From Lysinibacillus contaminans (GTDB lineage Bacteria; Bacillota; Bacilli; Bacillales_A; Planococcaceae), in assembly GCF_001278945.1 (NCBI RefSeq), contig NZ_LGRV01000005.1:1-64000 (forward strand): a stretch of 64,000 nucleotides of DNA, read 5' to 3'. Shown piece after piece: positions 1-64,000 of the stretch. The notes beneath the pieces are model-generated. The model had not been told where the DNA came from. It made no database searches and was given only the letters and a program-made list of their open reading frames with translations. The position numbers and the translations under genes are program-made. Within the stretch, counting starts at the first letter, position 1; the number at the start of each line of letters is the position of its first letter.

Positions 1-38
1 TGGGGGCTTCCCCCTGTGAGAGTAGGACGTCGCTAGGC
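1..38 (+). rRNA. rrf: 5S ribosomal RNA, 3' end only
   Basis: The first 38 bases match the conserved 3' end of Bacillus-type 5S rRNA: the GGGGG/CCCCC stem followed by the TGAGAGTAGGACG stretch and a closing CTAGGC. The rest of the gene, and presumably a whole rrn operon, lies left of the window. A terminator follows at once. Confidence 0.9.
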
Positions 39-44
39 TCAAAA

Positions 45-85
45 AGTCGCTGCTAATACAATTAGTAGTGGCTTTTTTATTTTTT
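45..85 (+). terminator. rrn operon terminator
   Basis: A 13-bp stem with G-U pairs (AGTCGCTGCTAAT against ATTAGTAGTGGCT), a 3-base loop, and then a T-rich tract. It ends the rRNA transcript right after the 5S gene. Confidence 0.85.
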
Positions 86-175
86 AGAGATTTGACAAGA
101 ATTGCGAAAATGCTGATGTCGAGCTAAAGAAAACTACATATAAATAAACGAGTAATTTCTTATAAATAAAAGAAA

Positions 176-226
176 ATAAGGGTCAGTCCAATAGTCGAAA
201 AATCGACTTCTTGGACTGACCCTTTT
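176..226 (-). terminator. Terminator of the mbcS-like gene
   Basis: A long inverted repeat, GGGTCAGTCC on one arm and GGACTGACCC on the other, with complementary TCGA sequences near the loop. It lies just past the stop of the minus-strand synthetase. T-rich sequence is present on both sides, so it may work in both directions. Confidence 0.85.
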
Positions 227-253
227 GATGTTTGAGAACAGTTTTTTTAAAAA

Positions 254-1843
254 TTAGTGGCTACGTAATTCAATACGACGAATTTTACCAGAAGTAGTCT
301 TTGGTAGATCCTGTAAATATGCAATTTGACGAGGATATTTGTAAGGAGCAGTTAATGTTTTTACATGCTCTTGTAATTCTTTTGTCAGTTGCTCCGGATC
401 ACGTGTTTCAAAACCTGCTTTTAGTACGACATAGGCTTTGACGATACTACCTCTAATTTCGTCGGGTGCTGCAACTACTGCGCATTCCTGCACAGCTTCA
501 TGTTTATTTAGCGCATCTTCTACTTCGAAGGGACCAATTGTATAACCAGAAGAAATGATAATATCATCACCACGCCCTTCAAACCAGAAGTATCCATCTT
601 CGTCGTACTTAGCTTGATCGCCTGTAATATACCAATCTCCTCTGAAGGCAGCCTGTGTACGTTCATGTTCGTTATAGTATTCTTTGAATAATGCAGGCGA
701 GGATTTATGAACAGCGATATCACCGACTTCACCAGGTGCTACTTCTTTTCCTTCTGGATCAATGATTTTAACATTGTTTCCTGGAGTTGGTTTTCCCATA
801 GAGCCAGGTCGTAAATCCATATTTTCCATTGTACCAATTAATAATGTATTTTCAGTTTGACCATAACCATCTCGTACCTTTAAATTAAATAGATTCAAAA
901 AAGTATCGATAACTGGACGATTTAAAGGCTCTCCAGCAGATACCGCGCTACGTAAAGAGGATAGGTCATAATCACCAAGTTGATCTAGCTTTGCCATAAT
1001 GCGGTATTCTGTTGGTGTACAGCATAGCACGTTAATTTTTTCATCCTGAATAAGTTGTAAGTATTTGTTTGCATCAAAGCCGCCGTGGTAAACGAAGGCT
1101 GTTGCGCCAAGCATAATTGTCGATAAGAATGGACTCCATATCCACTTTTGCCAACCTGGAGCAGCTGTTGCCCAAACTAAATCACCTTCACGAACAGCTA
1201 ACCAATTCGATGCTGCCATACGTATGTGTGCATAGCCCCACCCATGTGAATGTACCACGCCTTTAGGCTTACCTGTGGTTCCTGATGTATAGGATAGGAA
1301 GGCCATATCGTCCCGGTGTGTTGGGACTGCCTCAAATTCAGTACTTTGCTTCGAAGCTAAAGTATCTAAAGTTATCCAGCCCTCTTCATCCTGCCCAATA
1401 ACAAGTTTCGTGTTTAGTGCTTGATGATTGCTTGTAATGCAATTAATTTCTGAAGTGAAAGCATGATAAGTAATGACTGTTTTAGCATTTGCGTGGTTGA
1501 TACGATATTCTAAGTCATTTGCACGTAGCATTTCCGAGCATGGAATTGGCACGATACCAGCCTTTAAACATGCTAAATAAACACAATATGCTTCTGGTAG
1601 GCGGGGGATAATAATTAATGCACGATCACCCTTTTCTATGCCTAAAGAAGTAAGTGCGTTTGCATATTGATTCATGTGATTAATTAATTGCTCGTATGAT
1701 AATGTTTGACGAGTTCCTTGTGCATCTGTCCATCGAATGGCTTGGCGCTCAGAATCGCTAGCGTACTTCTCAAGCTCTTGAGTAATATTGTAGTGCTCCG
1801 GTGCGATTAAATTAACATTTTGAACTCCTGTAGTTTCAACCAT
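254..1843 (-). CDS. mbcS: Acyl-CoA synthetase, MbcS/YtcI type
   Basis: ANL-superfamily ligase that activates a carboxylic acid to its acyl-AMP and then to the CoA thioester. The 529-residue length and overall look fit the MbcS/YtcI group (short branched-chain or medium-chain acids; MbcS makes precursors for branched-chain fatty acids). The ATP loop is intact (YTSGTTGKPKG). The YGQTE motif, the TGD motif of the hinge region and the C-terminal catalytic lysine in TTSGKIRR are all visible. There is no signal peptide, so it is cytosolic. The ATG has a GAGGAGG site eight bases upstream. It is monocistronic with its own terminator. The exact acid cannot be read from sequence. A possible operator palindrome lies upstream at 1912-1930. 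Confidence 0.85.
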   Translation of the reverse strand: MVETTGVQNVNLIAPEHYNITQELEKYASDSERQAIRWTDAQGTRQTLSYEQLINHMNQYANALTSLGIEKGDRALIIIPRLPEAYCVYLACLKAGIVPIPCSEMLRANDLEYRINHANAKTVITYHAFTSEINCITSNHQALNTKLVIGQDEEGWITLDTLASKQSTEFEAVPTHRDDMAFLSYTSGTTGKPKGVVHSHGWGYAHIRMAASNWLAVREGDLVWATAAPGWQKWIWSPFLSTIMLGATAFVYHGGFDANKYLQLIQDEKINVLCCTPTEYRIMAKLDQLGDYDLSSLRSAVSAGEPLNRPVIDTFLNLFNLKVRDGYGQTENTLLIGTMENMDLRPGSMGKPTPGNNVKIIDPEGKEVAPGEVGDIAVHKSSPALFKEYYNEHERTQAAFRGDWYITGDQAKYDEDGYFWFEGRGDDIIISSGYTIGPFEVEDALNKHEAVQECAVVAAPDEIRGSIVKAYVVLKAGFETRDPEQLTKELQEHVKTLTAPYKYPRQIAYLQDLPKTTSGKIRRIELRSH

Positions 1844-1911
1844 GCAAGAAACTCCTCCTCAATAAATCACAATAAGACTATATATTCTAAAATCAATTTT
1901 CCTATACATAG

Positions 1912-1930
1912 ATTGTAATATCAATACAAT
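1912..1930. promoter_or_regulatory. Candidate operator palindrome upstream of mbcS-like gene
   Basis: Inverted repeat ATTGTA, 7 bases, TACAAT, about 70 bases upstream of the start codon in the AT-rich promoter region. The spacing suits a dimeric helix-turn-helix regulator. No regulator is identified, and in AT-rich DNA it could be chance. Confidence 0.3.
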
Positions 1931-2108
1931 ATAATGCTTTAAAAGACTAGAAATATGACATTTTGGAGAAATATTTAGATTATAAGCTGTAAGTTGACAC
2001 TTTTACTCTAAAAGGAAATTTAGATAGGAGTTCTAAATTAAGGAAATGCTCGAAAATGTTGAATTATCATTTGAAAATTATAAAATTTAAACCATTAGAG
2101 AGAATTTG

Positions 2109-2136
2109 TTGCCAAAACATAAATGTCTGCTATAAT
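2109..2136 (+). promoter_or_regulatory. Sigma-A promoter for tRNA-Asn
   Basis: TTGCCA, 16-base spacer, TATAAT. The predicted start is about 35 bases before the tRNA. A small perfect palindrome, CCTAGC/GCTAGG, lies at 2147-2160 in the 5' leader. Confidence 0.7.
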
Positions 2137-2178
2137 AATTATTGTACCTAGCGTGCTAGGGGAAATATATAGTAGCGT

Positions 2179-2255
2179 TCCGAAGTAGCTCAGTTGGTAG
2201 TAGCACCTGACTGTTAATCAGGTTGTCGCAGGTTCGAGTCCTGCCTTCGGAGCCA
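2179..2255 (+). tRNA. tRNA-Asn (GTT)
   Basis: Cloverleaf with a 7-bp acceptor stem (TCCGAAG with CTTCGGA), anticodon GTT in CTGTTAA, the T-loop GGTTCGAGTCC and an encoded CCA end. It stands alone about 2 kb after the rRNA operon end. Confidence 0.95.
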
Positions 2256-2608
2256 TTTTTTTTTGCCTTTTTTTCTGTTATCCCTCTAAAATACTTCTTA
2301 AGACTCATTTTCCTAACAGTGAAGTAAGCCTTCACAAAGGTATAAATCTTTCCAACAAATACAAATCACTCCTAAAATAATACTCATCAAACTTAAGCAC
2401 AACTCGCATGTAGTTTTATAATACACATCTTCGTATTACAGTTATTGTAAGTAGTATACTCCTAACTTTATTTTCTATATTTATACATAAATAGATTATA
2501 TTACAATATGTATTTTCTGTGTATCCTTCTATAGTTTCATAGTGAATCACTAAAGAGTAAACTTGAAAAATACAATTTGTTACTATTTTAAAATAATTAA
2601 TCTTATTT
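2256..2608. other. Intergenic, AT-rich, no gene seen
   Basis: About 350 bases of AT-rich DNA after tRNA-Asn. I see no ORF with a ribosome binding site, no second tRNA, and no T-box or other riboswitch signature. It ends in a terminator-like hairpin at 2609-2642 that no visible gene explains. Confidence 0.5.
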
Positions 2609-2642
2609 AGCCACGTACTCTTTACTTGAGTGTGTGGTTTTT
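2609..2642 (+). terminator. Orphan rho-independent terminator
   Basis: A 10-bp stem with two G-U pairs (CCACGTACTC against GAGTGTGTGG) followed by TTTTT. It may end the long tRNA-Asn transcript, an unseen small RNA, or a leader transcript. It lies about 80 bases before the liv operon promoter. Confidence 0.6.
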
Positions 2643-2719
2643 AGGTAGATAAACAGGGTATAAACGAGAAAAAAAGCAATTAAAATGAAAAAAATGTAAT
2701 TTAAATTCCATAATTTAGA

Positions 2720-2749
2720 TTGACAAAATTATTCTGTGTAAAGTAATAT
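2720..2749 (+). promoter_or_regulatory. Sigma-A promoter of the liv-type operon
   Basis: TTGACA, 18-base spacer, TAATAT, with the first gene's GTG start about 50 bases downstream. The -35 is a consensus match. Confidence 0.7.
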
Positions 2750-2797
2750 TCAGAGCATGATGTGAATGTACGCTTAGAAAGACGAGGGGGAATTCGA

Positions 2798-3571
2798 GTG
2801 GAACCTATTTTAGAGGTAGAGGGCATATCATTGCAATTTGGTGGCGTTAAGGCATTGGATAATGTCACATATCATATAAACAAAGGTGAAATATTCTCAC
2901 TTATTGGTCCCAATGGAGCTGGTAAAACGAGTATGCTAAATTGCATTAGTGGTTTATATCAACCCACAAGTGGTTCCATACGCTACAAAGGTCAAGAAAT
3001 TATTAACATGAAACCGTATGAACGTACAACACTTGGAATGGCACGCGCATTCCAAAATATTGCCCTGTTCGCACATATGTCGGTACTAGATAACTTGAAA
3101 CTAGGTCGACATTCTTTGATGAGTTCAGGTGTGTTTAGTGGTGGTTTGTATGTAGGAAAAGCGTCAAATGAAGAGATTGCCCATCGTAGAAAAGTCGAAG
3201 AAGTAATTGAATTTTTAGAGCTGCAAGATATTCGACATACGCCAGTGGGTACACTTCCATACGGCTTGCAGAAACGTGTAGAGGTTGGTCGAGCATTAGC
3301 ACTAGGGCCAGAATTGATCTTGTTAGACGAACCAATGGCAGGCATGAATAACGCGGAAAAGGACATGATGTCTAGTTTTATCTTGGATATGCATGAAGTG
3401 ATGGATACAACGGTTGTTTTGATTGAGCATGACTTAGGGATTGTGATGGGCCTATCCGATCATATTGCGGTATTGGATTTTGGTAAACGAATTGGCTTTG
3501 GTACACCGAAGGAAATTCAGCAAAATCCAGATGTAATAAAAGCGTATATTGGGGAAGAAACCGTTATTTAG
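2798..3571 (+). CDS. livG: Branched-chain amino acid-type ABC transporter ATP-binding protein (LivG)
   Basis: One of the two ATPases of a LivFGHMK-type importer; it binds and hydrolyses ATP at the membrane to drive uptake. Walker A is GPNGAGKTS, the signature helix lies in LPYGLQKRVEVGRAL (LivG-like rather than canonical LSGGQ) and Walker B is LILLDEP followed by MAGMN, typical of LivG. The GTG at 2798 is chosen over an upstream in-frame start because GAGGGGG lies eight bases before it; this gives 257 residues, normal for LivG. First gene of the operon livG, ligase, livH, livM, livK, livF. The substrate may be an organic acid rather than an amino acid, given the ligase next door. Confidence 0.9.
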   Translation: MEPILEVEGISLQFGGVKALDNVTYHINKGEIFSLIGPNGAGKTSMLNCISGLYQPTSGSIRYKGQEIINMKPYERTTLGMARAFQNIALFAHMSVLDNLKLGRHSLMSSGVFSGGLYVGKASNEEIAHRRKVEEVIEFLELQDIRHTPVGTLPYGLQKRVEVGRALALGPELILLDEPMAGMNNAEKDMMSSFILDMHEVMDTTVVLIEHDLGIVMGLSDHIAVLDFGKRIGFGTPKEIQQNPDVIKAYIGEETVI

Positions 3572-3588
3572 AAGGAGGAAGGAACGTA

Positions 3589-5481
3589 ATGATCGAAAAA
3601 ACATTACCTACTCTTTTAACAGAGCGCGCGAAAAATGAAGCAAATGCAGTTGCCTTGAGACAAAAATACCTAGGCATATGGAATGAAGTATCGTGGGGTG
3701 ACTATAAAAATAATGTCGAGTATTTGGCCATGGCCCTATCAGAACAATATGGCTTTAAGAGTGGTGAAAGACTAGCGATTATAGGTGAAAATCGTCCGCA
3801 GTGGCTTTATGCACAACTGGCTGCACAGAGCTTAGGGGGCGTTTCTGTTGGCATATATCAAGAGTCATTACCGGATCAGATTGAATTTTATTTAAATGAT
3901 TGCAAAGCGCGTATTGTCATTGTGGAAGATCAGGAGCAGGTTGATAAACTACTTCAGGTTGAGGATAATTTGCCACTAGTAGAGCACATTATTTATTACA
4001 ATAATCAGGGAATGCGTCATTATAAAAACGATAAACTGGGAAATTTAGATGATTTATTAAGCACAGGTGAGACTTTGGCGAAGGATAATCCGAGTTTCTT
4101 TATTGAAAAAGTAAGCAAAATCAATGGAAATTCACCTGCTATTATTGCGTATAGCGCAGCCACTTCAGGACGGCCAAAAGGGGCTATTCTGACACATTTT
4201 AACTTGTTGGAGGCAGCAAAAAATTTAGCAAAAGTAGATGAAATGAAAAAAAATGATGACTACTTCTCATTTTTACCTCTTTCTTGGGTGCATGAGCAAG
4301 TCGTTAGTATTGTTTTGCCATTAGTGACTGGTGTAGTCGTAAATTTCCCGGAAAAATCACATACGGTAATGGGTGATTTACGAGAAATTGGGCCGCAAAC
4401 TTTGCTAGCACCACCGAGAGTTTATCAATCCTTAATGTCAAATTTCAATATTCGAATAGAAGGAGCAAGTTGGTTTAAGCGTAAAGTGTATCAAGTCTTT
4501 CGGAAGTATGGTGACAAAAAAGCACTTGCTACAATTGAGGGTAAGGCATTATCTTCGATGGATAAGTTTATGTATTGGTTAGGTGATGCATTTATATTTA
4601 GTGCGATACGTGATCATTTAGGATTCACTAGAATAAAACGAGCATATGTTGCAGGGGCGGCACTTCAATCAGATGCTTTTTATTTCTACCATGGTTTAGG
4701 TGTGAATTTGAAGCAAACATATGGTGGAACTGAAGTTGCAGGGATTGCCTTTGTACAACATGACAATGATATTAAACCAGGTAGCTCAGGTGTGCCTATT
4801 CCAGATACAGAGGTTAAAGTTGAAGCGGATGGCACGATTTACTTGAAAAACAATGCGATTTTCTCCGAATATTTGAATGAAGCAGATCGAAAGTTAGTCG
4901 TCGATGGGTGGATCTCATTAGGGGATAATGGCTATTTAGATGAAGATGGTCATCTTCATATTTTAGATAGGCAAGAGGATGTAATTACAAATGAATCGGG
5001 TGAGTCAATTTATCCGAGATTAATAGAAAATAAATTAAAGTCATGTGTTTATATTCAAGAAGCTGTTTGCTTCGGTAAGAATAGACCTTATATGACGGCA
5101 ATTGTTAACATCGATTTAAGCAATGTTGGGCGCTGGGCAGATAAAAACCGCATTGTTTATACTGAATATTCAGATTTATCAAGAAGCCCAAAAGTGGCTG
5201 AATTAATTGAACAAGAAGTAACGAAGCTAATGGAACAGTTACCTCCGCATATGAGAGTGAAGAAATTCTCCATCCTACACAAGCAATTCACTGCCGACCA
5301 AGGTGAATTGACACGTACGTTGAAGATTCGTAGAAAGTTTGTAGAAGAAAAATATCATAAACTAATGGATGCTATGTATTCGGATTCTGAAGAAGTATTA
5401 CTTAGTAGTTCAGAAGTTGAATCGATGAGTGATGTTAGTTTGACTGTCATCGAGTTGAACATTAAACAGGAGGTGGCTTAA
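3589..5481 (+). CDS. Long-chain-type AMP-dependent acyl-CoA ligase inside the liv operon
   Basis: Large ANL ligase of the FadD15/FAA1-like class (630 residues), expected to activate a carboxylic acid with ATP and CoA. The C-terminal GELTRTLKIRRK keeps the catalytic lysine, and YGGTE, the GDNGYLDEDG hinge motif and DRQED are present. The ATP loop is unusual: SAATSGRPKG instead of TSGTTGxPKG, keeping the lysine and last glycine but losing other residues. It sits 17 bases after livG and 3 bases before livH, with AGGAGG sites at both junctions, so it is co-transcribed with the importer. The likely role is trapping an imported acid as a CoA ester (inference). It could also be weakened or altered in activity by the changed loop. 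Confidence 0.85.
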   Translation: MIEKTLPTLLTERAKNEANAVALRQKYLGIWNEVSWGDYKNNVEYLAMALSEQYGFKSGERLAIIGENRPQWLYAQLAAQSLGGVSVGIYQESLPDQIEFYLNDCKARIVIVEDQEQVDKLLQVEDNLPLVEHIIYYNNQGMRHYKNDKLGNLDDLLSTGETLAKDNPSFFIEKVSKINGNSPAIIAYSAATSGRPKGAILTHFNLLEAAKNLAKVDEMKKNDDYFSFLPLSWVHEQVVSIVLPLVTGVVVNFPEKSHTVMGDLREIGPQTLLAPPRVYQSLMSNFNIRIEGASWFKRKVYQVFRKYGDKKALATIEGKALSSMDKFMYWLGDAFIFSAIRDHLGFTRIKRAYVAGAALQSDAFYFYHGLGVNLKQTYGGTEVAGIAFVQHDNDIKPGSSGVPIPDTEVKVEADGTIYLKNNAIFSEYLNEADRKLVVDGWISLGDNGYLDEDGHLHILDRQEDVITNESGESIYPRLIENKLKSCVYIQEAVCFGKNRPYMTAIVNIDLSNVGRWADKNRIVYTEYSDLSRSPKVAELIEQEVTKLMEQLPPHMRVKKFSILHKQFTADQGELTRTLKIRRKFVEEKYHKLMDAMYSDSEEVLLSSSEVESMSDVSLTVIELNIKQEVA

Positions 5482-5484
5482 AAT

Positions 5485-6369
5485 ATGGTCTTTTTCTCTC
5501 AAATGCTGATTAATGGAATTGTTGTTGGGAGTATTTATGGACTGGTCGCATTAGGATTCGTTTTAATCTACAGAGCAAGTGGTGCGCTGAATATGGCAAA
5601 CGGTGAATTTGTCATTATTGGGCCATACGTTTGTTTAGTGCTCATCACTGCTTATGATATACCATTTTTTATTGCATTACTGATAACGCTCGTCTTTAGT
5701 GCAATTCTTGGATTAGTTGTCGAGCGACTAGTCGTACGGCCTCTCCAAAATGCGCCAGTTATTTCTGTCATTATGGCGACAATCGGATTATCGAGTCTAT
5801 TAGCGGGGGCAGTTCATATGATTTGGGGACACCAAACACGTGTGTTTCCGCCAATTTTCCCTCCCACACCGGTACAAATCGGTGGAGTTATCATTACACC
5901 AGTTTATTTATGGTCATTCATTGTTGTTATTGCACTCCTTATTTTATTTTCACTATTCTTCAAGTTCTCTAAAATGGGAATCGCAATGCGCGCTGTAGCT
6001 GATGATCGTACAGCTGCTTCATCAATGGGGATTAGTGTGAAATATGTTTATGCAGCAACTTGGACAATTGCAGCAGTAGTTGCTGCAATCGGTGGTGTTT
6101 TACTTGGAAATATTAATGGTGTAAGCCCGTCGATGGCGGCGATTGGTTTAACGGTATTACCAGTAGTAATTTTAGGTGGTTTAGATAGTGTTTTCGGTGC
6201 AATTGTTGGTGGCTTTATCATTGGGATATGTCAAAACTTAGCGGGTGGGTATCTTGATCCGTTAGTAGGTGGCGGTCTAAAGGATGTTGTGCCGTTCATC
6301 ATAGTTCTACTGATTTTAATGGTAAAACCACATGGGTTATTTGGTAGTCGAGGAATTGAGAGGGTGTGA
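5485..6369 (+). CDS. livH: Branched-chain amino acid-type ABC transporter permease (LivH)
   Basis: Integral membrane permease of the LivH family, 294 residues with about eight hydrophobic segments. The N-terminal GIVVGSIYGLVALGFVLIYRASG and the GQN-like cytoplasmic loop (RAVADDRTAASSMGI) that contacts the ATPases are typical. The start overlaps the region right after the ligase stop, and the ribosome binding site AGGAGG lies inside the end of the ligase gene, suggesting translational coupling. It pairs with livM to form the channel. Confidence 0.9.
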   Translation: MVFFSQMLINGIVVGSIYGLVALGFVLIYRASGALNMANGEFVIIGPYVCLVLITAYDIPFFIALLITLVFSAILGLVVERLVVRPLQNAPVISVIMATIGLSSLLAGAVHMIWGHQTRVFPPIFPPTPVQIGGVIITPVYLWSFIVVIALLILFSLFFKFSKMGIAMRAVADDRTAASSMGISVKYVYAATWTIAAVVAAIGGVLLGNINGVSPSMAAIGLTVLPVVILGGLDSVFGAIVGGFIIGICQNLAGGYLDPLVGGGLKDVVPFIIVLLILMVKPHGLFGSRGIERV

Positions 6370-6373
6370 TGGA

Positions 6374-7435
6374 TTGAGAAATCTATTTGTGAGAGAGTGC
6401 GGAAATTACAAAACATCTTATAGTGATGACATGAAATTGTTTGGCACTTCAGGAGCGAAAGTAAAAGCGTTACTTATTGTTGCAGTAGTAGCACTTGTCC
6501 CGATGATAGCATCTAATTATTGGGTAGGCTTATTGACGCTATGTGCAATCGCATCCATTGGAGCAATCGGATTAAACATTCTGACGGGCTTCACAGGTCA
6601 AATTTCCATTGGGGTAGGCGCATTCTTAGGTGTTGGTGGCTACGCATCAGCAATTTTGACATCCACTTATGGCGTAAGTTTTTGGATTTCATTGCCGCTA
6701 GCAGGGCTAATTACAGCGGTTATCGGGGGATTATTCGGCATTCCATCACTACGATTAAAAGGCTTATATCTAGCCATTGCGACGTTAGCTGCACAGGTCA
6801 TTATTCTATTTGTCATTAGTAGATGGACAAGTGTAACTGGGGGAACTTCAGGTATGACACTAAGTCGTCCAGAGATAGGGTCATTCGCTTTAACGAGTAA
6901 CACTTCGTACTTCTATTTGAGTATTATTGTCTTAATATTCACTATTTTATACGCAACTAATTTATTAAGAACACGTGTAGGACGAGCATTCTTAGCGGTT
7001 CGAGATCGTGATATTGCAGCACAAATTATGGGGATTAATTTATTCCAATATAAGGTTATGGCTTTTGCAATTAGTTCTTTCTTTGTTGGGATTTCTGGTG
7101 CTCTATTAGCACATTATACAATGATTGTTAGCCCAGAACTTTACGATTTTCATGTATCGATCGAATACTTAGCGATGATTTTAATCGGAGGCTTGGGTAG
7201 TGTATTTGGCTCAATTTTAGGAGCAGTATTTATTACATTATTGCCTGTTGGATTGAGTTCGATGGTTGATATATTAACGGTCTATATGCCAGATTTGTAT
7301 CAAATTTTATCGGCATTCAAAGAGTTTGTATTCGGTTTCGTTATAATCCTGTTTTTAATTTTTGAACCAGGTGGTCTAGCTCATATTTGGTTAAATATGA
7401 AGAAGTACTTTAAGTTATGGCCGTTCTCTTACTAA
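6374..7435 (+). CDS. livM: Branched-chain amino acid-type ABC transporter permease (LivM)
   Basis: Second permease of the importer. Conserved LivM features are LNILTGFTGQISIGVGAFLGVGGY near the N-terminal third and the ATPase-contact loop FLAVRDRDIAAQIMGI. The start is uncertain: an ATG at 6332 would overlap livH by 38 bases, the TTG at 6374 follows GAGAGG at a better distance, and an ATG at 6431 is also in frame. With the TTG start the protein is 353 residues, with a short charged N-terminus before the first membrane segment. It has its stop 58 bases before the binding-protein gene. Confidence 0.88.
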   Translation: MRNLFVRECGNYKTSYSDDMKLFGTSGAKVKALLIVAVVALVPMIASNYWVGLLTLCAIASIGAIGLNILTGFTGQISIGVGAFLGVGGYASAILTSTYGVSFWISLPLAGLITAVIGGLFGIPSLRLKGLYLAIATLAAQVIILFVISRWTSVTGGTSGMTLSRPEIGSFALTSNTSYFYLSIIVLIFTILYATNLLRTRVGRAFLAVRDRDIAAQIMGINLFQYKVMAFAISSFFVGISGALLAHYTMIVSPELYDFHVSIEYLAMILIGGLGSVFGSILGAVFITLLPVGLSSMVDILTVYMPDLYQILSAFKEFVFGFVIILFLIFEPGGLAHIWLNMKKYFKLWPFSY

Positions 7436-7493
7436 AAAGAAATGACTGGGGAAAAATTAATAATAATTTATACAAAATTAAGGGGGAGTTAGT

Positions 7494-8741
7494 TTGAAAA
7501 ACAAAAAGTTTTTATGGGCATTAATGGGGATTATGATGTTAATGGTGTTAGCAGCATGTTCGGGAGACGATTCAAAAGATGGCGATAAAGAAGATTCTAA
7601 ACCAGCATCTTCAGGTGGCGAAAGTAATCCAAATAACCGTACAGTAGTTATTGGTGGGATATACGACATTACTGGAGGAACTGGTGATGTAGGTACTCCT
7701 TATGCTGAAGGGGAAAAAGCATACTTTGAGCATTTAGAAGCAACTGGTGGAATTGAAGGTTTAAACCTTCAATTAGTAGGTAAAGACTACGCATACAAAA
7801 TTCCAGAAGCACAAAAAATTTATCAAGAGTTACGTGATAAAGAAAAAGTATCAGCTGTATTAGGTTGGGGAACTGGTGATACAGAAGCGTTACGTCAACA
7901 AATTGCAACAGATCAACTTCCATATTTCTCTGCTTCTTTCTCTGAAAATTTAAAAGATATTAAAACAAGTCCATATAACTTCTTAATCGCGGCTTCATAC
8001 TCAGATCAAGGTCGTACCATTTTAAAATGGATTAAGGAAAACCATAAAGGCGAAAACCCAACTGTAGCGTTATTATACAATGATAGTGCATTTGGTCGTT
8101 CGCCAGTTGAAGATATAAAAAAATACGGTAAAGAAATTGGTGTCGAAGTAGTAGATGAGCAAGTAATCGATGTTAAAGCAACTGAGGCGCAATCTCAATT
8201 ATTAAATATGAAAAAGAAAAAACCTGACTATGCGATTATCAATCAAACTTGGGGAGCAACTGCAACAATTTTACGTGATGCAAAAACGTTAGGTATTGAT
8301 ACGCAATTTATCGGCTTAAACTGGGCATCTGGTGAAGGTGTAATTGATATTGCAACTGCCGATATTGCAGAAGGATACATCGGTATTTTATCTCACGCAT
8401 TCCCATACGAAGATTTACCGGGTATGGCTGAAGTAAAAGAATACTTAGATTCAAAAGGCAAAACAATCGATGATATTAACCAAAAGTTCATCCAAGGTTG
8501 GAGTGCAGCGAAAATTATGGTCGAGGGTGTAAAAATTGCTGCTGAGAAAAATCCAGATGGCGACATTACGGGTGCTCAAATTCGTGAGGGTCTTGAAACT
8601 TTAAATAACTTTGATTTAGGTGGATTAGCTGCACCTATAACATTTACTGCTGACAATCATGCTGGTACAGAGCAAACACGTTTAGGTATTGTGAAAGACG
8701 GTAAGTGGGAGCAACTTACAGAATACAGAAGCTATAAGTAA
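7494..8741 (+). CDS. livK: ABC transporter substrate-binding lipoprotein (LivK family)
   Basis: Extracellular solute-binding protein of the periplasmic-binding fold I Leu/Ile/Val type, 415 residues, anchored by lipid. The signal peptide ends in the lipobox VLAAC followed by a Gly/Asp/Ser/Lys-rich linker. The mature part begins VVIGGIYDITGGTGDVGTPY, the usual ligand-binding opening. The start is TTG with GGGGGAG upstream. It sits between livM and livF, followed by a weak hairpin. A receptor of this branch can bind amides, aromatic acids or amino acids; the ligand is not readable here. Confidence 0.88.
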   Translation: MKNKKFLWALMGIMMLMVLAACSGDDSKDGDKEDSKPASSGGESNPNNRTVVIGGIYDITGGTGDVGTPYAEGEKAYFEHLEATGGIEGLNLQLVGKDYAYKIPEAQKIYQELRDKEKVSAVLGWGTGDTEALRQQIATDQLPYFSASFSENLKDIKTSPYNFLIAASYSDQGRTILKWIKENHKGENPTVALLYNDSAFGRSPVEDIKKYGKEIGVEVVDEQVIDVKATEAQSQLLNMKKKKPDYAIINQTWGATATILRDAKTLGIDTQFIGLNWASGEGVIDIATADIAEGYIGILSHAFPYEDLPGMAEVKEYLDSKGKTIDDINQKFIQGWSAAKIMVEGVKIAAEKNPDGDITGAQIREGLETLNNFDLGGLAAPITFTADNHAGTEQTRLGIVKDGKWEQLTEYRSYK

Positions 8742-8767
8742 ACAAGCAATATGAATAAATAGTAGAC

Positions 8768-8790
8768 AAGCTCCTTAAAAATAGGGGCTT
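8768..8790 (+). promoter_or_regulatory. Hairpin between livK and livF
   Basis: An 8-bp stem with one G-U pair (AAGCTCCT against AGGGGCTT), loop of about 6. There is no long T tract, so it is more likely a partial attenuator or mRNA-stabilising element that favours livK over livF than a full terminator (inference). Confidence 0.4.
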
Positions 8791-8822
8791 TGTCTATATG
8801 GTCAGGGAAAAGGGGGACTTCT

Positions 8823-9614
8823 ATGCTTCAGGTAAATAATGTGGAAGCGGTGTATTCGAAAATTATTTTAGCGTTAAAGGGGATGTCTCTTCATGTTCCT
8901 GAAGGGAAAATCGTAGCATTGTTGGGTAGTAATGGAGCTGGTAAATCAACAACATTAAAAGCGATTTCGGGACTGCTTTCTGGAGACGGTGGGCAAATTA
9001 CTGATGGTACAATTGAATTTCAAGGGAAGAAAATTAATGGCATTACACCCGATGTACTTGTGAAGAATGGAATTTTCTTAAGTATAGAAGGTCGACGTGT
9101 GTTTAAAGATCTTACCGTGGAGGAAAACTTAATCGCAGGAGCATATACCCGAAAAGACCGTTCGAATATTAAAGGGGATATTGAGAAAATTTATGAGTAT
9201 TTCCCGAAGCTTCGGGCATTAGCACCAAGAAAGGCAGGGTTCTTATCAGGTGGGGAGCAGCAAATGTTAGCGATTGGTCGTGGAATTATGGCCAAGCCGA
9301 AATTGCTTTTGCTAGATGAGCCTTCTCTAGGAATTGCGCCATTGCTTGTAAAAGAGATTTTCCAAAATATCAAAAAAATTAATCAAGAGGAAGGTACCTC
9401 TATATTAGTAGTAGAGCAAAATGCCAATGTTGCATTATCTATTGCTGATTATGGTTATATTATGGAAAGTGGACGGGTTGTAATGCAAGGCGACCCTGTA
9501 ACGTTGTTATCAGATAAGGACATAAGTGAACACTACTTAGGAATCGGTAAAGAAGGAGAAAAGAATTATAAAGAAGGAAAGATTTTTAGACGCCGTCAAA
9601 GAATTGTGTGGTAA
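8823..9614 (+). CDS. livF: Branched-chain amino acid-type ABC transporter ATP-binding protein (LivF)
   Basis: Second ATPase of the importer. Walker A is GSNGAGKST, the signature is LSGGEQQMLAIGRG and Walker B is LLLLDEPSLGIAP, the classic LivF form. The ATG at 8823 is preferred over an upstream TTG at 8790 because AAAGGGGG lies seven bases before it; this gives 263 residues. It is the last gene of the operon and is followed by a terminator at 9683. The basic C-terminal tail (KIFRRRQR) is slightly longer than usual. Confidence 0.9.
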   Translation: MLQVNNVEAVYSKIILALKGMSLHVPEGKIVALLGSNGAGKSTTLKAISGLLSGDGGQITDGTIEFQGKKINGITPDVLVKNGIFLSIEGRRVFKDLTVEENLIAGAYTRKDRSNIKGDIEKIYEYFPKLRALAPRKAGFLSGGEQQMLAIGRGIMAKPKLLLLDEPSLGIAPLLVKEIFQNIKKINQEEGTSILVVEQNANVALSIADYGYIMESGRVVMQGDPVTLLSDKDISEHYLGIGKEGEKNYKEGKIFRRRQRIVW

Positions 9615-9682
9615 TTAATTCTAATTGCTGATTTCTTCTGAATAAAATTGGTCTAATAATTTGGATATGTATTCTTATAATT

Positions 9683-9728
9683 AGGCTGCTTATGGCCAGA
9701 TTATAGTGGTATTAAGTAGCCTGTTTTT
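9683..9728 (+). terminator. Terminator of the liv-type operon
   Basis: AGGCTGCTTA pairs with TAAGTAGCCT (one mismatch), followed by GTTTTT. Confidence 0.75.
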
Positions 9729-9848
9729 GAGTTCTCTCTTTGGACATCAACTAAAAAAATGATGCAAATAATTTTCCCTATTTAATATGAAGAAAAGCTT
9801 AAAATATTCTACCTGAAATATTTTTTAGAAAAAACTTTTTAAAAAGGG

Positions 9849-9877
9849 TTGCTTTAATAAAAAAAAGCTGATAATAT
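9849..9877 (+). promoter_or_regulatory. Sigma-A promoter of the tRNA operon
   Basis: TTGCTT, 17-base spacer, TAATAT, about 40 bases before tRNA-Glu. Confidence 0.65.
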
Positions 9878-9917
9878 AAGTCTTGTCCTGTTCAAGACAA
9901 CAAATAATTGAACGTAT

Positions 9918-9992
9918 GGCCCCTTGGTCAAGCGGTTAAGACACCGCCCTTTCACGGCGGTAACACGGGTTCGAATCCCGTAGGGGTCACCA
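9918..9992 (+). tRNA. tRNA-Glu (TTC)
   Basis: Acceptor stem GGCCCCT with AGGGGTC, anticodon TTC in CTTTCAC, T-loop GGTTCGAATCC, encoded CCA. First of a five-tRNA cluster. Confidence 0.95.
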
Positions 9993-10069
9993 TTTTTTCT
10001 AAGCATTGTAGTTTAATGCGAAGGCTTAAAAGAATAAATAAACTGTTAAGAAATAACACCTGATTTTAT

Positions 10070-10145
10070 GGAGGATTAGCTCAGCTGGGAGAGCATCTGC
10101 CTTACAAGCAGAGGGTCGGCGGTTCGAGCCCGTCATCCTCCACCA
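10070..10145 (+). tRNA. tRNA-Val (TAC)
   Basis: Acceptor GGAGGAT with ATCCTCC, anticodon TAC in CTTACAA, encoded CCA. Confidence 0.95.
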
Positions 10146-10160
10146 TATAGTGTTTATTTC

Positions 10161-10244
10161 GGAGGGGTAGCGAAGTGGCTAAACGCGGCGGACTGTAAAT
10201 CCGCTCCTTAGGGTTCGGCGGTTCGAATCCGTCCCCCTCCACCA
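10161..10244 (+). tRNA. tRNA-Tyr (GTA)
   Basis: Acceptor GGAGGGG with CCCCTCC, anticodon GTA in CTGTAAA, a long variable arm as expected for bacterial tRNA-Tyr (84 bases in total), encoded CCA. Confidence 0.95.
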
Positions 10245-10262
10245 GTTTTATTTATGAATGAT

Positions 10263-10337
10263 TGGGGTATAGCCAAGCGGTAAGGCAACGGATTTTGATT
10301 CCGTCATGCCCTGGTTCGAATCCAGGTTCCCCAGCCA
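10263..10337 (+). tRNA. tRNA-Gln (TTG)
   Basis: Acceptor TGGGGTA with TTCCCCA (one T-T mismatch at the sixth pair), anticodon TTG in TTTTGAT, encoded CCA. Confidence 0.94.
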
Positions 10338-10348
10338 TTTTCTTTTAT

Positions 10349-10421
10349 GAGCCATTAGCTCAGTTGGTAGAGCATCTGACTTTTAATCAGAGGGTCGAAG
10401 GTTCGAGTCCTTCATGGCTCA
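10349..10421 (+). tRNA. tRNA-Lys (TTT)
   Basis: Acceptor GAGCCAT with ATGGCTC, anticodon TTT in CTTTTAA. Unlike the other four it has no encoded CCA (the next bases are CTT), so the end must be added by nucleotidyltransferase. Last of the cluster. Confidence 0.94.
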
Positions 10422-10465
10422 CTTTTCTATAGAATATTCAAAAGTGTATCATTAACTACAAACAC

Positions 10466-10500
10466 AAATCTCTTACTGGAAACAGTAGGAGATTTTTTTT
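10466..10500 (+). terminator. Terminator of the tRNA operon
   Basis: A 13-bp stem (AAATCTCTTACTG with CAGTAGGAGATTT), GAAA-type loop, and eight T. Confidence 0.9.
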
Positions 10501-10655
10501 ATTTTATTTTTACAGTGTAAGTATCTTCTTAGAGCCGAGATTTAGTACTTAAACTGTTTATGGGCTTTTATTGTATAAAAATTCAGAAAAATGATAGGTT
10601 GAGCCAAGTGTCTTGTAAGCTTTACAATAGTCGTACAACACAAAGGGGGTATAGA

Positions 10656-11564
10656 ATGATGAATAAAAAAACGATTTCTATTATCGGTGTTCCGACAGAT
10701 TATGGGCAAGCGCGACGCGGGGTGGATATGGGACCAAGTGCAATTCGTTATGCGGGTGTTGTCGAACGCCTTGAGGCGATTGGCCATACAGTGCAAGATC
10801 AAGGAGATATTCGTGTTAGTCAAAAGCTTGTAAAAGCGGCGATTGATAAACAGCTGTTAAATTTAGAGGAAGTCATTGATGTGAGCACGTCTTTAGCTAA
10901 CCGAGTACATGAGGTTGTAGCTGAGAAGAAATTTCCGCTCGTATTTGGTGGTGATCATAGTATTGCCATTGGTACGTTTGCGGGGCTTGGTGAGCATTAT
11001 AAAAATTTAGGCGTTATTTGGTTCGATGCACATGCTGATTTAAATACACCAGACACAACACCGTCAGGAAATATTCATGGGATGCCACTTGCGGTTAGTA
11101 TTGGCATTGGGGATGAACGCCTTGTGCAAATTCGTAAATATGCGCCAAAAATTAAATCTAAAAATATCGTTATTATAGGTGCGCGCTCTGTGGACCCAGG
11201 TGAACGGGAGCTTATTCATGAACAAGGTATTAAAGTTTACACAATGCATGAAATAGATCGTCTTGGGATGACGCGTGTAATGGAGAATGCACTTGCTTAC
11301 TTAAAAGGGCTTGCAGTAGATGGTTTGCACCTGTCTCTTGATTTAGATGGGCTAGACCCTTTGTATACACCAGGTGTCGGAACGCCCGTGCCTGGTGGGA
11401 TGACATATAGGGAAAGTCATTTGGCCATGGAGATGCTGCAAGAATCGGGTATGTTGACGTCAGCTGAATTCGTAGAAGTTAACCCAATTTTAGATGAGAA
11501 AAATAAAACGGCAGATGTAGCTGTAGCGCTTATAGGTTCACTATTCGGAGAAACCCTTGTTTAA
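10656..11564 (+). CDS. rocF: Arginase
   Basis: Binuclear-manganese hydrolase that splits arginine into ornithine and urea in the cytosol. Metal ligands are visible in GGDHSI, WFDAHADLNT and SLDLDGLDP, the three ureohydrolase signatures. The ATG at 10656, preceded by AAAGGGGG at seven bases, gives 302 residues, the usual arginase length; the longer frame reaching back to 10560 has no ribosome site. It lies just upstream of sigW, the arrangement common in Lysinibacillus-like genomes. No terminator separates it clearly from sigW, but sigW has its own promoter. Confidence 0.95.
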   Translation: MMNKKTISIIGVPTDYGQARRGVDMGPSAIRYAGVVERLEAIGHTVQDQGDIRVSQKLVKAAIDKQLLNLEEVIDVSTSLANRVHEVVAEKKFPLVFGGDHSIAIGTFAGLGEHYKNLGVIWFDAHADLNTPDTTPSGNIHGMPLAVSIGIGDERLVQIRKYAPKIKSKNIVIIGARSVDPGERELIHEQGIKVYTMHEIDRLGMTRVMENALAYLKGLAVDGLHLSLDLDGLDPLYTPGVGTPVPGGMTYRESHLAMEMLQESGMLTSAEFVEVNPILDEKNKTADVAVALIGSLFGETLV

Positions 11565-11630
11565 AAAATTGTCAAAAATATGGTTTTTGCCCCCTAGTAT
11601 AAAAATCTTTTGTTATAATTGAAGTTAGAA

Positions 11631-11657
11631 TGAAACTTTTCTTATAGAAGAGCCGTA
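11631..11657 (+). promoter_or_regulatory. SigW-type autoregulatory promoter
   Basis: TGAAAC, 17-base spacer, CGTA, matching the extracytoplasmic-function promoter consensus for SigW and lying 39 bases before the sigW start. It implies positive autoregulation, as known in Bacillus subtilis. Confidence 0.8.
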
Positions 11658-11695
11658 TAGTATAAGACAGTTGTAAAGGTGGAGAAGTCAACACG

Positions 11696-12259
11696 ATGGA
11701 TGCGTTAGTAAATAAGAGAATAAAACAAGTGCTTAAAGGCGATCAAAACGCATTTGCCGATATTGTGAGTCTCTATCAGCACAAACTGTACCAAGTATGC
11801 TATCGAATGCTAAGTAATAAACAAGAAGCTGAGGATATTGCACAAGAAGCGTTTGTTCGTGCATATATGAATTTGCATACTTTTGATCAAAAAAGAAAAT
11901 TTTCGACTTGGCTTTATCGTATAGCGACGAATCTTTGTATTGACCGTATTCGGAAGAAAAAGCCGGATTATTATTTAGATGCGGAGGTAACTGGTACGGA
12001 AGGTCTTGATATGTATTCACAAATCGCTGCAAAGGACCAATTGCCAGAGGAAACGCTTGTGCAAATGGAGCTACAAGAGCGCATTCAATATGAGATAGGT
12101 CGTTTACCTGATAAATATCGCTCAGTTATAGTTTTGAAATATATAGAAGAATTATCGTTACAGGAAATTAGTGAAATTCTAGATATGCCTCTTGGAACGG
12201 TGAAAACGAGAATTCACCGTGGACGTGAAGCATTACGAAAGCAATTAAACAATTTGTAG
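11696..12259 (+). CDS. sigW: RNA polymerase ECF sigma factor SigW
   Basis: ECF sigma factor for the cell-envelope and antimicrobial stress regulon, 187 residues. Region 2 (EAEDIAQEAFVRAYMNLHTFDQKRKFSTWLYRIATNLCID) binds core polymerase and the -10; region 4 (LSLQEISEILDMPLGTVKTRIHRGREAL) reads the -35. GGTGGAG precedes the ATG. The anti-sigma gene follows 13 bases later in the same operon, the standard sigW-rsiW pairing, and an apparent SigW promoter lies upstream. Confidence 0.95.
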   Translation: MDALVNKRIKQVLKGDQNAFADIVSLYQHKLYQVCYRMLSNKQEAEDIAQEAFVRAYMNLHTFDQKRKFSTWLYRIATNLCIDRIRKKKPDYYLDAEVTGTEGLDMYSQIAAKDQLPEETLVQMELQERIQYEIGRLPDKYRSVIVLKYIEELSLQEISEILDMPLGTVKTRIHRGREALRKQLNNL

Positions 12260-12272
12260 GAGGGGGAGCGTC

Positions 12273-12899
12273 ATGAATATTTGTCCAGAGCATATAATAG
12301 AGCATATGCATGATTATTTAGATGGTGACATTAGTCGTGAACATGAGCAAGAGTTAAAGAAACATTTGCATACGTGCACCGAATGTAAACAACTTATGCA
12401 AGAATTGAGTGAAACTATCGCATTTGTGAAGAGTGCTTCCCATATTACAGCGCCTCCGCATTTTGAAGCCGCAGTGATGGCTCGTTTACCGAAACCCAAA
12501 AGTCGTATAGGCATGCAAAAGTGGATTCGTCGCCACCCACTATTCGTAGCAGCAGCGGTGTTTTGCTTATTTATGAGTGCCACTTTACTCGGAAGCTTTA
12601 GAGATGACCAGCATTTTTCTGTTACCAAACAGCCGAATTTAGTCGTTGAAGGTCAAACTGTTATTGTGCCAAAAGGTGAACTTGTAAAGGGTGATATCGT
12701 TGTAAAAAACGGAGATTTAGTTGTTGAAGGTGAAGTAGACGGCGATGTAACGATTATTAATGGTCAATACATGGCGTCGTCAGCAGTTGTTTCCGGCCGA
12801 GTAGAAGAAATCGACGAAGCCTTTGAATGGCTTTGGTATACTATTAAAAACTCAGTCAAGAATGCATGGACATTTGCAGATGATGGAGAAACTAAATAA
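12273..12899 (+). CDS. rsiW: Anti-sigma-W factor RsiW
   Basis: Membrane-spanning anti-sigma factor that holds SigW inactive until it is cut by site-1 and site-2 proteolysis. The cytoplasmic zinc anti-sigma motif is His31, Cys35, Cys38 (HLHTCTEC). One membrane helix spans about residues 87-107. The outside part has repeating VVEG/VVKNGDLVVEGEVDGDV units that look like a short beta-helix. AGGAGGGGGAG precedes the ATG. A hairpin at 12943 closes the transcript. Confidence 0.93.
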   Translation: MNICPEHIIEHMHDYLDGDISREHEQELKKHLHTCTECKQLMQELSETIAFVKSASHITAPPHFEAAVMARLPKPKSRIGMQKWIRRHPLFVAAAVFCLFMSATLLGSFRDDQHFSVTKQPNLVVEGQTVIVPKGELVKGDIVVKNGDLVVEGEVDGDVTIINGQYMASSAVVSGRVEEIDEAFEWLWYTIKNSVKNAWTFADDGETK

Positions 12900-12942
12900 T
12901 ACTCTTATGCGTTCTATTTGATGGTACGTATGAGAGGTTGGT

Positions 12943-12974
12943 GAAGTCTGCTCTTATGGGTGGACTTTTTTCTT
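12943..12974 (+). terminator. Terminator after rsiW
   Basis: AAGTCTGC pairs with GTGGACTT (wobble pairs) followed by TTTTTTC. Confidence 0.6.
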
Positions 12975-13049
12975 GAAAAAAGTTACATTTGATAGGAATA
13001 TGCTATACTTAAAATGTATGGATTCGCAATGAAAAGTGGGGGATGCCAC

Positions 13050-13886
13050 GTGCAAATTTTCGAACAGTTCACAGATTTAACGCCAGTGAATATTGTTATT
13101 AACGTTTTAGATGTACTGTTAGTTTGGTACGTTATATATAAAATTTTAACCCTCATTAAAGGTACGAAAGCCGTTCAATTATTAAAAGGTATTTTCGTTA
13201 TTATTATTGCACGCATCGTAACAGATTTTTTGGGGTTACAGACGTTAGGTTGGATGTTGCAGCAAGTTATCGAGTTCGGTTTCTTAGCGATTATTATTAT
13301 TTTTCAACCTGAAATTCGTCGAGGGCTTGAACAGATTGGACGTGGAAAGCTATTCCAACGATCGACGAGTCAAGAAGAAGAAGAAGAAACAAGGCTTATT
13401 GAAGCGCTGAAAAAATCTGTGAGCTATATGGCAAAGCGTCGTATTGGTGCACTGATTTCTATTGAAAAAGAGACCGGCTTAAATGAATATATTGAGACAG
13501 GTATCAGTTTAAATGCAGACATTACTTCTGAATTACTCATTAACATTTTCATTCCAAATACGCCACTTCATGATGGTGCGGTCATTATGCAAAAAGATAA
13601 GGTGACGGCCGCAGCATGTTATTTACCGCTATCTGAAAGTCCTTTCATATCAAAAGAACTTGGTACTCGTCACCGAGCGGCACTTGGCTTAAGTGAAGTG
13701 ACGGATGCAATTACCATTGTAGTATCAGAAGAAACTGGTGCGATTAGTATCGCCTTAAATGGAAACTTACACCGTAATCTTTCTCTAGAGGAATTCGGAA
13801 CACTTTTACGTAGAATGTGGTTCGGGGTAGCGCAAGAACCGAATGCAGCCTCTAAGTTAACTTGGAGGGGGAAAAAGAATGGATAA
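13050..13886 (+). CDS. cdaA: Diadenylate cyclase CdaA
   Basis: Membrane enzyme that makes cyclic di-AMP from two ATP; essential for potassium and cell-wall homeostasis in Firmicutes. Three N-terminal membrane helices (about residues 13-90) precede the DAC domain with its DGA motif (PLHDGAVI) and RHRAALG. The GTG at 13050 is chosen because AGTGGGGGA lies seven bases before it, giving 278 residues; the in-frame ATGs further upstream lack a ribosome site. An extended -10 (TGCTATACT) lies at 13001. The stop overlaps the start of cdaR by 8 bases, as in the conserved cdaA-cdaR-glmM operon. Confidence 0.94.
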   Translation: MQIFEQFTDLTPVNIVINVLDVLLVWYVIYKILTLIKGTKAVQLLKGIFVIIIARIVTDFLGLQTLGWMLQQVIEFGFLAIIIIFQPEIRRGLEQIGRGKLFQRSTSQEEEEETRLIEALKKSVSYMAKRRIGALISIEKETGLNEYIETGISLNADITSELLINIFIPNTPLHDGAVIMQKDKVTAAACYLPLSESPFISKELGTRHRAALGLSEVTDAITIVVSEETGAISIALNGNLHRNLSLEEFGTLLRRMWFGVAQEPNAASKLTWRGKKNG

Positions 13887-14886
13887 AATGATAGATAGCC
13901 CTTGGATGTTAAGAATCGTCGCACTTTTCCTAGCTTGTCTACTGTTCTTCTCTGTTCATGCAGAATTGTCTGACGCAAATGAATCGGCAGGGACTGATGA
14001 CGTTGAAGTGATTCGGGACGTACCATTAGAAGTTTTTTATGATGATGAAAACCTTATTGTGACGGGTTTACCAAAAACGGTGAACGTAACAATTGAAGGC
14101 CCGCGGACATTTGTACTATCAATGAAATATGCAAAGGATTTTTCGATTTTCGTTGACTTGAATCACCTATTATTAGGTGAGCATACAGTGGAAATACAAT
14201 ACGAGAATATTTCAGAAAAACTACAAGTAACATTAGACCCAGCAACTGTCGATGTGAAAATTGAAGAAAAAATCACGCAAGAATTCCGCGTCGATCCGGA
14301 GATGAACCATCGTTTAATCGAGGATGGGTATGTATTAAAAGGTATGACAGCTGAACCTGCCACTGTTTTTATAACAGGTGCGAAAAGCGTAATCGAAAGC
14401 ATTAGTTATGTAAAAGCAACTGTAAAAGGCGAAGAAGGCTTAAATCAGTCATTCTCACAAGATGCAGATGTTAAGGTGCTAGACCGTGATTTAAATAAAT
14501 TGGATGTGCTTATTGAGCAGGGAAGTGTGAACGTAAAGGTGGACATTGCTGAGTATAGTAAGGAATTGCCACTAAGTATTCATCAAATTGGTACTGCTCC
14601 AGAAGGTGTCACGATTAATTCCTTAACAACTAACGTGAAAACAGTGAAAGTATACGGGAAAAAATCAATTATTGATTTACTGAATGAAATAACTGTTGAA
14701 GTGGATGTATCGCAAATTACTGAAGCGAAAACGTATGAATTTGAAGTGAAATTACCTGAGGGTACAACGAAAGTATCGGAACCAAAAATTAAAGTCAAGG
14801 CAGATATTACAAAGGTAGAAGAGGTTCCTGTAATGGATTCAGAGGAAACTGATAGTAGTACGACAACAGAAGATATTGATTCTTAG
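13879..14886 (+). CDS. cdaR: CdaA regulatory protein CdaR (YbbR domains)
   Basis: Extracytoplasmic regulator of CdaA, anchored by an N-terminal helix (about residues 9-27). The outside part holds about three YbbR repeats, recognisable by recurrent VxVEVSxI/VTVEGP and TVxVxGxKSxI elements (for example near residues 60-130, 140-215, 220-310). At 335 residues it is shorter than the B. subtilis protein (about 480), so it probably has one repeat fewer. The C-terminus is an acidic Ser/Thr-rich tail. Translationally coupled to cdaA by an 8-base overlap. Confidence 0.92.
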   Translation: MDKMIDSPWMLRIVALFLACLLFFSVHAELSDANESAGTDDVEVIRDVPLEVFYDDENLIVTGLPKTVNVTIEGPRTFVLSMKYAKDFSIFVDLNHLLLGEHTVEIQYENISEKLQVTLDPATVDVKIEEKITQEFRVDPEMNHRLIEDGYVLKGMTAEPATVFITGAKSVIESISYVKATVKGEEGLNQSFSQDADVKVLDRDLNKLDVLIEQGSVNVKVDIAEYSKELPLSIHQIGTAPEGVTINSLTTNVKTVKVYGKKSIIDLLNEITVEVDVSQITEAKTYEFEVKLPEGTTKVSEPKIKVKADITKVEEVPVMDSEETDSSTTTEDIDS

Positions 14887-15019
14887 ACGATAACTGACTA
14901 TAATTTTAAAGTTACTAATAAACGAATAAAATATACTTTTTCCAAAAGTAAGCAGCCGTGCCGTAATGCCATCTAGGTATAATATGGTCGTCCCTGCGTT
15001 GAAGGAGAGAACAATAGAA

Positions 15020-16372
15020 ATGGGTAAATATTTTGGAACAGATGGCGTCCGTGGCGTCGCGAATACTGAATTAACACCAGAACTTGCATTTAAACTAGGC
15101 CGTGTGGGTGGATATGTTTTAACGAAAGATGCAAAGGATCGTCCAAAGGTATTAATTGGTCGTGATACACGTATTTCAGGTGAAATGCTTGAAGGTGCAC
15201 TTGTAGCGGGTCTATTATCGATTGGTGTAGAAGTAATGCGACTTGGTGTTATTTCAACGCCAGGAGTGGCTTATCTCACGCGCATTATGAGTGCAGATGC
15301 AGGCGTCATGATTTCAGCCTCACATAACCCAGTTGCCGATAATGGCATTAAGTTCTTTGGTCCAGATGGCTTCAAGCTAACGGATGCACAGGAAGCGGAA
15401 ATCGAAGCGGTTTTAGATGCAGCAACTGATACATTACCACGTCCAATCGGAGCAGATTTAGGTTCTGTTAGTGATTACTTTGAGGGTGGACAAAAATATA
15501 TTCAATACTTAAAACAAACTGTGGATGAAGAGTTTTTAGGCATCCATGTGGCACTGGACTGTGCACATGGTGCGACATCTTCATTAGCGACTCATTTATT
15601 TGCCGATTTAGAGGCAGATATTTCAACAATGGGCGCTTCACCAACGGGATTAAACATTAATGAAGGTGTTGGCTCAACACATCCAGAAGGACTAGCTGCA
15701 TTTGTAACGGAAAAAGGTGCAGATGTTGGGTTAGCATTTGATGGTGACGGCGATCGTTTAATTGCAGTAGATGAAAACGGTACGATCGTGGATGGTGATC
15801 AAATTATGTTCATTATCGGTAACTACCTAAATGCACAAGGTCGATTGAAAAAAGATACAGTCGTGTCTACTGTTATGAGTAATATGGGCTTCTATAAAGC
15901 TGTTGAGGCGAATAATATGCATAGTGTACAAACGGCTGTAGGTGATCGTTATGTCGTAGAGGAAATGCGAGCGAATGATTATAACCTTGGTGGTGAACAA
16001 TCAGGACATATTGTATTCCTAGACTACAATACGACGGGTGATGGTTTATTAACAGGTATTCAACTTGTGAACATTATGAAAGCAACAGGTAGAAAATTAT
16101 CTGAACTTGCTTCAGAAATGACCATCTTTCCACAACGTTTAGTAAACGTACGTGTGACAGACAAGCATGCCGTAACAGAAAATGAAAAAGTTGCCGCTGT
16201 CATTGCAGAGGTTGAAGCTGAAATGGCTGGTAATGGTCGTATTTTAGTACGCCCTTCTGGTACAGAACCATTAGTTCGTGTAATGGTTGAGGCATCAACA
16301 GAGGCGGATTGTGAAAGATATGTAGAACGTATTGCAGACGTTGTACGTGCTGAAATGGGCTTAGCAGAATAA
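15020..16372 (+). CDS. glmM: Phosphoglucosamine mutase
   Basis: Converts glucosamine-6-phosphate to glucosamine-1-phosphate on the way to UDP-GlcNAc and peptidoglycan. The catalytic serine lies in [13 protein letters not shown], the metal loop in DGDGDR and the phosphate-binding loop in [12 protein letters not shown]. The ATG at 15020, with GAAGGAGAG upstream, gives 450 residues beginning [12 protein letters not shown], the universal GlmM start; longer in-frame starts are unlikely. Third gene of the cdaA-cdaR-glmM cluster; GlmM is known to bind and inhibit CdaA. Confidence 0.96.
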
Positions 16373-16378
16373 TATAAG

Positions 16379-16418
16379 AACACGGTTTCCTCCGATTAGG
16401 TGGGAAGCCGTGTTTTTA
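16379..16418 (+). terminator. Terminator after glmM
   Basis: ACACGGTTTCC pairs with GGGAAGCCGTGT, followed by TTTTTATTTT. Confidence 0.85.
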
Positions 16419-16514
16419 TTTTGCGTCCTTCTCATTTGGAAATTCAACATGTTTATTTCGCATAGATAGGGGAATAACAAAAGTATACTACAATGTGAGG
16501 AGTGTTAAGTTGAT

Positions 16515-17033
16515 ATGGCTAAAATTGCAACAGTAATCACAGATATGTTCGAAGATTCTGAGTGGACGAGTCCGCAAAAAGCCTTAAAAGAAGCGGGACA
16601 TGAGGTTATTACAATTGATACAGAAGCAGGTAAAGTAATCGAGGGTAAGCATGGAGAAAAAGTGACAATTGATAAAGGGATTGATGAAGTGAAAGCTTCT
16701 GATTTTGATGCTTTATTTATTCCAGGTGGTTTTTCTCCAGATATTTTACGAGCAGATGATCGTGTAGTGGCATTCGTCAAGGCCTTTATGGATGATATGA
16801 AACCGACTTTTGCGATATGTCATGGGCCACAGCTACTTATTACTGCTAAGACATTAAAAGGTCGAGATGCGACTGGGTATAAATCGATTCAAGTTGACCT
16901 TGAAAACGCAGGTGCTAAGTTTCATGACGAGGAAGTATTTGTTTGTCAAAATCAACTTGTCACAAGCCGTACACCAAAAGATTTACCAGCATTCAATCGC
17001 GAAATCGTAAAATTATTACAGAAAACTGTTTAA
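16515..17033 (+). CDS. DJ-1/PfpI-family protein, YfkM-like general stress protein
   Basis: Single-domain DJ-1/PfpI protein, 172 residues, cytosolic. The nucleophile elbow AICHGPQLL carries the conserved cysteine (about residue 98), with an acidic partner (Glu15 in FEDSEW) and a histidine after the cysteine. Members act as protein/nucleic-acid deglycases, glyoxalases or stress chaperones; B. subtilis YfkM is a general stress protein. GAGGAG precedes the ATG. Monocistronic with its own terminator between glmM and glmS; this insertion is common in the group. Confidence 0.85.
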   Translation: MAKIATVITDMFEDSEWTSPQKALKEAGHEVITIDTEAGKVIEGKHGEKVTIDKGIDEVKASDFDALFIPGGFSPDILRADDRVVAFVKAFMDDMKPTFAICHGPQLLITAKTLKGRDATGYKSIQVDLENAGAKFHDEEVFVCQNQLVTSRTPKDLPAFNREIVKLLQKTV

Positions 17034-17043
17034 ATGCTTATAG

Positions 17044-17080
17044 AGCTACTATCTTTAGTTTTTAAGATAGTAGCTTTTTT
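17044..17080 (+). terminator. Terminator after the DJ-1/PfpI gene
   Basis: An 11-bp perfect stem (GCTACTATCTT with AAGATAGTAGC) followed by six T. Confidence 0.9.
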
Positions 17081-17197
17081 GATGTCGAAGTATTCACACG
17101 GCACGCTCGAATGCCCACCTCTCATATTACAATAAAGAAATAAATACTATATTAGAATGGGATATTGTTTGGGAAACCCGGTGTTTAGAGGATCAAT

Positions 17198-17226
17198 TTG
17201 ACTAATTAACTTCTTTTAAGTATGAT
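17198..17226 (+). promoter_or_regulatory. Sigma-A promoter of glmS
   Basis: TTGACT, 17-base spacer, TATGAT. Transcription would start near 17233, about 90 bases before the ribozyme cleavage site. Confidence 0.75.
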
Positions 17227-17314
17227 GGTAATGCTATTGGAACGGAACTGTGGTTGCGTTACATACAATAGTGTAAATGCGCTAAGGAGGATAGGATATA
17301 AGCGTTATAGGAAA

Positions 17315-17485
17315 ACAATTATAGCGCCTGAGCTGAGAAAATTGGACGAAAACGCATTCTCAGCGGACGAGGTGGAGGTTTATCGAAAATTCGGCGGATG
17401 CCTCCCGGTCGTGTTGCCCGATCGTCACTTTTTATCTTGAAAACATTCAAGTGATTGAATAGACAGAGGATAAAAAAAGGCATAA
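17315..17485 (+). ncRNA. glmS glucosamine-6-phosphate-activated ribozyme
   Basis: Self-cleaving riboswitch that cuts the glmS mRNA when glucosamine-6-phosphate is high. Conserved elements in order are the cleavage site (A17323 before GCGCC), AGCGGACGAGGTGGAGG, TTTATCGA, the core TCGGCGGATG with CCTCCCGG, and a 3' pseudoknot/P4 region ending near GACAGAGGATAAAAAAAGG. All match the ribozyme family closely. It lies about 200 bases before the glmS start. A spurious 72-codon ORF runs through it. Confidence 0.95.
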
Positions 17486-17691
17486 TAAATGCAAAAGATA
17501 ATACGCTGTTTTAGCTATCAAATGACCAATCATTCATAAGAGATGAATGTGGTTGATTTGTGCTCACATGTCTATGTCCATTTCTGTTTGAAGAGAAATG
17601 GATGCTTATTTGTGACCACACGAAAAATTTGATCAGTTAAAGCTTAGTTTGTCATTGCATCCATTATGAATGATATCGGAGGATACAAATT
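17486..17691 (+). other. glmS 5' untranslated region downstream of the ribozyme
   Basis: About 200 bases with no ORF. It contains a 9-bp hairpin (TCCATTTCT with AGAAATGGA) at 17577-17602 without a T tract, and the AATCATTCATAAG/GAATGTGGTT region that can also fold. The glmS ribosome site (TCGGAGGA) lies at its end. Confidence 0.5.
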
Positions 17692-19494
17692 ATGTGTGGA
17701 ATTGTAGGGTATATTGGCGAATTAGACGCGAAGGAAATATTATTAAAAGGTTTAGAGAAATTAGAATACCGTGGTTATGACTCTGCGGGTATTGCTGTAC
17801 GCCATGAAGATGGTGTCACTATTTTCAAAGAAAAGGGGCGTATTGCTGATTTACGTGAAGCGGTAGACGAAGACGTTGCTACAAACACGGGTATTGGCCA
17901 TACACGCTGGGCAACACATGGCGTGCCAAATCGTTTAAATGCGCACCCCCACCAAAGTGCATCAGGTCGTTTTACGCTTGTACACAATGGTGTAATCGAA
18001 AACTATCACCTTTTACAAAAAACATATCTTAAAGGTATTCCGATGAAATCTGATACAGATACAGAGGTTATCGTGCAATTAGTGGAATTATTCGTGAAGG
18101 ATGGTCTGGAAACTGCAGATGCGTTCCGCAAAACACTATCACTTTTACACGGCTCTTACGCACTTGCTCTTTTAGATGCAGAAGTGGCGGACACAATTTT
18201 CGTGGCTAAAAACAAATCACCACTACTTGTTGGCGTGGGGGAGGGCTTCAACGTTGTAGCATCAGATGCAATGGCGATGTTGCAAGTAACAGACCAATTC
18301 GTGGAGTTACATGATAAAGAAGTCGTGATCGTACACAAAGGAAGCGTCCAAATTTCAAAACTAGACGGTACACATGTAGAGCGTGCACCTTATACAGCTG
18401 AGCTTGATATGAGCGATATTGAAAAAGGTACGTACCCTCACTATATGCTAAAAGAAATGGATGAACAGCCAACTGTTATTCGTAAAATTATTCAGGCCTA
18501 TGAAGTAGAAGACGGCCAATTAGCGATTGATGAAGATATTTTAGAAGCACTGCAAGCGGCAGATCGCCTTTATATTATCGCAGCCGGAACAAGCTATCAT
18601 GCTGGTTTAATCGGTAAACAGTATTTCGAAAAAATGGCGGGTATTCCTGTAGAGGTTCACATTTCAAGTGAATTCGGCTACAATATGCCATTATTATCTG
18701 AAAAACCGTTATTTATCTTTATCACACAATCAGGTGAAACAGCAGATAGCCGCCAAGTGCTTGTGAAAATTAAAGAGCTTGGCTATCCAACATTAACTAT
18801 CACAAACGTACCAGGTTCAACACTTTCACGTGAAGCCGACCATACGCTTTTATTACATGCTGGTCCAGAAATCGCAGTTGCTTCAACAAAGGCTTATGTA
18901 GCACAGTTAGCAGTACTTGCCTTAGCAGCTTACGTAACAGCACAAGCTTCAGGCAAAGACTTAACGTTTGATTTAAAACAAGAGCTGGCGATTGCGGCAA
19001 ACGGAATTCAAACAATTATCGACTCTAAAGACGTCCTAGAAGACATCGCAGAGGATTACCTAAAAATCGCGCGTAATGCATTCTTCATCGGTCGTAATAT
19101 TGACTTCTATGTTAGCCTTGAAGGAGCTTTAAAACTTAAAGAGATCTCTTATATTCAAGCAGAAGGTTTCGCAGGTGGCGAGCTGAAACACGGAACGATT
19201 GCACTGATTGAAGAAGGTACACCGGTATTTGCTCTTGTGACGCAAGAAGCGGTATCTCTAAACATACGTGGTAACGTCAAAGAAGTAGCTGCGCGTGGTG
19301 CATATCCATGTATTATTTCAATGGCTGGTGTAGATGAAGACGGCGACCGCCTCGTGATTCCACAAGTAAATGAGCTATTAACACCGCTTGTATCGGTTGT
19401 GCCATTACAATTGATTAGCTACTATGCAGCATTACACCGTCGTTGTGACGTTGATAAGCCGAGAAATTTGGCCAAATCAGTAACTGTAGAATAA
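17692..19494 (+). CDS. glmS: Glutamine--fructose-6-phosphate aminotransferase (isomerizing)
   Basis: First enzyme of amino-sugar synthesis: fructose-6-phosphate plus glutamine gives glucosamine-6-phosphate plus glutamate. The N-terminal glutaminase domain starts with the catalytic cysteine (MCGIVGYIG) and has the YRGYDSAG and HTRWATHG motifs. Two SIS isomerase domains follow ([13 protein letters not shown], and the C-terminal [10 protein letters not shown]). At 600 residues it has normal length. Expression is controlled by the upstream ribozyme. It is followed by a terminator at 19550. Confidence 0.97.
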
Positions 19495-19549
19495 ATGAAT
19501 ACATGTAAATCTGGAATATTGTAGGTTTGAAATAAAGCCGTGATGTTTT

Positions 19550-19588
19550 GCCCCTTTGGATATGGTTATCTAAAGGGGCATTTTTATA
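19550..19588 (+). terminator. Terminator after glmS
   Basis: GCCCCTTT pairs with AAAGGGGC, with an extended upper stem (GATA/TATC), followed by ATTTTTAT. Confidence 0.85.
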
Positions 19589-19759
19589 ATGAAGGGAAAG
19601 AACAGCTGAATTAAAAAGTAGATTAATGAATTGTTAATTGAAAATAAATTGTTCCGTTAAAGGGACAGTTTATTGAATAAAGAGGAAAAGCTATTAAGCA
19701 ATCGAGAAGAAATTTTTAGGCGACATATTTTATAAAATTAGGAAAAGGTGGTATGATAT

Positions 19760-20248
19760 ATGAAAATCCATAGAATAGATCATGTGGGAATAGTCGTCAA
19801 TGATCTTCCTGCCGTAAAAGCATTTTTTCTTGACTTTGGCCTTGAAATACTGGGAGAAGGAAAAGTGGAAGGCGAGTGGGTGGAGAGGATGGAGCGGATA
19901 ATGGGGCTTCAAGACGTTAAAGAGGAAGTTGCAATGTTGCAAACACCAGAAGGTGACGCAAAAATAGAACTAGTAATGTTGCGAACGCCAGATGGTGACA
20001 CAAATATAGAACTAGTAAAATTTCGCACGCCAGCAGATGAAAATGGCATACAGCGTCCTTTAGCAAATACTCTGGGTATCCGGCATATTGCCTTTGCTGT
20101 TGAAGATATTGAAGCCCTTGTTACCAAATTGACAATGAAAGGCACAGGACTTATTGGTGAGATACAAAACTACGAAAACGCTTATAAATTATGCTACGTT
20201 CGTGGGCCAGAAGGAATTATTTTGGAACTGGCTGAGGAAATCAAATAA
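19760..20248 (+). CDS. VOC-family (glyoxalase/bleomycin-resistance fold) protein with internal tandem duplication
   Basis: Vicinal-oxygen-chelate fold protein, 162 residues. The N-terminal HRIDHVGIVVNDL carries the first metal histidine, RHIAFAVEDI the second, and GIILELAEE the glutamate. Family members are dioxygenases, glyoxalases or resistance proteins; the substrate is unknown. Unusual: a 14-residue unit of the form MLxTPxGDxxIELV occurs twice in tandem and a third, diverged copy (KFRTPADENG) follows, where family members usually have one. The duplication lies around the beta-strand before the central loop. GAAAAGGTGG precedes the ATG. Monocistronic. Confidence 0.8.
   Translation: MKIHRIDHVGIVVNDLPAVKAFFLDFGLEILGEGKVEGEWVERMERIMGLQDVKEEVAMLQTPEGDAKIELVMLRTPDGDTNIELVKFRTPADENGIQRPLANTLGIRHIAFAVEDIEALVTKLTMKGTGLIGEIQNYENAYKLCYVRGPEGIILELAEEIK
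19934..20017 (+). repeat. Two tandem 42-base in-frame repeats inside the VOC gene
   Basis: Copies at 19934-19975 and 19976-20017 differ at only a handful of positions; a more diverged third copy starts at 20018. The length is a multiple of three, so the frame is kept. Confidence 0.85.
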
Positions 20249-20412
20249 AATATCCAATCTTTTTTATCAACACAGCAAACTCGTTGATAAGAAAAGAAAC
20301 CACTTTGATCAAACTTTATTTCAAAGCAACAAACATATGTTGAGTAACACACAAAGTCGGGTACTGAAATTCAACGATATGTTTGGGAGTCGAACAAATT
20401 AAAATCACATTT

Positions 20413-20447
20413 AAAACTCGATCTATTTTCCATGGGTCGAGTTTTTT
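20413..20447 (+). terminator. Terminator after the VOC gene
   Basis: AACTCGA pairs with TCGAGTT, followed by TTTTT. Confidence 0.7.
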
Positions 20448-20618
20448 GCGATTGTATAGCCATAATTAAGTACTGTAATTCATAATAAAGTCTTTTAAAA
20501 AACAATAAAGATATTTGAAAATCACTATTGAGCTAAAATAGCAGATATGTTGAATTGTGATATGCAGAATTGTATCCTAAATAAGGACAAGTTTTTTAGT
20601 GTTCAGGCTTGTTTATTA

Positions 20619-21251
20619 ATGTTGATTGGAGAGATTAAAATAGGAAATACTGATAAGTTTGAAATGATAGCTAATATATATGACACTCCTGAAAGAATCC
20701 AAATTGCAAAGTTATCATCAGATGCCATCCATAATTTTTTAGTTGACGCTAAAAGTAAGGATGCGATTGATTTTGGGTGCGGAACTGGTCTTGTCGGAAT
20801 GAACTTGTTAAACGAGTTTAATTCTATGCTTTTTCTAGATACTTCACAAAACATGATTAATCAAATAAACCAAAAAATAACTGATTTTAATATTCAAAAT
20901 GTAGATACATTATGCTTTGATATTGAAAAGGAAAGTTTATCGGATATACATGTACAAGCCGACTATATTTTTATGTCTCAGGTTCTACTCCACATTCATG
21001 ATGTTGAATTAGTTTTATCAAGATTATTTGATGTTCTAAATGAAGGGGGACATTTACTAATCGTAGATTTTAATAAAAATGAAAAAATAGTTTCGGATAT
21101 TGTTCATAACGGGTTTAATCCAGAAGATCTATCCGACATAATGACTAAAATAGGGTATAGCGATATTCAATTCGAAACTTTTTATACAGGAAGTAAAATA
21201 TTCATGGGACACGATTCGTCTATGTTTATTCTTGATTCAAAAAGGGGTTAA
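20619..21251 (+). CDS. Class I SAM-dependent methyltransferase
   Basis: Rossmann-fold methyltransferase with motif I DFGCGTGLVGMNLL, an acidic residue ending strand 2 (FLDTSQNM) and the motif IV region YIFMSQVLLHIHD. The target is unknown. The start is unclear. The ATG at 20619 has no ribosome site. A GGAGAG at 20627-20632 is ideally spaced for an in-frame ATA codon at 20640 (then GGA AAT ACT GAT AAG), where the homologous region would begin. The frame stays open back to an ATG at 20547. So the natural start may be a non-standard ATA or a mutated ATG. It stands alone between terminators. Confidence 0.8.
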   Translation: MLIGEIKIGNTDKFEMIANIYDTPERIQIAKLSSDAIHNFLVDAKSKDAIDFGCGTGLVGMNLLNEFNSMLFLDTSQNMINQINQKITDFNIQNVDTLCFDIEKESLSDIHVQADYIFMSQVLLHIHDVELVLSRLFDVLNEGGHLLIVDFNKNEKIVSDIVHNGFNPEDLSDIMTKIGYSDIQFETFYTGSKIFMGHDSSMFILDSKRG

Positions 21252-21615
21252 TTGTTAAACGAGCAGAGGCGTTTGTTAAACAGGATTAAACAACTTTATT
21301 ATCACAAATGTTATTTAAAGGTTTTTGAGAATATTTGCCGCATCAAATTCTATAATATAGTTAAGAAAAATTATCAGTTATTCGACTAACGAAGAAGTAT
21401 AGTCGAATCTTATTTATGATTTGGGAGGTAATTCAAACGTCTTTAGTGGACTAATAATGGATAGATACTCAATAGCTTTCACTCTTTTTGCAGCAATATA
21501 AATATCCTCTTACTTTTGGTGATTAAATGATGTTTTAATGGTTAGCTAGATGGGGTATATAGTAATTGGAGCTAGTTCCATTAGTACTCATCAAAATTTC
21601 AGGAGGTATTAGGAA
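21252..21615. other. Intergenic region before the cysteine-rich protein gene
   Basis: No ORF with a ribosome site. It holds an inverted repeat ATTCGACTA/TAGTCGAAT at 21380-21408 (11-base loop), which could be a weak terminator or an operator for the downstream gene, and two copies of TGTTAAAC near 21260-21285. Confidence 0.45.
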
Positions 21616-21945
21616 ATGAAAATGAGCTATGAAGAGTGTATTAAAGCTTGTCTTGAGTGTATGGAGTCTTGTAATAGATGTTTTGATGACTGTTTAAATG
21701 AAGATGATGTGAAAATGTTAGCAGAGTGTATTCGTACCCTTAGAGAGTGTGCAGATATATGTGCTTTCGCAGCTAAGTCAATGCAATCAAACAGTCCATT
21801 TGTAAAGCAAATTTGTAACCTATGTGCAGAAATTTGTCAGGCATGTGGAGATGTATGTAAAAAACATGAGCATCATAAACATTGTCAAGAATGTGCAAAA
21901 GCGTGCTACCAATGTGCAGAAATGTGCAAAGAAATGGCTGTATAG
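21616..21945 (+). CDS. Cysteine-rich four-helix bundle protein (DUF326, copper-storage-like)
   Basis: Small cytosolic protein of 109 residues with about 16 cysteines, mostly in CxxxC spacing (CIKACLECMESCNRC, CNLCAEICQACGDVC, CQECAKACYQCAEMC). This is the pattern of the DUF326 / Csp-type four-helix bundle, where inward-facing cysteines bind many Cu(I) ions. Histidines cluster in KKHEHHKHC. AGGAGG lies nine bases upstream. A metal-storage role follows from the family; copper itself is inferred. No copper regulator or pump lies beside it. Confidence 0.85.
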   Translation: MKMSYEECIKACLECMESCNRCFDDCLNEDDVKMLAECIRTLRECADICAFAAKSMQSNSPFVKQICNLCAEICQACGDVCKKHEHHKHCQECAKACYQCAEMCKEMAV

Positions 21946-21985
21946 TAGCTTTCCGATTATAAATCAATATTACTTATTTAATGTT

Positions 21986-22027
21986 TAAAAAGCTTGAAGA
22001 TAATCACTATATCTTCAAGCTTTTTTA
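21986..22027. terminator. Bidirectional terminator
   Basis: AAAGCTTGAAGATA pairs with TATCTTCAAGCTTT; T tract on the plus side and A/T-rich on the other. It serves the DUF326 gene and probably the convergent zinc-ribbon genes. Confidence 0.8.
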
Positions 22028-22031
22028 TGTT

Positions 22032-22385
22032 CTATTTGTAGTGATATGCACTTGCTCTCCGATCTTTTCGTTGGATCTGATTGAACCAGTCTTTGTCTTT
22101 TTCCTCTTGTTTTAATGTATTCACGATGGAGGATGAGCAGCTAACACAGATTTTGGCTTGCGTAATTCTTCCACATCGTTCGCATGGGGCGCCTAGATTG
22201 GGGAAAATCGAAGGCTTTAATTTTCCTGCTTTCACCCATTTGAAGAGTAAGTCAGATGAAACGCCTGTTAATTCAACGATTTCATCATTCGATAAAACGC
22301 GATTATTTTTTCTAAGTAAAAAATGAAGTAACTCCGAAAAAATATCTTCATCCCTGGCATCAATTTTTTTACCAAACAGCTGCAT
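22032..22385 (-). CDS. YvyF-like (TIGR03826-type) zinc-ribbon protein
   Basis: 117-residue protein. An N-terminal helix-turn-helix-like part (LRKNNRVLSNDEIVELTGVSSDLLFKWVKAGKL) precedes a zinc ribbon with paired cysteines in PCERCG and CVSC. The phrase FPNLGAPCERCG is what I associate with the flagellar-operon protein YvyF, but the N-terminal cysteine pair of YvyF is missing, so this is a shorter relative. GGGGGGAG precedes the ATG. It is the second gene of a two-gene operon, 21 bases after the DUF2225 gene. No flagellar genes are near. Confidence 0.6.
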   Translation of the reverse strand: MQLFGKKIDARDEDIFSELLHFLLRKNNRVLSNDEIVELTGVSSDLLFKWVKAGKLKPSIFPNLGAPCERCGRITQAKICVSCSSSIVNTLKQEEKDKDWFNQIQRKDRRASAYHYK

Positions 22386-22406
22386 GATAATTCTCCCCCC
22401 TCTGTT

Positions 22407-23102
22407 TTAATTGAGTACTTCTCCTATGCCACCATCTACTTTGATAACATTTTCATCATATCTATAATTTTCCCAACAATTACGTGCGAGTTTTCGGTAT
22501 TTGTTCGAAATGTTTCGATCTGAAATTAACCGTGAGAACCCTTTTTTGGCTTCTGCTATATCACCGAGTCGAAGGCTTAGTTCTGCATGTAAAAATTGAA
22601 TACGTTCCTCGCCCTCTTGATTGGTTGCAAAGGACTTGCTATAAAAGTCTCGAGCAGCAAATAAATAGTGCGTTTCGGATTTATTATCATTTTTCAACCG
22701 GTAGAGCCAAGCTATTTTTAATGCAAAATTAGCCATGAGCAGTGATTCTTCCATCGATGCTCTTGAGACGAGGTACGCTAACTTATAACTGACAATCGCA
22801 TCATCTAGCGTCCGTTCCTGGCAAATATTAATCTTTTTTTGTAGTTCCTTAATGTATATCTCATTAATTAGTTCCATGAAAGGCCCATATGTTCTAGTCA
22901 TGGACTTGTGATAGGCATATCCACAATGAGGACAAACCGCAACTTCATATAACAACGGATTCAAGCCTTCGTATACTGGCATGAAGTCTGTTTGTTCCTC
23001 AACTATTTTATAACGATTTGGACGTACCTTATATGTCGAAAAATGCTTTTTGCAAAACTTACAATCCACATTACTTTCGTAGTAGTAAATATTAAAAGCC
23101 AT
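22407..23102 (-). CDS. DUF2225 family protein
   Basis: 231-residue cytosolic protein. The N-terminal half has two CxxC pairs (CKFCKKHF and CPHCGYAY), likely a zinc site, and the C-terminal half is helical and TPR-like (repeats around ANFALKIAWLYRLK and LRLGDIAEAKKGFSRLI). This matches the DUF2225 family, whose function is unknown. The ATG at 23102 has GGAG nine bases upstream and is preferred over a TTG three codons earlier. First gene of the zinc-ribbon pair. Confidence 0.75.
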   Translation of the reverse strand: MAFNIYYYESNVDCKFCKKHFSTYKVRPNRYKIVEEQTDFMPVYEGLNPLLYEVAVCPHCGYAYHKSMTRTYGPFMELINEIYIKELQKKINICQERTLDDAIVSYKLAYLVSRASMEESLLMANFALKIAWLYRLKNDNKSETHYLFAARDFYSKSFATNQEGEERIQFLHAELSLRLGDIAEAKKGFSRLISDRNISNKYRKLARNCWENYRYDENVIKVDGGIGEVLN

Positions 23103-23529
23103 ATGAACCAACTCCGTTGCATAAATTTTCGTAGTGTTTCTTTTGTTCTATTTATACGGTGTATTTACTCGTTCAATATATTTAATGAATTTTCTCTTAT
23201 TTTAACAATTTTATGTAATTTGGTATACTCATTTCGAATTATTAAGATAATATCCTCTATTTTTATATATACGGTGTTCACTGAAAAGTACTTGCAATCA
23301 TGTTTATCGGAGGTTTTGAGATTAAGTTAAATTATTTTGATGTTTTATCAAACTACGTATAATGGTTACTCCAAAAAAGCTTCTTCTGCTGTTTTCAGAC
23401 TAAGTCATTTGGAGGCGTGTAAGAATAAATCTAGGAGGAAGTAACTACTTGTAAATCGAAAATAAAGACAGTTGTGTCGTTGAAGGTTGTAAGTATGCGC
23501 TAGTCTATTTCTACTTCAAGTTAAGTTTG
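23103..23529. other. Intergenic, nothing identified
   Basis: AT-rich sequence between two minus-strand units. It should hold the promoter of the DUF2225 operon; no ORF with a ribosome site, no tRNA and no riboswitch signature seen. Confidence 0.4.
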
Positions 23530-23581
23530 AAGAGAGGAGCTGCCAAAGTCATTTAAAATGATTTTGGCAGCTCCTCTCTTA
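23530..23581 (-). terminator. Terminator of the cyclase gene
   Basis: AAGAGAGGAGCTGCCAAA pairs with TTTGGCAGCTCCTCTCTT, an 18-bp near-perfect stem with a further AGTCATTT/AAATGATT top. Confidence 0.85.
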
Positions 23582-23635
23582 TTTTTAGAAAATAATTCGG
23601 TTCTATCTTTCATCTTTCGTTCCGAAAACGTAGTA

Positions 23636-24373
23636 TCACGGCAAAATGGCAAATGAACGAACAGGGAATCCCGATGCTTTTTCAGGCTTCGGCACGATAT
23701 TGAAAATAATGGCTCCCTTTGGTGGTAGCTTATCCAAGTTTGTCATGAGCTCAATTTGGTATGTATCTTGGTCGAGTACATAATATTCACCATCTAACTT
23801 CCCGTTTTTCCGAAAATCAGCAGCTGAATCGGTGTCGAATGTTTCGTGGCCCACAGCGCTTACCTTTCGTTCTTTAAATAAAAATTGTAACGCTTCCAAT
23901 CCCCATCCAGGAATGTGATTATTACCTTCTGCATCTTTGTTATTGAATGATACTTTGTCAGGCCAACGTTTACTCCAATCTGTCCGTAGTGCAACAAAAG
24001 TACCTGCTTCAATTTCACCGTATTCCGCCTCAAAGTCAAGAATATCTTGTACGCTTAACGAAAGGTCATGATTGAGTGCGGCTTCCCTCGCCTTATTAAT
24101 AACAACAAGTGGCAGGACGAGTTCTTTCAATTCTAATTCGTCCAAATAGCGAGTGTCTCGAACGAAGTGAATCGGTGGATCGATATGTGTCCCGTATTGA
24201 CCAGGAAAGGTAAATTGTTGTGCAAAAAAGCCATCATCATGTGAGAATAGTGTTTCGAATTTTGCGTCATCAAACATAAAAAAGTGAGGCGAGTTGGGTC
24301 CGAATGTGTGTGTTAAATCAACCCATTCCTTAGATTTTAATAATTGAAGTGCTTGTAAAAGTTCGTTTGCCAA
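23636..24373 (-). CDS. Cyclase-family (PF04199, kynurenine formamidase-like) metal hydrolase
   Basis: 245-residue hydrolase of the cyclase/KynB fold, with the metal-binding signature GTHIDPPIHF (HxxxDxxxH type) and a second histidine in VGHETFDTDS. Members hydrolyse N-formylkynurenine, isatin or related amides. No other tryptophan-degradation gene is nearby. The start is TTG with AAAGGAG eight bases before it. The gene is preceded by a complete SAM-I riboswitch and terminator, which puts it under sulfur/methionine control. That suggests a substrate linked to methionine, cysteine or SAM rather than kynurenine (inference). Confidence 0.85.
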   Translation of the reverse strand: MANELLQALQLLKSKEWVDLTHTFGPNSPHFFMFDDAKFETLFSHDDGFFAQQFTFPGQYGTHIDPPIHFVRDTRYLDELELKELVLPLVVINKAREAALNHDLSLSVQDILDFEAEYGEIEAGTFVALRTDWSKRWPDKVSFNNKDAEGNNHIPGWGLEALQFLFKERKVSAVGHETFDTDSAADFRKNGKLDGEYYVLDQDTYQIELMTNLDKLPPKGAIIFNIVPKPEKASGFPVRSFAILP

Positions 24374-24397
24374 TAGAAACAGCTCCTTTAGTCAAAA

Positions 24398-24435
24398 TAA
24401 AAAAGAGAACCCAATTTATTTAGAAGAGGGCCCTC
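24398..24435 (-). terminator. Expression-platform terminator of the SAM-I riboswitch
   Basis: On the minus strand GAGGGCCC pairs with GGGTTCTC (two G-U pairs) followed by TTTTTTATTTT, 25 bases before the cyclase start. It fits transcription attenuation when SAM is bound. Confidence 0.8.
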
Positions 24436-24458
24436 ACGTGTAAACAACTGAAGTCGAT

Positions 24459-24563
24459 CTTCTCATCTTCAAGGCGACTACCGCCACTTGGATTTAGCAC
24501 CATGCCAGGAACTGGTTGCTGAGACTTCATAGGGCCAATCCCTCCATCTCTCACGATAAGAAT
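24459..24563 (-). ncRNA. SAM-I (S-box) riboswitch
   Basis: Read on the minus strand, the aptamer has CTTATC, GAGAGATGGAGGGA, GGCCC, TGAAG, CAGCAACC, GGTGCTAAATCC and a closing GATGAG that pairs with the first arm. These are the conserved S-box elements in the right order and spacing. Ligand binding normally closes P1 and lets the following terminator form, switching the gene off. Confidence 0.96.
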
Positions 24564-24675
24564 ATCAAGTAAATGAATTTTCTGAATTCATTTTATGATT
24601 ACTTTATTATATCTCATAGTAGTTTACAAGTTCAATGAAATACAAAGTTTGCGTTTGTATTTTTCACTTCACCAC

Positions 24676-25071
24676 TCACCAATCTAAAATCATTGTTAAT
24701 CCACAACAATCACTTTCAGAGAAACGAATTTGAATAACGCCTGGGGTGAATTTTGTTTCGAACTTAATGGTGATACCTGTTGATGCAACTAATTTATCAA
24801 CTTCTGCTTTATTTGAAAGTTGTGCAGCGTTCATGAGATCATGTGCGAACTGATCTGACTCTGCAATTTTAGTTGAAAGTAAAAGAGCCTGCTGCATAAT
24901 TACCTGAATACTTTTGGCTGACGATTTTAATTTATGTGTATCTACAGGTGGGAATGGGGTGTTATTTGTTGGCATTGCTAGGTGTATGGGCAATTGAGTA
25001 AGCGAAGTATGATTTGCCGTCATCCACATGGGATATTGATTGGGATAGACATAATAAGGATTGTAATACAA
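24676..25071 (-). CDS. Uncharacterised protein with Tyr/Pro-rich N-terminus
   Basis: 131 residues. The first 20 residues are rich in tyrosine, proline, asparagine and methionine, as in some spore-coat-associated proteins. The rest has a helical part (SIQVIMQQALLLSTKIAESD) and ends with TPGVIQIRFSESDCCGL. I do not recognise the family with certainty; a spore-related role is only suggested by composition. The start is TTG, with AGGAGGA seven bases upstream. Monocistronic. Confidence 0.6.
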   Translation of the reverse strand: MYYNPYYVYPNQYPMWMTANHTSLTQLPIHLAMPTNNTPFPPVDTHKLKSSAKSIQVIMQQALLLSTKIAESDQFAHDLMNAAQLSNKAEVDKLVASTGITIKFETKFTPGVIQIRFSESDCCGLTMILDW

Positions 25072-25412
25072 CGAAATTCCTCCTATCCGAGGGTTAATAA
25101 CTTATAGTATGAATTGTCATGACGTTATGTGTAACTGGATTGATCAGAGTAAGAGGAATAAAAATTCATACAGCCTTTACACAGCTTTTTTCCGTGAGAT
25201 ATGAATGCGCCCAATAAATTTTAAGCGTTAAATAAATGGTCAGTCTAAAGAATAATCAAGCATTTGTAATTGGTTTTATTTTGAAATTCTCATTTTTTTA
25301 TGTATGCAATTTCTCGAACATTATGCTCGAGAAATTGCTGTAACCAGATTCTAATTTAACAACAAATACTATTATAAATTTATGTTAAAAAAAGCTTGAA
25401 GGCCTATCTTCA
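25072..25412. other. Intergenic region with an unexplained perfect hairpin
   Basis: No ORF with a ribosome site. A perfect 12-bp inverted repeat, GCAATTTCTCGA with TCGAGAAATTGC, lies at 25306-25338 with a 9-base loop. T or A tracts expected for a terminator are not adjacent on either strand. The A/T-rich sequence at 25383-25412 may serve the MFS gene's 3' end. Confidence 0.5.
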
Positions 25413-26597
25413 TTATTTTTTTGTTTTTTCGAAAATTAACCATAATAATGTAACGATTGCGGCAACCATAACCATTAAGAAGCCAAATAAGGGAGTATGT
25501 TTTAATGATTGATAATGTACAATTAATCCACCTAGGTAAGATCCTAGAAAAATTCCGACGTTGAATGCAGAAATATTTAATGCTGAAGCCATCGCAGTAG
25601 CAGAAGGTACATGTTTTTCAGATAGCTGAACGGCATATAGTTGTAAGCCAGGTACATTCATAAACATGAATAGCCCCATAAGAAAGACCATAATTAATCC
25701 GATCATCTGTGATTCCATTGAGAAATTAATGCCTAGTAGTGCTAGCGCAAGACCAATAAAGATGAAAAAAATAGCACGTAATGGATTGTTATTTGCAAAG
25801 TGTCCACCTAATGTGTTCCCTATTGCCACACAAATACCGTATACGACTAAAATAACCACGATAGCGTGAGGAGAATATCCCATGTGTTTTTCTAAAATAG
25901 GAGATACGTATGTGTAGACTACAAATACCCCACCGTAACCGATTGCTGTAATGAAAAGAATCAATAACATACGTAAGTTACTTAATACTTTACCTATATC
26001 ACGCAACGAAATTGGAGTACTCTTTGAAAGATTATTTGGCACAAGTAATGCATTGCTAATTAAACCAATTAAACCGATAATGACGATGAAAACAAATGAC
26101 ATACGCCAGTCTGTTACTTGACCAATGAAAGTCCCTAATGGCACACCGGTCACAGTTGCCAATGTCAAACCTGTAAACATGAAGGCAATCGCACTTGCAC
26201 GCTTGTTTGGTGCTACGACTTCAGCAGCAATGACAGCGGCTATCGACATAAATACACCATGTGCTAAAGATGAAATAATACGACCGATTAGTAGTAAAGA
26301 GAACGTAGGTGCCATAGCAGCCCATAAGTTACCGACTATAAAAAGTACCATTACGAGCAATAGAACCTTTTTTCGGTCTAGCGGAGATGTTAGAACCGTT
26401 AAAAGTGGTGCGCCAATTGTTACACCTAATGCATAGATGGATACGGTTAAACCTGCAGTACTTAATGAGATACCGAAGTCATTGGTGATAAGTGGGAGTA
26501 ACCCCACGCTTATAAATTCTGTAGAACCAATACCAAAAGAACTGATTGCGAGTGCAAGGAGTGTTAGTTTGGCGTTTGGTACTGTTGATTTTGTCAT
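25413..26597 (-). CDS. MFS transporter, DHA1 drug/sugar efflux type
   Basis: 394-residue major-facilitator protein with twelve hydrophobic segments. The N-terminal GIGSTEFISVGLLP and the motif-A loop (GAPLLTVLTSPLDRKKVLLL) place it with AraJ/YdhP-like DHA1 exporters. The natural substrate is unknown. It is divergent from an HxlR-type regulator gene 110 bases away, which very probably controls it. Confidence 0.88.
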   Translation of the reverse strand: MTKSTVPNAKLTLLALAISSFGIGSTEFISVGLLPLITNDFGISLSTAGLTVSIYALGVTIGAPLLTVLTSPLDRKKVLLLVMVLFIVGNLWAAMAPTFSLLLIGRIISSLAHGVFMSIAAVIAAEVVAPNKRASAIAFMFTGLTLATVTGVPLGTFIGQVTDWRMSFVFIVIIGLIGLISNALLVPNNLSKSTPISLRDIGKVLSNLRMLLILFITAIGYGGVFVVYTYVSPILEKHMGYSPHAIVVILVVYGICVAIGNTLGGHFANNNPLRAIFFIFIGLALALLGINFSMESQMIGLIMVFLMGLFMFMNVPGLQLYAVQLSEKHVPSATAMASALNISAFNVGIFLGSYLGGLIVHYQSLKHTPLFGFLMVMVAAIVTLLWLIFEKTKK

Positions 26598-26678
26598 ATT
26601 CTTGGTAGCTCCTTTGATTTTTAAAATAGGGTGTAGTATTATTCATACATGCTAAAGAAACGTGTAGAGTACTTTTAG

Positions 26679-26692
26679 TTACTTTTGAGTAA
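26679..26692. promoter_or_regulatory. Candidate HxlR operator between MFS and hxlR genes
   Basis: TTAC, 6 bases, GTAA, with a related GTAC/TTAC element directly before it. It lies 16 bases before the regulator start and resembles the TTAC-GTAA sites of YodB/CatR relatives. Confidence 0.4.
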
Positions 26693-26707
26693 TACAGGGG
26701 GTTCACG

Positions 26708-27091
26708 ATGGAAAAAGTTTATAATATTGGTGTTGAAGCCACGCTTGAAGTAATTGGAGGTAAATGGAAACCAGTTATTTTATGTCACCTGAATCACCAT
26801 GGCAAAATACGTACGAATGAGTTTCGTCGATTAATTCCTGGTATTTCACAAAAAATGTTGACGAATCAATTACGGGAACTGGAGCAATGTGGATTAATTA
26901 ATCGTAAAGTGTTCAATCAAGTACCACCAAAGGTTGAATATTCATTAACACCATATGGACGAGAAATGGAGCCCGTGCTTAACCTACTTTGCACTTGGGG
27001 TGAAAACCACATTGAAAGATTAATAGATCAAGGTGAAGATGTGCTTCTAATGCAGCGTGATGAAGATATTGCTGTAAAGCGAACATCTTAA
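26708..27091 (+). CDS. HxlR-family transcriptional regulator
   Basis: 127-residue winged-helix regulator of the MarR/DUF24 (HxlR) family: VIGGKWKPVILCHL, FRRLIPGISQKMLTNQLRELEQCGLI and VEYSLTPYGREMEPVL are the family landmarks. It lacks the N-terminal Cys6 used by YodB for quinone sensing, but has a cysteine in the second helix (ILCHL). Divergent from the MFS exporter, likely as its local repressor or activator. Confidence 0.88.
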   Translation: MEKVYNIGVEATLEVIGGKWKPVILCHLNHHGKIRTNEFRRLIPGISQKMLTNQLRELEQCGLINRKVFNQVPPKVEYSLTPYGREMEPVLNLLCTWGENHIERLIDQGEDVLLMQRDEDIAVKRTS

Positions 27092-27102
27092 TAAAAATAG
27101 AG

Positions 27103-27138
27103 AAAGCCTTAAGGTTAAGTGATACCTTGAGGCTTTTC
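27103..27138. terminator. Shared terminator between hxlR and yvgN genes
   Basis: AAAGCCTTAAGGT pairs with ACCTTGAGGCTTT; TTTT follows on the plus side and the sequence is AT-rich on the minus side. It serves convergent genes. Confidence 0.8.
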
Positions 27139-27163
27139 GTCTCTATGTTGGTATAAAGTTCTA

Positions 27164-28009
27164 TTACATTACGAAGTCAAACTCTGATGGGTCTGGACCA
27201 ACGCGTTTGTCTAGGTTCATGGCATTAATTACTTGTAATTCTTCATCAGTAAGGCTGAAATCAAAGATGTCTGCATTTTGAATCATACGTTCTTTACGAA
27301 CGGACTTTGGAATTGTTACAACCCCATTTTGAATATCCCAGCGTAAAATAACTTGTGCATTGGATTTCCCGTATTTTTCAGCGATTTTGGCAATGGTATG
27401 ATCTTCAAGAAGCCCACCTTGCATTAATGGAGCCCAAGCTTCTAATTGAATATTGTGCTCTTTGCAGAATGAACGTAACGCTAATTGTTGTAAACGTGGG
27501 TGGAATTCTACTTGGTTAATAACTGGTGTTACGCGAGCTGTTTTTAATAAGTCTTGTAAGTGCGATATGTTGAAGTTGCATACGCCGATTGCTTTGATTT
27601 TGTCTTCTTTGTATAGATCTTCAAGCGCTCTCCAAGATTCTGCATATTTATTTTTACCTGGCCAGTGGATTAGGTATAGATCCAAGTAATCTAGTTCTAA
27701 TTTTTGTAGGCTTTCATCATAAGCAGCTACTGTTTCGGCATAGCTTAAGCCAGTATTCCATACTTTAGATGTGATGAATAATTCTTCGCGTTTTAAACCA
27801 GTAGATGCTAGTGCCTGTTTAATGCCTTTACCAACACCCGCTTCGTTACCGTAAATAGCGGCTGTATCAATGCTACGGTAGCCCACCTCAATCGCATTTT
27901 TTACAATTTCTGCTGTTGTATCGTTTTCCACTTGGAATACACCAAGGCCAATGCCTGGCATTTCTACCCCATTATTTAATTTGATTGTATCTTGTAAACT
28001 ATTAATCAT
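27164..28009 (-). CDS. yvgN: Aldo/keto reductase, glyoxal reductase YvgN type
   Basis: NADPH-dependent aldo/keto reductase of 281 residues that reduces glyoxal, methylglyoxal and other small aldehydes. The catalytic tetrad is visible: Asp in SIDTAA, Tyr in AIYGNEAGVG, Lys in FITSKVWN, His in LYLIHWPG. The NADPH site is in the C-terminal IPKSVRKERMIQNADIF. The sequence looks like a close relative of B. subtilis YvgN through its whole length. GGAGGAC precedes the ATG. Monocistronic. Confidence 0.9.
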   Translation of the reverse strand: MINSLQDTIKLNNGVEMPGIGLGVFQVENDTTAEIVKNAIEVGYRSIDTAAIYGNEAGVGKGIKQALASTGLKREELFITSKVWNTGLSYAETVAAYDESLQKLELDYLDLYLIHWPGKNKYAESWRALEDLYKEDKIKAIGVCNFNISHLQDLLKTARVTPVINQVEFHPRLQQLALRSFCKEHNIQLEAWAPLMQGGLLEDHTIAKIAEKYGKSNAQVILRWDIQNGVVTIPKSVRKERMIQNADIFDFSLTDEELQVINAMNLDKRVGPDPSEFDFVM

Positions 28010-28367
28010 TATTTAGTCCTCCATTTGAGTTTGTATTTCGTTGCTTTCTTAATTATGTAGCCATGCACACAGTAAAAAAAGTACGCACTTTTTGGTTTCA
28101 TAGAAACGCGGAGGTTCCTATTTAGTCTTATCAATTGTTTTGCGCTTAATTTTTTTTGAAAAAGGTTAGGTAAGATGATATGTAATTAAAAAATACTTCT
28201 TTTAATAGTTGTTCGCCTGCGGAAAGCGAATGCCAGCGAGCTAAATCCAAGTAATGAATTTTTGGTGTGAATATTATGGAAAATTAACTTTTTTAGTGCC
28301 CTCATACATAACGAAGAATAAGCAAAATTAGATATACTTGTATGGACGTAGATCAAGAAGGATTTAG
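28010..28367. other. Intergenic, no intact gene
   Basis: About 360 bases between the reductase promoter and a possible gene fragment. No ribosome-site-linked ORF, RNA gene or terminator is clear. Confidence 0.4.
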
Positions 28368-28538
28368 CTACTATCTACAGTTTTTGACTTTTATGAGGCG
28401 GAAACTGCAAATTGGTCAAATAAAGTTTATAAAAGGGTATTAAAGTTATTGGAAAATGAGCATCATTATAGGATGAGTAGTGTTTTTGAAGAGGATGTCC
28501 AAATTTATAACTTGGCATCAACTTATTGTGATTTTTAG
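28368..28538 (+). pseudogene. Possible 3' fragment of a lost gene
   Basis: An open frame of about 56 codons with no start codon in a good context, preceded in frame by a stop at 28365. Its translation has ordinary soluble-protein composition (VFDFYEAETANWSNKVYKRV, then LLENEHHYRMSSVFEEDVQ) and ends at TAG at 28536, touching the leader of the P-type ATPase gene. It may be the tail of a deleted gene; I do not recognise it. It could also be chance. Confidence 0.3.
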
Positions 28539-28567
28539 TGAAAATCACCAAAGTAAGGAGGAATGAA

Positions 28568-31207
28568 ATGGAGTTTTACAAACATAGCAAAGAAGACGTT
28601 TTAGTGGCAGTAGATTCCAAAGAGAAGGGCTTATCCAACGAGGAAGTGCAACTGCGTCTAGAGCGGGATGGCTACAATGAAATAGAAGATCAAGCCAAAG
28701 TGCCAACCTGGAAGCTATTTATAGAAACTTTTAAAGATGCAATGGTAATTGTTCTACTTGTAGCAGCAGGTGTCCAAATTTTACTTGGTGAAATAGTTGA
28801 GTCAGTAATCATTTTTGTAGTGATACTCATTAATTCGTTGATTAGTGTTATACAGACTAGAAAAGCGGAAAGCTCCTTAGAGGCATTGCGAGATATGTCT
28901 GCTCCAGCGGCGAAGGTGATGCGTAACGGAACAAAGCAAACAATCGCAGCAAAGGAGCTCGTTCAAGGTGATATTGTTTTCCTTGAAGCTGGGGATTATG
29001 TTCCTGCTGATGGACGTGTGCTAGAAAGTGGTTCATTGAAAGTGAATGAAGGCATGCTAACAGGTGAGTCAGAGGCTGTAGAAAAATCGATAGAAGCCAT
29101 TTCAGGGGAAGTAGCCCTTGGTGACCGGCGAAATATGGTATTTAGTAGCTCGTTAGTTGTTTATGGACGAGGTACCTTTGTGGTTACGGGTACAGCAGAA
29201 AAAACAGAGGTTGGGAAAATTGCTAATTTGCTGGCTACTGCTGAACAAAAAGAAACACCGCTACAACGAAAATTAAATGATTTCAGTAAAAAGCTTGGTA
29301 TCGGTATTTTATTACTGTGTATCGTTATTTTTGCTGTACAGGCTGCACGTATTTGGTTTGGTGGTAGTAATGCCGATATGACAACGGCACTGTTGGAGGC
29401 GCTTATGTTTTCTGTTGCCATTGCTGTGGCAGCAATACCGGAAGCGCTACAATCGATCGTAACCATTGTATTATCTGTTGGTACGAATAAAATGGCCAAA
29501 CAGCATGCAATTATTAGAAAGCTCCCTGCTGTCGAAACGTTAGGCTCAACTAGTATAATTTGCACAGATAAAACAGGCACACTGACACAAAACAAGATGA
29601 CTGTGACAGATCATTTTTTACTGTCTGATAAAAACGAACGATTACCTGAAAATTCAGAGGACTGGGATGAATCTGAGCGATTACTTATTTTGATAGCGGC
29701 ACTCTGTAATGACTCCTACATCAATAAAGATGGTCAGGAAGTAGGGGATCCAACAGAAGTTGCCTTGATTAACTTTGTGAATAAGCATGCGCGTGAATAT
29801 GAGCATCTACGTGCTATGTATCAGCGTGTATCGGAAATTCCTTTTGACTCGGATCGGAAGCTTATGTCAACGCTCCATAACATTGACGGGGTCAATATGA
29901 TACTGACGAAGGGTGGCCCTGATGTCATGTTCAACCGTGTGAGCAAAGTGTTGGTCAATGGTGAAGAAAAACTGATTAGTGATGATTTACTAGGACGCTT
30001 TGCACATGCAAATGAAAATTTTTCTAATCAAGCACTAAGGGTTTTAGCTTTTGGATATAAACGTCTACCAGATGGAAAAACACATATTAACCATGATGAC
30101 GAGCATGATCTCGTATTAGTTGGTTTAACAGCAATGATAGACCCACCAAGAGAAGCTGTGTATGGCTCTATAGAGAAAGCGAAAAAGGCTGGTATTCGTA
30201 CAATTATGATTACTGGTGATCATAAAACAACAGCGCAAGCAATTGGTCGGGATATTGGTTTAATGGAGAAAAATGATATTGCGGTTACGGGTCAAGAGCT
30301 CGATGCAATGTCTGAAGAAGAACTAAATAAAAAATTGGATAAAATCTCTGTTTATGCGCGCGTATCACCTGAAAATAAAATTCGTATCGTACGGGCATGG
30401 CAGAACAAAGATGCTGTTACAGCTATGACGGGTGATGGTGTAAATGACGCACCAGCGTTGAAACAAGCAGATATTGGTATTGCAATGGGAACTGGTACTG
30501 ATGTTGCTAAGGATTCGGCTGCTATGATTTTAACAGATGACAACTTTGTATCCATTGTAGATGCTGTTCAAGTAGGAAGAACCGTGTTTGATAATATTAA
30601 GAAGGCGATAAGCTATTTGTTTGCAGGGAATTTGGGTGCTATTATTGCCATCCTATATGCAGTTACTTTTAATTTACCTAACCCGTTTACTGCATTGCAG
30701 TTGCTATTTATAAACCTTGTGAATGATTCGTTACCTGCAATTGCCTTAGGAGTAGAAAAGCCAGAGCCGAATGTAATGGAAAAGAAACCACGTGCCATTG
30801 ATGAGGGGATATTTGCTGGTGGCACGATGCAAGCTGTACTGACACGTGGTTTGCTCATCGGGATTGCCGTTATTATTTCCTTTTATATTGGCTTATCGCA
30901 CTCGGATGAAATGGGTGTGGCAATGGCATTTACTACACTGATTTTATCAAGAACATTACAAACCTTTGTGGCGCGTTCGAATACGCAAACATCGATTCGT
31001 TTTGGATTTTTCAGCAACAAATATGTCATTGGTGCGGTCGTTCTAGGCTTCATACTGTATGGCGTGACTGTCCTACCGTTTACACGTGATATTTTTGGTA
31101 TCCCTAGTGAATTTGGTATGACAGACTGGTTGATTGCAACAGGACTTGCATTAGGAGCTGTCATCCTAATGGAAATCGCTAAAGTAATTCAACACCGAAA
31201 AGGTTAA
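28568..31207 (+). CDS. Calcium-transporting P-type ATPase (P2A/LMCA1-like)
   Basis: P-type ATPase, 879 residues, ten expected membrane helices, pumping Ca2+ out of the cell. The phosphorylated aspartate is in ICTDKTGTLT; also TGES, KGGPDVM and TGDGVNDAPALKQADIG. Helix 4 reads IPEALQSIVTIVLSVGTNKMAK, the PEAL form typical of Listeria LMCA1, with the site-II glutamate kept. Helix 6 has NLVND with its Asn and Asp. The ATG at 28568 follows AAGGAGG by six bases; an upstream GTG is not needed. Monocistronic, ending in a strong bidirectional terminator. Confidence 0.9.
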   Translation: MEFYKHSKEDVLVAVDSKEKGLSNEEVQLRLERDGYNEIEDQAKVPTWKLFIETFKDAMVIVLLVAAGVQILLGEIVESVIIFVVILINSLISVIQTRKAESSLEALRDMSAPAAKVMRNGTKQTIAAKELVQGDIVFLEAGDYVPADGRVLESGSLKVNEGMLTGESEAVEKSIEAISGEVALGDRRNMVFSSSLVVYGRGTFVVTGTAEKTEVGKIANLLATAEQKETPLQRKLNDFSKKLGIGILLLCIVIFAVQAARIWFGGSNADMTTALLEALMFSVAIAVAAIPEALQSIVTIVLSVGTNKMAKQHAIIRKLPAVETLGSTSIICTDKTGTLTQNKMTVTDHFLLSDKNERLPENSEDWDESERLLILIAALCNDSYINKDGQEVGDPTEVALINFVNKHAREYEHLRAMYQRVSEIPFDSDRKLMSTLHNIDGVNMILTKGGPDVMFNRVSKVLVNGEEKLISDDLLGRFAHANENFSNQALRVLAFGYKRLPDGKTHINHDDEHDLVLVGLTAMIDPPREAVYGSIEKAKKAGIRTIMITGDHKTTAQAIGRDIGLMEKNDIAVTGQELDAMSEEELNKKLDKISVYARVSPENKIRIVRAWQNKDAVTAMTGDGVNDAPALKQADIGIAMGTGTDVAKDSAAMILTDDNFVSIVDAVQVGRTVFDNIKKAISYLFAGNLGAIIAILYAVTFNLPNPFTALQLLFINLVNDSLPAIALGVEKPEPNVMEKKPRAIDEGIFAGGTMQAVLTRGLLIGIAVIISFYIGLSHSDEMGVAMAFTTLILSRTLQTFVARSNTQTSIRFGFFSNKYVIGAVVLGFILYGVTVLPFTRDIFGIPSEFGMTDWLIATGLALGAVILMEIAKVIQHRKG

Positions 31208-31215
31208 TAAATGAT

Positions 31216-31258
31216 AAACTCCCTTGAAAATTGATTTTCAAGGGAGTTTATATTTTTT
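31216..31258. terminator. Bidirectional terminator between P-type ATPase and M60 peptidase genes
   Basis: A near-perfect stem AAACTCCCTTGAAAAT with ATTTTCAAGGGAGTTT, with T-rich DNA on the plus side and AT-rich on the other. Confidence 0.85.
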
Positions 31259-31266
31259 GTGAAATA

Positions 31267-34200
31267 CTAGTTATTACCAACCATATAAGTTAATTGTATA
31301 AGTGTATCTTCGTTTAACTTATAAGCAATGACTAACATATACCAACCTTTATCTTCTGCTGAAAGATCAATTGTAAACTGATCTGCATTTGGTGCAAGCT
31401 GCTCAACATCTACAGCTATTTCTTTATTGGTTTTCGTATGTCTAAGACCAATTTGGGAAGGATTTAGATATTGACCATCTAAGCCTTTTACTAGGTTTTC
31501 CACTGTCATTACTGGTCCTGTTAAGCTTGTCACTTCAACGATTTGTGGATGTGCAATCACATTCTCTAATTTAGTTAGATCTTTTAGTGGTGAGAAATCT
31601 GTTACTTCATTTCCTGCGATATTTAGTGTAACTAAATTCTTCGCGTATTGTAAGCCTTCAAGACTCGTTACTCTTTCAGTTCGAGTAGCAGGACAATCAA
31701 GAATAGTGAGCTTATACATATCACCTAGTGTTATTTCTCCTGTAAGCCCTAGTGTTTGCTGGATATACATTTTAAGGTTTCTATCTGTTATTGTGATGAT
31801 TTGATTGAAGTCTATTGCCACTAACGCAGCTTTTGCTTGAATTAGCATTTCTAAAGCTTGATCGATTTCTACTTGAGTGGTTTGCTTATTCGCAAGAAGT
31901 TCTTCTGCTTTTGCGATGCTAGCTTGGAATGCATTCATACTTTCAGATGTATAGCCCTCAGAATCGATGGCTTTCGCATCTTCAATAGCAGCTGCTAAAT
32001 CTTGTGTGAAAATTCTATCCGCGTTAGCGAAATGTAATTTAGCATCTCCCCATGTTGCATGGTCAGAACCGTCCCCGTTACCTCCGTCTGTAACGACTAA
32101 CTTAAGCTCTTTGGCACCGCTAATATTCACTTCAATGAATTTTTGAGGATCTTTAGATTGCATTAAGCCACTGTCGAATTGTTTTTCTCCATCAACAAAT
32201 ACTTGGAATGTAACAGAGCCGATCGAACCATACATTTGACGATCTACACCCACAAATGAAGTGAAATAATCAGCATCTTTATCTGTTAAATCATAGACGA
32301 TTGTTGAATTGGAATGTGCGCCAATTCCTTTTGTATAAGAAGTTTCACTGCCGTCAGCTGCCGTTAATCTTAAAGCATTTCCACTTGTAGCTACATCTTT
32401 TTTAGGAGCGGTATAGCTGTTTTGAGTAGATTTCCATTCGAAATCTGAAAGGTAATGAGTATCGTCCATATTCACTACAGAGATTGTTCTTTTCTTTGTG
32501 ATTTCATTGCCATCACTATCAGTAACAGTATACGTAAGCTCATAAGTACCAGCTCGATCGAAGTTTACTTGATCTATTCCTGTCACTTGTACAGCAGCTG
32601 TTAAATCGCCATCTTCTGCATCTATTGCTGAGTATTGTTCGTTGATGTCAATAGGAGTTCCGACTTTAGTTGCAATCGATTTAGGGATTGTAAGCTCCGG
32701 AAGTCCATTTGAAATATAAAACTTGGCATCAGCAAAGTTAGCGTGGTCAGATGAATTGTTGTTACTAGAATCATTTGCGATCAGCGTTAATTCTTTTACA
32801 TCATTCAGTGGAATCCTAACTAGTTTTGCTTCGGTGTTATATTTCATAACCCCGCTATTATAGACTTCTTGTCCATCTGCTAGTACTTTAAAAGTAACAC
32901 TTGAGTTATTATTTTCAGGGATATTTCGATCTACTCCAACTAATGTTTCAAAGTAATCGTAGTTCTTATCTGCAAGATCGTACACAATTGTAGAGTTTGC
33001 ATGCGTACCAATCCCTTTGGAAAATTCTTTCGTCTCTCCATTAACGAGTACCTTAATAGAGCCTCCTGAAGAAGACGTATCTTTCTTAACCGTGCTGTAA
33101 GCAGTTTGTGCAGACGTCCAATTTGTATCACTTGTGAATGTAGTATCACTGTACACATAAATATTTCTAGATGCTGTCGCAACATTGTTATCACTATCTA
33201 TTGCAGAATACTGAATCGTATAAGTACCTGTTTTCTTTGTAGTAAAGTCAGGAGCTGTTACTTGGATTTGTTGCTTTAAATCTCCATCTTCAATATCAGA
33301 TGCTACAACATCTTTTAACAGATCAAAATCACTGTTTAACTTCACCATCGTTAAATCTTCAGAAACAGTTAATGTTGGAATACTAGAGTCTTTTGTTAAC
33401 TTCGCATCCGCCCATACTGTATGGTCAAATGAATTCCCATTATCATTTGCATCTGTTGTTACTAGTTTAATTTCTTTTGCTCCTTTAACCGGAACTTTTA
33501 CAAATTCATGTTCAGTATTGGATTTAAATACTTTACTAGTTAATTTCTTATCACCATCTACCCACACTTCAAAAGTGGCAGATGCGTCTTTTCCTTTTAC
33601 ATTTTGGTCTATGCCAATATAGCTTTCAAAGAAATCGAAGTCTTTTCCTTCAATGTCATACACAACCTCTGAATTAGCATGTGTACCAAGACCTTTTGCG
33701 TAAGTAACATCTAGCCCTTGTCTCACTAGTGTAATAGGCGTGCCAGGAGTTGCTGTGTCTTTCTTCAAGCCGCCATATTGAATGTTCGCCGATTTTGCAT
33801 TCATATCTGAAACATATGCATAATCACTTGTTACGGACACTTTTGCTATTTTCGTTTCAGTAAGATTCGCATTTTTTACTTCGAAAACAATTTCGTAGTT
33901 TCCTTTTTTTGTTGTATCGACAGTGTTCGATTTTATTACTACATTTTCAGTAATATCCAGACCCGAATATGAAGATGCTTTTACATAATCCATTGGGTCA
34001 TACTGTTGGTGTAATTTTAGCGTTACTTGCTCCTCTACAGATAGGGTTGGCTGCTGTGATTTCACTTCTGCAGGTTTTAAACTGTTTAATTTTTTATCAT
34101 AAGCAACTACTTCATACGTATGAGGAATAGTTGTATCGACATTTTTGTCGACAAATGACAGACTCGTCGTATAGCCAATTACTTTTCCATCTCGAAGTAT

Positions 34201-37095
34201 TTCATAACCCATAGAAGCATCTTTATTAGCTGCATCTATATCATAGGATAGGGAAATCTCCTTTTTTTCTATATTTGTTATTATAGATTGTACTGTAATT
34301 TTCGCATCGTTTGAGAACCCAGACCCTTCATAACTACGTCCTAAACTATGCATGTATTCTAATTTCACAGTTGGTTTAGGTAAATGGGCTACTTTTTCCT
34401 TCATTTTATCGGTAGCTGTTACATAGCCCCAATCTTCGAAGAATTGTGTTAAATCTGTTTCAGATGCTAAAGATAAACCGACAACTAATCTTTGTAAGTT
34501 GCTGCCTAAGCCATTCATAACACCATCAGGGTTTGTTCGGGCAATTCGAGAAGCCTTACCATAAGTATCTTCACCGTAATAATATTGTACTTGCTCAAGT
34601 ATGCCTAGGTAAGTCCAGAAGCCATGGCTTACTTTTTCTCCTGAAAATCGTTTGTATAATGTGTTCCAATCAACTCGATCGTTATTATCGTTTTCGAATT
34701 TTTTTCTCAAAATTACAGAGTATAGATTATTCGTTATTTCAGTGTGCTCCATAGTGGAGTTATTAATGTTATGGCCCCATTCATGAAAATAAGCCCAACC
34801 ATCGTTACCAGGAACACCAAATGGTTTTACGATTTGTTTGAAGAAACCATCATCTCTTCTCGGTGTATTACCTCCGTTATAACCAGTGTATCCCCAGTCA
34901 GACCAGCCATAAGGTCCTTTTGTAAACACCCTAGAAGTGAACTTCGCATTAAAGCGGGCATCATTTTCTGTATAACCGCTAATTTTTTGGAACTCTTTCC
35001 ATAAGCTTTCCCAGTCATTCATCGTGTCTGCTACAGTTTTCCCTGTAGATTTTAATTCTTGTATGCCCTTTAAAGCACCAGCCGCACTTGTAGAGATTGT
35101 ATTATTTTCAGAAACAAGCTCTGCGATATTATAAACAACATCTTTAGGAATACCATTTGAAAAGTCATTATCATTTGTACTAATTTTCGCTACATATGCT
35201 TCTAATTCTTTTTCAAACGCTGCAGGCTCCGTTTTTCCATGATAGTAAACAGGGAAGGCTGTACCTCCAACTAATCTTACTTTAGGCGCATAGGCTTGCT
35301 GGCTTGGTAACGCTGGGTTTTCTACATATATTGCTGCAGGTTTCATATTGTCATATGAAGGAGCCTTTATCGTATTTAAACCTGGTTGTAATGAATATCT
35401 TCTAATCCAGCCGTTTTTATCATCAGCAATTTGTCCTAAAACTAAGTTAGGCATTACGCCGTTTTCATCTGCATCAACAAAAACCTGAACCGTCTCGCCT
35501 GGTACTACATATCGACCAAAAGTTTCTAAAGAGAAAGATGTTCGTGCTATCTGATGTTTACTTGCTTCTGTATTCGAATTTCCTCGCTGAGATGCTGTTA
35601 CGATTGCTTCATTAGCAACATTGACGTTATTTAATATATCCTTTGCAAGCTTGATGTTTACTTGCAATTGTTCTTTTAATGGATGTTTAGCAACTTCTGT
35701 TTCTAATTTATTGATCGTGCTTATTGAAGCAAATTCAGGCTTTAATTCATTCATTAAACCATTCGTAAATAGATTATTTACTTTGTCTTCTAAAGGATCT
35801 TCCGTATAAAATGCTAATTCTGATAAAGTGGCCCAATTTCGGTCAGATTTCTTAAATTTAAATTTAATTCGCTTAAAGGTAGTAGGCTCGAATTCAGCTT
35901 CCACCAATCCGGCTACCATTGCATGTTGTCCAGTAGATACAATTTGATAAGTATCGCCTTTTGATGTTTGAGAAGCATAGATTTCGAACTCTTGAGCAAA
36001 CCCTTTAAGGTCAGATTTTCTTGCCCCATACATAATTCGATTTAACGTTACAGCTTCATTAAATTCTACTTCTACTTCATTTGTAAAATCGTTGGTATTA
36101 CTTCTATTCGTTTCCCAATAAGTGTCTAAGTTACCGTCGATAGCATTTCCAATTACTGCACTAGCGTAGTGACCTCCGTTGTTACGAATACTCTTAATGT
36201 TTGTACTGTTTATTCTAAATAATTTAGAGTAGTCTTCGTTAGCGTAATGAGTAAATGGCTTTGTTGTAGCTGTTATTGCTTCTATTTTGTCTTGTGTTAA
36301 CAGTAATTTCGCATTTTCAATATCTTCTTTAAAGAGAGGATAGAGTGGATGATCTTTTGCTTCCTCTGTTAATGCATTTAAGGCAGTGATTGTATTAAAC
36401 GCATCGCTTACAGTGCTACATGTATCATCAGTAAATAATTTTTTCATTTTTTCAGATACAGGATCTTCTTTATAAAATAGAAACTCTGAAGCACTTGCCC
36501 AATCTTGGTTTGCTTTTTTATAGACAAATTTTAAACGCTTAAATTCTGTTGGGTTAAATTGAATTTCAACAATATCCCCTGTAGAACCTTTATATTCACC
36601 AGACGAAACGAGTGTAAAGTCATTCCCTTCATCAGAAGTTGAACTATAGATGTCAAACGCTTGGGCAAATCCTTTTCCTTTTACAGTGGATTGACGAGCT
36701 GCGTAAACAATTCTATCTATTGTGATGTTCTCATTGAAATGAAAGATGAGCTCATTTGTGAACGTAGCGGTATTTTGCTTACCTGTTTCCCAGTGGGTAT
36801 TCATATCTCCATCGATTGCCTTTTCAATAGGAGATCCAGGGTAGTTTCCGCCATTGTTCGTAATTGAGCGGATATTGGATTTCTCCATTTTAAATACTTC
36901 ATTATATGTATTCAATAAGTCATTTTCATACAAAGTAAACTTATTGACATTCGCAATATTTGCTAGTTTAATATTACTTCCAGCTGTAGTCGTTGTAACC
37001 CTTGTATCGTGATTTGTATCCGCTAAGACATTCATTGGACCACCGACTAGATTTAATGCCATGGCCGCTACTGTTGCGATCGTCACTACTTTCAT
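31267..37095 (-). CDS. Giant secreted M60-type (enhancin-like) zinc metallopeptidase
   Basis: 1942 residues. Order: signal peptide (about 1-26); two F5/8-type C (discoidin) carbohydrate-binding domains (about 70-215 and 290-430); an M60 peptidase domain with zinc motif HEWGH at 771-775 and the likely third ligand Glu786 in TEITNN; a fibronectin-like segment; three NPCBM-type domains near 1090, 1320 and 1550, separated by Ig/cadherin-like modules (EDGDL motifs); a FIVAR-like helical part near 1700-1770; a short leucine-rich repeat segment; and a beta-rich C-terminus. M60 enzymes cleave glycosylated proteins such as mucins. No LPxTG anchor is seen, so it is probably secreted or held by binding domains. 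A c-di-GMP-I riboswitch lies upstream. Confidence 0.9.
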   Translation of the reverse strand: MKVVTIATVAAMALNLVGGPMNVLADTNHDTRVTTTTAGSNIKLANIANVNKFTLYENDLLNTYNEVFKMEKSNIRSITNNGGNYPGSPIEKAIDGDMNTHWETGKQNTATFTNELIFHFNENITIDRIVYAARQSTVKGKGFAQAFDIYSSTSDEGNDFTLVSSGEYKGSTGDIVEIQFNPTEFKRLKFVYKKANQDWASASEFLFYKEDPVSEKMKKLFTDDTCSTVSDAFNTITALNALTEEAKDHPLYPLFKEDIENAKLLLTQDKIEAITATTKPFTHYANEDYSKLFRINSTNIKSIRNNGGHYASAVIGNAIDGNLDTYWETNRSNTNDFTNEVEVEFNEAVTLNRIMYGARKSDLKGFAQEFEIYASQTSKGDTYQIVSTGQHAMVAGLVEAEFEPTTFKRIKFKFKKSDRNWATLSELAFYTEDPLEDKVNNLFTNGLMNELKPEFASISTINKLETEVAKHPLKEQLQVNIKLAKDILNNVNVANEAIVTASQRGNSNTEASKHQIARTSFSLETFGRYVVPGETVQVFVDADENGVMPNLVLGQIADDKNGWIRRYSLQPGLNTIKAPSYDNMKPAAIYVENPALPSQQAYAPKVRLVGGTAFPVYYHGKTEPAAFEKELEAYVAKISTNDNDFSNGIPKDVVYNIAELVSENNTISTSAAGALKGIQELKSTGKTVADTMNDWESLWKEFQKISGYTENDARFNAKFTSRVFTKGPYGWSDWGYTGYNGGNTPRRDDGFFKQIVKPFGVPGNDGWAYFHEWGHNINNSTMEHTEITNNLYSVILRKKFENDNNDRVDWNTLYKRFSGEKVSHGFWTYLGILEQVQYYYGEDTYGKASRIARTNPDGVMNGLGSNLQRLVVGLSLASETDLTQFFEDWGYVTATDKMKEKVAHLPKPTVKLEYMHSLGRSYEGSGFSNDAKITVQSIITNIEKKEISLSYDIDAANKDASMGYEILRDGKVIGYTTSLSFVDKNVDTTIPHTYEVVAYDKKLNSLKPAEVKSQQPTLSVEEQVTLKLHQQYDPMDYVKASSYSGLDITENVVIKSNTVDTTKKGNYEIVFEVKNANLTETKIAKVSVTSDYAYVSDMNAKSANIQYGGLKKDTATPGTPITLVRQGLDVTYAKGLGTHANSEVVYDIEGKDFDFFESYIGIDQNVKGKDASATFEVWVDGDKKLTSKVFKSNTEHEFVKVPVKGAKEIKLVTTDANDNGNSFDHTVWADAKLTKDSSIPTLTVSEDLTMVKLNSDFDLLKDVVASDIEDGDLKQQIQVTAPDFTTKKTGTYTIQYSAIDSDNNVATASRNIYVYSDTTFTSDTNWTSAQTAYSTVKKDTSSSGGSIKVLVNGETKEFSKGIGTHANSTIVYDLADKNYDYFETLVGVDRNIPENNNSSVTFKVLADGQEVYNSGVMKYNTEAKLVRIPLNDVKELTLIANDSSNNNSSDHANFADAKFYISNGLPELTIPKSIATKVGTPIDINEQYSAIDAEDGDLTAAVQVTGIDQVNFDRAGTYELTYTVTDSDGNEITKKRTISVVNMDDTHYLSDFEWKSTQNSYTAPKKDVATSGNALRLTAADGSETSYTKGIGAHSNSTIVYDLTDKDADYFTSFVGVDRQMYGSIGSVTFQVFVDGEKQFDSGLMQSKDPQKFIEVNISGAKELKLVVTDGGNGDGSDHATWGDAKLHFANADRIFTQDLAAAIEDAKAIDSEGYTSESMNAFQASIAKAEELLANKQTTQVEIDQALEMLIQAKAALVAIDFNQIITITDRNLKMYIQQTLGLTGEITLGDMYKLTILDCPATRTERVTSLEGLQYAKNLVTLNIAGNEVTDFSPLKDLTKLENVIAHPQIVEVTSLTGPVMTVENLVKGLDGQYLNPSQIGLRHTKTNKEIAVDVEQLAPNADQFTIDLSAEDKGWYMLVIAYKLNEDTLIQLTYMVGNN

Positions 37096-37134
37096 ATATG
37101 TTTCCTCCTGATGAATATGTTCCTAAAAAGCACA

Positions 37135-37160
37135 CAAAAAAACCACTCAATAAGAGTAGC
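37135..37160 (-). terminator. Expression-platform terminator of the c-di-GMP riboswitch
   Basis: On the minus strand CTACTC pairs with GAGTGG (one G-U pair) followed by seven T. Upstream, AAAGTTTCAT and ATGAAAGCTTT can pair as an alternative stem (37175-37215). It lies about 40 bases before the peptidase start. Confidence 0.65.
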
Positions 37161-37237
37161 CCTCTATTCCTATAAAGCTTTCATAAAAAAGTTCTGGACT
37201 TTCATGAAACTTTATATCAACAAAAAGTAATATGTAC

Positions 37238-37320
37238 TCTTCGGCAACTGGCTGACTTAGTGATACACCTTAGTCCCTATAGCTTTGCGTCCCTAAATTT
37301 CTCTAGGTTTGCCTATTCGA
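37238..37320 (-). ncRNA. Cyclic di-GMP-I (GEMM) riboswitch
   Basis: On the minus strand the aptamer reads AGGCAAACCTAGAGAAATTT, then AGGGACGCAAAGCTATAGGG, ACTAAGG, and finally AAGTCAGCCAGTTGCCG. The GGCAAACC, GGGACGCAAAGC and closing GTTGCCG elements and the GAAA tetraloop match the GEMM-I fold with both helices formed. A terminator lies between it and the gene, so c-di-GMP probably controls transcription of the M60 peptidase. Whether it is an on or off switch needs folding. Confidence 0.92.
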
Positions 37321-37702
37321 TTTTATACTTCAAACAATAACATAATAAAATTTTGTCATAAAGAACAATTTGCCCTATATTTTACTAATTACGATAAAGG
37401 TATTATGGCTAAAATATCAATAAAACGGTAAATTAATCTACCTAATATAATAGGAAATATGGAGTGGGTATACAATAAATAGGTTTGTATAAACAATTTG
37501 AATTATGGGATAGATGTTAGAATTGAAGTTAAGGAAGCGTAAAAGAGTAGGTAAACATTATTTTCCCCAACGTATTGAAAACACAAATACAGAAGAGGGA
37601 ATTGAAGTGAATTTACTAAGAAAAGAATGTACACACTAAAGTAATCAATAAGCTATCTGTAAAAGTAAGCAGTGAATTTGCAATAAAGAGGAGTAATGTC
37701 TA
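37321..37702. other. Divergent intergenic region
   Basis: AT-rich. It holds the minus-strand promoter for the riboswitch-peptidase transcript and the plus-strand promoter for the methyltransferase. I see no intact ORF over 15 codons with a ribosome site and no repeats. Confidence 0.4.
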
Positions 37703-38434
37703 ATGAAACAAAACAAATATGATGATGAAAATTTCTTTTCTGCCTATGAAAAAATGCCACGGTCCATTAAAGGACTAGAAGGTGCTGGGGAATGGCATGT
37801 ATTAAAGGCATTACTACCAGAGCTGCGAGATAAGAGTATACTTGATTTGGGTTGTGGCTTTGGTTGGCATTGTCGATATGCTAGTGACCAACAGGCAGCT
37901 TCTATAATAGGCATTGATATATCGGAAAAGATGCTTCAAAAAGCTCGTGAAATGACAGAGGATCCTTCAATTACGTATATAAAAAAGGCAATTGAAGACA
38001 TCAATTTTTCAGAGGCACAATTTGATGTGGCGATAAGTTCATTGGCTTTTCACTATATTAAGTCGTTTGAAGTAATCTGCAAGAAAGTCTATGAATGTCT
38101 AAAGCCTGGGGGTTCTTTTGTTTTTTCAGTTGAACATCCCATCTTTACATCGCGTGGAGAACAAGATTGGTACTACGATAGCCAGGGGAATCGTCTGCAC
38201 TGGCCGGTAGACAATTATCAATCGGAAGGTATACGAGAAACTACATTTTTAACTGAAAACGTCATCAAATATCATCGCACGTTTTCAACATATTTAAATG
38301 ACTTATTGGCTGCTGGTTTTACGATAAAAGCAGTCAAGGAACCTGAGCCGTCTGAAGCAATGTTGCAGAGTATACCGGAGATGAAGGATGAACTTAGGAG
38401 ACCTATGTTTTTAATAATCTCAGCGGAAAAGTAA
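37703..38434 (+). CDS. Class I SAM-dependent methyltransferase
   Basis: 243-residue Methyltransf_11-type enzyme: motif I LDLGCGFGWHCRYA, GIDISEKMLQKAR after strand 2, and motif IV FDVAISSLAFHYI. Similar to small-molecule methyltransferases of the UbiE/YdaC kind; the substrate is unknown. GAGGAG precedes the ATG. Monocistronic; a stem-loop follows at 38463. Confidence 0.85.
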   Translation: MKQNKYDDENFFSAYEKMPRSIKGLEGAGEWHVLKALLPELRDKSILDLGCGFGWHCRYASDQQAASIIGIDISEKMLQKAREMTEDPSITYIKKAIEDINFSEAQFDVAISSLAFHYIKSFEVICKKVYECLKPGGSFVFSVEHPIFTSRGEQDWYYDSQGNRLHWPVDNYQSEGIRETTFLTENVIKYHRTFSTYLNDLLAAGFTIKAVKEPEPSEAMLQSIPEMKDELRRPMFLIISAEK

Positions 38435-38462
38435 GAGGGTATTTTCATAATATTTATATCTT

Positions 38463-38510
38463 GGGTTGTCCGGGAAATCAGTGAAAACTGACTTTTTGTG
38501 ACGGCCCTTT
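38463..38510 (+). terminator. Terminator-like stem-loop after the methyltransferase
   Basis: GGGTTGTC pairs with GACGGCCC (G-U pairs) and an inner TCAGT-GAAA-ACTGA hairpin sits on top. There is no strong T tract, so its efficiency is uncertain. Confidence 0.4.
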
Positions 38511-38695
38511 GCTCATTTCACCAAAAAATGATGATCTGGGTAGTAAATCTTTAGATTCTTTCCACGAACTATACTCAACTAATCTACTAAGTGCTCTTGT
38601 TGATCAAAATATTTGTAACACCCATTAAGTTGTGACACAGTTGTAACATCCATCGATTATTATAATAAAGAAATACAGTATTTGAGGGGAAAAGA

Positions 38696-39535
38696 ATGCG
38701 AAAGTTTTTTAAGTTTATACTTCTATTGGTGGCAGTAGGAGTTATCGTTTTTGTCTATGGAACATTTATTGAATCAAAGTTATTAACTGTTAAGTCACAT
38801 GAGTTTTCATACGTATCACAGAACCAGGAAAAAGAGACATCCGTTAAAATTGCTCATTTTACAGATACGCAAATAGGGGAATTTTTTAGTATGGATCAGT
38901 TCGAGAAGGTTGTTAAGAAAATAAACAAACAAAAGCCCGATATGATTGTCTTTACAGGCGATTTATTTGATATGGGTGCAACGGAAGCGGAGATCCAAGA
39001 GATTATCTCTCTTTTAAAAGAGATGGAAGCGCCATACGGGAAATTTTCGGTTTATGGTAATCGGGATGTCGGAGGCGGCATGGTCCGAAATTACGAACGT
39101 TTACTTACGGATGCTGATTTTACGCTTTTACAAAATGAAGAAACGACGATTACTTTTCCAAATGGGGAAGAACTACTCATATATGGATTAGATGACGCAC
39201 TGTTAGGTTCACCTGATATAGCTGGTGTAAATGAAATGCTAGCTCGTAATCAAAATACACTTGTATTATTACATGAACCAGATGTAGCAAAACAGCTTGA
39301 GTTTACGAATCATGCCTTAGTTTTGGCTGGTCATAGTCATGGTGGACAAGTGTACCTACCATTTATCGGACCACTCGCTACTACTGCATTAGCTGAGGAA
39401 TACGTTAAGGGCTGGTATACCCTTTCTGGGAACGTTAACCCAAATTTATATGTGAATACTGGATTGGGAAATACGAAACTGCCATTTCGTTTTGGAAACA
39501 TTCCACAAGTCGCACTTATAAACATACACTTATAA
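38696..39535 (+). CDS. Membrane-anchored metallophosphoesterase (YkuE/YaeI-like)
   Basis: 279 residues with one N-terminal membrane helix (about residues 5-25) and a calcineurin-like phosphoesterase domain facing outward. Metal motifs: HFTDTQIG (usual form SDxHxG, here Gln for His), VFTGDLFD, YGNRD (usual GNHD), a histidine in LHEPD and GHSHGGQV. The YkuE group hydrolyses phosphoesters, including UDP-sugar lipids such as UDP-2,3-diacylglucosamine in Gram-negatives; the role here is unknown. GAGGGGAAAAG precedes the ATG. Substitution at two histidine positions may change the metal site. Confidence 0.85.
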   Translation: MRKFFKFILLLVAVGVIVFVYGTFIESKLLTVKSHEFSYVSQNQEKETSVKIAHFTDTQIGEFFSMDQFEKVVKKINKQKPDMIVFTGDLFDMGATEAEIQEIISLLKEMEAPYGKFSVYGNRDVGGGMVRNYERLLTDADFTLLQNEETTITFPNGEELLIYGLDDALLGSPDIAGVNEMLARNQNTLVLLHEPDVAKQLEFTNHALVLAGHSHGGQVYLPFIGPLATTALAEEYVKGWYTLSGNVNPNLYVNTGLGNTKLPFRFGNIPQVALINIHL

Positions 39536-39567
39536 TAAAGTGGCGTCTGATTGAATAACTTAGACAA

Positions 39568-39606
39568 AAAATCAGCAGAATCCAAGTGGAATTCTGCTGA
39601 TTTTTT
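39568..39606. terminator. Shared terminator of phosphoesterase and nitroreductase genes
   Basis: AAAATCAGCAGAATTCC-type arms: AATCAGCAGAAT pairs with ATTCTGCTGATT, followed by TTTTTATTT on the plus strand. Confidence 0.85.
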
Positions 39607-39619
39607 ATTTACTAGTAAT

Positions 39620-40246
39620 TTAGATAAAACGAGCAATATCTTCTAATGGTAATCGTGACGAGCCAAATGCTGGTGCAGCTGCTTTACCAATTGCGATCAG
39701 TACGATAGGGAATTGATTTTCTGGTAATTCAAATCGCTCAGCAAATTTCACTTTATCAAATCCACCCATTGTTACTGTATCGAATCCTTTTTCTTTTGCG
39801 ATTAGCATAAGTTGCATTGAAATTAGACCCGCGTCAAAAGAGGCGATGTTCTGTCTAACTTCTAATGGAGCGTGAGGGTACATACGGTGCGTATTGCTAA
39901 TCGTAATATTTTTCTGTTCTTCCCCCATATGACCTTCAACTACATTTTGTGTGTAGATTTTTTCGACGTTTTTATACATTTCAGCATCACCTAAAACGGC
40001 AATAACTGCTGAAGATGTTTCAATTTGTTCTTGATTGTTAGCAATCGCACGAAGTTCTTTTTTTGTAGCGTCATCTTGAATAACTATGAATCTCCATGGT
40101 TGTAGATTACTTGAAGAGGGAGCACTTGTTGCCTCTGTAATGATTTCTGCAAGTTCTGCTTGTGTCATTTTAAAACTAGGATCGTATTTACGAACGGATT
40201 TTCTTTCGTGCATAATTGTATATAAATCTTTAGTTGCTGTTGTCAT
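39620..40246 (-). CDS. yodC: Nitroreductase-family FMN enzyme, YodC-like
   Basis: 208-residue flavin oxidoreductase. FMN-binding positions are seen in RKSVRKYD, APSSSNLQPW and TMGGFDK. B. subtilis YodC is a nitro/quinone reductase repressed by YodB and induced by quinones and diamide. Here too a YodB/CatR-like gene lies divergently 130 bases away, with two matching operator palindromes between. GGAGGAAAC precedes the ATG. The likely role is detoxification of quinones or azo/nitro compounds. Confidence 0.85.
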   Translation of the reverse strand: MTTATKDLYTIMHERKSVRKYDPSFKMTQAELAEIITEATSAPSSSNLQPWRFIVIQDDATKKELRAIANNQEQIETSSAVIAVLGDAEMYKNVEKIYTQNVVEGHMGEEQKNITISNTHRMYPHAPLEVRQNIASFDAGLISMQLMLIAKEKGFDTVTMGGFDKVKFAERFELPENQFPIVLIAIGKAAAPAFGSSRLPLEDIARFI

Positions 40247-40263
40247 TATGTTTCCTCCTAAAA

Positions 40264-40307
40264 CTTACTTAAGGTAAGTTAATAAATAAAATCTTACCAT
40301 TAGTAAG
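40264..40307. promoter_or_regulatory. Two YodB/CatR-type operator palindromes
   Basis: CTTAC-N5-GTAAG at 40264-40278 and again at 40293-40307, 29 bases centre to centre. They contain the TTAC-N5-GTAA form known for CatR/YodB-type repressors and lie between the divergent nitroreductase and regulator genes, where a repressor could control both. Confidence 0.8.
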
Positions 40308-40379
40308 TTTGTGAGTCAAATAAAAAAGTTTTCTATGCTACAATAAGAGAAATTGAATTCACAGACGGGAGGTTATTAT

Positions 40380-40721
40380 ATGACTCAACCGAATTGTACA
40401 CATATATGCAGTAACTATCATCAAGCGATTGAATTTATAGGAAAACGCTGGATGGGGATGATTATTTATACCTTATTACCGGGTCCAAAAAGGTATCACG
40501 AAATTCATGCAACGATCCCGGGAATTTCTGATCGTTTATTAACAGAGCGTTTAAATGAGCTTGTAAATGCAGGCTTAATCAATAAAAAGTTAATTGACTC
40601 TTCCATAAAAAAAGTAGAATATGAGTTAACACCCAACGGCTTAGCATTCCAGGACGTTATCCTGTCTATTCTAAAATGGATAGAGTTATGTGACTTTGAA
40701 CAGACAACAGAAGATTTATAA
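40380..40721 (+). CDS. YodB/CatR-like redox-sensing HxlR regulator
   Basis: 113-residue MarR/DUF24 winged-helix repressor. It begins MTQPNCTHICSNYHQAIEF, placing a cysteine at position 6 as in YodB and close to CatR Cys7, the residue that reacts with quinones and diamide. FIGKRWMGMIIYTLLPGPKRYHEI and GISDRLLTERLNEL are family landmarks. The ATG at 40380, with GGGAGG eight bases upstream, is chosen over an earlier in-frame start. It should bind the two palindromes upstream and repress the nitroreductase and itself. Confidence 0.85.
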   Translation: MTQPNCTHICSNYHQAIEFIGKRWMGMIIYTLLPGPKRYHEIHATIPGISDRLLTERLNELVNAGLINKKLIDSSIKKVEYELTPNGLAFQDVILSILKWIELCDFEQTTEDL

Positions 40722-40726
40722 CGAAA

Positions 40727-40760
40727 AAAACTGGTTAGTATCTCTAACCAGTTTTTATTT
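40727..40760. terminator. Shared terminator between regulator and permease genes
   Basis: AAACTGGTTAG pairs with CTAACCAGTTT, followed by TTATTTT. Confidence 0.85.
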
Positions 40761-40816
40761 TGGAGTTATTTAATTGTACTTATGGAATCTATTATCCTAT
40801 ATGCTAATCTTAAAAA

Positions 40817-42169
40817 CTATTTCACACTCGGTAATAATTTATTCAACAATATTGCTACAATGGCAGCTGTTGCTACAGGCGAGCCAAATAAGTATTGCAA
40901 TGTAGTCGGTAAAGAATATAAGAAATCATCAGGAAGTAGTGTTAAAGCTAATGTTAAAATCATTGGAACAGCGATTACGTACATTTCTTTTTCGCCAATT
41001 CTTTCATTTTTCATCACTTGTAAACCGCTGATTGCAATAATGCCACAGACGATGACGAACACACCACCGATTACGGCAGATGGAATGGCAGAAATTAAGG
41101 CAGCTAATTTACCTGAAAACCCGAATAATACAAACCAAGCCCCTGCAGCGACAAAGACGCGACGACTTGCAATACCTGTGATCGAAATGACCCCTGCATT
41201 TGTTGAGTAACCCGTTACTGGAGTTGAGCCGAGTAATGAAGCGATGAAGCAACCAATACCTTCCCCGATAACCCCACGATTAATTTGTTTGTCTGTTAAT
41301 GGTTTGTCGATTACATTACTGACAGCAAACCATGTACCTGTTGTTTCAGCCATTAATACAATATAAATAATAACCATTGTTACAATTGCAGAAATGTTAA
41401 AAGTGAAACCAAAGTCTGCAAAAGGTATTTGTGGCATGCTAAACCATTTTGCTTGAGAAACAGCTGATAAATCTAATACACCCATAAATTTAGCAGCGAT
41501 ACAACCTGCGATTAACGCAATGATGACCGAAGTGATACGGAAAACGCGACCTTTCTTATGGAAGAAAGAGCCTAGCATAACGCAAATGATTAATACGGTA
41601 GCTGCAATAAGCGCTAAATAGATGTTTTGGTTAATCGTAGCACCCGCACCGTTATAGATATTATCACTCAAACCAACAGGCATTAACGAAAGACCAACAA
41701 CAAAGATAATGGTACCCCCAACAATTGGAGGAATAAATATCTTCACAATCTTATTAAATAATCCAGTAAAGCCTAAAATAATGACTAAAATAGCACTGAT
41801 TAAACTTGCACCTAACACGGAGCTCCAACCAAGTTCACCACCGCCACTAGCGGCATAAATACCGACAATGGCACCAAGTGGAACATAAGACGGGCCTTGT
41901 GCAATAGGTAGTTTCATACAGAAATAAGTTTGGATAATCGTTGCGATCCCCGCTGCAATAAAAGTCGATTGAATTAAAGCTGTTGATTGACCAGACTGTA
42001 AACCGATTAACATCGCAATAAGAAAAGGTACTACATAGACATCCATAGCCATTACATGTTGCAGTCCTAGAAGAGCTGATTGAACGACTGAAACTTTTTC
42101 ATCGGGTAAAACGGTTAAATGCGTGGGACTGATTTTATCGTTAGCTAGCTTGTTATTTTGCGTTTCCAC
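40817..42169 (-). CDS. Nucleobase:cation symporter-2 (NCS2) purine permease
   Basis: 450-residue permease with about 14 hydrophobic segments. The NCS2 signature region appears in QSTALIQSTFIAAGIATIIQ and GYSTNAGVISITGIASRRV. These carriers import uracil, xanthine, guanine or uric acid. Placed 75 bases after a guanine deaminase gene in the same direction, it most likely brings in guanine or xanthine (inference). The GTG at 42169 has GAGGTG ten bases before it; the upstream in-frame GTG overlaps that ribosome site and is rejected. Confidence 0.87.
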   Translation of the reverse strand: METQNNKLANDKISPTHLTVLPDEKVSVVQSALLGLQHVMAMDVYVVPFLIAMLIGLQSGQSTALIQSTFIAAGIATIIQTYFCMKLPIAQGPSYVPLGAIVGIYAASGGGELGWSSVLGASLISAILVIILGFTGLFNKIVKIFIPPIVGGTIIFVVGLSLMPVGLSDNIYNGAGATINQNIYLALIAATVLIICVMLGSFFHKKGRVFRITSVIIALIAGCIAAKFMGVLDLSAVSQAKWFSMPQIPFADFGFTFNISAIVTMVIIYIVLMAETTGTWFAVSNVIDKPLTDKQINRGVIGEGIGCFIASLLGSTPVTGYSTNAGVISITGIASRRVFVAAGAWFVLFGFSGKLAALISAIPSAVIGGVFVIVCGIIAISGLQVMKNERIGEKEMYVIAVPMILTLALTLLPDDFLYSLPTTLQYLFGSPVATAAIVAILLNKLLPSVK

Positions 42170-42244
42170 TAAGATACACACCTCAAAAGTTTAAGTTATT
42201 TATATTGATGATTGACTTTAGGTACTTATAGAGTAAAAAAATTC

Positions 42245-43615
42245 TTATTCAGTTCTATCATGAACCTTATTGCCTTGCACCCAGACTTCACGAATGTTTT
42301 CTGGTCGAACAAGGTACATGATTTTTTGGAAGATATCGTTTAAATCTTCATTTGCATCAAAAATCGGTAGCTTTGCAGAGGCTAGTTTTGTATCGATAAT
42401 TTGTACGTCCCATGTATAGTTTTCTTGTAATCGACCAATAGGTAGGCTTAAACTTTCCCCGCCACCAGCAGTTGCTAAATAGAATGCTTCATTAATTGAG
42501 ATACGTGAATTTGGTACACCACGTTTTTCTGCAGGAAGAGATGGATCTACACCGTCTTCTAACATTCTAGATGACATCACAGCTTGTCTAGCATTATCGA
42601 ATAGGCTTGGTGAAAAACCACCAGAAACATCTGAGCCTAAACCAATATCAACACCTTTTGCATGTAAATGTGCAACTGGAATAACACTGTTGGCGAAATA
42701 TGCATTTGAGATTGGGCAATGACTAATAGCAGTGCCTGTTTCAGCAAATAATTCTGCATCTTCATCATTTAAGAAATTACAATGTGCCATGACAGCTTTA
42801 TCACCTAATAGGCCGAAATCATGTAAAGCAAAGGCATCATTTTTCTTGAATCGCTCTTGTACGTGACCATGTGCCCAATCACTTTCACTACAGTGAGACT
42901 GGATATGCGTATCGTACTTAGCAGCTAATTCTCCTAATCCCTTCAAAGCACCATCCGTACAACTTGGTATAAAGCGTGGTGTGACAACCGGATAGACACC
43001 TTGTTTAGTCGATTTCGCTAATTCTTTAACAGCTAAGATAAATTCTTCTGTATCGGCCAATGCTGTTTGCGTATCAGCATCACGATAAAATTCTGGCGTT
43101 TGTTCAGGCTCATCCATGACCACTTTCCCAACTAGACCACGCTGACCTTTCTTAGCACATATTTCAGCCAGTAATAAGCTGGCTTCTTTATGAACTGTTG
43201 CAAAATAGAGTGATGTAGCTGTTCCATTCGCAAGTAGAGTGCTGACTAAATCTTCATAAACCTCTTTAGCAAAATCTAAATCTGAGAATTTAGATTCAAT
43301 TGGGAAGGTATACTTGTTTAACCAATCATTGAGTGGAATATCTAATGCAGTTCCAGATTGAGCCCATTGCGGTGCATGAACGTGTAAATCAACAAAGCCG
43401 GGTAAAAAATACTGTCCGTCAGCTAATTGATGAAAGTTTTCTTTCCCTTGATATGTATTTAGTAAAGCTTGATAGTCCATATGATCAGGTGCAACGGCTT
43501 TTTCAATCATACCGTCAGCGTTGATGCAGAATAGATAATCTTTTAAGATTTGTACTTCTTTTGAAGACTTACTTGTGAAAGCAGTCCCACGGAAAATTTG
43601 CGTATATTCAGTCAT
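42245..43615 (-). CDS. guaD: Guanine deaminase, amidohydrolase type
   Basis: 456-residue metal amidohydrolase that converts guanine to xanthine and ammonia. Metal ligands: HVHAPQ (HxH), HCSESD, HCNFL and GLGSDVSGG (final Asp). HAPQWAQSG and RFIPSC are typical of guanine deaminase. This is the E. coli/eukaryote type, not the small B. subtilis GuaD. The ATG at 43615, with AAGGTGG upstream, is preferred over an in-frame start 18 codons earlier. Operon with the purine permease that follows. Confidence 0.9.
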   Translation of the reverse strand: MTEYTQIFRGTAFTSKSSKEVQILKDYLFCINADGMIEKAVAPDHMDYQALLNTYQGKENFHQLADGQYFLPGFVDLHVHAPQWAQSGTALDIPLNDWLNKYTFPIESKFSDLDFAKEVYEDLVSTLLANGTATSLYFATVHKEASLLLAEICAKKGQRGLVGKVVMDEPEQTPEFYRDADTQTALADTEEFILAVKELAKSTKQGVYPVVTPRFIPSCTDGALKGLGELAAKYDTHIQSHCSESDWAHGHVQERFKKNDAFALHDFGLLGDKAVMAHCNFLNDEDAELFAETGTAISHCPISNAYFANSVIPVAHLHAKGVDIGLGSDVSGGFSPSLFDNARQAVMSSRMLEDGVDPSLPAEKRGVPNSRISINEAFYLATAGGGESLSLPIGRLQENYTWDVQIIDTKLASAKLPIFDANEDLNDIFQKIMYLVRPENIREVWVQGNKVHDRTE

Positions 43616-43963
43616 ATAATCCACCTTAATGTTCGTGTTTTGATAATTGTATGGATTATTATAGGGCATTATAACCGTTAAGTCTATAAAAAACGAATAT
43701 ATTGATAAATATACATATTAAAATGAGAGAATAAATTAGTTTTTTTGCAAATGATTAATATTATATAGTAAAGAGATATGGGAAAATGTATAAAATATGT
43801 ATTTTGATTCGCTCTTTCATCGGGATTATAAAGTTAGTTAAATCAAATCTAAAAAATTTATACGAAATCTATATCTTCACAGACAATATGAATTTTGTTG
43901 CACGCTTATCGTATTAAGCACCTTAAATTTGTGAATGATAACAATTGAGGAGGTGTAAATACT
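43616..43963. other. Divergent intergenic region
   Basis: AT-rich promoter region for guaD (minus) and the DUF1540 gene (plus). I looked for a purine riboswitch and do not see one. A single PurBox-like CGAACATTA reads on the minus strand at 43627-43635, without its usual partner. Confidence 0.4.
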
Positions 43964-44122
43964 ATGGCTCAAGAGATTCTTTGTGAAGTCGATAATTGTA
44001 CGTATTGGGGCTCTGGCAACAAATGTACGGCAGAGGCTATTTACGTAGTTAATCAAAGTGGTAAACAAGCTTCCAAAAGTGAAGAAACAGATTGTAAAAC
44101 ATTTACTCCTGAAGAGCATTAA
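43964..44122 (+). CDS. DUF1540 family small protein
   Basis: 52 residues, too short for many gene finders but well supported: GAGGAGGTG precedes the ATG by eight bases. Four conserved cysteines fit DUF1540: CEVDNCTYWG, NKCTAEAIYV and ETDCKTF. The family is small, probably metal-binding, and common in spore formers; function unknown. An unrelated antisense frame overlaps it. Monocistronic with a hairpin 25 bases later. Confidence 0.85.
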   Translation: MAQEILCEVDNCTYWGSGNKCTAEAIYVVNQSGKQASKSEETDCKTFTPEEH

Positions 44123-44172
44123 CCTTCTAAGGGTAACCTTCTAAGGGTAACCATTGTAATGGTTATCCTGTT
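44119..44172 (+). terminator. Terminator with a 14-base direct repeat
   Basis: TAACCTTCTAAGGG occurs twice in tandem, followed by an 11-bp stem GGGTAACCATT with AATGGTTATCC and TGTTTAATT. The repeat may be a slipped duplication of the stem's left arm. Confidence 0.55.
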
Positions 44173-44299
44173 TAATTATGTCTAGGGATTCGAGCCGTAA
44201 ATGAATGCAGAATCCGTAGACCTTTTCCTTAGGTATAAAATTCTACATAAGAGGCTAAACCTTTTATGTGACTATTTTTCATGGAAGGGGAAAAAGACA

Positions 44300-44932
44300 A
44301 TGAGTTCCGTATTACATGCAAAAAAACGTACTGCAGGGAGACAATCCACGTTAACACAACTTAGAAAGAATGGTGCTATCCCAGGAGTTGTTTATGGCCA
44401 TCAATTGGAGTCTACTTCAATGGCACTTGATGCAAGAATGTTTGCTAAAGTGTTAGCTGAAATCGGAAGTAAGAGTGTGTTTCAATTAGATGTCGACGGC
44501 AAAAAGGTTAATGCGGTGTTAACAGAGGTGCAACGGTGTGCTTTAAAGGGCCATATTAAGCATGTTGATTTTAAATCAATTAATATGTCTGAAGAGTTAG
44601 AAGTCGATATACCTATTACGGTAGTAGGTGATGCAATTGGAATAAAGCAAGGAGGTTTCTTATTGCAGCCAAATCGAGAAATTAGGATTAAGGTGAATCC
44701 AGCACATATACCAGAAACAATTGAGGTTGATGTCTCAGATGTCGAGATCGGTACTTCACTTTATGTATCCGATATTCGTAATAAGTTTCCCTTTGAGATT
44801 TTAAATGAAGATGACTATACAATCATCACAATTACACCGCCTCCTGCTGAAAATAAACAGGAAGAAACTGTAGATGGAACGCCTGAAGTAACTGAAGCAA
44901 CGGGACAAAATCCTTCCGGACAAGAACAATAA
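44300..44932 (+). CDS. ctc: 50S ribosomal protein L25 / general stress protein Ctc
   Basis: 210-residue two-domain L25 (CTC form) that binds 5S rRNA. The N-terminal L25 part (RKNGAIPGVVYGHQLE, HVDFKSINM) is followed by a beta domain and an acidic Gln/Glu-rich tail. The ATG at 44300, with GAAGGGG upstream, is preferred over a frame start 33 codons earlier. Unlike the usual position next to pth and prs, this copy stands alone; it could be a second copy. I did not find a convincing SigB promoter. Confidence 0.92.
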   Translation: MSSVLHAKKRTAGRQSTLTQLRKNGAIPGVVYGHQLESTSMALDARMFAKVLAEIGSKSVFQLDVDGKKVNAVLTEVQRCALKGHIKHVDFKSINMSEELEVDIPITVVGDAIGIKQGGFLLQPNREIRIKVNPAHIPETIEVDVSDVEIGTSLYVSDIRNKFPFEILNEDDYTIITITPPPAENKQEETVDGTPEVTEATGQNPSGQEQ

Positions 44933-44946
44933 AATGAAGATTAATG

Positions 44947-44996
44947 AGCTACATCAGAAGTCGGAAATTTGGCTGATGATGTAGCTTGTTTTTTGG
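44947..44996 (+). terminator. Terminator after ctc
   Basis: AGCTACATCA pairs with TGATGTAGCT, followed by TGTTTTTT. Confidence 0.8.
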
Positions 44997-45104
44997 CTCA
45001 ATTAAATCACTTATAATTTTTTTGTTTTTTCGAAAAATATAATGAACCTTTCCCCTAACTCATTTGTATAGTTAATGAAAACACAAATTAGGAGGGGGAT
45101 TTTT

Positions 45105-45827
45105 ATGCAGCTTTCTTTGCAAGATGTTGTGAAGCAATATAATGGAACGACTATTTTAAATGGGGTCTCCGCCAGTTTTTACGCAGGGCATTGTTACTTA
45201 TTGCTCGGTCAAAATGGTGCAGGAAAATCGACATTAGCAAAATGTATGGTAGGGGATGAGAAGGTAGATGCAGGATCGATTATTCTTAACGGCTCAACTT
45301 CTCAAGTGTTTGACGAAATTGCCATGCAATATCAAACCTTTGAAAGTTATAAGCATTTAAGAATTCGGGAGATCATTCAATTGTTCAAGATATTAACGGA
45401 AAATGCTTACTATTCAGAGGAATTATACGAAATTTTGGGTATCCATTCTTATGAACGAATGTTATTAAAAAATGCGTCAGGTGGTCAACGTAAGGCTGTA
45501 TCGATCTTTTTAGCATTTCTGCTCAATAAGCCAATCCTTCTTTTAGATGAGCCATTTGCAGACTTGGATTTAATGAAGAAAAAGAAATTGCTGTATTTTT
45601 TACAAACATCCATGCAGCAGCAAAATAAATTATTAATCATTATCAGTCATGAAGTAGCAGAGTTTGAAGCGTTATTTGATTATATCTACATTTTAGACAA
45701 GGGGAAAATAGTAGAGCATGGCAAGAAAGATGAATTGCAGCAAAAATATAAGCATGCCGTATTGCCTGGGATTGAAGGTATTTACTTTGACGTAACAGGT
45801 CAGGTGTTGGGAGGTAGAGGCGCATGA
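45105..45827 (+). CDS. ABC-2 exporter ATP-binding protein
   Basis: 240-residue ATPase. Walker A GQNGAGKST, signature NASGGQRKAVSIF (Ala for Leu before SGGQ), Walker B ILLLDEPFADLDL and the switch histidine in IIISHE. It fits antibiotic/peptide exporter ATPases. The ATG at 45105, with GGAGGGGG eight bases upstream, is chosen. It overlaps the permease gene by 4 bases. First gene of a five-gene operon that ends with a sigma factor and a small membrane protein. Confidence 0.88.
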   Translation: MQLSLQDVVKQYNGTTILNGVSASFYAGHCYLLLGQNGAGKSTLAKCMVGDEKVDAGSIILNGSTSQVFDEIAMQYQTFESYKHLRIREIIQLFKILTENAYYSEELYEILGIHSYERMLLKNASGGQRKAVSIFLAFLLNKPILLLDEPFADLDLMKKKKLLYFLQTSMQQQNKLLIIISHEVAEFEALFDYIYILDKGKIVEHGKKDELQQKYKHAVLPGIEGIYFDVTGQVLGGRGA

Positions 45828-46579
45828 TACTACAAATTGCACGTATGTATATGCTAGAAAACTTACGTAATGTAGGTGTATTATTTGGGAACTTAGTGAC
45901 ACCGTTTCTTTTTATATTTATTTCGTGGATTTTTAAAATCTCATCTGTAGTAAGTGAAGAGTCGTTGTTATTTATAATTAAAGGACAGTTTATGTCATTT
46001 TCTATTTTATTGCTCTTATTTCAATTTGCATTTTCGAGTTCAACTATTTATTTAGCGGATTTAAAAGCAGAGCGTACGTTTAACTGGATACAGCGGACAG
46101 ATGCTACACCATTAAAATATTATGTAGGAATGGGTATTGGTGTAGTTACGTTAATGAATATTAATTTAATCCTTGTATTACTTGGTTATCGCTTGTTAAT
46201 AGATATACCTCTTGTCTCTATGGCGATGATTGTTCTTGTTAGTAATTTCGTTTTATTAGCACTATATCCGTTAAGCTTTATTTTGGCCGGTTTATTCCGA
46301 AATGGTAAAGTTGCGCAAAGTATGTTAGTGCCAATTATGCTTGTTTTAATGTTTTCGATTACGATGACGACAATGTTTACTAGTTTAGCAGGTAAAAACC
46401 CTCATGATTATTTTGTATTCTTAAGTTGGAACCCCATGTTATATTTAAATGATATTGTGCAATTTAATCTTGATTTAATACAAAAAACATGGATGCCTCA
46501 GTATCAATATTTTTTGATTTTAACAGGTTTAAGTTTGGTGTTAGCGACCATCGCTAGAAAAGTATATAGTATTCGGTAG
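45824..46579 (+). CDS. ABC-2 type exporter permease
   Basis: 251-residue membrane protein with about six hydrophobic segments (near residues 20-40, 55-75, 100-125, 135-160, 170-190, 225-245). Together with the preceding ATPase it forms a two-component ABC-2 exporter, as in bacteriocin-immunity or lipid/peptide extrusion systems. Start codon overlaps the ATPase stop (ATGA), showing translational coupling. Substrate unknown. Confidence 0.82.
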   Translation: MILQIARMYMLENLRNVGVLFGNLVTPFLFIFISWIFKISSVVSEESLLFIIKGQFMSFSILLLLFQFAFSSSTIYLADLKAERTFNWIQRTDATPLKYYVGMGIGVVTLMNINLILVLLGYRLLIDIPLVSMAMIVLVSNFVLLALYPLSFILAGLFRNGKVAQSMLVPIMLVLMFSITMTTMFTSLAGKNPHDYFVFLSWNPMLYLNDIVQFNLDLIQKTWMPQYQYFLILTGLSLVLATIARKVYSIR

Positions 46580-46589
46580 GTGATTTCTT

Positions 46590-46970
46590 TTGGATATTGG
46601 ATGGATTATTTCCCTGAGTGTTGGTGGCATATTAATGATAATAATTTTAGCCATTGCAATCCCTATGGATAGAAAATATATCATTCGTGAAAATGGGAAA
46701 ATTAATTATAAGAAAACAACGATTTATTTGCGTTGGAATGTGTTTGATACGTTAACACTTGTATTATCAATTTATACGATACTTTGTGTGCAGGCATTAA
46801 ATTTCTTGGTAACAGGTGGTCAAACGATAGAAAACCCATATGTTCAGTATTTTACAAACCAGTCGCAAGTATGGGTAATTGTGATTGTAGCTTATTTGGT
46901 TTCTCGTGTTTCCATTACATTAAAGTCGATTAAGGCTCATTGGGGGGATGAGCTTGATGACGAGCAATGA
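46590..46970 (+). CDS. Uncharacterised three-helix membrane protein
   Basis: 126 residues with hydrophobic segments near 4-25, 50-75 and 90-110 and a charged end (GDELDDEQ). The start is TTG with TAGGTG upstream, 10 bases after the permease stop. Its last 14 bases overlap the sigma-factor gene. I do not recognise a family; its place in the operon suggests a part of the exporter or its sensing system. Confidence 0.65.
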   Translation: MDIGWIISLSVGGILMIIILAIAIPMDRKYIIRENGKINYKKTTIYLRWNVFDTLTLVLSIYTILCVQALNFLVTGGQTIENPYVQYFTNQSQVWVIVIVAYLVSRVSITLKSIKAHWGDELDDEQ

Positions 46971-47481
46971 GGAATGGATGGAGGCTTATAAAAGTGGAAA
47001 CGTAGTGGGCCTCGAAAACCTTTACAATCGTTTATATGAACCCCTTTATTGCTTTTTGTTTCGCTATACACGTGAGGAGCAGCTAAGCATTGATATTGTG
47101 CACGATACCTTTGAACGTTTACAACATATAAAAAATGATTTTGATCATCATAAAGGAACGGTTAAAGCATTTTTATTTCAAGTAGCATATAGGCTAATGA
47201 TTAATAAATTGAATCGACGCAAGAAATGGCGTACACTATTTCCATTTTTAACACCTACGCCAAGTTATCGACTATCATCAGATGAAAAATTAACAGTCCA
47301 ACAAGCGATTCTTAAATTACCTGATAAGCAGCGTGGAGTTATTTTACTGGCGTATTATGATGATTTACCACAAGAAGAAATTGCCCAAATTTTATCGATT
47401 CCTATAGGTACAGTAAAATCGAGGTTACATAATGCCATGAAGGCTTTGAAAGAAGAGCTAAAGGAGGATTTTCATGCTTAA
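46957..47481 (+). CDS. ECF-type RNA polymerase sigma factor in an ABC exporter operon
   Basis: 174-residue sigma-70 family protein of the ECF class. Region 2 spans YEPLYCFLFRYTREEQLSIDIVHDTFERLQ, region 4 spans LPDKQRGVILLAYYDDLPQEEIAQILSIPIGTVKSRLHNAMKAL. The ATG at 46957 lies ten bases after GGGGGG; an ATG three codons earlier directly abuts that site. It overlaps both neighbours, so it is tightly coupled. It is distinct from SigW in this window. It probably drives its own operon; I could not identify its promoter motif with confidence. Confidence 0.85.
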   Translation: MTSNEEWMEAYKSGNVVGLENLYNRLYEPLYCFLFRYTREEQLSIDIVHDTFERLQHIKNDFDHHKGTVKAFLFQVAYRLMINKLNRRKKWRTLFPFLTPTPSYRLSSDEKLTVQQAILKLPDKQRGVILLAYYDDLPQEEIAQILSIPIGTVKSRLHNAMKALKEELKEDFHA

Positions 47482-47728
47482 AGATGAATTTCAACAGGAA
47501 GAACAGTTAAAAATACATTTAGATAAGTATGAAGTACAGATTCCTGAGTTATCCTATCAATTGAAACGTAGTAGATGGCAACGCTTCATTCAGTACTTAG
47601 CCTCTCCAACGAAAGATCCATTAGAACCTATTTGTACATCTTCAGTTGGTTTTACATCACTGAAAGTAGTGCCGATTGTGTGCGGGATTTTCATCACTAT
47701 TGTTCAAATTCTAATTCAATTACCATGA
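47474..47728 (+). CDS. Small one-helix membrane protein, possible anti-sigma factor
   Basis: 84 residues; overlaps the sigma gene by 8 bases with AAGGAGG upstream. The N-terminal 55 residues are soluble and charged (EEQLKIHLDKYEVQIPELSYQLKRSRW); one membrane helix follows (about 61-82). No zinc anti-sigma HxxxCxxC motif is present. Position and topology are those of an anti-sigma factor, so that is the first hypothesis, but the sequence family is unknown to me. Confidence 0.6.
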   Translation: MLKDEFQQEEQLKIHLDKYEVQIPELSYQLKRSRWQRFIQYLASPTKDPLEPICTSSVGFTSLKVVPIVCGIFITIVQILIQLP

Positions 47729-47738
47729 TTCAATAATA

Positions 47739-47768
47739 GGATACATAGATCATTATGTATCCATTTCA
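47739..47768 (+). terminator. Terminator-like hairpin after the sigma operon
   Basis: A 9-bp perfect stem GGATACATA with TATGTATCC, followed by ATTTCAT; a weak T tract. Confidence 0.55.
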
Positions 47769-47845
47769 TAATTAGAATAGCTGTAGTTTTATAAAAATGT
47801 TTAATTTCTCTAAATTTATACACACTAATCTAATGAAGGATGGTG

Positions 47846-49099
47846 ATGAATTTGAAGAAGTACATAGCTACGCTTTTACTAATAAGCTTATTGGTGTTCG
47901 TAACAGGTTGTGGCGAAGGATCAAAATCCAAAGGTTTGGAAATATCGAGCGATGTGCAATTTGATAAAGATGATTATCAAAAAATTGTTGCTGCTAATAA
48001 TCAACTAGGCTTTCAATTACTAAAAGAATCCAGTGAGGATGAAAAAGGCAATATCTTCATTTCTCCAATGAGTTTATTTATGGCATTGTCTATGGTTTAT
48101 AACGGAGCAGATGGAGAAACAAAAGAAGAAATTGCTAAGGTTTTGCATGTTGAAGGTATGGGAGTATCCGAATTGAATAAAGCAAATGCGTCGCTCATGT
48201 CGAAGCTTCATAGTCATTCAAAGCAAATTCAATTAAATGTTGCGAACTCGATTTGGCTAAATGACGAATTTCATTTTCAAACTGATTTTGCCCAAAGTAA
48301 TAGCGATTATTTTAATGCTGAAATACAGGAGATTACGATTAATGATCGTAAGTCTCCCCAAAAAATTAATGCGTGGGTTAAAAAGTCGACAAATGGAAAA
48401 ATTGATAAAATTGTGGATGAATCTTTAGAAGCGGATTTAGTGGCAATGCTCATTAATGCGATCTATTTCAAAGGGGACTGGACACATAAATTCGATAAAG
48501 AACAAACGCAAAAACAGTCATTTCATTTAAAGGACGGTACAACAAAAGATGTATCACTAATGGCTCTAAATGAAAACCTAGCTTATTTCGAAACTGATAA
48601 ATTCCAGGCAGTTTCCCTTCCATATGGCGATGAAGCAATGAGCATGAAAGTATTTTTGCCGAAAGAAAACTACAGTGTAGAAGAATTAGAAGGCATGTTC
48701 ACAGTGGATAGCTGGAAACAGTGGAACTCATCATTTATTAAACAAATTGGAACGATCTTGCTACCGAAATTTCAATTGGAATTTGAAGTATTATTAAATG
48801 ATATTTTGAAACATCTTGAGATGACGACAGCATTTGATAATAACGCTAATTTTACGAAGATGGTTCAAGAAAATAATCCGTTATTCATTAGTGAAGTGAA
48901 ACAGAAAACCTTCATTGATGTTAATGAAGAAGGGACGGAAGCCGCCGCTGTAACGTCTATATCGCTTGATACGGCATCTGCACCTGCCGCATCATTTTTT
49001 ATGGAAGTAAACCGACCGTTTTTCATTGTGATTACAGATGATACAACGGGCACAATCTTATTCTTGGGCTCAATATCCAATCCAACAGAAAGTAAATAG
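47846..49099 (+). CDS. Serpin-family protease inhibitor lipoprotein
   Basis: 417-residue inhibitory-type serpin exported as a lipoprotein: signal peptide with lipobox FVTGC, then a serpin core starting near residue 50 (ANNQLGFQLLKE, NIFISPMSLFMALSMVYNGADGETKEE). The hinge of the reactive loop is EEGTEAAAVT, the small-residue form needed for loop insertion. Counting from it gives P1-P1' as Ala-Ser, which would suit elastase- or subtilisin-like targets (inference). The C-terminal NRPFFIVITDDTTGTILFLG is typical. GAAGG precedes the ATG. Serpins are uncommon in Bacillota. It acts outside the membrane, perhaps against host or self proteases. Confidence 0.9.
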   Translation: MNLKKYIATLLLISLLVFVTGCGEGSKSKGLEISSDVQFDKDDYQKIVAANNQLGFQLLKESSEDEKGNIFISPMSLFMALSMVYNGADGETKEEIAKVLHVEGMGVSELNKANASLMSKLHSHSKQIQLNVANSIWLNDEFHFQTDFAQSNSDYFNAEIQEITINDRKSPQKINAWVKKSTNGKIDKIVDESLEADLVAMLINAIYFKGDWTHKFDKEQTQKQSFHLKDGTTKDVSLMALNENLAYFETDKFQAVSLPYGDEAMSMKVFLPKENYSVEELEGMFTVDSWKQWNSSFIKQIGTILLPKFQLEFEVLLNDILKHLEMTTAFDNNANFTKMVQENNPLFISEVKQKTFIDVNEEGTEAAAVTSISLDTASAPAASFFMEVNRPFFIVITDDTTGTILFLGSISNPTESK

Positions 49100-49185
49100 T
49101 TGTTCCACTCCTTTTCTCTCAGATTCTACTTGAATAAAAATCAGAATAATTAGATAATTATAGGTATCTCAAAGGGGGGATACGG

Positions 49186-49983
49186 ATGGAAACAACTTCA
49201 CAAACGCAATACGATTGGAAAGAGATTGTCTCTAGTCTTAATGAACTTCTTCGCTTAAAAGCCACACCAGTAGGAATGAAAAAATGCTCTACAAAGGCAG
49301 AAATGGAAGCGACACCTAAAATACGCCGTCCCGATAAACGCTATTTGTTAGATCAAATTGTTGCACAATCAGTTCGTCTTGGTTGGACAATTGGTGTTAC
49401 GGCTGACGATCTTGCCATGAAACAATGTGGTGCAATTGCGGGTTTAATGCCACAAGACGAAGATTTTTACTCTGGAGAAGCGATGGAAGGTGTGTGGTTT
49501 GGAACTCGTGAAGATTCAGCGGCCCATCAGAAATGTCTAGATGTCGTACCTTATGGGAGCTATGAAGCTCTTGCTATTTCACCACTTGCAGCTGGTAGAA
49601 TTGAGGACCCAGATATTTGTTTAATTTACGCTACGCCAGGTCAAATGATGTTACTCATTAATGGTCTACAATGGGTAGGATTTAAAAAATTCGAATGGAG
49701 TGTTTCAGGGGAAAGTGCTTGTGCAGACTCATGGGGGAAAGCGTTAGCAACTGGAGAACCTAGCCTTTCTATTCCTTGCTATGCAGAACGCCGTTTTGGA
49801 GGAGTTTTAGATGAAGAAATGCTAATGGCTATCCCACCAAAAGATTTGGTAAAAGGGATTGAAGGACTAAAGAAGCTTTCAAAAAATGGCTTACGCTACC
49901 CAATTCCGCCAGTTGGCATTCAGTCTGATACAACTGAATACCTGGCACCGATTTATCCTGCATGGGTAAAAACAAATAAATAA
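49186..49983 (+). CDS. DUF169 family protein
   Basis: 265 residues, cytosolic. Contains the DUF169 landmarks: KATPVGMKKC near the N-terminus, KQCGAIAGLM, SPLAAGRIEDPDICLIYATPGQMMLLINGLQW and AIPPKDL. Several cysteines are conserved in the family, whose function is unknown; in other organisms it lies near redox or methanogenesis-type genes. GGGGGG precedes the ATG. Monocistronic, ending in a strong shared terminator. Confidence 0.82.
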   Translation: METTSQTQYDWKEIVSSLNELLRLKATPVGMKKCSTKAEMEATPKIRRPDKRYLLDQIVAQSVRLGWTIGVTADDLAMKQCGAIAGLMPQDEDFYSGEAMEGVWFGTREDSAAHQKCLDVVPYGSYEALAISPLAAGRIEDPDICLIYATPGQMMLLINGLQWVGFKKFEWSVSGESACADSWGKALATGEPSLSIPCYAERRFGGVLDEEMLMAIPPKDLVKGIEGLKKLSKNGLRYPIPPVGIQSDTTEYLAPIYPAWVKTNK

Positions 49984-50036
49984 AGTGAATTCCTATGATA
50001 GCAACCTATTCTGTTGAGAAAATTAAATAGCATAGA

Positions 50037-50084
50037 TTGTGGACTGTATTTTTATCGAAGTTTGGTAAAAATACAGTCCTTTTA
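50037..50084. terminator. Shared terminator between DUF169 and SIMPL genes
   Basis: GGACTGTATTTTTA pairs with TAAAAATACAGTCC, a 14-bp perfect stem followed by TTTTAT. Confidence 0.9.
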
Positions 50085-50088
50085 TAAT

Positions 50089-50739
50089 TTAATATTGAAA
50101 TTTGACCCGAACAGTCGCACTAATTGTCATTTGTCCCTGCTCGATTGGTGTTGATATTGTTTGGTCTGCCATTGCGATTGATTTATAGAGCACAGGCCCA
50201 CTATTATTCTCTTCTACAATTTCTATTGGTTGTGGATATAAAGATAATTGCATTGTCTCTGCAATTGTTCTTGCTTTCATTTGTGCATTTTGAAGAGCCA
50301 GACTAAGTGCTTGTTGATAATAGAGGTCTGTATTTTCTATTTTAAATTGAATGGAGGTAATACGATTGGCACCATTTTGCACTGCAGAATCAATGACAGT
50401 TCCAACTTGACTGATATCTGATACTTTAACCGATATAGCATTTGTAACCTCATATCCTTTAAAGACTTGTTTTCCATCAATGAAGTCATAGCTAGGTAAT
50501 ATAGTATAGCTCGCTGTTTGAATATCCTCTCTGGGGATATTGAGCGCTATAATTGACTGAATAACGCGATTCATGATGTTCGTATTTTCTTGCTGAGCCT
50601 CATGGACATTCTTCCCTTGTGTACTCACTTCAATTTGAAGTTGGACATAACTTGCTGTAGTCATTACCTTACCATCCCCTGTTACGTTTAGTACGCGTAA
50701 TGAGGGGAGATGCTGTTGGCTAATATTTGTATAATACAT
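50089..50739 (-). CDS. SIMPL domain (DUF541) protein
   Basis: 216 residues. VLNVTGDGKVMTTASYVQLQIEVSTQGKNVHEAQQENTNIMNRVIQSI is the start of the SIMPL/DUF541 beta-rich domain; YILPSYDFIDGKQVFKGYEVTNAISVKVSD and ISATVRVKFQY complete it. The family includes E. coli YggE (oxidative stress) and mammalian IRAK1BP1. No signal peptide, unlike many YggE proteins, so it is probably cytosolic. GGAAGGTGG precedes the ATG. Function unknown. Confidence 0.85.
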   Translation of the reverse strand: MYYTNISQQHLPSLRVLNVTGDGKVMTTASYVQLQIEVSTQGKNVHEAQQENTNIMNRVIQSIIALNIPREDIQTASYTILPSYDFIDGKQVFKGYEVTNAISVKVSDISQVGTVIDSAVQNGANRITSIQFKIENTDLYYQQALSLALQNAQMKARTIAETMQLSLYPQPIEIVEENNSGPVLYKSIAMADQTISTPIEQGQMTISATVRVKFQY

Positions 50740-50853
50740 CGGATTCCACCTTCCGCATTGTTTATACTAGTAATACTATGCTCAGTGACGTAAAAGCTTG
50801 TCAGTTAAGTTGTTTTGGACAAGTAACGAGGGTACCGGTGCAATGTATTTTTC

Positions 50854-51471
50854 TTATTTGTTTTTTAACAAGTGATCATGCATTTTTGAGAAAATAATTA
50901 AGGTAAGAATAGCCCCTACAAAGGCTAGGGACATATCCCATTGTGCATCCCATATATCCCCTTGCATACCTAAAAAGTCTTTAGAAGTTTTTCCCCCTTT
51001 GGAAATTTTAGTACTCAACCATTCGATAATTTCGTATAACGCTGCGATTGCAAGCACAATACTAATTGTAATGCCGGACAACCAAGGGCCTTTCTTTAAT
51101 GGCGTGAAAGATAATAATATTTCTCTTACAACAACGGCTGATAACCCTTTTAGAAAATGTCCGAATCGATCATAATTATTTCTATTTAAGTCAAACTCCT
51201 CTTTAATCCAATTGAAAAGAGGGACTTCGGAGTATGTGTAGTGACCACCGATAAACGTAAGAATGGATAAAAGTGCAATAATGCAGTAAGAGAGTGTAGT
51301 AAATCGGAACTTGTTATAAGTTACGATGACAATGATTAAAATAACAACAGCAGGGCTAACTTCCGCTAACCAATCTAGGTATGAAGCTGGTTTAATAATC
51401 GACCAGATAAAAATGATGGTAACAACAAATAGTAATCCTAGATGTATTTTTGAATGTTTACTTGTATCCAC
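50854..51471 (-). CDS. yjdF: DUF2238 integral membrane protein (YjdF-like)
   Basis: 205-residue membrane protein with about six helices and the conserved family motif RFGHFLKGLSAVVVREILL plus ALYEIIEWL and GMQGDIWDAQWDMSLAFVGAIL. The conserved Glu/Asp/His residues in and near membrane segments suggest an enzyme or channel, but the function is unknown. GAAGGAG precedes the ATG. Monocistronic. Confidence 0.82.
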   Translation of the reverse strand: MDTSKHSKIHLGLLFVVTIIFIWSIIKPASYLDWLAEVSPAVVILIIVIVTYNKFRFTTLSYCIIALLSILTFIGGHYTYSEVPLFNWIKEEFDLNRNNYDRFGHFLKGLSAVVVREILLSFTPLKKGPWLSGITISIVLAIAALYEIIEWLSTKISKGGKTSKDFLGMQGDIWDAQWDMSLAFVGAILTLIIFSKMHDHLLKNK

Positions 51472-51596
51472 CTGTAATCACTCCTTCTGTCCAATAGTAT
51501 GAGGAAAGAGAGAAGTACATATACAGTGGGATATTGTCATGTCAAAATCTTCAATTACATAGAGAATTATCATCCGTTTTATTGCACAATTAATGA

Positions 51597-51648
51597 AAAG
51601 GGACTAGCTCAAAAAGTCATTTTACAATGACTTTAATGCTAGCCCTTC
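51597..51648 (-). terminator. Terminator of the yunC-like gene
   Basis: On the minus strand GGGCTAGC with AAAGTCATT pairs with AATGACTTT and GCTAGTCCC, followed by TTTT. Confidence 0.75.
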
Positions 51649-51764
51649 ATACGTCCATGGATGATTTCGTAAATAGGACTGTAGCTTGGCACAGGAGTGC
51701 ATCACTATCTGTTTCCGTGGTATTTGAAAAGACTGTGGAGCCTTCCCTAACAAGCAATTGAGAT

Positions 51765-52070
51765 TTATCCTACCATTTGTAGCAATGCTTCTACCCCAGT
51801 CATTCCGCTAAAAATACCATGTTGTTCTGCCTCATAAGTAACGGATTCGAGCGGGGCCATTAATAGCTCATCGATGGTCTTTACGCCAACTGCTCGACCA
51901 GCAATAATTTTTCGATCTACTAATCGGCTATTTAAAAGTCCAACATCTAATGCCCCACACATGATATAACCAGTATTATTTGAAATGGTTAATAACGTCG
52001 TTTTCGGTAAGCAAACAGTAACAGCTGTAAAAAAATGCCCTTTAATCATGATGGGCTCTATTGTCACCAT
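51765..52070 (-). CDS. yunC: DUF1805 family protein (YunC-like)
   Basis: 101 residues matching the YunC family along its length: MVTIEPIMIKGHFFTAVTVCLPKT, GYIMCGALDVGLLN, AGRAVGVKTIDELLMAPLESVTYEAE, GMTGVEALLQM. The function is not established. GGAGTGATTT precedes the ATG. Monocistronic; about 120 bases separate it from its terminator. Confidence 0.85.
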   Translation of the reverse strand: MVTIEPIMIKGHFFTAVTVCLPKTTLLTISNNTGYIMCGALDVGLLNSRLVDRKIIAGRAVGVKTIDELLMAPLESVTYEAEQHGIFSGMTGVEALLQMVG

Positions 52071-52199
52071 CTAAATCACTCCTTTTATCTATATACATAT
52101 GGTTAGGAGCAAAAAGATGTTCGATGAATTTCATTGAGAAAAGAGCGGCGTGCATTTACTTAGCGGTGTATACATCACTCGGCACATAATAAAATAGAA

Positions 52200-52228
52200 A
52201 AAAGCTACTCTAAGGAGTAGCTTTACCA
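52200..52228 (-). terminator. Terminator of the 40-residue gene
   Basis: On the minus strand AAAGCTACTC pairs with GAGTAGCTTT (4-base loop), followed by TTTTC. Confidence 0.8.
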
Positions 52229-52233
52229 ATAGA

Positions 52234-52356
52234 TTAATTAGTATAAGAAAGCATCGCTGTTTGTTTGAATGTTTTTAATGCCATTGTTGCTTCGTTTTTA
52301 GTGCTGTATTCGAACATACGGAAAGTATCCTGTTCAAAAACGGTAATAACCCACAT
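52234..52356 (-). CDS. Conserved-looking 40-residue small protein
   Basis: A short ORF (about 40 codons) starting MWVITVFEQDTFRMFEYST and ending with AMLSYTN. It has a strong ribosome site (AAAGGAG) 9 bases before the ATG and its own terminator right after the stop, so it is a real transcription unit. The pattern of alternating hydrophobic and charged residues suggests a small beta-alpha-beta fold. Similar tiny proteins occur in Bacillus; function unknown. Coordinates could be off by a base. Confidence 0.65.
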   Translation of the reverse strand: MWVITVFEQDTFRMFEYSTKNEATMALKTFKQTAMLSYTN

Positions 52357-52357
52357 A

Positions 52358-52845
52358 ATGAAGTCTCCTTTGTATTCAGATTTTGTACTATAACAGACTG
52401 GTAAAATATGGTGATTTTCTAAAATTGTTATACATCAGTTGTGTATCTCATTCTACGCTTATTTTTTAAAAAAGAAAGTGATTCGTGAATACTTTCACAA
52501 ATCGTTCAAAAATGGGCATCATTTTGTGAAAATTATATGAAGATAGGTATATGTACTGAATTTGATAAATAGATTGAGCCTAGTGCATGAATACGTTTGC
52601 AACAATTTAATTTTCGGCTAATGAGCGATCGAGCGTTCGTTAATTGAAAATAAAGTCTCCGTCAGATATTTAGATTTTGAATCGTACAAACGAAATTTTA
52701 AATTAGGATGTAATTACGCCTTAAAGTAATTGATCTTCTGAAATAGTTTTTTGATAATTCTTTCCTCAGTATAATTCATCTCATTTCGCAAATAGTAAGT
52801 CAACAGAGTTTTTTGATTTTCCTTTTTAGTTGGGGAGGTGAAGTT
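52358..52845. other. Intergenic, nothing identified
   Basis: About 490 AT-rich bases between the small minus-strand gene and the deacetylase gene. It must carry both promoters. I see no RNA gene, no riboswitch signature and no ORF with a ribosome site. Confidence 0.4.
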
Positions 52846-53580
52846 TTGAGATGGAATCATGTGTTGATGTTAACCGTTTGTGTATTAATCTTCTCTGCAT
52901 TTTATGTAGGATTGAGGACTTTGGCAGATAAGGACAGAAGTTATTATGAAGAGACAGGGCAGGTCGTGTGGGATATTGAAACAAAGGAAAAGGTAGTTGC
53001 CTTAACGTTTGACGATGGACCACATCCGGAATATACTGCAGCAGTGTTAGACATATTGGCAAAATACAAAGCGAAGGCTACTTTCTTTATTATTGGAGCA
53101 AATGCGGAAAAGTATCCGGATGTTGTCCAACGATCATTTAAGGAAGGGCATGAGCTTGCGAACCACACGTATACGCATCCTTATAACGCTTCAGTAACGG
53201 AATTGCAAGATGAGATACAGCAAACAAATGAAATGATTTACAGCATTACTGGTTTTCTGCCTACATTATTTCGTCCAGTCGGTGGAAATTACAATGAACA
53301 GATGATCAATGCTGTAGTGGATGACGGCTATAAAGTAGTAATGTGGTCTTGGCATCAGGATACACAAGATTGGAAAGAACCTGGTGTTGATAAAATAGTG
53401 AATAAGGTATTGAAGGGGACGGAGCCTGGTGATGTGATTTTATTCCATGATGGGGGCGGAAATCGCGAACAAACCATTAAGGCACTGGAAAAAATACTGC
53501 CCGAGCTGCAAAAGCAGGGTTATACATTTGTTACAGTCTCACAACTAATTGATGGCAGTAAAAAAGAGGTTGCCAAATGA
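52846..53580 (+). CDS. Polysaccharide deacetylase (NodB domain), membrane-anchored
   Basis: 244 residues. An N-terminal membrane helix (about 5-22) anchors an outward NodB catalytic domain: TFDDGPH (catalytic Asp and metal Asp), HELANHTYTHP (metal His), RPVGGNYNE, and WSWHQDTQDW with FHDGGG. It removes acetyl groups from GlcNAc or MurNAc residues in peptidoglycan or another glycan; similar to PdaA/PdaB/PgdA proteins. The TTG at 52846, six bases after GGGAGGTG, is chosen. Monocistronic. Confidence 0.88.
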   Translation: MRWNHVLMLTVCVLIFSAFYVGLRTLADKDRSYYEETGQVVWDIETKEKVVALTFDDGPHPEYTAAVLDILAKYKAKATFFIIGANAEKYPDVVQRSFKEGHELANHTYTHPYNASVTELQDEIQQTNEMIYSITGFLPTLFRPVGGNYNEQMINAVVDDGYKVVMWSWHQDTQDWKEPGVDKIVNKVLKGTEPGDVILFHDGGGNREQTIKALEKILPELQKQGYTFVTVSQLIDGSKKEVAK

Positions 53581-53629
53581 GTTAGAGTATCGGCTTATTA
53601 GACACATTCTCTTCCTTTAATTGCATATA

Positions 53630-53681
53630 AAAAAAGGGATCACCTCAAATATAATACAATTTGAGATGGTTCCCTTTTTAT
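53630..53681. terminator. Shared terminator
   Basis: AAAGGGATCACCTCAAAT pairs with ATTTGAGATGGTTCCCTTT (one bulge), with A and T tracts on both sides, between convergent genes. Confidence 0.9.
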
Positions 53682-53932
53682 TAGAAAAAGAAAAGTGGTG
53701 CTAGTGCAATACCTGTTATGAAACCTAGTGCGATGCCGACTCCAAATCCTGGACGTCGGAAGCCCCAAAAACCTAGGCCATAGCCACCGAATTGTCTATC
53801 AGGTAGAATCCACACCTGTTCTCTGTCTATCTTTGTGATTGTGCCATGATGGACTTTTCCATCTTTACATGTAATTCTAACTCGTTTGCCATGATATCTA
53901 CAACAAACATTATAAGCTTCTGCTGGATTCAC
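53681..53932 (-). CDS. Small SH3-like protein with Gly-rich hydrophobic tail
   Basis: 83 residues. The first 45 form a small beta-barrel-like part (KRVRITCKDGKVHHGTITKIDREQVWIL) that resembles LSm/SH3-like folds; the tail is Gly/Phe-rich and hydrophobic (FGGYGLGFWGFRRPGFGVGI then ALGFITGIALAPLFFF). Two cysteines in NVCCRYHG. The start is GTG, seven bases after AAAGGAGG; a longer frame start upstream lacks a ribosome site. Similar small proteins in Bacillus are spore-associated, but that is only a suggestion. Confidence 0.65.
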   Translation of the reverse strand: MNPAEAYNVCCRYHGKRVRITCKDGKVHHGTITKIDREQVWILPDRQFGGYGLGFWGFRRPGFGVGIALGFITGIALAPLFFF

Positions 53933-54040
53933 ACATATCCCTCCTTTCAACAAAGTTACATAGTAATATATGCTTCTACTCCTATGAGGCACTAGCCGAT
54001 TGTCTAATCGAAACATAAGCTATAAAAAAGGGTGAAATAT

Positions 54041-54838
54041 GTGTCTGTAATGCCAACGCAAAAGTGGTTATTAAAGTGGTTGGAGGACTGTAAAAAGACG
54101 AGTGGAAAAAGCTTTGAGGAGATTCAATGTGAGGTTATTTGTAGCCCTTTAATAGACCTATTTTTGAATGCAAGTCCCGAAGAAATACAATATGAACTGC
54201 GACAAAATGGACTGTTTGAGCCACATGAAACATTGGATGTAGTGGAATTGGAAGCAAAGGGTGTTTGGCAATTGGTACAGGCAGAATACGTACTTTTAAA
54301 AGAGAGGTGGAACGGTCCAGATATTCCAATTTTTATTTTTCCTATTACAAGAGTGAATGCAGTGGCAAGGAAGAATGGTGTAGCTTATAAAGATGCAGTG
54401 TTTTTATTTGTTTCCGAAGAGCTTGAAAAAGAAGAGCTTCGAGCATTAATTGCTCATGAATATAATCATGTATGTCGGCTCCATTATATAAATAAGTCAC
54501 TTGATGATGTGACTTTGAAAGATTCGCTTTTGTTAGAGGGACTGGCAGAGTGTGCGGTGGAGGAATTGTACGGCGATAAATGGTTGGCACCATGGTTGAA
54601 GCTGTATACGAAAGATGAGCTTCTTTTGATATGGCAAGAGCATTTTTTACCTTCATTAGGGGTGCAGGGTTTGTATAACCATTTTGAATTTTTATATGGT
54701 GGACAGCTACCGAAATGGATTGGCTATTGTATAGGATATGAAATTGTGCGGTCGTATAAAAAGAACTATCCTTCTAATGAAATCCATGAGAAAACGACAG
54801 ATGAAATACTTATGGGTTCTGATTTTCCATTACAATAG
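54041..54838 (+). CDS. yjaZ: DUF2268 putative zinc-dependent protease (YjaZ-like)
   Basis: About 265 residues, cytosolic. The zinc motif HEYNH (HExxH) lies in RALIAHEYNHVCRLH and a downstream glutamate in LLLEGLAECAVEELYG completes a gluzincin-like site, as in the DUF2268 family. The start is uncertain between GTG at 54032 and GTG at 54041; AAAAGGG suits the second. The target is unknown. The DNA glycosylase gene follows 18 bases later, so the two may be co-transcribed. Confidence 0.8.
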   Translation: MSVMPTQKWLLKWLEDCKKTSGKSFEEIQCEVICSPLIDLFLNASPEEIQYELRQNGLFEPHETLDVVELEAKGVWQLVQAEYVLLKERWNGPDIPIFIFPITRVNAVARKNGVAYKDAVFLFVSEELEKEELRALIAHEYNHVCRLHYINKSLDDVTLKDSLLLEGLAECAVEELYGDKWLAPWLKLYTKDELLLIWQEHFLPSLGVQGLYNHFEFLYGGQLPKWIGYCIGYEIVRSYKKNYPSNEIHEKTTDEILMGSDFPLQ

Positions 54839-54856
54839 TGGAAAGGAGTGATTGCT

Positions 54857-55366
54857 TTGATAAATAAGCTTACAAATGTATTACCACCGGTTGTGGACGC
54901 GTCAACGAAGGTCTTGATTGTCGGTTCGATGCCAGGGAAACAGTCTCTAGAAAAGCAGCAGTATTACGGCAATCTTCGCAATCACTTTTGGCCGATTATC
55001 GGCGAAATTTTAAAAGTGGATGTGCCAATGGATTATGAAGGAAGGCTTGAACTGTTAAGAGAACATGGCATTGGGTTATGGGATACAATAGCGTCCTGTG
55101 AGCGAAAAGGTAGCTTAGATGCCACGATTCGAAATGAAGAGCCGAACGATTTTTATGCCCTTTTTAAGCATTATCCAAATATTCGCCTACTTGTTTTTAA
55201 CGGCTCAAAGGCATTTGATGTGTTTAAAAAACATATTGGTTTCGAAGTTTTGGCTAATCGCCCTTATAAAAAGATGCCATCCACCAGTCCGATTCCCGGT
55301 AAAAACATTAAATCTTTTGAGGGGAAGCTGGAAGATTGGCGTGTGATAGGCACATATTTGAAGTGA
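54857..55366 (+). CDS. DNA-deoxyinosine (hypoxanthine-DNA) glycosylase
   Basis: 169-residue member of the uracil-DNA-glycosylase superfamily, TIGR04274-type: LIVGSMPGKQSL is the nucleotide-binding motif, YYGNLRNHFWPII follows, and NGSKAFDVFKKH and LPSTSP-like MPSTSPIPG form the minor-groove loop. It removes deaminated adenine (hypoxanthine) from DNA to start base-excision repair. The TTG at 54857, eight bases after AAAGGAG, is preferred over a GTG that overlaps the ribosome site. Confidence 0.85.
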   Translation: MINKLTNVLPPVVDASTKVLIVGSMPGKQSLEKQQYYGNLRNHFWPIIGEILKVDVPMDYEGRLELLREHGIGLWDTIASCERKGSLDATIRNEEPNDFYALFKHYPNIRLLVFNGSKAFDVFKKHIGFEVLANRPYKKMPSTSPIPGKNIKSFEGKLEDWRVIGTYLK

Positions 55367-55450
55367 ATGGGCAAAGAGCTATAGTATGATAAATTTCACC
55401 CTTTAATGATATATGCATATAGTAAGTTATGTAGAAAGGGGGAACATGAT

Positions 55451-55954
55451 TTGTATTTTGCTCAATTCGATCCACCACCATTTGGACGTCCACCGATGGG
55501 CCCACCGCCGGGAGGCCAACCACCAATGGGCCCACCGCACTTTGGCCCACCGCCGGGAAGCCAACCACCAATGGCTCCACCTTACTTTGGCCCACCGCCG
55601 GGAGGTCAACCGCCAATGGGCCCACCACACTTTGGCCCACCGCCGGGAGGTCAACCACCAATGGGCCCACCACACTTTGGCCCACCACCAGGAGGCCCGC
55701 CACATTTCGGACCACCACCTGGCCCACCGCCAAATTTTTCACCGCCCCAACCAGCATGGCAAGTGGGTCATTTAGGAATACGATCGTGCTTATTTAAGCA
55801 TACGTATATTTGGCTAGACAATGGTAGAAGTTTTTGGTTCTATCCAATAATGGTGACCGGAGATGTAGTTACAGGATTCCGTTGGAGTACTAGAAATGGC
55901 TGGAGGCTACGCACAATTCATGTAAATAATATTCGTTCTTTCCAATGCTATTAA
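55451..55954 (+). CDS. Proline/glycine-rich tandem-repeat protein
   Basis: 167 residues. After MYFAQFDPPPFGR, a low-complexity stretch of about 85 residues repeats the unit PPMGPPHFGPPPGGQ about five times with small changes, then shrinks to PPHFGPPPGPPP. The C-terminal 60 residues form a folded-looking domain (IRSCLFKHTYIWLDNGRSFWFYPIMV, VVTGFRWS, IRSFQCY) with two cysteines. The start is TTG eight bases after AAAGGGGG. Such repeats form extended or sticky polypeptides, as in spore-coat or exosporium proteins; a coat role is plausible but unproven. The repeat DNA creates long false ORFs in other frames. Confidence 0.75.
   Translation: MYFAQFDPPPFGRPPMGPPPGGQPPMGPPHFGPPPGSQPPMAPPYFGPPPGGQPPMGPPHFGPPPGGQPPMGPPHFGPPPGGPPHFGPPPGPPPNFSPPQPAWQVGHLGIRSCLFKHTYIWLDNGRSFWFYPIMVTGDVVTGFRWSTRNGWRLRTIHVNNIRSFQCY
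55485..55735 (+). repeat. Coding tandem repeat, 45-base unit
   Basis: About five head-to-tail copies of a 45-base unit built on CCACCGCCGGGAGG and ATGGGCCCACC, locally far more GC-rich than the surrounding DNA. Copy number is likely to vary between strains. Confidence 0.85.
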
Positions 55955-55970
55955 CTAAATATTTCATAGG

Positions 55971-56004
55971 GCTACGTATGCAAACTATACGTGGCTTTTA
56001 TTTT
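55971..56004 (+). terminator. Terminator after the repeat protein gene
   Basis: GCTACGTAT pairs with ATACGTGGC, followed by TTTTATTTT. Confidence 0.8.
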
Positions 56005-56024
56005 GATATTACAAGCGTACACCT

Positions 56025-56357
56025 TTAGATTGTATCGATAATTAACAATTTAGCGCCTACATCAGTTCTAGAACGATGAGAGCTTAAATGATCACTCACA
56101 ACATAACCCATTCCTTTGCTTAAAATTGATGAACTTCCATCAGATAATTCACTAATTAGTTCACCTTCAAGAACAAAAATAATATGACCTTTTTGACACC
56201 AATGGTCTGCTAAATAGCCAGGAGAATAGTCGATCATTCTATATTTCATATCATTGACTTTGAGTTCTTTCGTCGATGAAAACCCTAATTCACCAGATTT
56301 CACAGTGTCAATAATATTACTCCAATCTAGGATTGTATATTCAGTATCAGTATGCAT
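56025..56357 (-). CDS. DHCW-motif cupin protein
   Basis: 110-residue single-domain cupin. The motif ADHWCQKGHIIFVLEGELI is the DHCW-type cupin signature with its histidines, and GMGYVVSDHLSSHRSRTDVGAKLLIID gives the second half. Family function unknown; probably a small metal-binding protein. GGAGGG precedes the ATG. Monocistronic. Confidence 0.82.
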   Translation of the reverse strand: MHTDTEYTILDWSNIIDTVKSGELGFSSTKELKVNDMKYRMIDYSPGYLADHWCQKGHIIFVLEGELISELSDGSSSILSKGMGYVVSDHLSSHRSRTDVGAKLLIIDTI

Positions 56358-56530
56358 GAATTTCCCTCCTTAACTTTATTCAAATAAAAGATATTATATC
56401 AGACAATTTAGTTTATTTATATTGGTTAATTGGATGAGTATCGAGGATAAACTAGTATATACTTAATTATATGGAATATTTTATATATAATTAGTGTTAG
56501 TGATTCTATTTTACATAAGGAGCATTTGCC

Positions 56531-56890
56531 ATGAATAAGGAAAAATTACAAGTGTATTGTCTATCACTTCTCGGTGCGACAAATGATTACCAAGCTGATT
56601 GGCAAGCGGATCGTTATCATATTGGTGGGAAAATGTTTGCGATGATGGGAACAGATGCTACAGGAAAGCCTGTCATCACATTAAAGTGTGAACCGAGTCG
56701 TGCGGAGGAACTAAGAGAAATCTATGAGGGTATAATCCCCGGCTATTATATGAATAAAACACATTGGAATTCTATTTATTTTGATTCGAATTTGTCCGAT
56801 GAATTTGTAGAAAATCTTATTCAGCATTCTTATGAGCTGATTTTTTCTAAACTAACGAAAAAAGTCCAAAATCAAATTATCTCGCAGTAG
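56531..56890 (+). CDS. MmcQ/YjbR family protein
   Basis: 119 residues with the YjbR (double-wing) fold landmarks: LGATNDYQADWQADRYHIGGKMFAMMG, VITLKCEPSRAEELR and GYYMNKTHWNSIYFD. Family members are described as DNA-binding-like; the biological role is unclear. AAGGAG precedes the ATG. An AraC-type regulator gene follows 114 bases later in the same direction but probably with its own start. Confidence 0.88.
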   Translation: MNKEKLQVYCLSLLGATNDYQADWQADRYHIGGKMFAMMGTDATGKPVITLKCEPSRAEELREIYEGIIPGYYMNKTHWNSIYFDSNLSDEFVENLIQHSYELIFSKLTKKVQNQIISQ

Positions 56891-57004
56891 TTATATGGGT
56901 ATTGTATTGAAGGTATTTGTCATCGGAAAACTGTCCAATTCCCGCAAGAAATGACCAGTGTATTTTCTCAGATTCGTTATGATAAGTGTAGGGAGTGATG
57001 CTTC

Positions 57005-57853
57005 GTGTGGCTACATTCGATTCAGCAAGCAATTGAATATATAGATGATCATTTAACGGAGGATTTGAAAATTGAGCGAATTGCCAAGGTGGCTCATTCA
57101 TCTTCTTTTCATTTTCAGCGTGCGTTCTCGATTTTAACGGGCATGACAGTTAGTGAATATATACGCGGGAGAAGATTGACGTTAGCTGCACAAGAAATTG
57201 CAAGTAGTCAGTGTAAAATAATCGATGTTGCTTACAAATATGGCTATGAAACGCCTGAAGCATTTGCCAAAGCCTTCCGAAAACAGCATGGTATGAAGCC
57301 GTCTGATGTTCGGAAAGAAGCGGGCATGATTCACTCCTACAATAAGCTTGTTATTCATGTACAACTGAAGGGAGCAGATCCAATGCAGTATAAAATTGTA
57401 GAAAAAGAAAGTTTCCAAGTAGTCGGTGTTAAACGAACATTTTCTTGTGCCAATGGGGAACAGTCAAAAGAAATCACAAAGTTTTGGCAGGATTTTTACG
57501 AGGATGGCACGAATGAACGCCTGTTTCCGTTAAATACTGGTGAAATCAATGGTGTAATTGGTGTATGTGATATGGGTGAAAATAATCTCATGGATTATTG
57601 GATTACCACAAATTATGCAGGTGAGGATACAAAAGGATTTGAAACTTTTACGGTCCCGGCAGCGAAGTGGGCAGTGTTTGAAGTAAAGGGAGCTATGCCC
57701 ACAGCTATCACAACCATGTGGGAGAAGATTTATCAAGAGTGGTTACCATCAAATGCATATGAGCTGACGAACGGTCCTGAATTAGAAGTATATAGTGATG
57801 GCGATACATCAAGTGCCGATTACTATTCGGAAATTTGGCTACCTATTAAGTAA
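57005..57853 (+). CDS. AraC-family regulator with GyrI-like effector domain
   Basis: 282 residues. The N-terminal AraC DNA-binding domain has two helix-turn-helices (residues about 8-105: YIDDHLTEDLKIERIAKVAHSSSFHFQRAFSILTGMTVSEYIRGRRL and DVAYKYGYETPEAFAKAFRKQHGMKPSDVRK). The C-terminal 150 residues (YKIVEKESFQVVGVKRTFSC onward) form a GyrI/BacR-like small-molecule-binding domain. This Rob/SoxS-like architecture responds to drugs and lipophilic compounds. The start is GTG with GGGAG upstream. It lies 300 bases before an ABC-F resistance gene. Confidence 0.88.
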   Translation: MWLHSIQQAIEYIDDHLTEDLKIERIAKVAHSSSFHFQRAFSILTGMTVSEYIRGRRLTLAAQEIASSQCKIIDVAYKYGYETPEAFAKAFRKQHGMKPSDVRKEAGMIHSYNKLVIHVQLKGADPMQYKIVEKESFQVVGVKRTFSCANGEQSKEITKFWQDFYEDGTNERLFPLNTGEINGVIGVCDMGENNLMDYWITTNYAGEDTKGFETFTVPAAKWAVFEVKGAMPTAITTMWEKIYQEWLPSNAYELTNGPELEVYSDGDTSSADYYSEIWLPIK

Positions 57854-57910
57854 TATTTTCGTTTTTTCAAAAGTGATGTTAAACTAATTGTAATTATGAA
57901 TGAAGGGAAG

Positions 57911-57933
57911 ATGGGTGGCCCATGAACAACTAA
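57911..57933 (+). promoter_or_regulatory. Two overlapping very short upstream ORFs in the ABC-F leader
   Basis: ATG GGT GGC CCA TGA at 57911-57925 and ATG AAC AAC TAA at 57922-57933 share the ATGA overlap. AAGGGAAG precedes the first. Leader peptides of three to five codons are typical of antibiotic-responsive attenuators of ABC-F genes such as vmlR and Listeria lmo0919. Confidence 0.5.
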
Positions 57934-58130
57934 TCTTATTTTTACGTTTGAAATTTAAAATTTCAATGAATAAAAAATAGGATTAGTCTGCCCATTTTCT
58001 ATAAAACAACGAGCTATTACACAACAATTGCGCCTTGGCGTAATTGTTGCTGGATGACAAAATAGTCTTTTTGTGTAACGTTATTTTTGCAGCTAATCCT
58101 TCCAAAAACATTGGAGGGATTTTTTTATGC
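57929..58130 (+). promoter_or_regulatory. Attenuator leader of the ABC-F gene
   Basis: Three stems in order: a long one pairing ACTAATCTTATTTTTA with TAAAAAATAGGATTAGT (57928-57987, with ATGGG/CCCAT flanks), a perfect-like CAACAATTGCGCC/GGCGTAATTGTTG hairpin (58022-58049) and a terminator, ATCCTTCCA/TGGAGGGAT followed by seven T (58097-58127). It ends 30 bases before the ABC-F start, so default transcription should stop there. Confidence 0.75.
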
Positions 58131-58155
58131 CTCCGAATAGAGAGGAATGGATTGT

Positions 58156-59784
58156 ATGAAGGAAATTTTGAAATTACGAAATATTAGTTATGAAATTATG
58201 AATACATTGATTTTCGAAAATATCAATGCGACGGCAAAGCAAGGTGAGGTAATTGGTATTATTGGCAAAAATGGTGCGGGAAAATCTACTTTATTGCAGC
58301 TTATCAAAGGTTTGATATCACCTATAAAAGGTCATTTGCAGTGGCTTCAGAATGTAGATATTACTTACGTTGAGCAAGAATGTGAGAGGTATTTGGAGCG
58401 TGACGTTTCAGCGAAAGAGGCTGATTTGCTGGCGAAATGGGGAGTGCCAACCGTATCATATGCTTCATTAAGTGGTGGTGAAAAGCTGAAAATACGGTTA
58501 GTAAATGGTTTTGCACAGGATGCACAGCTTTTATTATTAGACGAACCAACTAATCATTTAGATGAACAGGGTACGGCCATGCTTATAGATGAGATAAAAA
58601 ATTATCCCGGTACCATACTTGTTGTTTCGCATGATCGGTATTTTCTAGATAAGGTGACAACGAAAATTTGGTCACTTGAAAAGACAAAGCTTATCGAACA
58701 CAGTGGCAATTATTCGAGCTATATGGAGGCCCGAAAGCTGCAAAGGTTGTCACAAGAGCGTGCTTATGAGAAGCAACAAAAAAATATGGAACGTATTGAG
58801 GCACAAATGAAGGAACTGACGTCTTGGTCTCAAAAGGCACATGCTCAGTCAACAAAGCAGGAAGGCTTTAAAGAGCATTATCGTGTGAAGGCAAAACGTA
58901 TGGATGCGCAGGTAAAGTCGAAGAAAAAGCGTTTGGAAAAGGAACTTCTCAAAGAAAAGGTTGAACGCGTCGTTCCAGACGATAACGTACTATTTTCAGT
59001 AGAGTCTAATCAGCGAGTAGGGAAACGTTTTTTAGAGGTAAAGCATTTAACAAAATCGTATGGGGACCGTTTACTATTTAAAAATGCTCACTTCACCATA
59101 AAATATGGCGAAAAACTTGCTATAGTTGGACCAAATGGCAGCGGGAAAACAACATTGTTGAAAGTTCTAATCAGTCAGGAGCGAGCTGAAGGGGATATAT
59201 GGATTTCACCAGCTGCTAATATTGGCTATTTAACACAGGAAGTATTTGATTTGCCACTCCACAAAACGCCTGAGCAATTATTTTATAAGGAGACGTTTGA
59301 GGAAAGAGGGAAAGTCCAAAATTTAATGAGGCATTTAGGGTTTACACCTGCGCAATGGACTGCATCAATTGATAATATGAGCATGGGTGAAAGAGTAAAG
59401 TGTAAGCTGATGGCATATATTTTAGAAGAAAAAAATGTTCTTATCTTAGATGAGCCAACAAATCATCTCGATTTGCCTTCTCGTGAGCAGCTTGAGCAAA
59501 CATTAGCACAGTATAACGGTACATTACTTGTCGTGTCACATGACCGTTACTTTCTTGAAAAAACAACGGAGCAAACATTACAGATTACAAATGGCAGCAT
59601 CAAGAGACAGTGGCAAGATAAATCCCCTCAAATTGATGATACTGTGGCTATCCGATTAAAACTTGAAACAGAAAGGCAAGAAGTATTAGGGAGATTAAGT
59701 TTTTTAACAGCAAAAGATAAAGAGTATGGCACACTGGATCAAAAATTTAATGAGCTATCGAAACGGATTAATGAGCTTTCGTAA
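58156..59784 (+). CDS. ABC-F ribosome-protection protein, VmlR/Vga/Lsa type
   Basis: 542 residues with two ATPase domains and no membrane segments. Domain 1: Walker A GKNGAGKST, signature LSGGEKLKIRL, Walker B LLLLDEPTNHLDEQG. A charged interdomain linker of about 100 residues (YEKQQKNMERIEAQMKELTSW onward) reaches the ribosome in this family. Domain 2: GPNGSGKTT, a degenerate signature MSMGERVKCKL, LILDEPTNHLDLPS. Length and leader match antibiotic-resistance ABC-F proteins (VmlR is about 547), which dislodge lincosamides, streptogramins A or pleuromutilins from the ribosome. The ATG at 58156 is nine bases after AGAGGA; an earlier ATG abuts it. Confidence 0.88.
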   Translation: MKEILKLRNISYEIMNTLIFENINATAKQGEVIGIIGKNGAGKSTLLQLIKGLISPIKGHLQWLQNVDITYVEQECERYLERDVSAKEADLLAKWGVPTVSYASLSGGEKLKIRLVNGFAQDAQLLLLDEPTNHLDEQGTAMLIDEIKNYPGTILVVSHDRYFLDKVTTKIWSLEKTKLIEHSGNYSSYMEARKLQRLSQERAYEKQQKNMERIEAQMKELTSWSQKAHAQSTKQEGFKEHYRVKAKRMDAQVKSKKKRLEKELLKEKVERVVPDDNVLFSVESNQRVGKRFLEVKHLTKSYGDRLLFKNAHFTIKYGEKLAIVGPNGSGKTTLLKVLISQERAEGDIWISPAANIGYLTQEVFDLPLHKTPEQLFYKETFEERGKVQNLMRHLGFTPAQWTASIDNMSMGERVKCKLMAYILEEKNVLILDEPTNHLDLPSREQLEQTLAQYNGTLLVVSHDRYFLEKTTEQTLQITNGSIKRQWQDKSPQIDDTVAIRLKLETERQEVLGRLSFLTAKDKEYGTLDQKFNELSKRINELS

Positions 59785-59798
59785 AAATGGATTGTAGA

Positions 59799-59854
59799 AA
59801 ACCCCTCGAGTCATCAACACTTTATTAGTGAGGATGCTTCAAGGGGTTTTTATG
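59799..59854 (+). terminator. Terminator after the ABC-F gene
   Basis: AAAACCCCT pairs with AGGGGTTTT at the base of a longer imperfect stem, followed by TTATG. Confidence 0.75.
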
Positions 59855-59925
59855 ATGGTGGTATTTAAATTGATTTCGTGTTTTCTACAATAATTTTTAT
59901 TGATTAATAGTCTTTTTGTTGTTTA

Positions 59926-60360
59926 TTAATTGTAGCAAACATCCGTATTCCCTATTGAAAGGTTATTGATATAAGTGGAAATTCTTTGGATTTTTGCGTT
60001 TTCTCCTGCATTACTGAAATGGTAAATATCGCAGAAGGTATAGTTTATATTATCGTCTGAATGTACAACACCATTTACTGCACTTGTACGACCGTTTATG
60101 ATGATATTTTTAATGTGTAGTGTTTTTATTCTAAGATTTTTCATTTGCTTTAACTTTTTAGCGAACATTTCTTTTCCCAAGATAAGGGCTTTATCGACAA
60201 TTTGCCAATGAACGTCATTTTCAACATGATCTAAAATAAACTCTACATTTTGTGAAGTAAAGGCGATATAGAAGTTTTTGATTAATTGTTTTTTATTGGT
60301 GTTTTTATAATCTTCAGCGTATATAATTTTTATATTTTCCACAGTATTCATTGTTGTCAT
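59926..60360 (-). CDS. SnoaL/NTF2-like protein
   Basis: 144 residues. The middle (LIKNFYIAFTSQNVEFILDHVENDVHWQIV and MKNLRIKTLHIKNIIINGRTSAVNGVV) has the cone-shaped NTF2/SnoaL-like fold pattern with the conserved tryptophan; no catalytic motif is clear. Function unknown. AAGGGG precedes two closely spaced ATGs (60360 and 60351). Monocistronic. Confidence 0.72.
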   Translation of the reverse strand: MTTMNTVENIKIIYAEDYKNTNKKQLIKNFYIAFTSQNVEFILDHVENDVHWQIVDKALILGKEMFAKKLKQMKNLRIKTLHIKNIIINGRTSAVNGVVHSDDNINYTFCDIYHFSNAGENAKIQRISTYINNLSIGNTDVCYN

Positions 60361-60521
60361 TACCCCTTTTCAAAGTGTTTTTATAATTTTTGTGTGGCAT
60401 TGAAATACAAAGAGTATAAATTATTTTGTGTAAGTAAATAGATTATGTGAAAACTTTTTCTTGTGGAATAGCAATGCAATAATTATGTCATTTTTGTTTA
60501 TAGCATAGAAATTAAATAACA

Positions 60522-61922
60522 CTAGTAATTTAGATTATAAAGTGCTTGATATAGTTTGATTACACCTTCTTTTATTTCCCCTTTTTGTAGATGCCCAAAC
60601 CCTAAAATGATTCGATTATGATATTTATCCTTTTCAATTGAATGATCTTCTACTGGGTATACCTTAACACCATAAATTTCTATATTTTTTAGTAATTCTT
60701 TCGAAAAATAGATTTCATTAAATTCTGCAATGAGATGTAAGCCAGTTGAGTACCCTGAAATTTGAATTTTATTTGAAAACGTTGTATTTAAACAGTCCAT
60801 AAGGAAATCTCTTTGATTTTTATAATACTTTTTCATCTTTGCAATATGTCGTTCCAAGTAACCTTCTCTAATAAAGCCAGCAAGGATAAGCTGATCTAAA
60901 GAAGGAGTATGTAAATCTGAAAACCATTTGAGCTGGCGACATTTCTCGATAAGATGCATAGGAAGAATTAAATAGCCTATACGAAGGGCTGGTGATAGAA
61001 TTTTGCTAAAAGAACCAATGTATAGTACACGTTCTGAATCTAAACCTTGTAAGGAACTTACTGGTGGACCTTCATAACGAAATTCACTATCATAATCATC
61101 CTCGACAAGATAACAATTGTTTTTTCTGGCATAGTTAATTAAATGTATACGCCGTTGAATAGGTAATATTCCGCCTAAAGGAAATTGATGTGAAGGCGTC
61201 ACAAAGATAAATTTAGGGTTTTTATCTTCCGGTAGTAAAGATGTCTTTATGCCATATTCATCAACTGGTACTGGATAAATGGAAGAGCCAGAAGCCTTAA
61301 AGATAGATTGAATGTCACTGGTTATGGGATCTTCCATTATTGCTATATCCTTCGGTGATAAAAGTAGTTTAGAAACAAGTGTTAATGCTTGAGTTGCCCC
61401 AGAAGTAATCACGATTTGTTCTGGATGACATTCAACACCCCTTGTTCTCGAGAGATAACGTGATAAAACTTGTCTTAATTCTAGTCGCCCTTCAGGAATA
61501 TCATATCCGAAGTTAGAAGGTGCAATGTCATTCCATAAACTGTGAGATAATTTTGCCCACAACTTACGTGGAAATAAATCCAATGCAGGTATCCCTGAAC
61601 GGAAGTCGATGATATTTTTTTCTTTGCTTTTCTCGTCAATCCTGTCCAAAGCAGGCTTTTTTTCATGTTGTTTTAAAAATGCACCCTCGGCAACAAATGT
61701 CCCCGAACCTCTTCGTGAATCTAAAAAACCTTCAGCCAATAATTGATCGTATGCCTCTAAAATCACATTCCTAGAAACTGTTAACTCAGAAGATAGTTCA
61801 CGTGTCGATGAAAGTCTTTCGCCTGATTGTAAATCTCCATTTAAAATCTTTTCTCGAATTTGCTGATAAACTTGTCTGTTTAAAGGTATATCTATTGACC
61901 GGTCAATGGGTATCCATAGCAT
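60522..61922 (-). CDS. MocR/GabR-type GntR regulator with aminotransferase domain
   Basis: 466 residues. An N-terminal GntR winged helix (YQQIREKILNGDLQSGERLSSTRELSSELTVSRNVILEAYDQL) is fused to a class-I aminotransferase-like domain (residues about 110-460). PLP lysine lies in YIGSFSKILSPALRIGY; the cofactor Asp in LVEDDYDSEFRY. MocR regulators sense amino-acid-like ligands through PLP chemistry and usually control a neighbouring divergent gene. Here that is the PRODH-like/EamA operon, 113 bases away. The ATG at 61922 has GGAGGAGGGG upstream; a longer frame start is rejected. Confidence 0.88.
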   Translation of the reverse strand: MLWIPIDRSIDIPLNRQVYQQIREKILNGDLQSGERLSSTRELSSELTVSRNVILEAYDQLLAEGFLDSRRGSGTFVAEGAFLKQHEKKPALDRIDEKSKEKNIIDFRSGIPALDLFPRKLWAKLSHSLWNDIAPSNFGYDIPEGRLELRQVLSRYLSRTRGVECHPEQIVITSGATQALTLVSKLLLSPKDIAIMEDPITSDIQSIFKASGSSIYPVPVDEYGIKTSLLPEDKNPKFIFVTPSHQFPLGGILPIQRRIHLINYARKNNCYLVEDDYDSEFRYEGPPVSSLQGLDSERVLYIGSFSKILSPALRIGYLILPMHLIEKCRQLKWFSDLHTPSLDQLILAGFIREGYLERHIAKMKKYYKNQRDFLMDCLNTTFSNKIQISGYSTGLHLIAEFNEIYFSKELLKNIEIYGVKVYPVEDHSIEKDKYHNRIILGFGHLQKGEIKEGVIKLYQALYNLNY

Positions 61923-62034
61923 CTTTGTATTCCCCTCCTCCCTAAAATTGGTACCTTCAAAAAGGATAATAAGTGGCACTTCTACGGACAATTCCGTCAT
62001 GATAAATTGGTTTTAAATAACAAATAGGAGTTGA

Positions 62035-63000
62035 ATGAAGATGGGAAATCCAGAAATACAAGTAATTCAAGCATTAAAGTCTGCTGCAAGAAACGAACAG
62101 TTTAAACACCAAATACAACAATCAAATGAACTTTATCCATTGCTATTAAAAGCAGCAAAGCGATATATAGCTGGAGAAGAAAGACAAGAAGCAATCAAAT
62201 CTGCAAAACAATTAATTTCAAAAGGTTATCATATTTCATTAGAATTCATCGGAGAAAATACAAAGGATGCAGAAGAGTGCCAAAAAGCTAAAAATGAATT
62301 TTTGTATCTTATTGAAGAAATGGGATCATTGGCTATGGAACAAACAGTGTCATTTGATTTATCTCATATTGGATTATCCGTGAATCCAGAACTTGCTTAT
62401 AAACACCTACTAGAGCTTGCCCATAAAGCACATCAGTATGGGATTACGCTGATGGTAAGTATGGAAGAGTCAGCAAAGACGAACGACATTATCGACATTT
62501 ATAAAAAAGTTAGTACACAATATCCAAACGTCGGGATAACGGTACAAGCACATTTATATCGAACAGATTTTGATATTAAGGAGTTAATGCAATGCCCCGG
62601 AAAGATACGGCTTGTTAAAGGTGCCTTTCAAGAATCTAGGGATATTGCTTTAAAAAGATCAAAAGAATTGGATGAGCGTTATCTGAATTTTGTCGAACAG
62701 TTAATAGAAGTAAATCATCCAGTTTCAATTGCTACTCATGATGAACTGCTGATTCAGGAAATGGAGAAACGTCAATATTTCGAGCATCCTAGTGTAGAAA
62801 TAGAAATGCTTTATGGAATACGTCCAGATTTATTAAGTAGTTTAAAAAACAAAGGGTATAACTGTAAAGTTTATCTTCTATATGGAAAGGAGTGGCACTT
62901 GTATTTATGTCATCGTTTAGCTGAGTATCCGGAAAATCTTTACTTAGCAGTAACAGATATTATTAACCCGTCCTTATCAGATAACAGGGGGCTATATTGA
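62035..63000 (+). CDS. Proline-dehydrogenase-like FAD enzyme, divergent
   Basis: 321-residue PRODH/PutB-like TIM-barrel flavoenzyme expected to oxidise an amino acid by passing electrons to FAD. Recognisable: ISLEFIGENTKDAEE (start of the barrel), VSFDLSHIGLSVNPELA, GITLMVSMEESAKTNDI, KIRLVKGAFQESRDIA, and the C-terminal YGKEWHLYLCHRLAEYPENLYLAV. In proline dehydrogenases this last motif carries two consecutive arginines for the carboxylate; here the first is His. It has no partner P5C dehydrogenase nearby and overlaps the EamA exporter gene by four bases. The substrate may be proline or another amino acid. AGGAG precedes the ATGs at 62035 and 62041. Confidence 0.8.
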   Translation: MKMGNPEIQVIQALKSAARNEQFKHQIQQSNELYPLLLKAAKRYIAGEERQEAIKSAKQLISKGYHISLEFIGENTKDAEECQKAKNEFLYLIEEMGSLAMEQTVSFDLSHIGLSVNPELAYKHLLELAHKAHQYGITLMVSMEESAKTNDIIDIYKKVSTQYPNVGITVQAHLYRTDFDIKELMQCPGKIRLVKGAFQESRDIALKRSKELDERYLNFVEQLIEVNHPVSIATHDELLIQEMEKRQYFEHPSVEIEMLYGIRPDLLSSLKNKGYNCKVYLLYGKEWHLYLCHRLAEYPENLYLAVTDIINPSLSDNRGLY

Positions 63001-63887
63001 ATGCCCACTTACTGCCAATCTTAAAAATAATTTTGGCTATGATAATCGTGGGCAGCTCGGTTGTGGCTGGTAAACTGATAGTTAAAAGTTTTCCAGTATT
63101 CTTAGCTTCTGAATTACGATTCCTTGTAGCAATAATAATTTTAGTGCCATTATTGATAAAAGTGGAGGGGATACCGTCAATTCACAAGAAAGATTATATA
63201 TTTTTGTTTTTGCAAGCATTATCAGGCGTGTTTTTGTTTAATATTTTCATGTTGTATGGTCTTACAAAAACCACAGCTATTGAAGGGGGGATCATTACAA
63301 GCACAATTCCGGCAGTTACCGGTGTGCTTTCTTTTTTAATTCTTAAAGAAAAAGTAACAACGAATGTCGTGATAGGAATACTACTTGCTGTTTTAGGCAT
63401 GGTGATTATAAATGTTTACGGAGTTCTTTCAAATATAGGTAGTGGTTCATCCTCTCTATTTGGTAATTTACTTATTTTTGGTGCTGTTATTAGTGAGGCT
63501 TTGTTTATTATATTTGGGAAATTTGTTGCTCAAAGAGTAAGCCCTCTTGCTATTTCAACAATTGTCAGTTTCTTTGGTGCTATTTTATTTCTTCCATTTG
63601 CCCTTTATGAGGGTTGTCAGTTCAAGTTTGAAGAGGTATCCATTGCAGAGTGGGGATTAGTATTATACTTCGGTCTAGTTGTAACGGTTATTGCCTTCAT
63701 CCTGTTGCATCAAGGTGTTTCAAAAGTGTCAGCAAGTACAACAGGTGTATTAACTAGTTTTTTACCGTTGAGTAGTGTTTTCTTCTCTATGTTTATCTTA
63801 GGTGAGGAAATCTTCTTTCTCCATAATATAGGATTTGGATTTATATTAATAGCTATTTTTTTCCTTTTTAAACAAAAAGTTTATTGA
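62997..63887 (+). CDS. EamA-family (DMT) transporter
   Basis: 296-residue ten-helix transporter with two EamA repeats: the first (LKIILAMIIVGSSVVAGKLIVKSFPVFLASELRFLVA) and the second (NLLIFGAVISEALFIIFGKFVAQRVSPLAISTIVSFFGAILFLP). EamA proteins export amino acids and metabolites. The start is TTG overlapping the upstream stop by TTGA, so it is translationally coupled to the PRODH-like gene. Probably controlled by the divergent MocR regulator. Confidence 0.88.
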   Translation: MNAHLLPILKIILAMIIVGSSVVAGKLIVKSFPVFLASELRFLVAIIILVPLLIKVEGIPSIHKKDYIFLFLQALSGVFLFNIFMLYGLTKTTAIEGGIITSTIPAVTGVLSFLILKEKVTTNVVIGILLAVLGMVIINVYGVLSNIGSGSSSLFGNLLIFGAVISEALFIIFGKFVAQRVSPLAISTIVSFFGAILFLPFALYEGCQFKFEEVSIAEWGLVLYFGLVVTVIAFILLHQGVSKVSASTTGVLTSFLPLSSVFFSMFILGEEIFFLHNIGFGFILIAIFFLFKQKVY

Positions 63888-64000
63888 CATTTAAAGTGAC
63901 AGTTTTTAATGAATTAAAGTAGATAGTAATAGAAATTGAAGAACCGCTTCATTGTAATTTTTGTCTTCATCTGTGTCCCGTGGAAGCTAATAATACAACT

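What the first reader, a model, noticed from the sequence alone, without database searches (positions are those of the whole stretch)
37135..37320. c-di-GMP-I riboswitch in front of a giant secreted M60 metallopeptidase
Seen: a full GEMM-I aptamer and a downstream terminator on the minus strand, ending just before the 1942-residue gene. Known: in Clostridioides difficile, c-di-GMP-I riboswitches control a secreted metalloprotease that releases surface adhesins, and in Bacillus thuringiensis one controls a collagen-binding adhesin. Inference: this genus may couple the motile/sessile decision to digestion of a glycoprotein matrix, with the two F5/8C and three NPCBM-like domains acting as targeting modules. 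I do not know of this pairing being described.
Basis: partly seen in the sequence, partly recalled or inferred. Interest (0 to 1): 0.75.

Follow-up and report, generated by a model that had tools for sequence, protein, structure and literature searches.

The report
c-di-GMP switch controlling a mucin-type peptidase
A known kind of RNA switch that senses the bacterial signal c-di-GMP sits directly in front of a gene for a giant secreted enzyme related to mucin-cutting peptidases; relatives in several bacterial families carry the same pair, which may link the swim-or-settle decision to digestion of glycoproteins.

Summary
A complete c-di-GMP-I aptamer (RF01051, 78.8 bits, cut-off 35) lies at 37323-37240 (-), followed by a terminator (37165-37136), a Shine-Dalgarno site and the ATG (37095) of a 1942-aa gene. 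The protein resembles the ZmpA/B/C O-glycopeptidases in the PDB, with the zinc motif HEWGH...E intact. The pair is not peculiar to this genome: the aptamer lies upstream on the same strand in 28 of 29 homologue loci, and in 16/22, 15/18 and 20/54 M60 genes of three family censuses, against 0/8 short M60 genes of the window's family. Most leaders share one expression platform: a hairpin closed by the ligand-pairing nucleotide 92, and a terminator whose 5' arm that hairpin's strand can capture. Polarity is not proven; my two calculations disagree. I favour OFF (0.65), mainly because the aptamer-hairpin unit also precedes four flgB-like genes in Clostridium, and C. difficile flgB is a published OFF switch. 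I found no description of the pairing in the library searched.

The parts
37334..37342 (-). Extended -10 promoter element TGTTATTGT (TGnTANNNT); transcription start inferred 6-7 nt further on, about 15 nt before the aptamer GGCA
   Evidence: Sequence. The motif lies 25-45 nt before the aptamer GGCA in 36 of 51 leaders, 2.5 expected from base shuffles.
37240..37323 (-). c-di-GMP-I riboswitch aptamer (RF01051)
   Evidence: 78.8 bits, gathering score 35
37280..37286 (-). Aptamer segment AAAGCTA (x), complementary (here with two wobbles) to the terminator 3' arm; possible direct coupling of ligand binding to termination
   Evidence: Consensus x pairs >=7 with the 3' arm in 40 of 45 M60 leaders with terminators below -8 kcal/mol, 6 of 41 background terminators; leaders are related by descent
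37221..37243 (-). Post-aptamer hairpin CGAAGAGTA...TACTTTTTG (A:B), closed by the nucleotide equivalent to C92 of Vc2
   Evidence: The best hairpin starts at nucleotide 92 in 49 of 51 leaders; changes on both sides at 5 of 9 pairs over 16 distinct arm pairs (arms were chosen by best pairing, which inflates the count)
37152..37158 (-). TACTCTT in the terminator 5' arm (C), complementary to AAGAGTA of the post-aptamer hairpin: antiterminator A:C
   Evidence: A:C >=6 pairs in 44 of 50 leaders, 12.6% with shuffled A, same procedure
37136..37165 (-). Intrinsic terminator with T7 tract (C:D)
37104..37109 (-). Shine-Dalgarno AGGAGG
   Evidence: sequence
31267..37095 (-). Giant M60 metallopeptidase, 1942 aa: signal peptide (inferred by eye), 2 F5/8C, M60, Ig-like repeats, 3 NPCBM, FIVAR-like, LRR-like
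34063..35625 (-). M60 catalytic module (residues 491-1011), 'type A' cassette
   Evidence: 5kdn E 3.6e-46; swapped relative to its flanks
34771..34785 (-). Zinc site HEWGH (residues 771-775), with Glu786 of EITNN 11 residues after it

Best explanation
The element is a c-di-GMP-I riboswitch that controls, by transcription termination, a secreted ZmpB-like M60 O-glycopeptidase. Shown: the aptamer, the terminator, the gene and their conserved linkage; a conserved set of mutually exclusive helices (A:B closed by nucleotide 92 together with terminator C:D, against A:C, possibly with aptamer segment x pairing D). Inferred: without c-di-GMP, A (and x) capture the two arms of the terminator and the gene is read; with c-di-GMP, the folded aptamer keeps x, A stays in its hairpin, the terminator forms and the gene is off. 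The enzyme would then be made in the low-c-di-GMP, motile state, as flgB would be behind the same unit, and cut O-glycosylated proteins that its F5/8C and NPCBM modules bind. My probabilities: riboswitch controls this gene 0.9; OFF polarity 0.65; substrate an O-glycoprotein 0.75.
For: Aptamer 78.8 bits. Aptamer upstream in 28 of 29 homologue loci. Censuses: 16 of 22 long M60 genes in the window's family; 15 of 18 low-scoring M60 places in the Paenibacillus family; 20 of 54 in the Clostridium family; 0 of 8 and 0 of 47 short or high-scoring M60 places (the RF01051 list was cut by the tool). Platform. OFF: with all pairings open to the free RNA and the aptamer isolated in the bound RNA, the terminator gains in 37 of 50 leaders and loses in 7; x:D in 40 of 45 against 6 of 41 background terminators; the aptamer-hairpin unit precedes 4 flgB-like genes, A:C complementarity in 3, and class I riboswitches of C. 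difficile, flgB's included, are described as OFF switches (PMC11477304 and PMC6366702, passages). Enzyme: PDB matches; HEWGH and EITNN aligned with 5kdn. The genome has 18 GGDEF places.
Against: No expression or binding data. If the aptamer is kept folded in both states and only nucleotide 92 is made unavailable, the terminator loses in 37 of 50 leaders and gains in 2, which argues for ON; neither calculation has a shuffled-sequence control. B. thuringiensis Bc2 is a proven ON switch of this class (PMC4933901, abstract and passages), and one C. difficile class I target rises with c-di-GMP (PMC6200980, passages). x:D in the window needs two wobble pairs, fails in leaders with AAAACTA before a GGC or AGC arm (L119, L053; sequences), and reached 7 pairs in 6 of 15 non-M60 leaders scored. 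One of the four flgB-like leaders (L195) shows no A:C. Six of 22 long M60 genes of the window's family have no aptamer; five of their six genomes have none at all. Bc1 shows that such a riboswitch can bind c-di-GMP and yet not change its gene's expression (PMC11218506, abstract).
Confidence: 0.62

Rival explanations
1. ON switch: without ligand the hairpin A:B is closed by the C92-G pair, so the terminator forms. c-di-GMP takes C92, loosens the hairpin, and A pairs the terminator 5' arm: read-through. The enzyme would be made in the sessile state, as Cap is at high c-di-GMP in B. thuringiensis.
For: Nucleotide 92 closes the hairpin in 49 of 51 leaders, with a C-G to U-A change in L156. Making only nucleotide 92 unavailable lowers mean A:B from 0.52 to 0.19 and raises A:C from 0.44 to 0.73 before the 3' arm is made. 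Bc2 precedent.
Against: The same aptamer-hairpin unit precedes flgB-like genes, where switching on by c-di-GMP would be unexpected. forbids aptamer-terminator pairing by construction. One search points the other way. In the flgB leaders L206 and L208 the A:C helix itself includes nucleotide 92, which makes antiterminator and ligand exclusive there.
Confidence: 0.3
2. The riboswitch binds c-di-GMP but hardly changes gene expression in the cell, because the terminator is too strong or another regulator dominates, as reported for Bc1.
For: The terminator is favoured in both states in most leaders. Bc1 precedent (PMC11218506, abstract).
Against: Conservation of aptamer, hairpin and terminator complementarity across three bacterial families would not be expected of a switch without effect.
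Confidence: 0.07
3. Chance neighbourhood: the aptamer belongs to another gene or is a relic.
For: In G045 (L013) the aptamer stays in front of a gutted M60 gene.
Against: Genomes hold 0-11 aptamers, so linkage in 28 of 29 loci, 139-341 nt before the start of the matched gene in those I worked out, cannot be chance. The short M60 genes checked in the same families lack it. The upstream neighbour 37703-38434 lies on the other strand.
Confidence: 0.01

Closest known systems
c-di-GMP-I (GEMM-I) riboswitch, Rfam RF01051; C. difficile flgB (Cdi-1-3) and zmpI/PPEP-1 (Cdi-1-12) switches
   Same: Aptamer family; control by termination; a secreted metalloprotease as one target (PMC6200980, PMC6366702, passages)
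   Different: The target here is an M60 glycopeptidase-type protein. Polarity is measured there and only inferred here. I had no C. difficile leader to compare.
B. thuringiensis Bc2 riboswitch in front of cap (collagen adhesion protein)
   Same: c-di-GMP-I aptamer plus terminator before a surface protein
   Different: Bc2 is a proven ON switch (PMC4933901, abstract and passages); its target is an adhesin
ZmpA/ZmpB/ZmpC O-glycopeptidases (PDB 7jfs, 7js4, 5kdn, 5kdj, 6xsx, 6xsz)
   Same: F5/8C modules + M60 + further binding modules; 7jfs matches residues 37-1011 at 698 bits; zinc motif
   Different: The window's catalytic module gives only 126-161 bits to all six sequences matched, so it is a separate cassette. 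That these are C. perfringens enzymes, that the F5/8 entries are ZmpB, and that they cut mucin-type glycopeptides is recalled.
Short M60 (enhancin-like) proteins of the same families
   Same: PF13402
   Different: PF13402 scores of 162-251 bits (two fragments lower) against 46-81 for the ZmpB-like ones of the same two families; open frames mostly 480-1160 aa; no aptamer among those checked

Membership tests
c-di-GMP-I riboswitch (RF01051) | Covariance-model score above the gathering score, complete model | tested here: met
   78.8 bits, 35 needed, positions 1-87
c-di-GMP-I riboswitch (RF01051) | GAAA tetraloop, GGCA and GACGCAAA core, ligand-contact nucleotides G20, A47, C92 (Vc2 numbering) | tested here: met
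   Present in sequence and alignment. The role of G20/A47/C92 is quoted in PMC11218506 section 5; their placement on this sequence is mine.
c-di-GMP-I riboswitch (RF01051) | Binds c-di-GMP | not testable with these tools
   needs in-line probing or calorimetry
c-di-GMP-I riboswitch (RF01051) | Expression platform with a terminator and a mutually exclusive antiterminator | tested here: met
   Terminator; A:C complementarity of >=6 in 44 of 50 leaders, 7 pairs in the window. Switching itself not shown.
Transcriptional OFF switch | Ligand increases termination | tested here: inconclusive
   for, against; flgB analogy for
Peptidase M60 (PF13402) | Profile match above the curated cut-off | tested here: met
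   56.6 bits, 25.8 needed
Peptidase M60 (PF13402) | Gluzincin motif HExxH(8-28)E (motif recalled) | tested here: met
   HEWGH at residue 771, Glu at 786, aligned with 5kdn
ZmpB-type O-glycopeptidase | Homologous catalytic module plus F5/8C and further binding modules | tested here: met
ZmpB-type O-glycopeptidase | Cleaves next to O-glycosylated Ser/Thr | not testable with these tools
   needs the protein and glycopeptide substrates

The most novel reading that the evidence does not exclude
A c-di-GMP-controlled secreted chassis: leader, binding modules and tail are kept across Bacilli and Clostridia while the M60 catalytic cassette is exchanged. The same RNA design also stands before flgB-like genes and a pectate lyase-CBM77, so that motility and the digestion of animal and plant glycan matrices form one motile-phase regulon written in a single RNA design.
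Probability: 0.45. Interest if true: 0.7.

Novelty: new member of a known kind. Interest (0 to 1): 0.52.

Why it matters
It gives c-di-GMP riboswitches a recurrent target, giant glycopeptidase-type M60 enzymes, in non-model Bacilli and in Clostridium species. It makes one question directly testable in a laboratory host: do swimming cells or settled cells cut the glycoprotein coat? The expression platform is conserved enough to be a clean system for studying how a hairpin closed by the ligand-pairing nucleotide and a terminator share strands. The catalytic-cassette swap under constant regulation shows how substrate range could change without rewiring control.

Tried and rejected
(folding with hard pair constraints) is invalid: the constraint wiped out legal pairs; it was discarded and replaced by soft constraints. 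In some searches the strongest hairpin was taken as terminator; in L042 and L043 this is not the conserved one.

A basal helix P1 formed with a 5' strand like UAUUCUUU was considered and dropped: that stretch lies in or next to the extended -10 element, so it is probably not transcribed.

A pairing between the terminator 3' arm and a post-terminator element was dropped: 24 of 50 leaders, 19.0 expected. Post-terminator element against Shine-Dalgarno: 26 of 50, 7.6 expected; a possible translational layer, not followed.

Synteny as evidence of vertical descent: 8 window neighbour proteins against 11 loci gave one hit, in L013; 7 of the 11 loci carry only about 1.5 kb of flank.

x:D as a general rule for c-di-GMP-I switches: rejected, 6 of 15 scored; 12 of the 27 leaders put in gave no terminator within the code's limit.

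Rows dropped before counts: L015-L035 (partial hits without the full module) and one sub-cut-off M60 row of G659. Leaders: 55 were given to the pattern (L055 and L184, which also have an aptamer, were not); 4 without the exact GACGCAA pattern (L013, L123, L146, L164) are missing, and L177 where a terminator was required. G333:C2 with an aptamer 7.07 kb upstream counted as unlinked. Some M60 genes at contig ends could not be judged (e.g. G136:C11, G513:C48). In the trees L184, L148 and all loci without a module match over 40 bits were left out; several leaders are near-identical (L036-L039, L121). G237, G241, G260 and G268 repeat the genomes of L037, L038, L036 and L039 (same contig coordinates).

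Full report
WHAT IS THERE. The minus strand of 37342-37093 reads, in order: an extended -10 promoter TGTTATTGT (37342-37334), a complete c-di-GMP-I aptamer (37323-37240; RF01051, 78.8 bits, cut-off 35), a hairpin that starts on the last aptamer C (37243-37221), a long AU-rich stretch, an intrinsic terminator with seven T (37165-37136), AGGAGG (37109-37104) and the ATG of a 1942-codon gene (37095). The window's genome (4.1 Mb in 9 contigs, completeness 86%) has four such aptamers and one PF13402 gene, and 18 GGDEF places, so c-di-GMP is probably available as a signal. The window's family also holds the Sporosarcina genomes of L036-L039 (same contig coordinates), in another genus; the window's own genus is not named. 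My guess, Lysinibacillus, is an inference from genome size and family.

THE ENZYME. Against the PDB the protein matches chains 7jfs (residues 37-1011, 698 bits), 7js4, 7jnb, 5kdj, 7jrm, 5kdn, 6xsz 'ZmpC Glycopeptidase' and 6xsx 'ZmpA Glycopeptidase', among 41 sequences. That the F5/8 type C entries are C. perfringens ZmpB and that these enzymes cut O-glycosylated peptides is recalled. The catalytic module aligns over its length with 5kdn, including GW..HE.GHN and E.TNN (E 3.6e-46); HEWGH is residues 771-775 and the third ligand Glu786. A signal peptide is inferred from the N-terminus; I see no LPxTG at the end, so the protein is probably released.

THE PAIR IS CONSERVED. A search with the protein alone gave 29 loci with an M60 module or, in L013 and L055, pieces of the gene (9 unnamed; 20 named Sporosarcina, Paenibacillus and Clostridium loci). 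The aptamer lies upstream on the same strand in 28 of 29; the miss is L014, at 34% identity, whose genome has no aptamer. One of the 28, L013, is a gutted gene that kept its aptamer. A census by family, not tied to this query, gave the following. Window's family, 261 genomes, 30 M60 genes: 16 of 22 long genes have the aptamer within 5 kb upstream, 0 of 8 short ones. Paenibacillus family, 344 genomes drawn from a larger group: 13 of 18 low-scoring (ZmpB-like) places by the list plus two found by direct scanning (G761, G833), so 15 of 18; 0 of 47 high-scoring places, with the caution that the aptamer list was cut by the tool. Clostridium family, 206 genomes: 20 of 54. Of the 34 misses there 33 were fetched, and 26 of these give no phmmer match to the window's module, so they are other M60 sub-families; some of the rest lie at contig ends. 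Of the six long genes of the window's family without an aptamer, five form one clade (0.999) and the sixth, L114, branches beside it, within a clade shared with the Paenibacillus genes; five of their six genomes have no aptamer at all, which looks like loss. Five genomes (G125, G130, G134, G232, G341) hold two aptamer-linked M60 genes; in G125, G134 and G232 one of the two has the window's type of module.

THE CATALYTIC CASSETTE IS SWAPPED. Against L007 (same genus), in steps of 100 residues, the window protein is 55-81% identical over residues 1-500 and 64-85% over 1000-1942, but 25-41% over 500-1000 (over the three same-genus relatives 23-41% inside 55-85%; all relatives). A 'type A' module joins the window, four Sporosarcina loci, L121, G232 copy b (L119) and two Clostridium genes (L161, L040); the other eight are 66-89% identical to the window's over 500-1000 except one step of 51% in L040. 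In the module tree (68 rows) type A is one clade with support 1.0. In the tree of the first F5/8 domain (65 rows) its members scatter: the window beside L118/L123, which have another module (0.925), L161 beside Clostridium L052 (0.83), L036-L039 and L121 beside L007-L009 (0.85) (FastTree, one domain, modest supports). So leader and chassis stay while the peptidase changes.

THE EXPRESSION PLATFORM. 55 leaders were taken; 51 carry the exact aptamer pattern. An extended -10 sits 25-45 nt before GGCA in 36 of 51, 2.5 expected. Directly after the aptamer the best hairpin starts at nucleotide 92 (Vc2 numbering) in 49 of 51 leaders, not in L177 and L185. Over its 16 distinct arm pairs 139 of 144 cells are standard pairs; column shuffles average 131.8 and none of 500 reaches 139; five of nine positions show changes on both sides, including C92-G to U92-A in L156. 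The arms were picked by best pairing, which inflates these figures. The 5' strand A (AAAGAGUA) is also complementary to the terminator 5' arm C (UACUCUUU): 6 or more pairs in 44 of 50 leaders, 12.6% with shuffled A. The aptamer segment AAAGCUA (x) is complementary to the terminator 3' arm: 43 of 50 with each leader's own x (no control), and with one consensus x 40 of 45 leaders with terminators below -8 kcal/mol, against 6 of 41 other terminators. The leaders are related, so these counts are not independent events.

POLARITY. Two calculations disagree and I report both; neither has a shuffled control. If the free RNA may use every pairing and the bound RNA has its aptamer isolated with nucleotides 20 and 92 occupied, binding favours the terminator in 37 of 50 leaders and disfavours it in 7 (mean -1.5 kcal/mol): OFF. 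If the aptamer is kept folded in both states and only nucleotide 92 is taken away, binding disfavours the terminator in 37 of 50 and favours it in 2 (mean +0.8): ON. The second excludes x:D by construction. A calibration comes from other genes. A pattern for aptamer end plus hairpin (not terminator) occurs at 23 places in 18 of 206 Clostridium-family genomes: 12 M60-type genes, one pectate lyase, four flgB-like genes (L195, L206, L207, L208) and six others by my reading of the first ORF. Pfam gives Flg_bb_rod for the L195 and L208 proteins and nothing for L207; L206 was judged by eye. A:C complementarity to a terminator was found in L206, L207 and L208, not in L195; in L206 and L208 it includes nucleotide 92, so there ligand and antiterminator exclude each other. 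In C. difficile class I switches are described as OFF switches, flgB's being one (PMC11477304, passages; PMC6366702, passages), although one C. difficile class I target rises with c-di-GMP (PMC6200980, passages) and Bc2 of B. thuringiensis is ON (PMC4933901). I therefore lean to OFF, 0.65.

OTHER TARGETS. In the window's genome the aptamer at C1:293767 has the same platform (A:B 9 pairs, A:C 8) before a 716-aa protein with Pectate_lyase_4 and CBM77, and a C. neonatale locus (L062/L213) has the same platform before a visibly related protein. The aptamer at C1:189193 precedes a carbon-nitrogen hydrolase with a differently built leader. Of 31 non-M60 aptamer loci put through the same code, the hairpin of 8 or more pairs from nucleotide 92 with A:C of 7 or more appears in three (L001, L062, L075); five could not be scored.

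WHAT IS NEW. Riboswitch class, enzyme family and the principle (c-di-GMP riboswitch before a secreted metalloprotease) are known. I found no paper that links c-di-GMP riboswitches to M60. The searches, in an open-licence library only: riboswitch with 'peptidase M60', 0 papers; 48 papers, 20 listed; the one M60 hit I opened, in PMC6200980, is a reference number; 31 papers, 20 listed; 'enhancin' also matches 'enhancing'; 42, 51 and 158 papers, 15, 12 and 12 listed. Beyond these listings I opened abstracts, passages and one section only. The M60-like domain paper has no occurrence of riboswitch or c-di-GMP in its main text (PMC3267712), and the 2019 review names a collagen-binding-domain gene for C. 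tetani and C. perfringens but has no hit for M60 or mucin. Hence 'new member of a known kind', with conservation, cassette exchange and the shared platform as the parts worth following.

Noticed in passing
window 34063-35625 (-) and loci L007, L036-L040, L119, L121, L161: The M60 catalytic module is an exchanged cassette: 23-41% identical to three same-genus relatives inside flanks of 55-85%, yet 66-89% identical over most of the module to Sporosarcina and Clostridium modules.
   Followed up: yes
L192:517-2667 (own genome C1, about 294016) and L062/L213: A pectate lyase with CBM77 stands behind a c-di-GMP-I riboswitch with the same hairpin and terminator design as the M60 gene; a visibly related protein with the same leader occurs in Clostridium neonatale.
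   Followed up: partly
L195, L206, L207, L208: flgB-like genes in Clostridium genomes carry the same aptamer-hairpin unit; L195 has two aptamers in tandem.
   Followed up: partly
L156 (G341:C2, about 95543): c-di-GMP-I aptamer with U in place of the ligand-pairing C92, before a distant M60 gene; ligand specificity may differ.
   Followed up: no
L013 (G045:C1, about 1523000-1524900): Gutted M60 gene (N-terminal piece and last 484 residues, with stops) that keeps its riboswitch; a neighbour is 90.7% identical to the window's 38696-39535 protein.
   Followed up: partly
L211 (G516:C15, about 42600): An M60-type leader, complete with platform, before a very short reading frame; perhaps a lost gene.
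   Followed up: no
window 57891-58126 (+): RF02452 ncr1575 (131.8 bits) with a terminator, directly before the 545-aa ORF at 58147; possibly a cis-regulatory leader rather than a free sRNA.
   Followed up: no
post-terminator element of M60 leaders, in the window about 37135-37118: A GUACUUCU-like stretch in many leaders, with 5 or more pairs to the Shine-Dalgarno site in 26 of 50 (7.6 expected), a possible translational second layer.
   Followed up: partly
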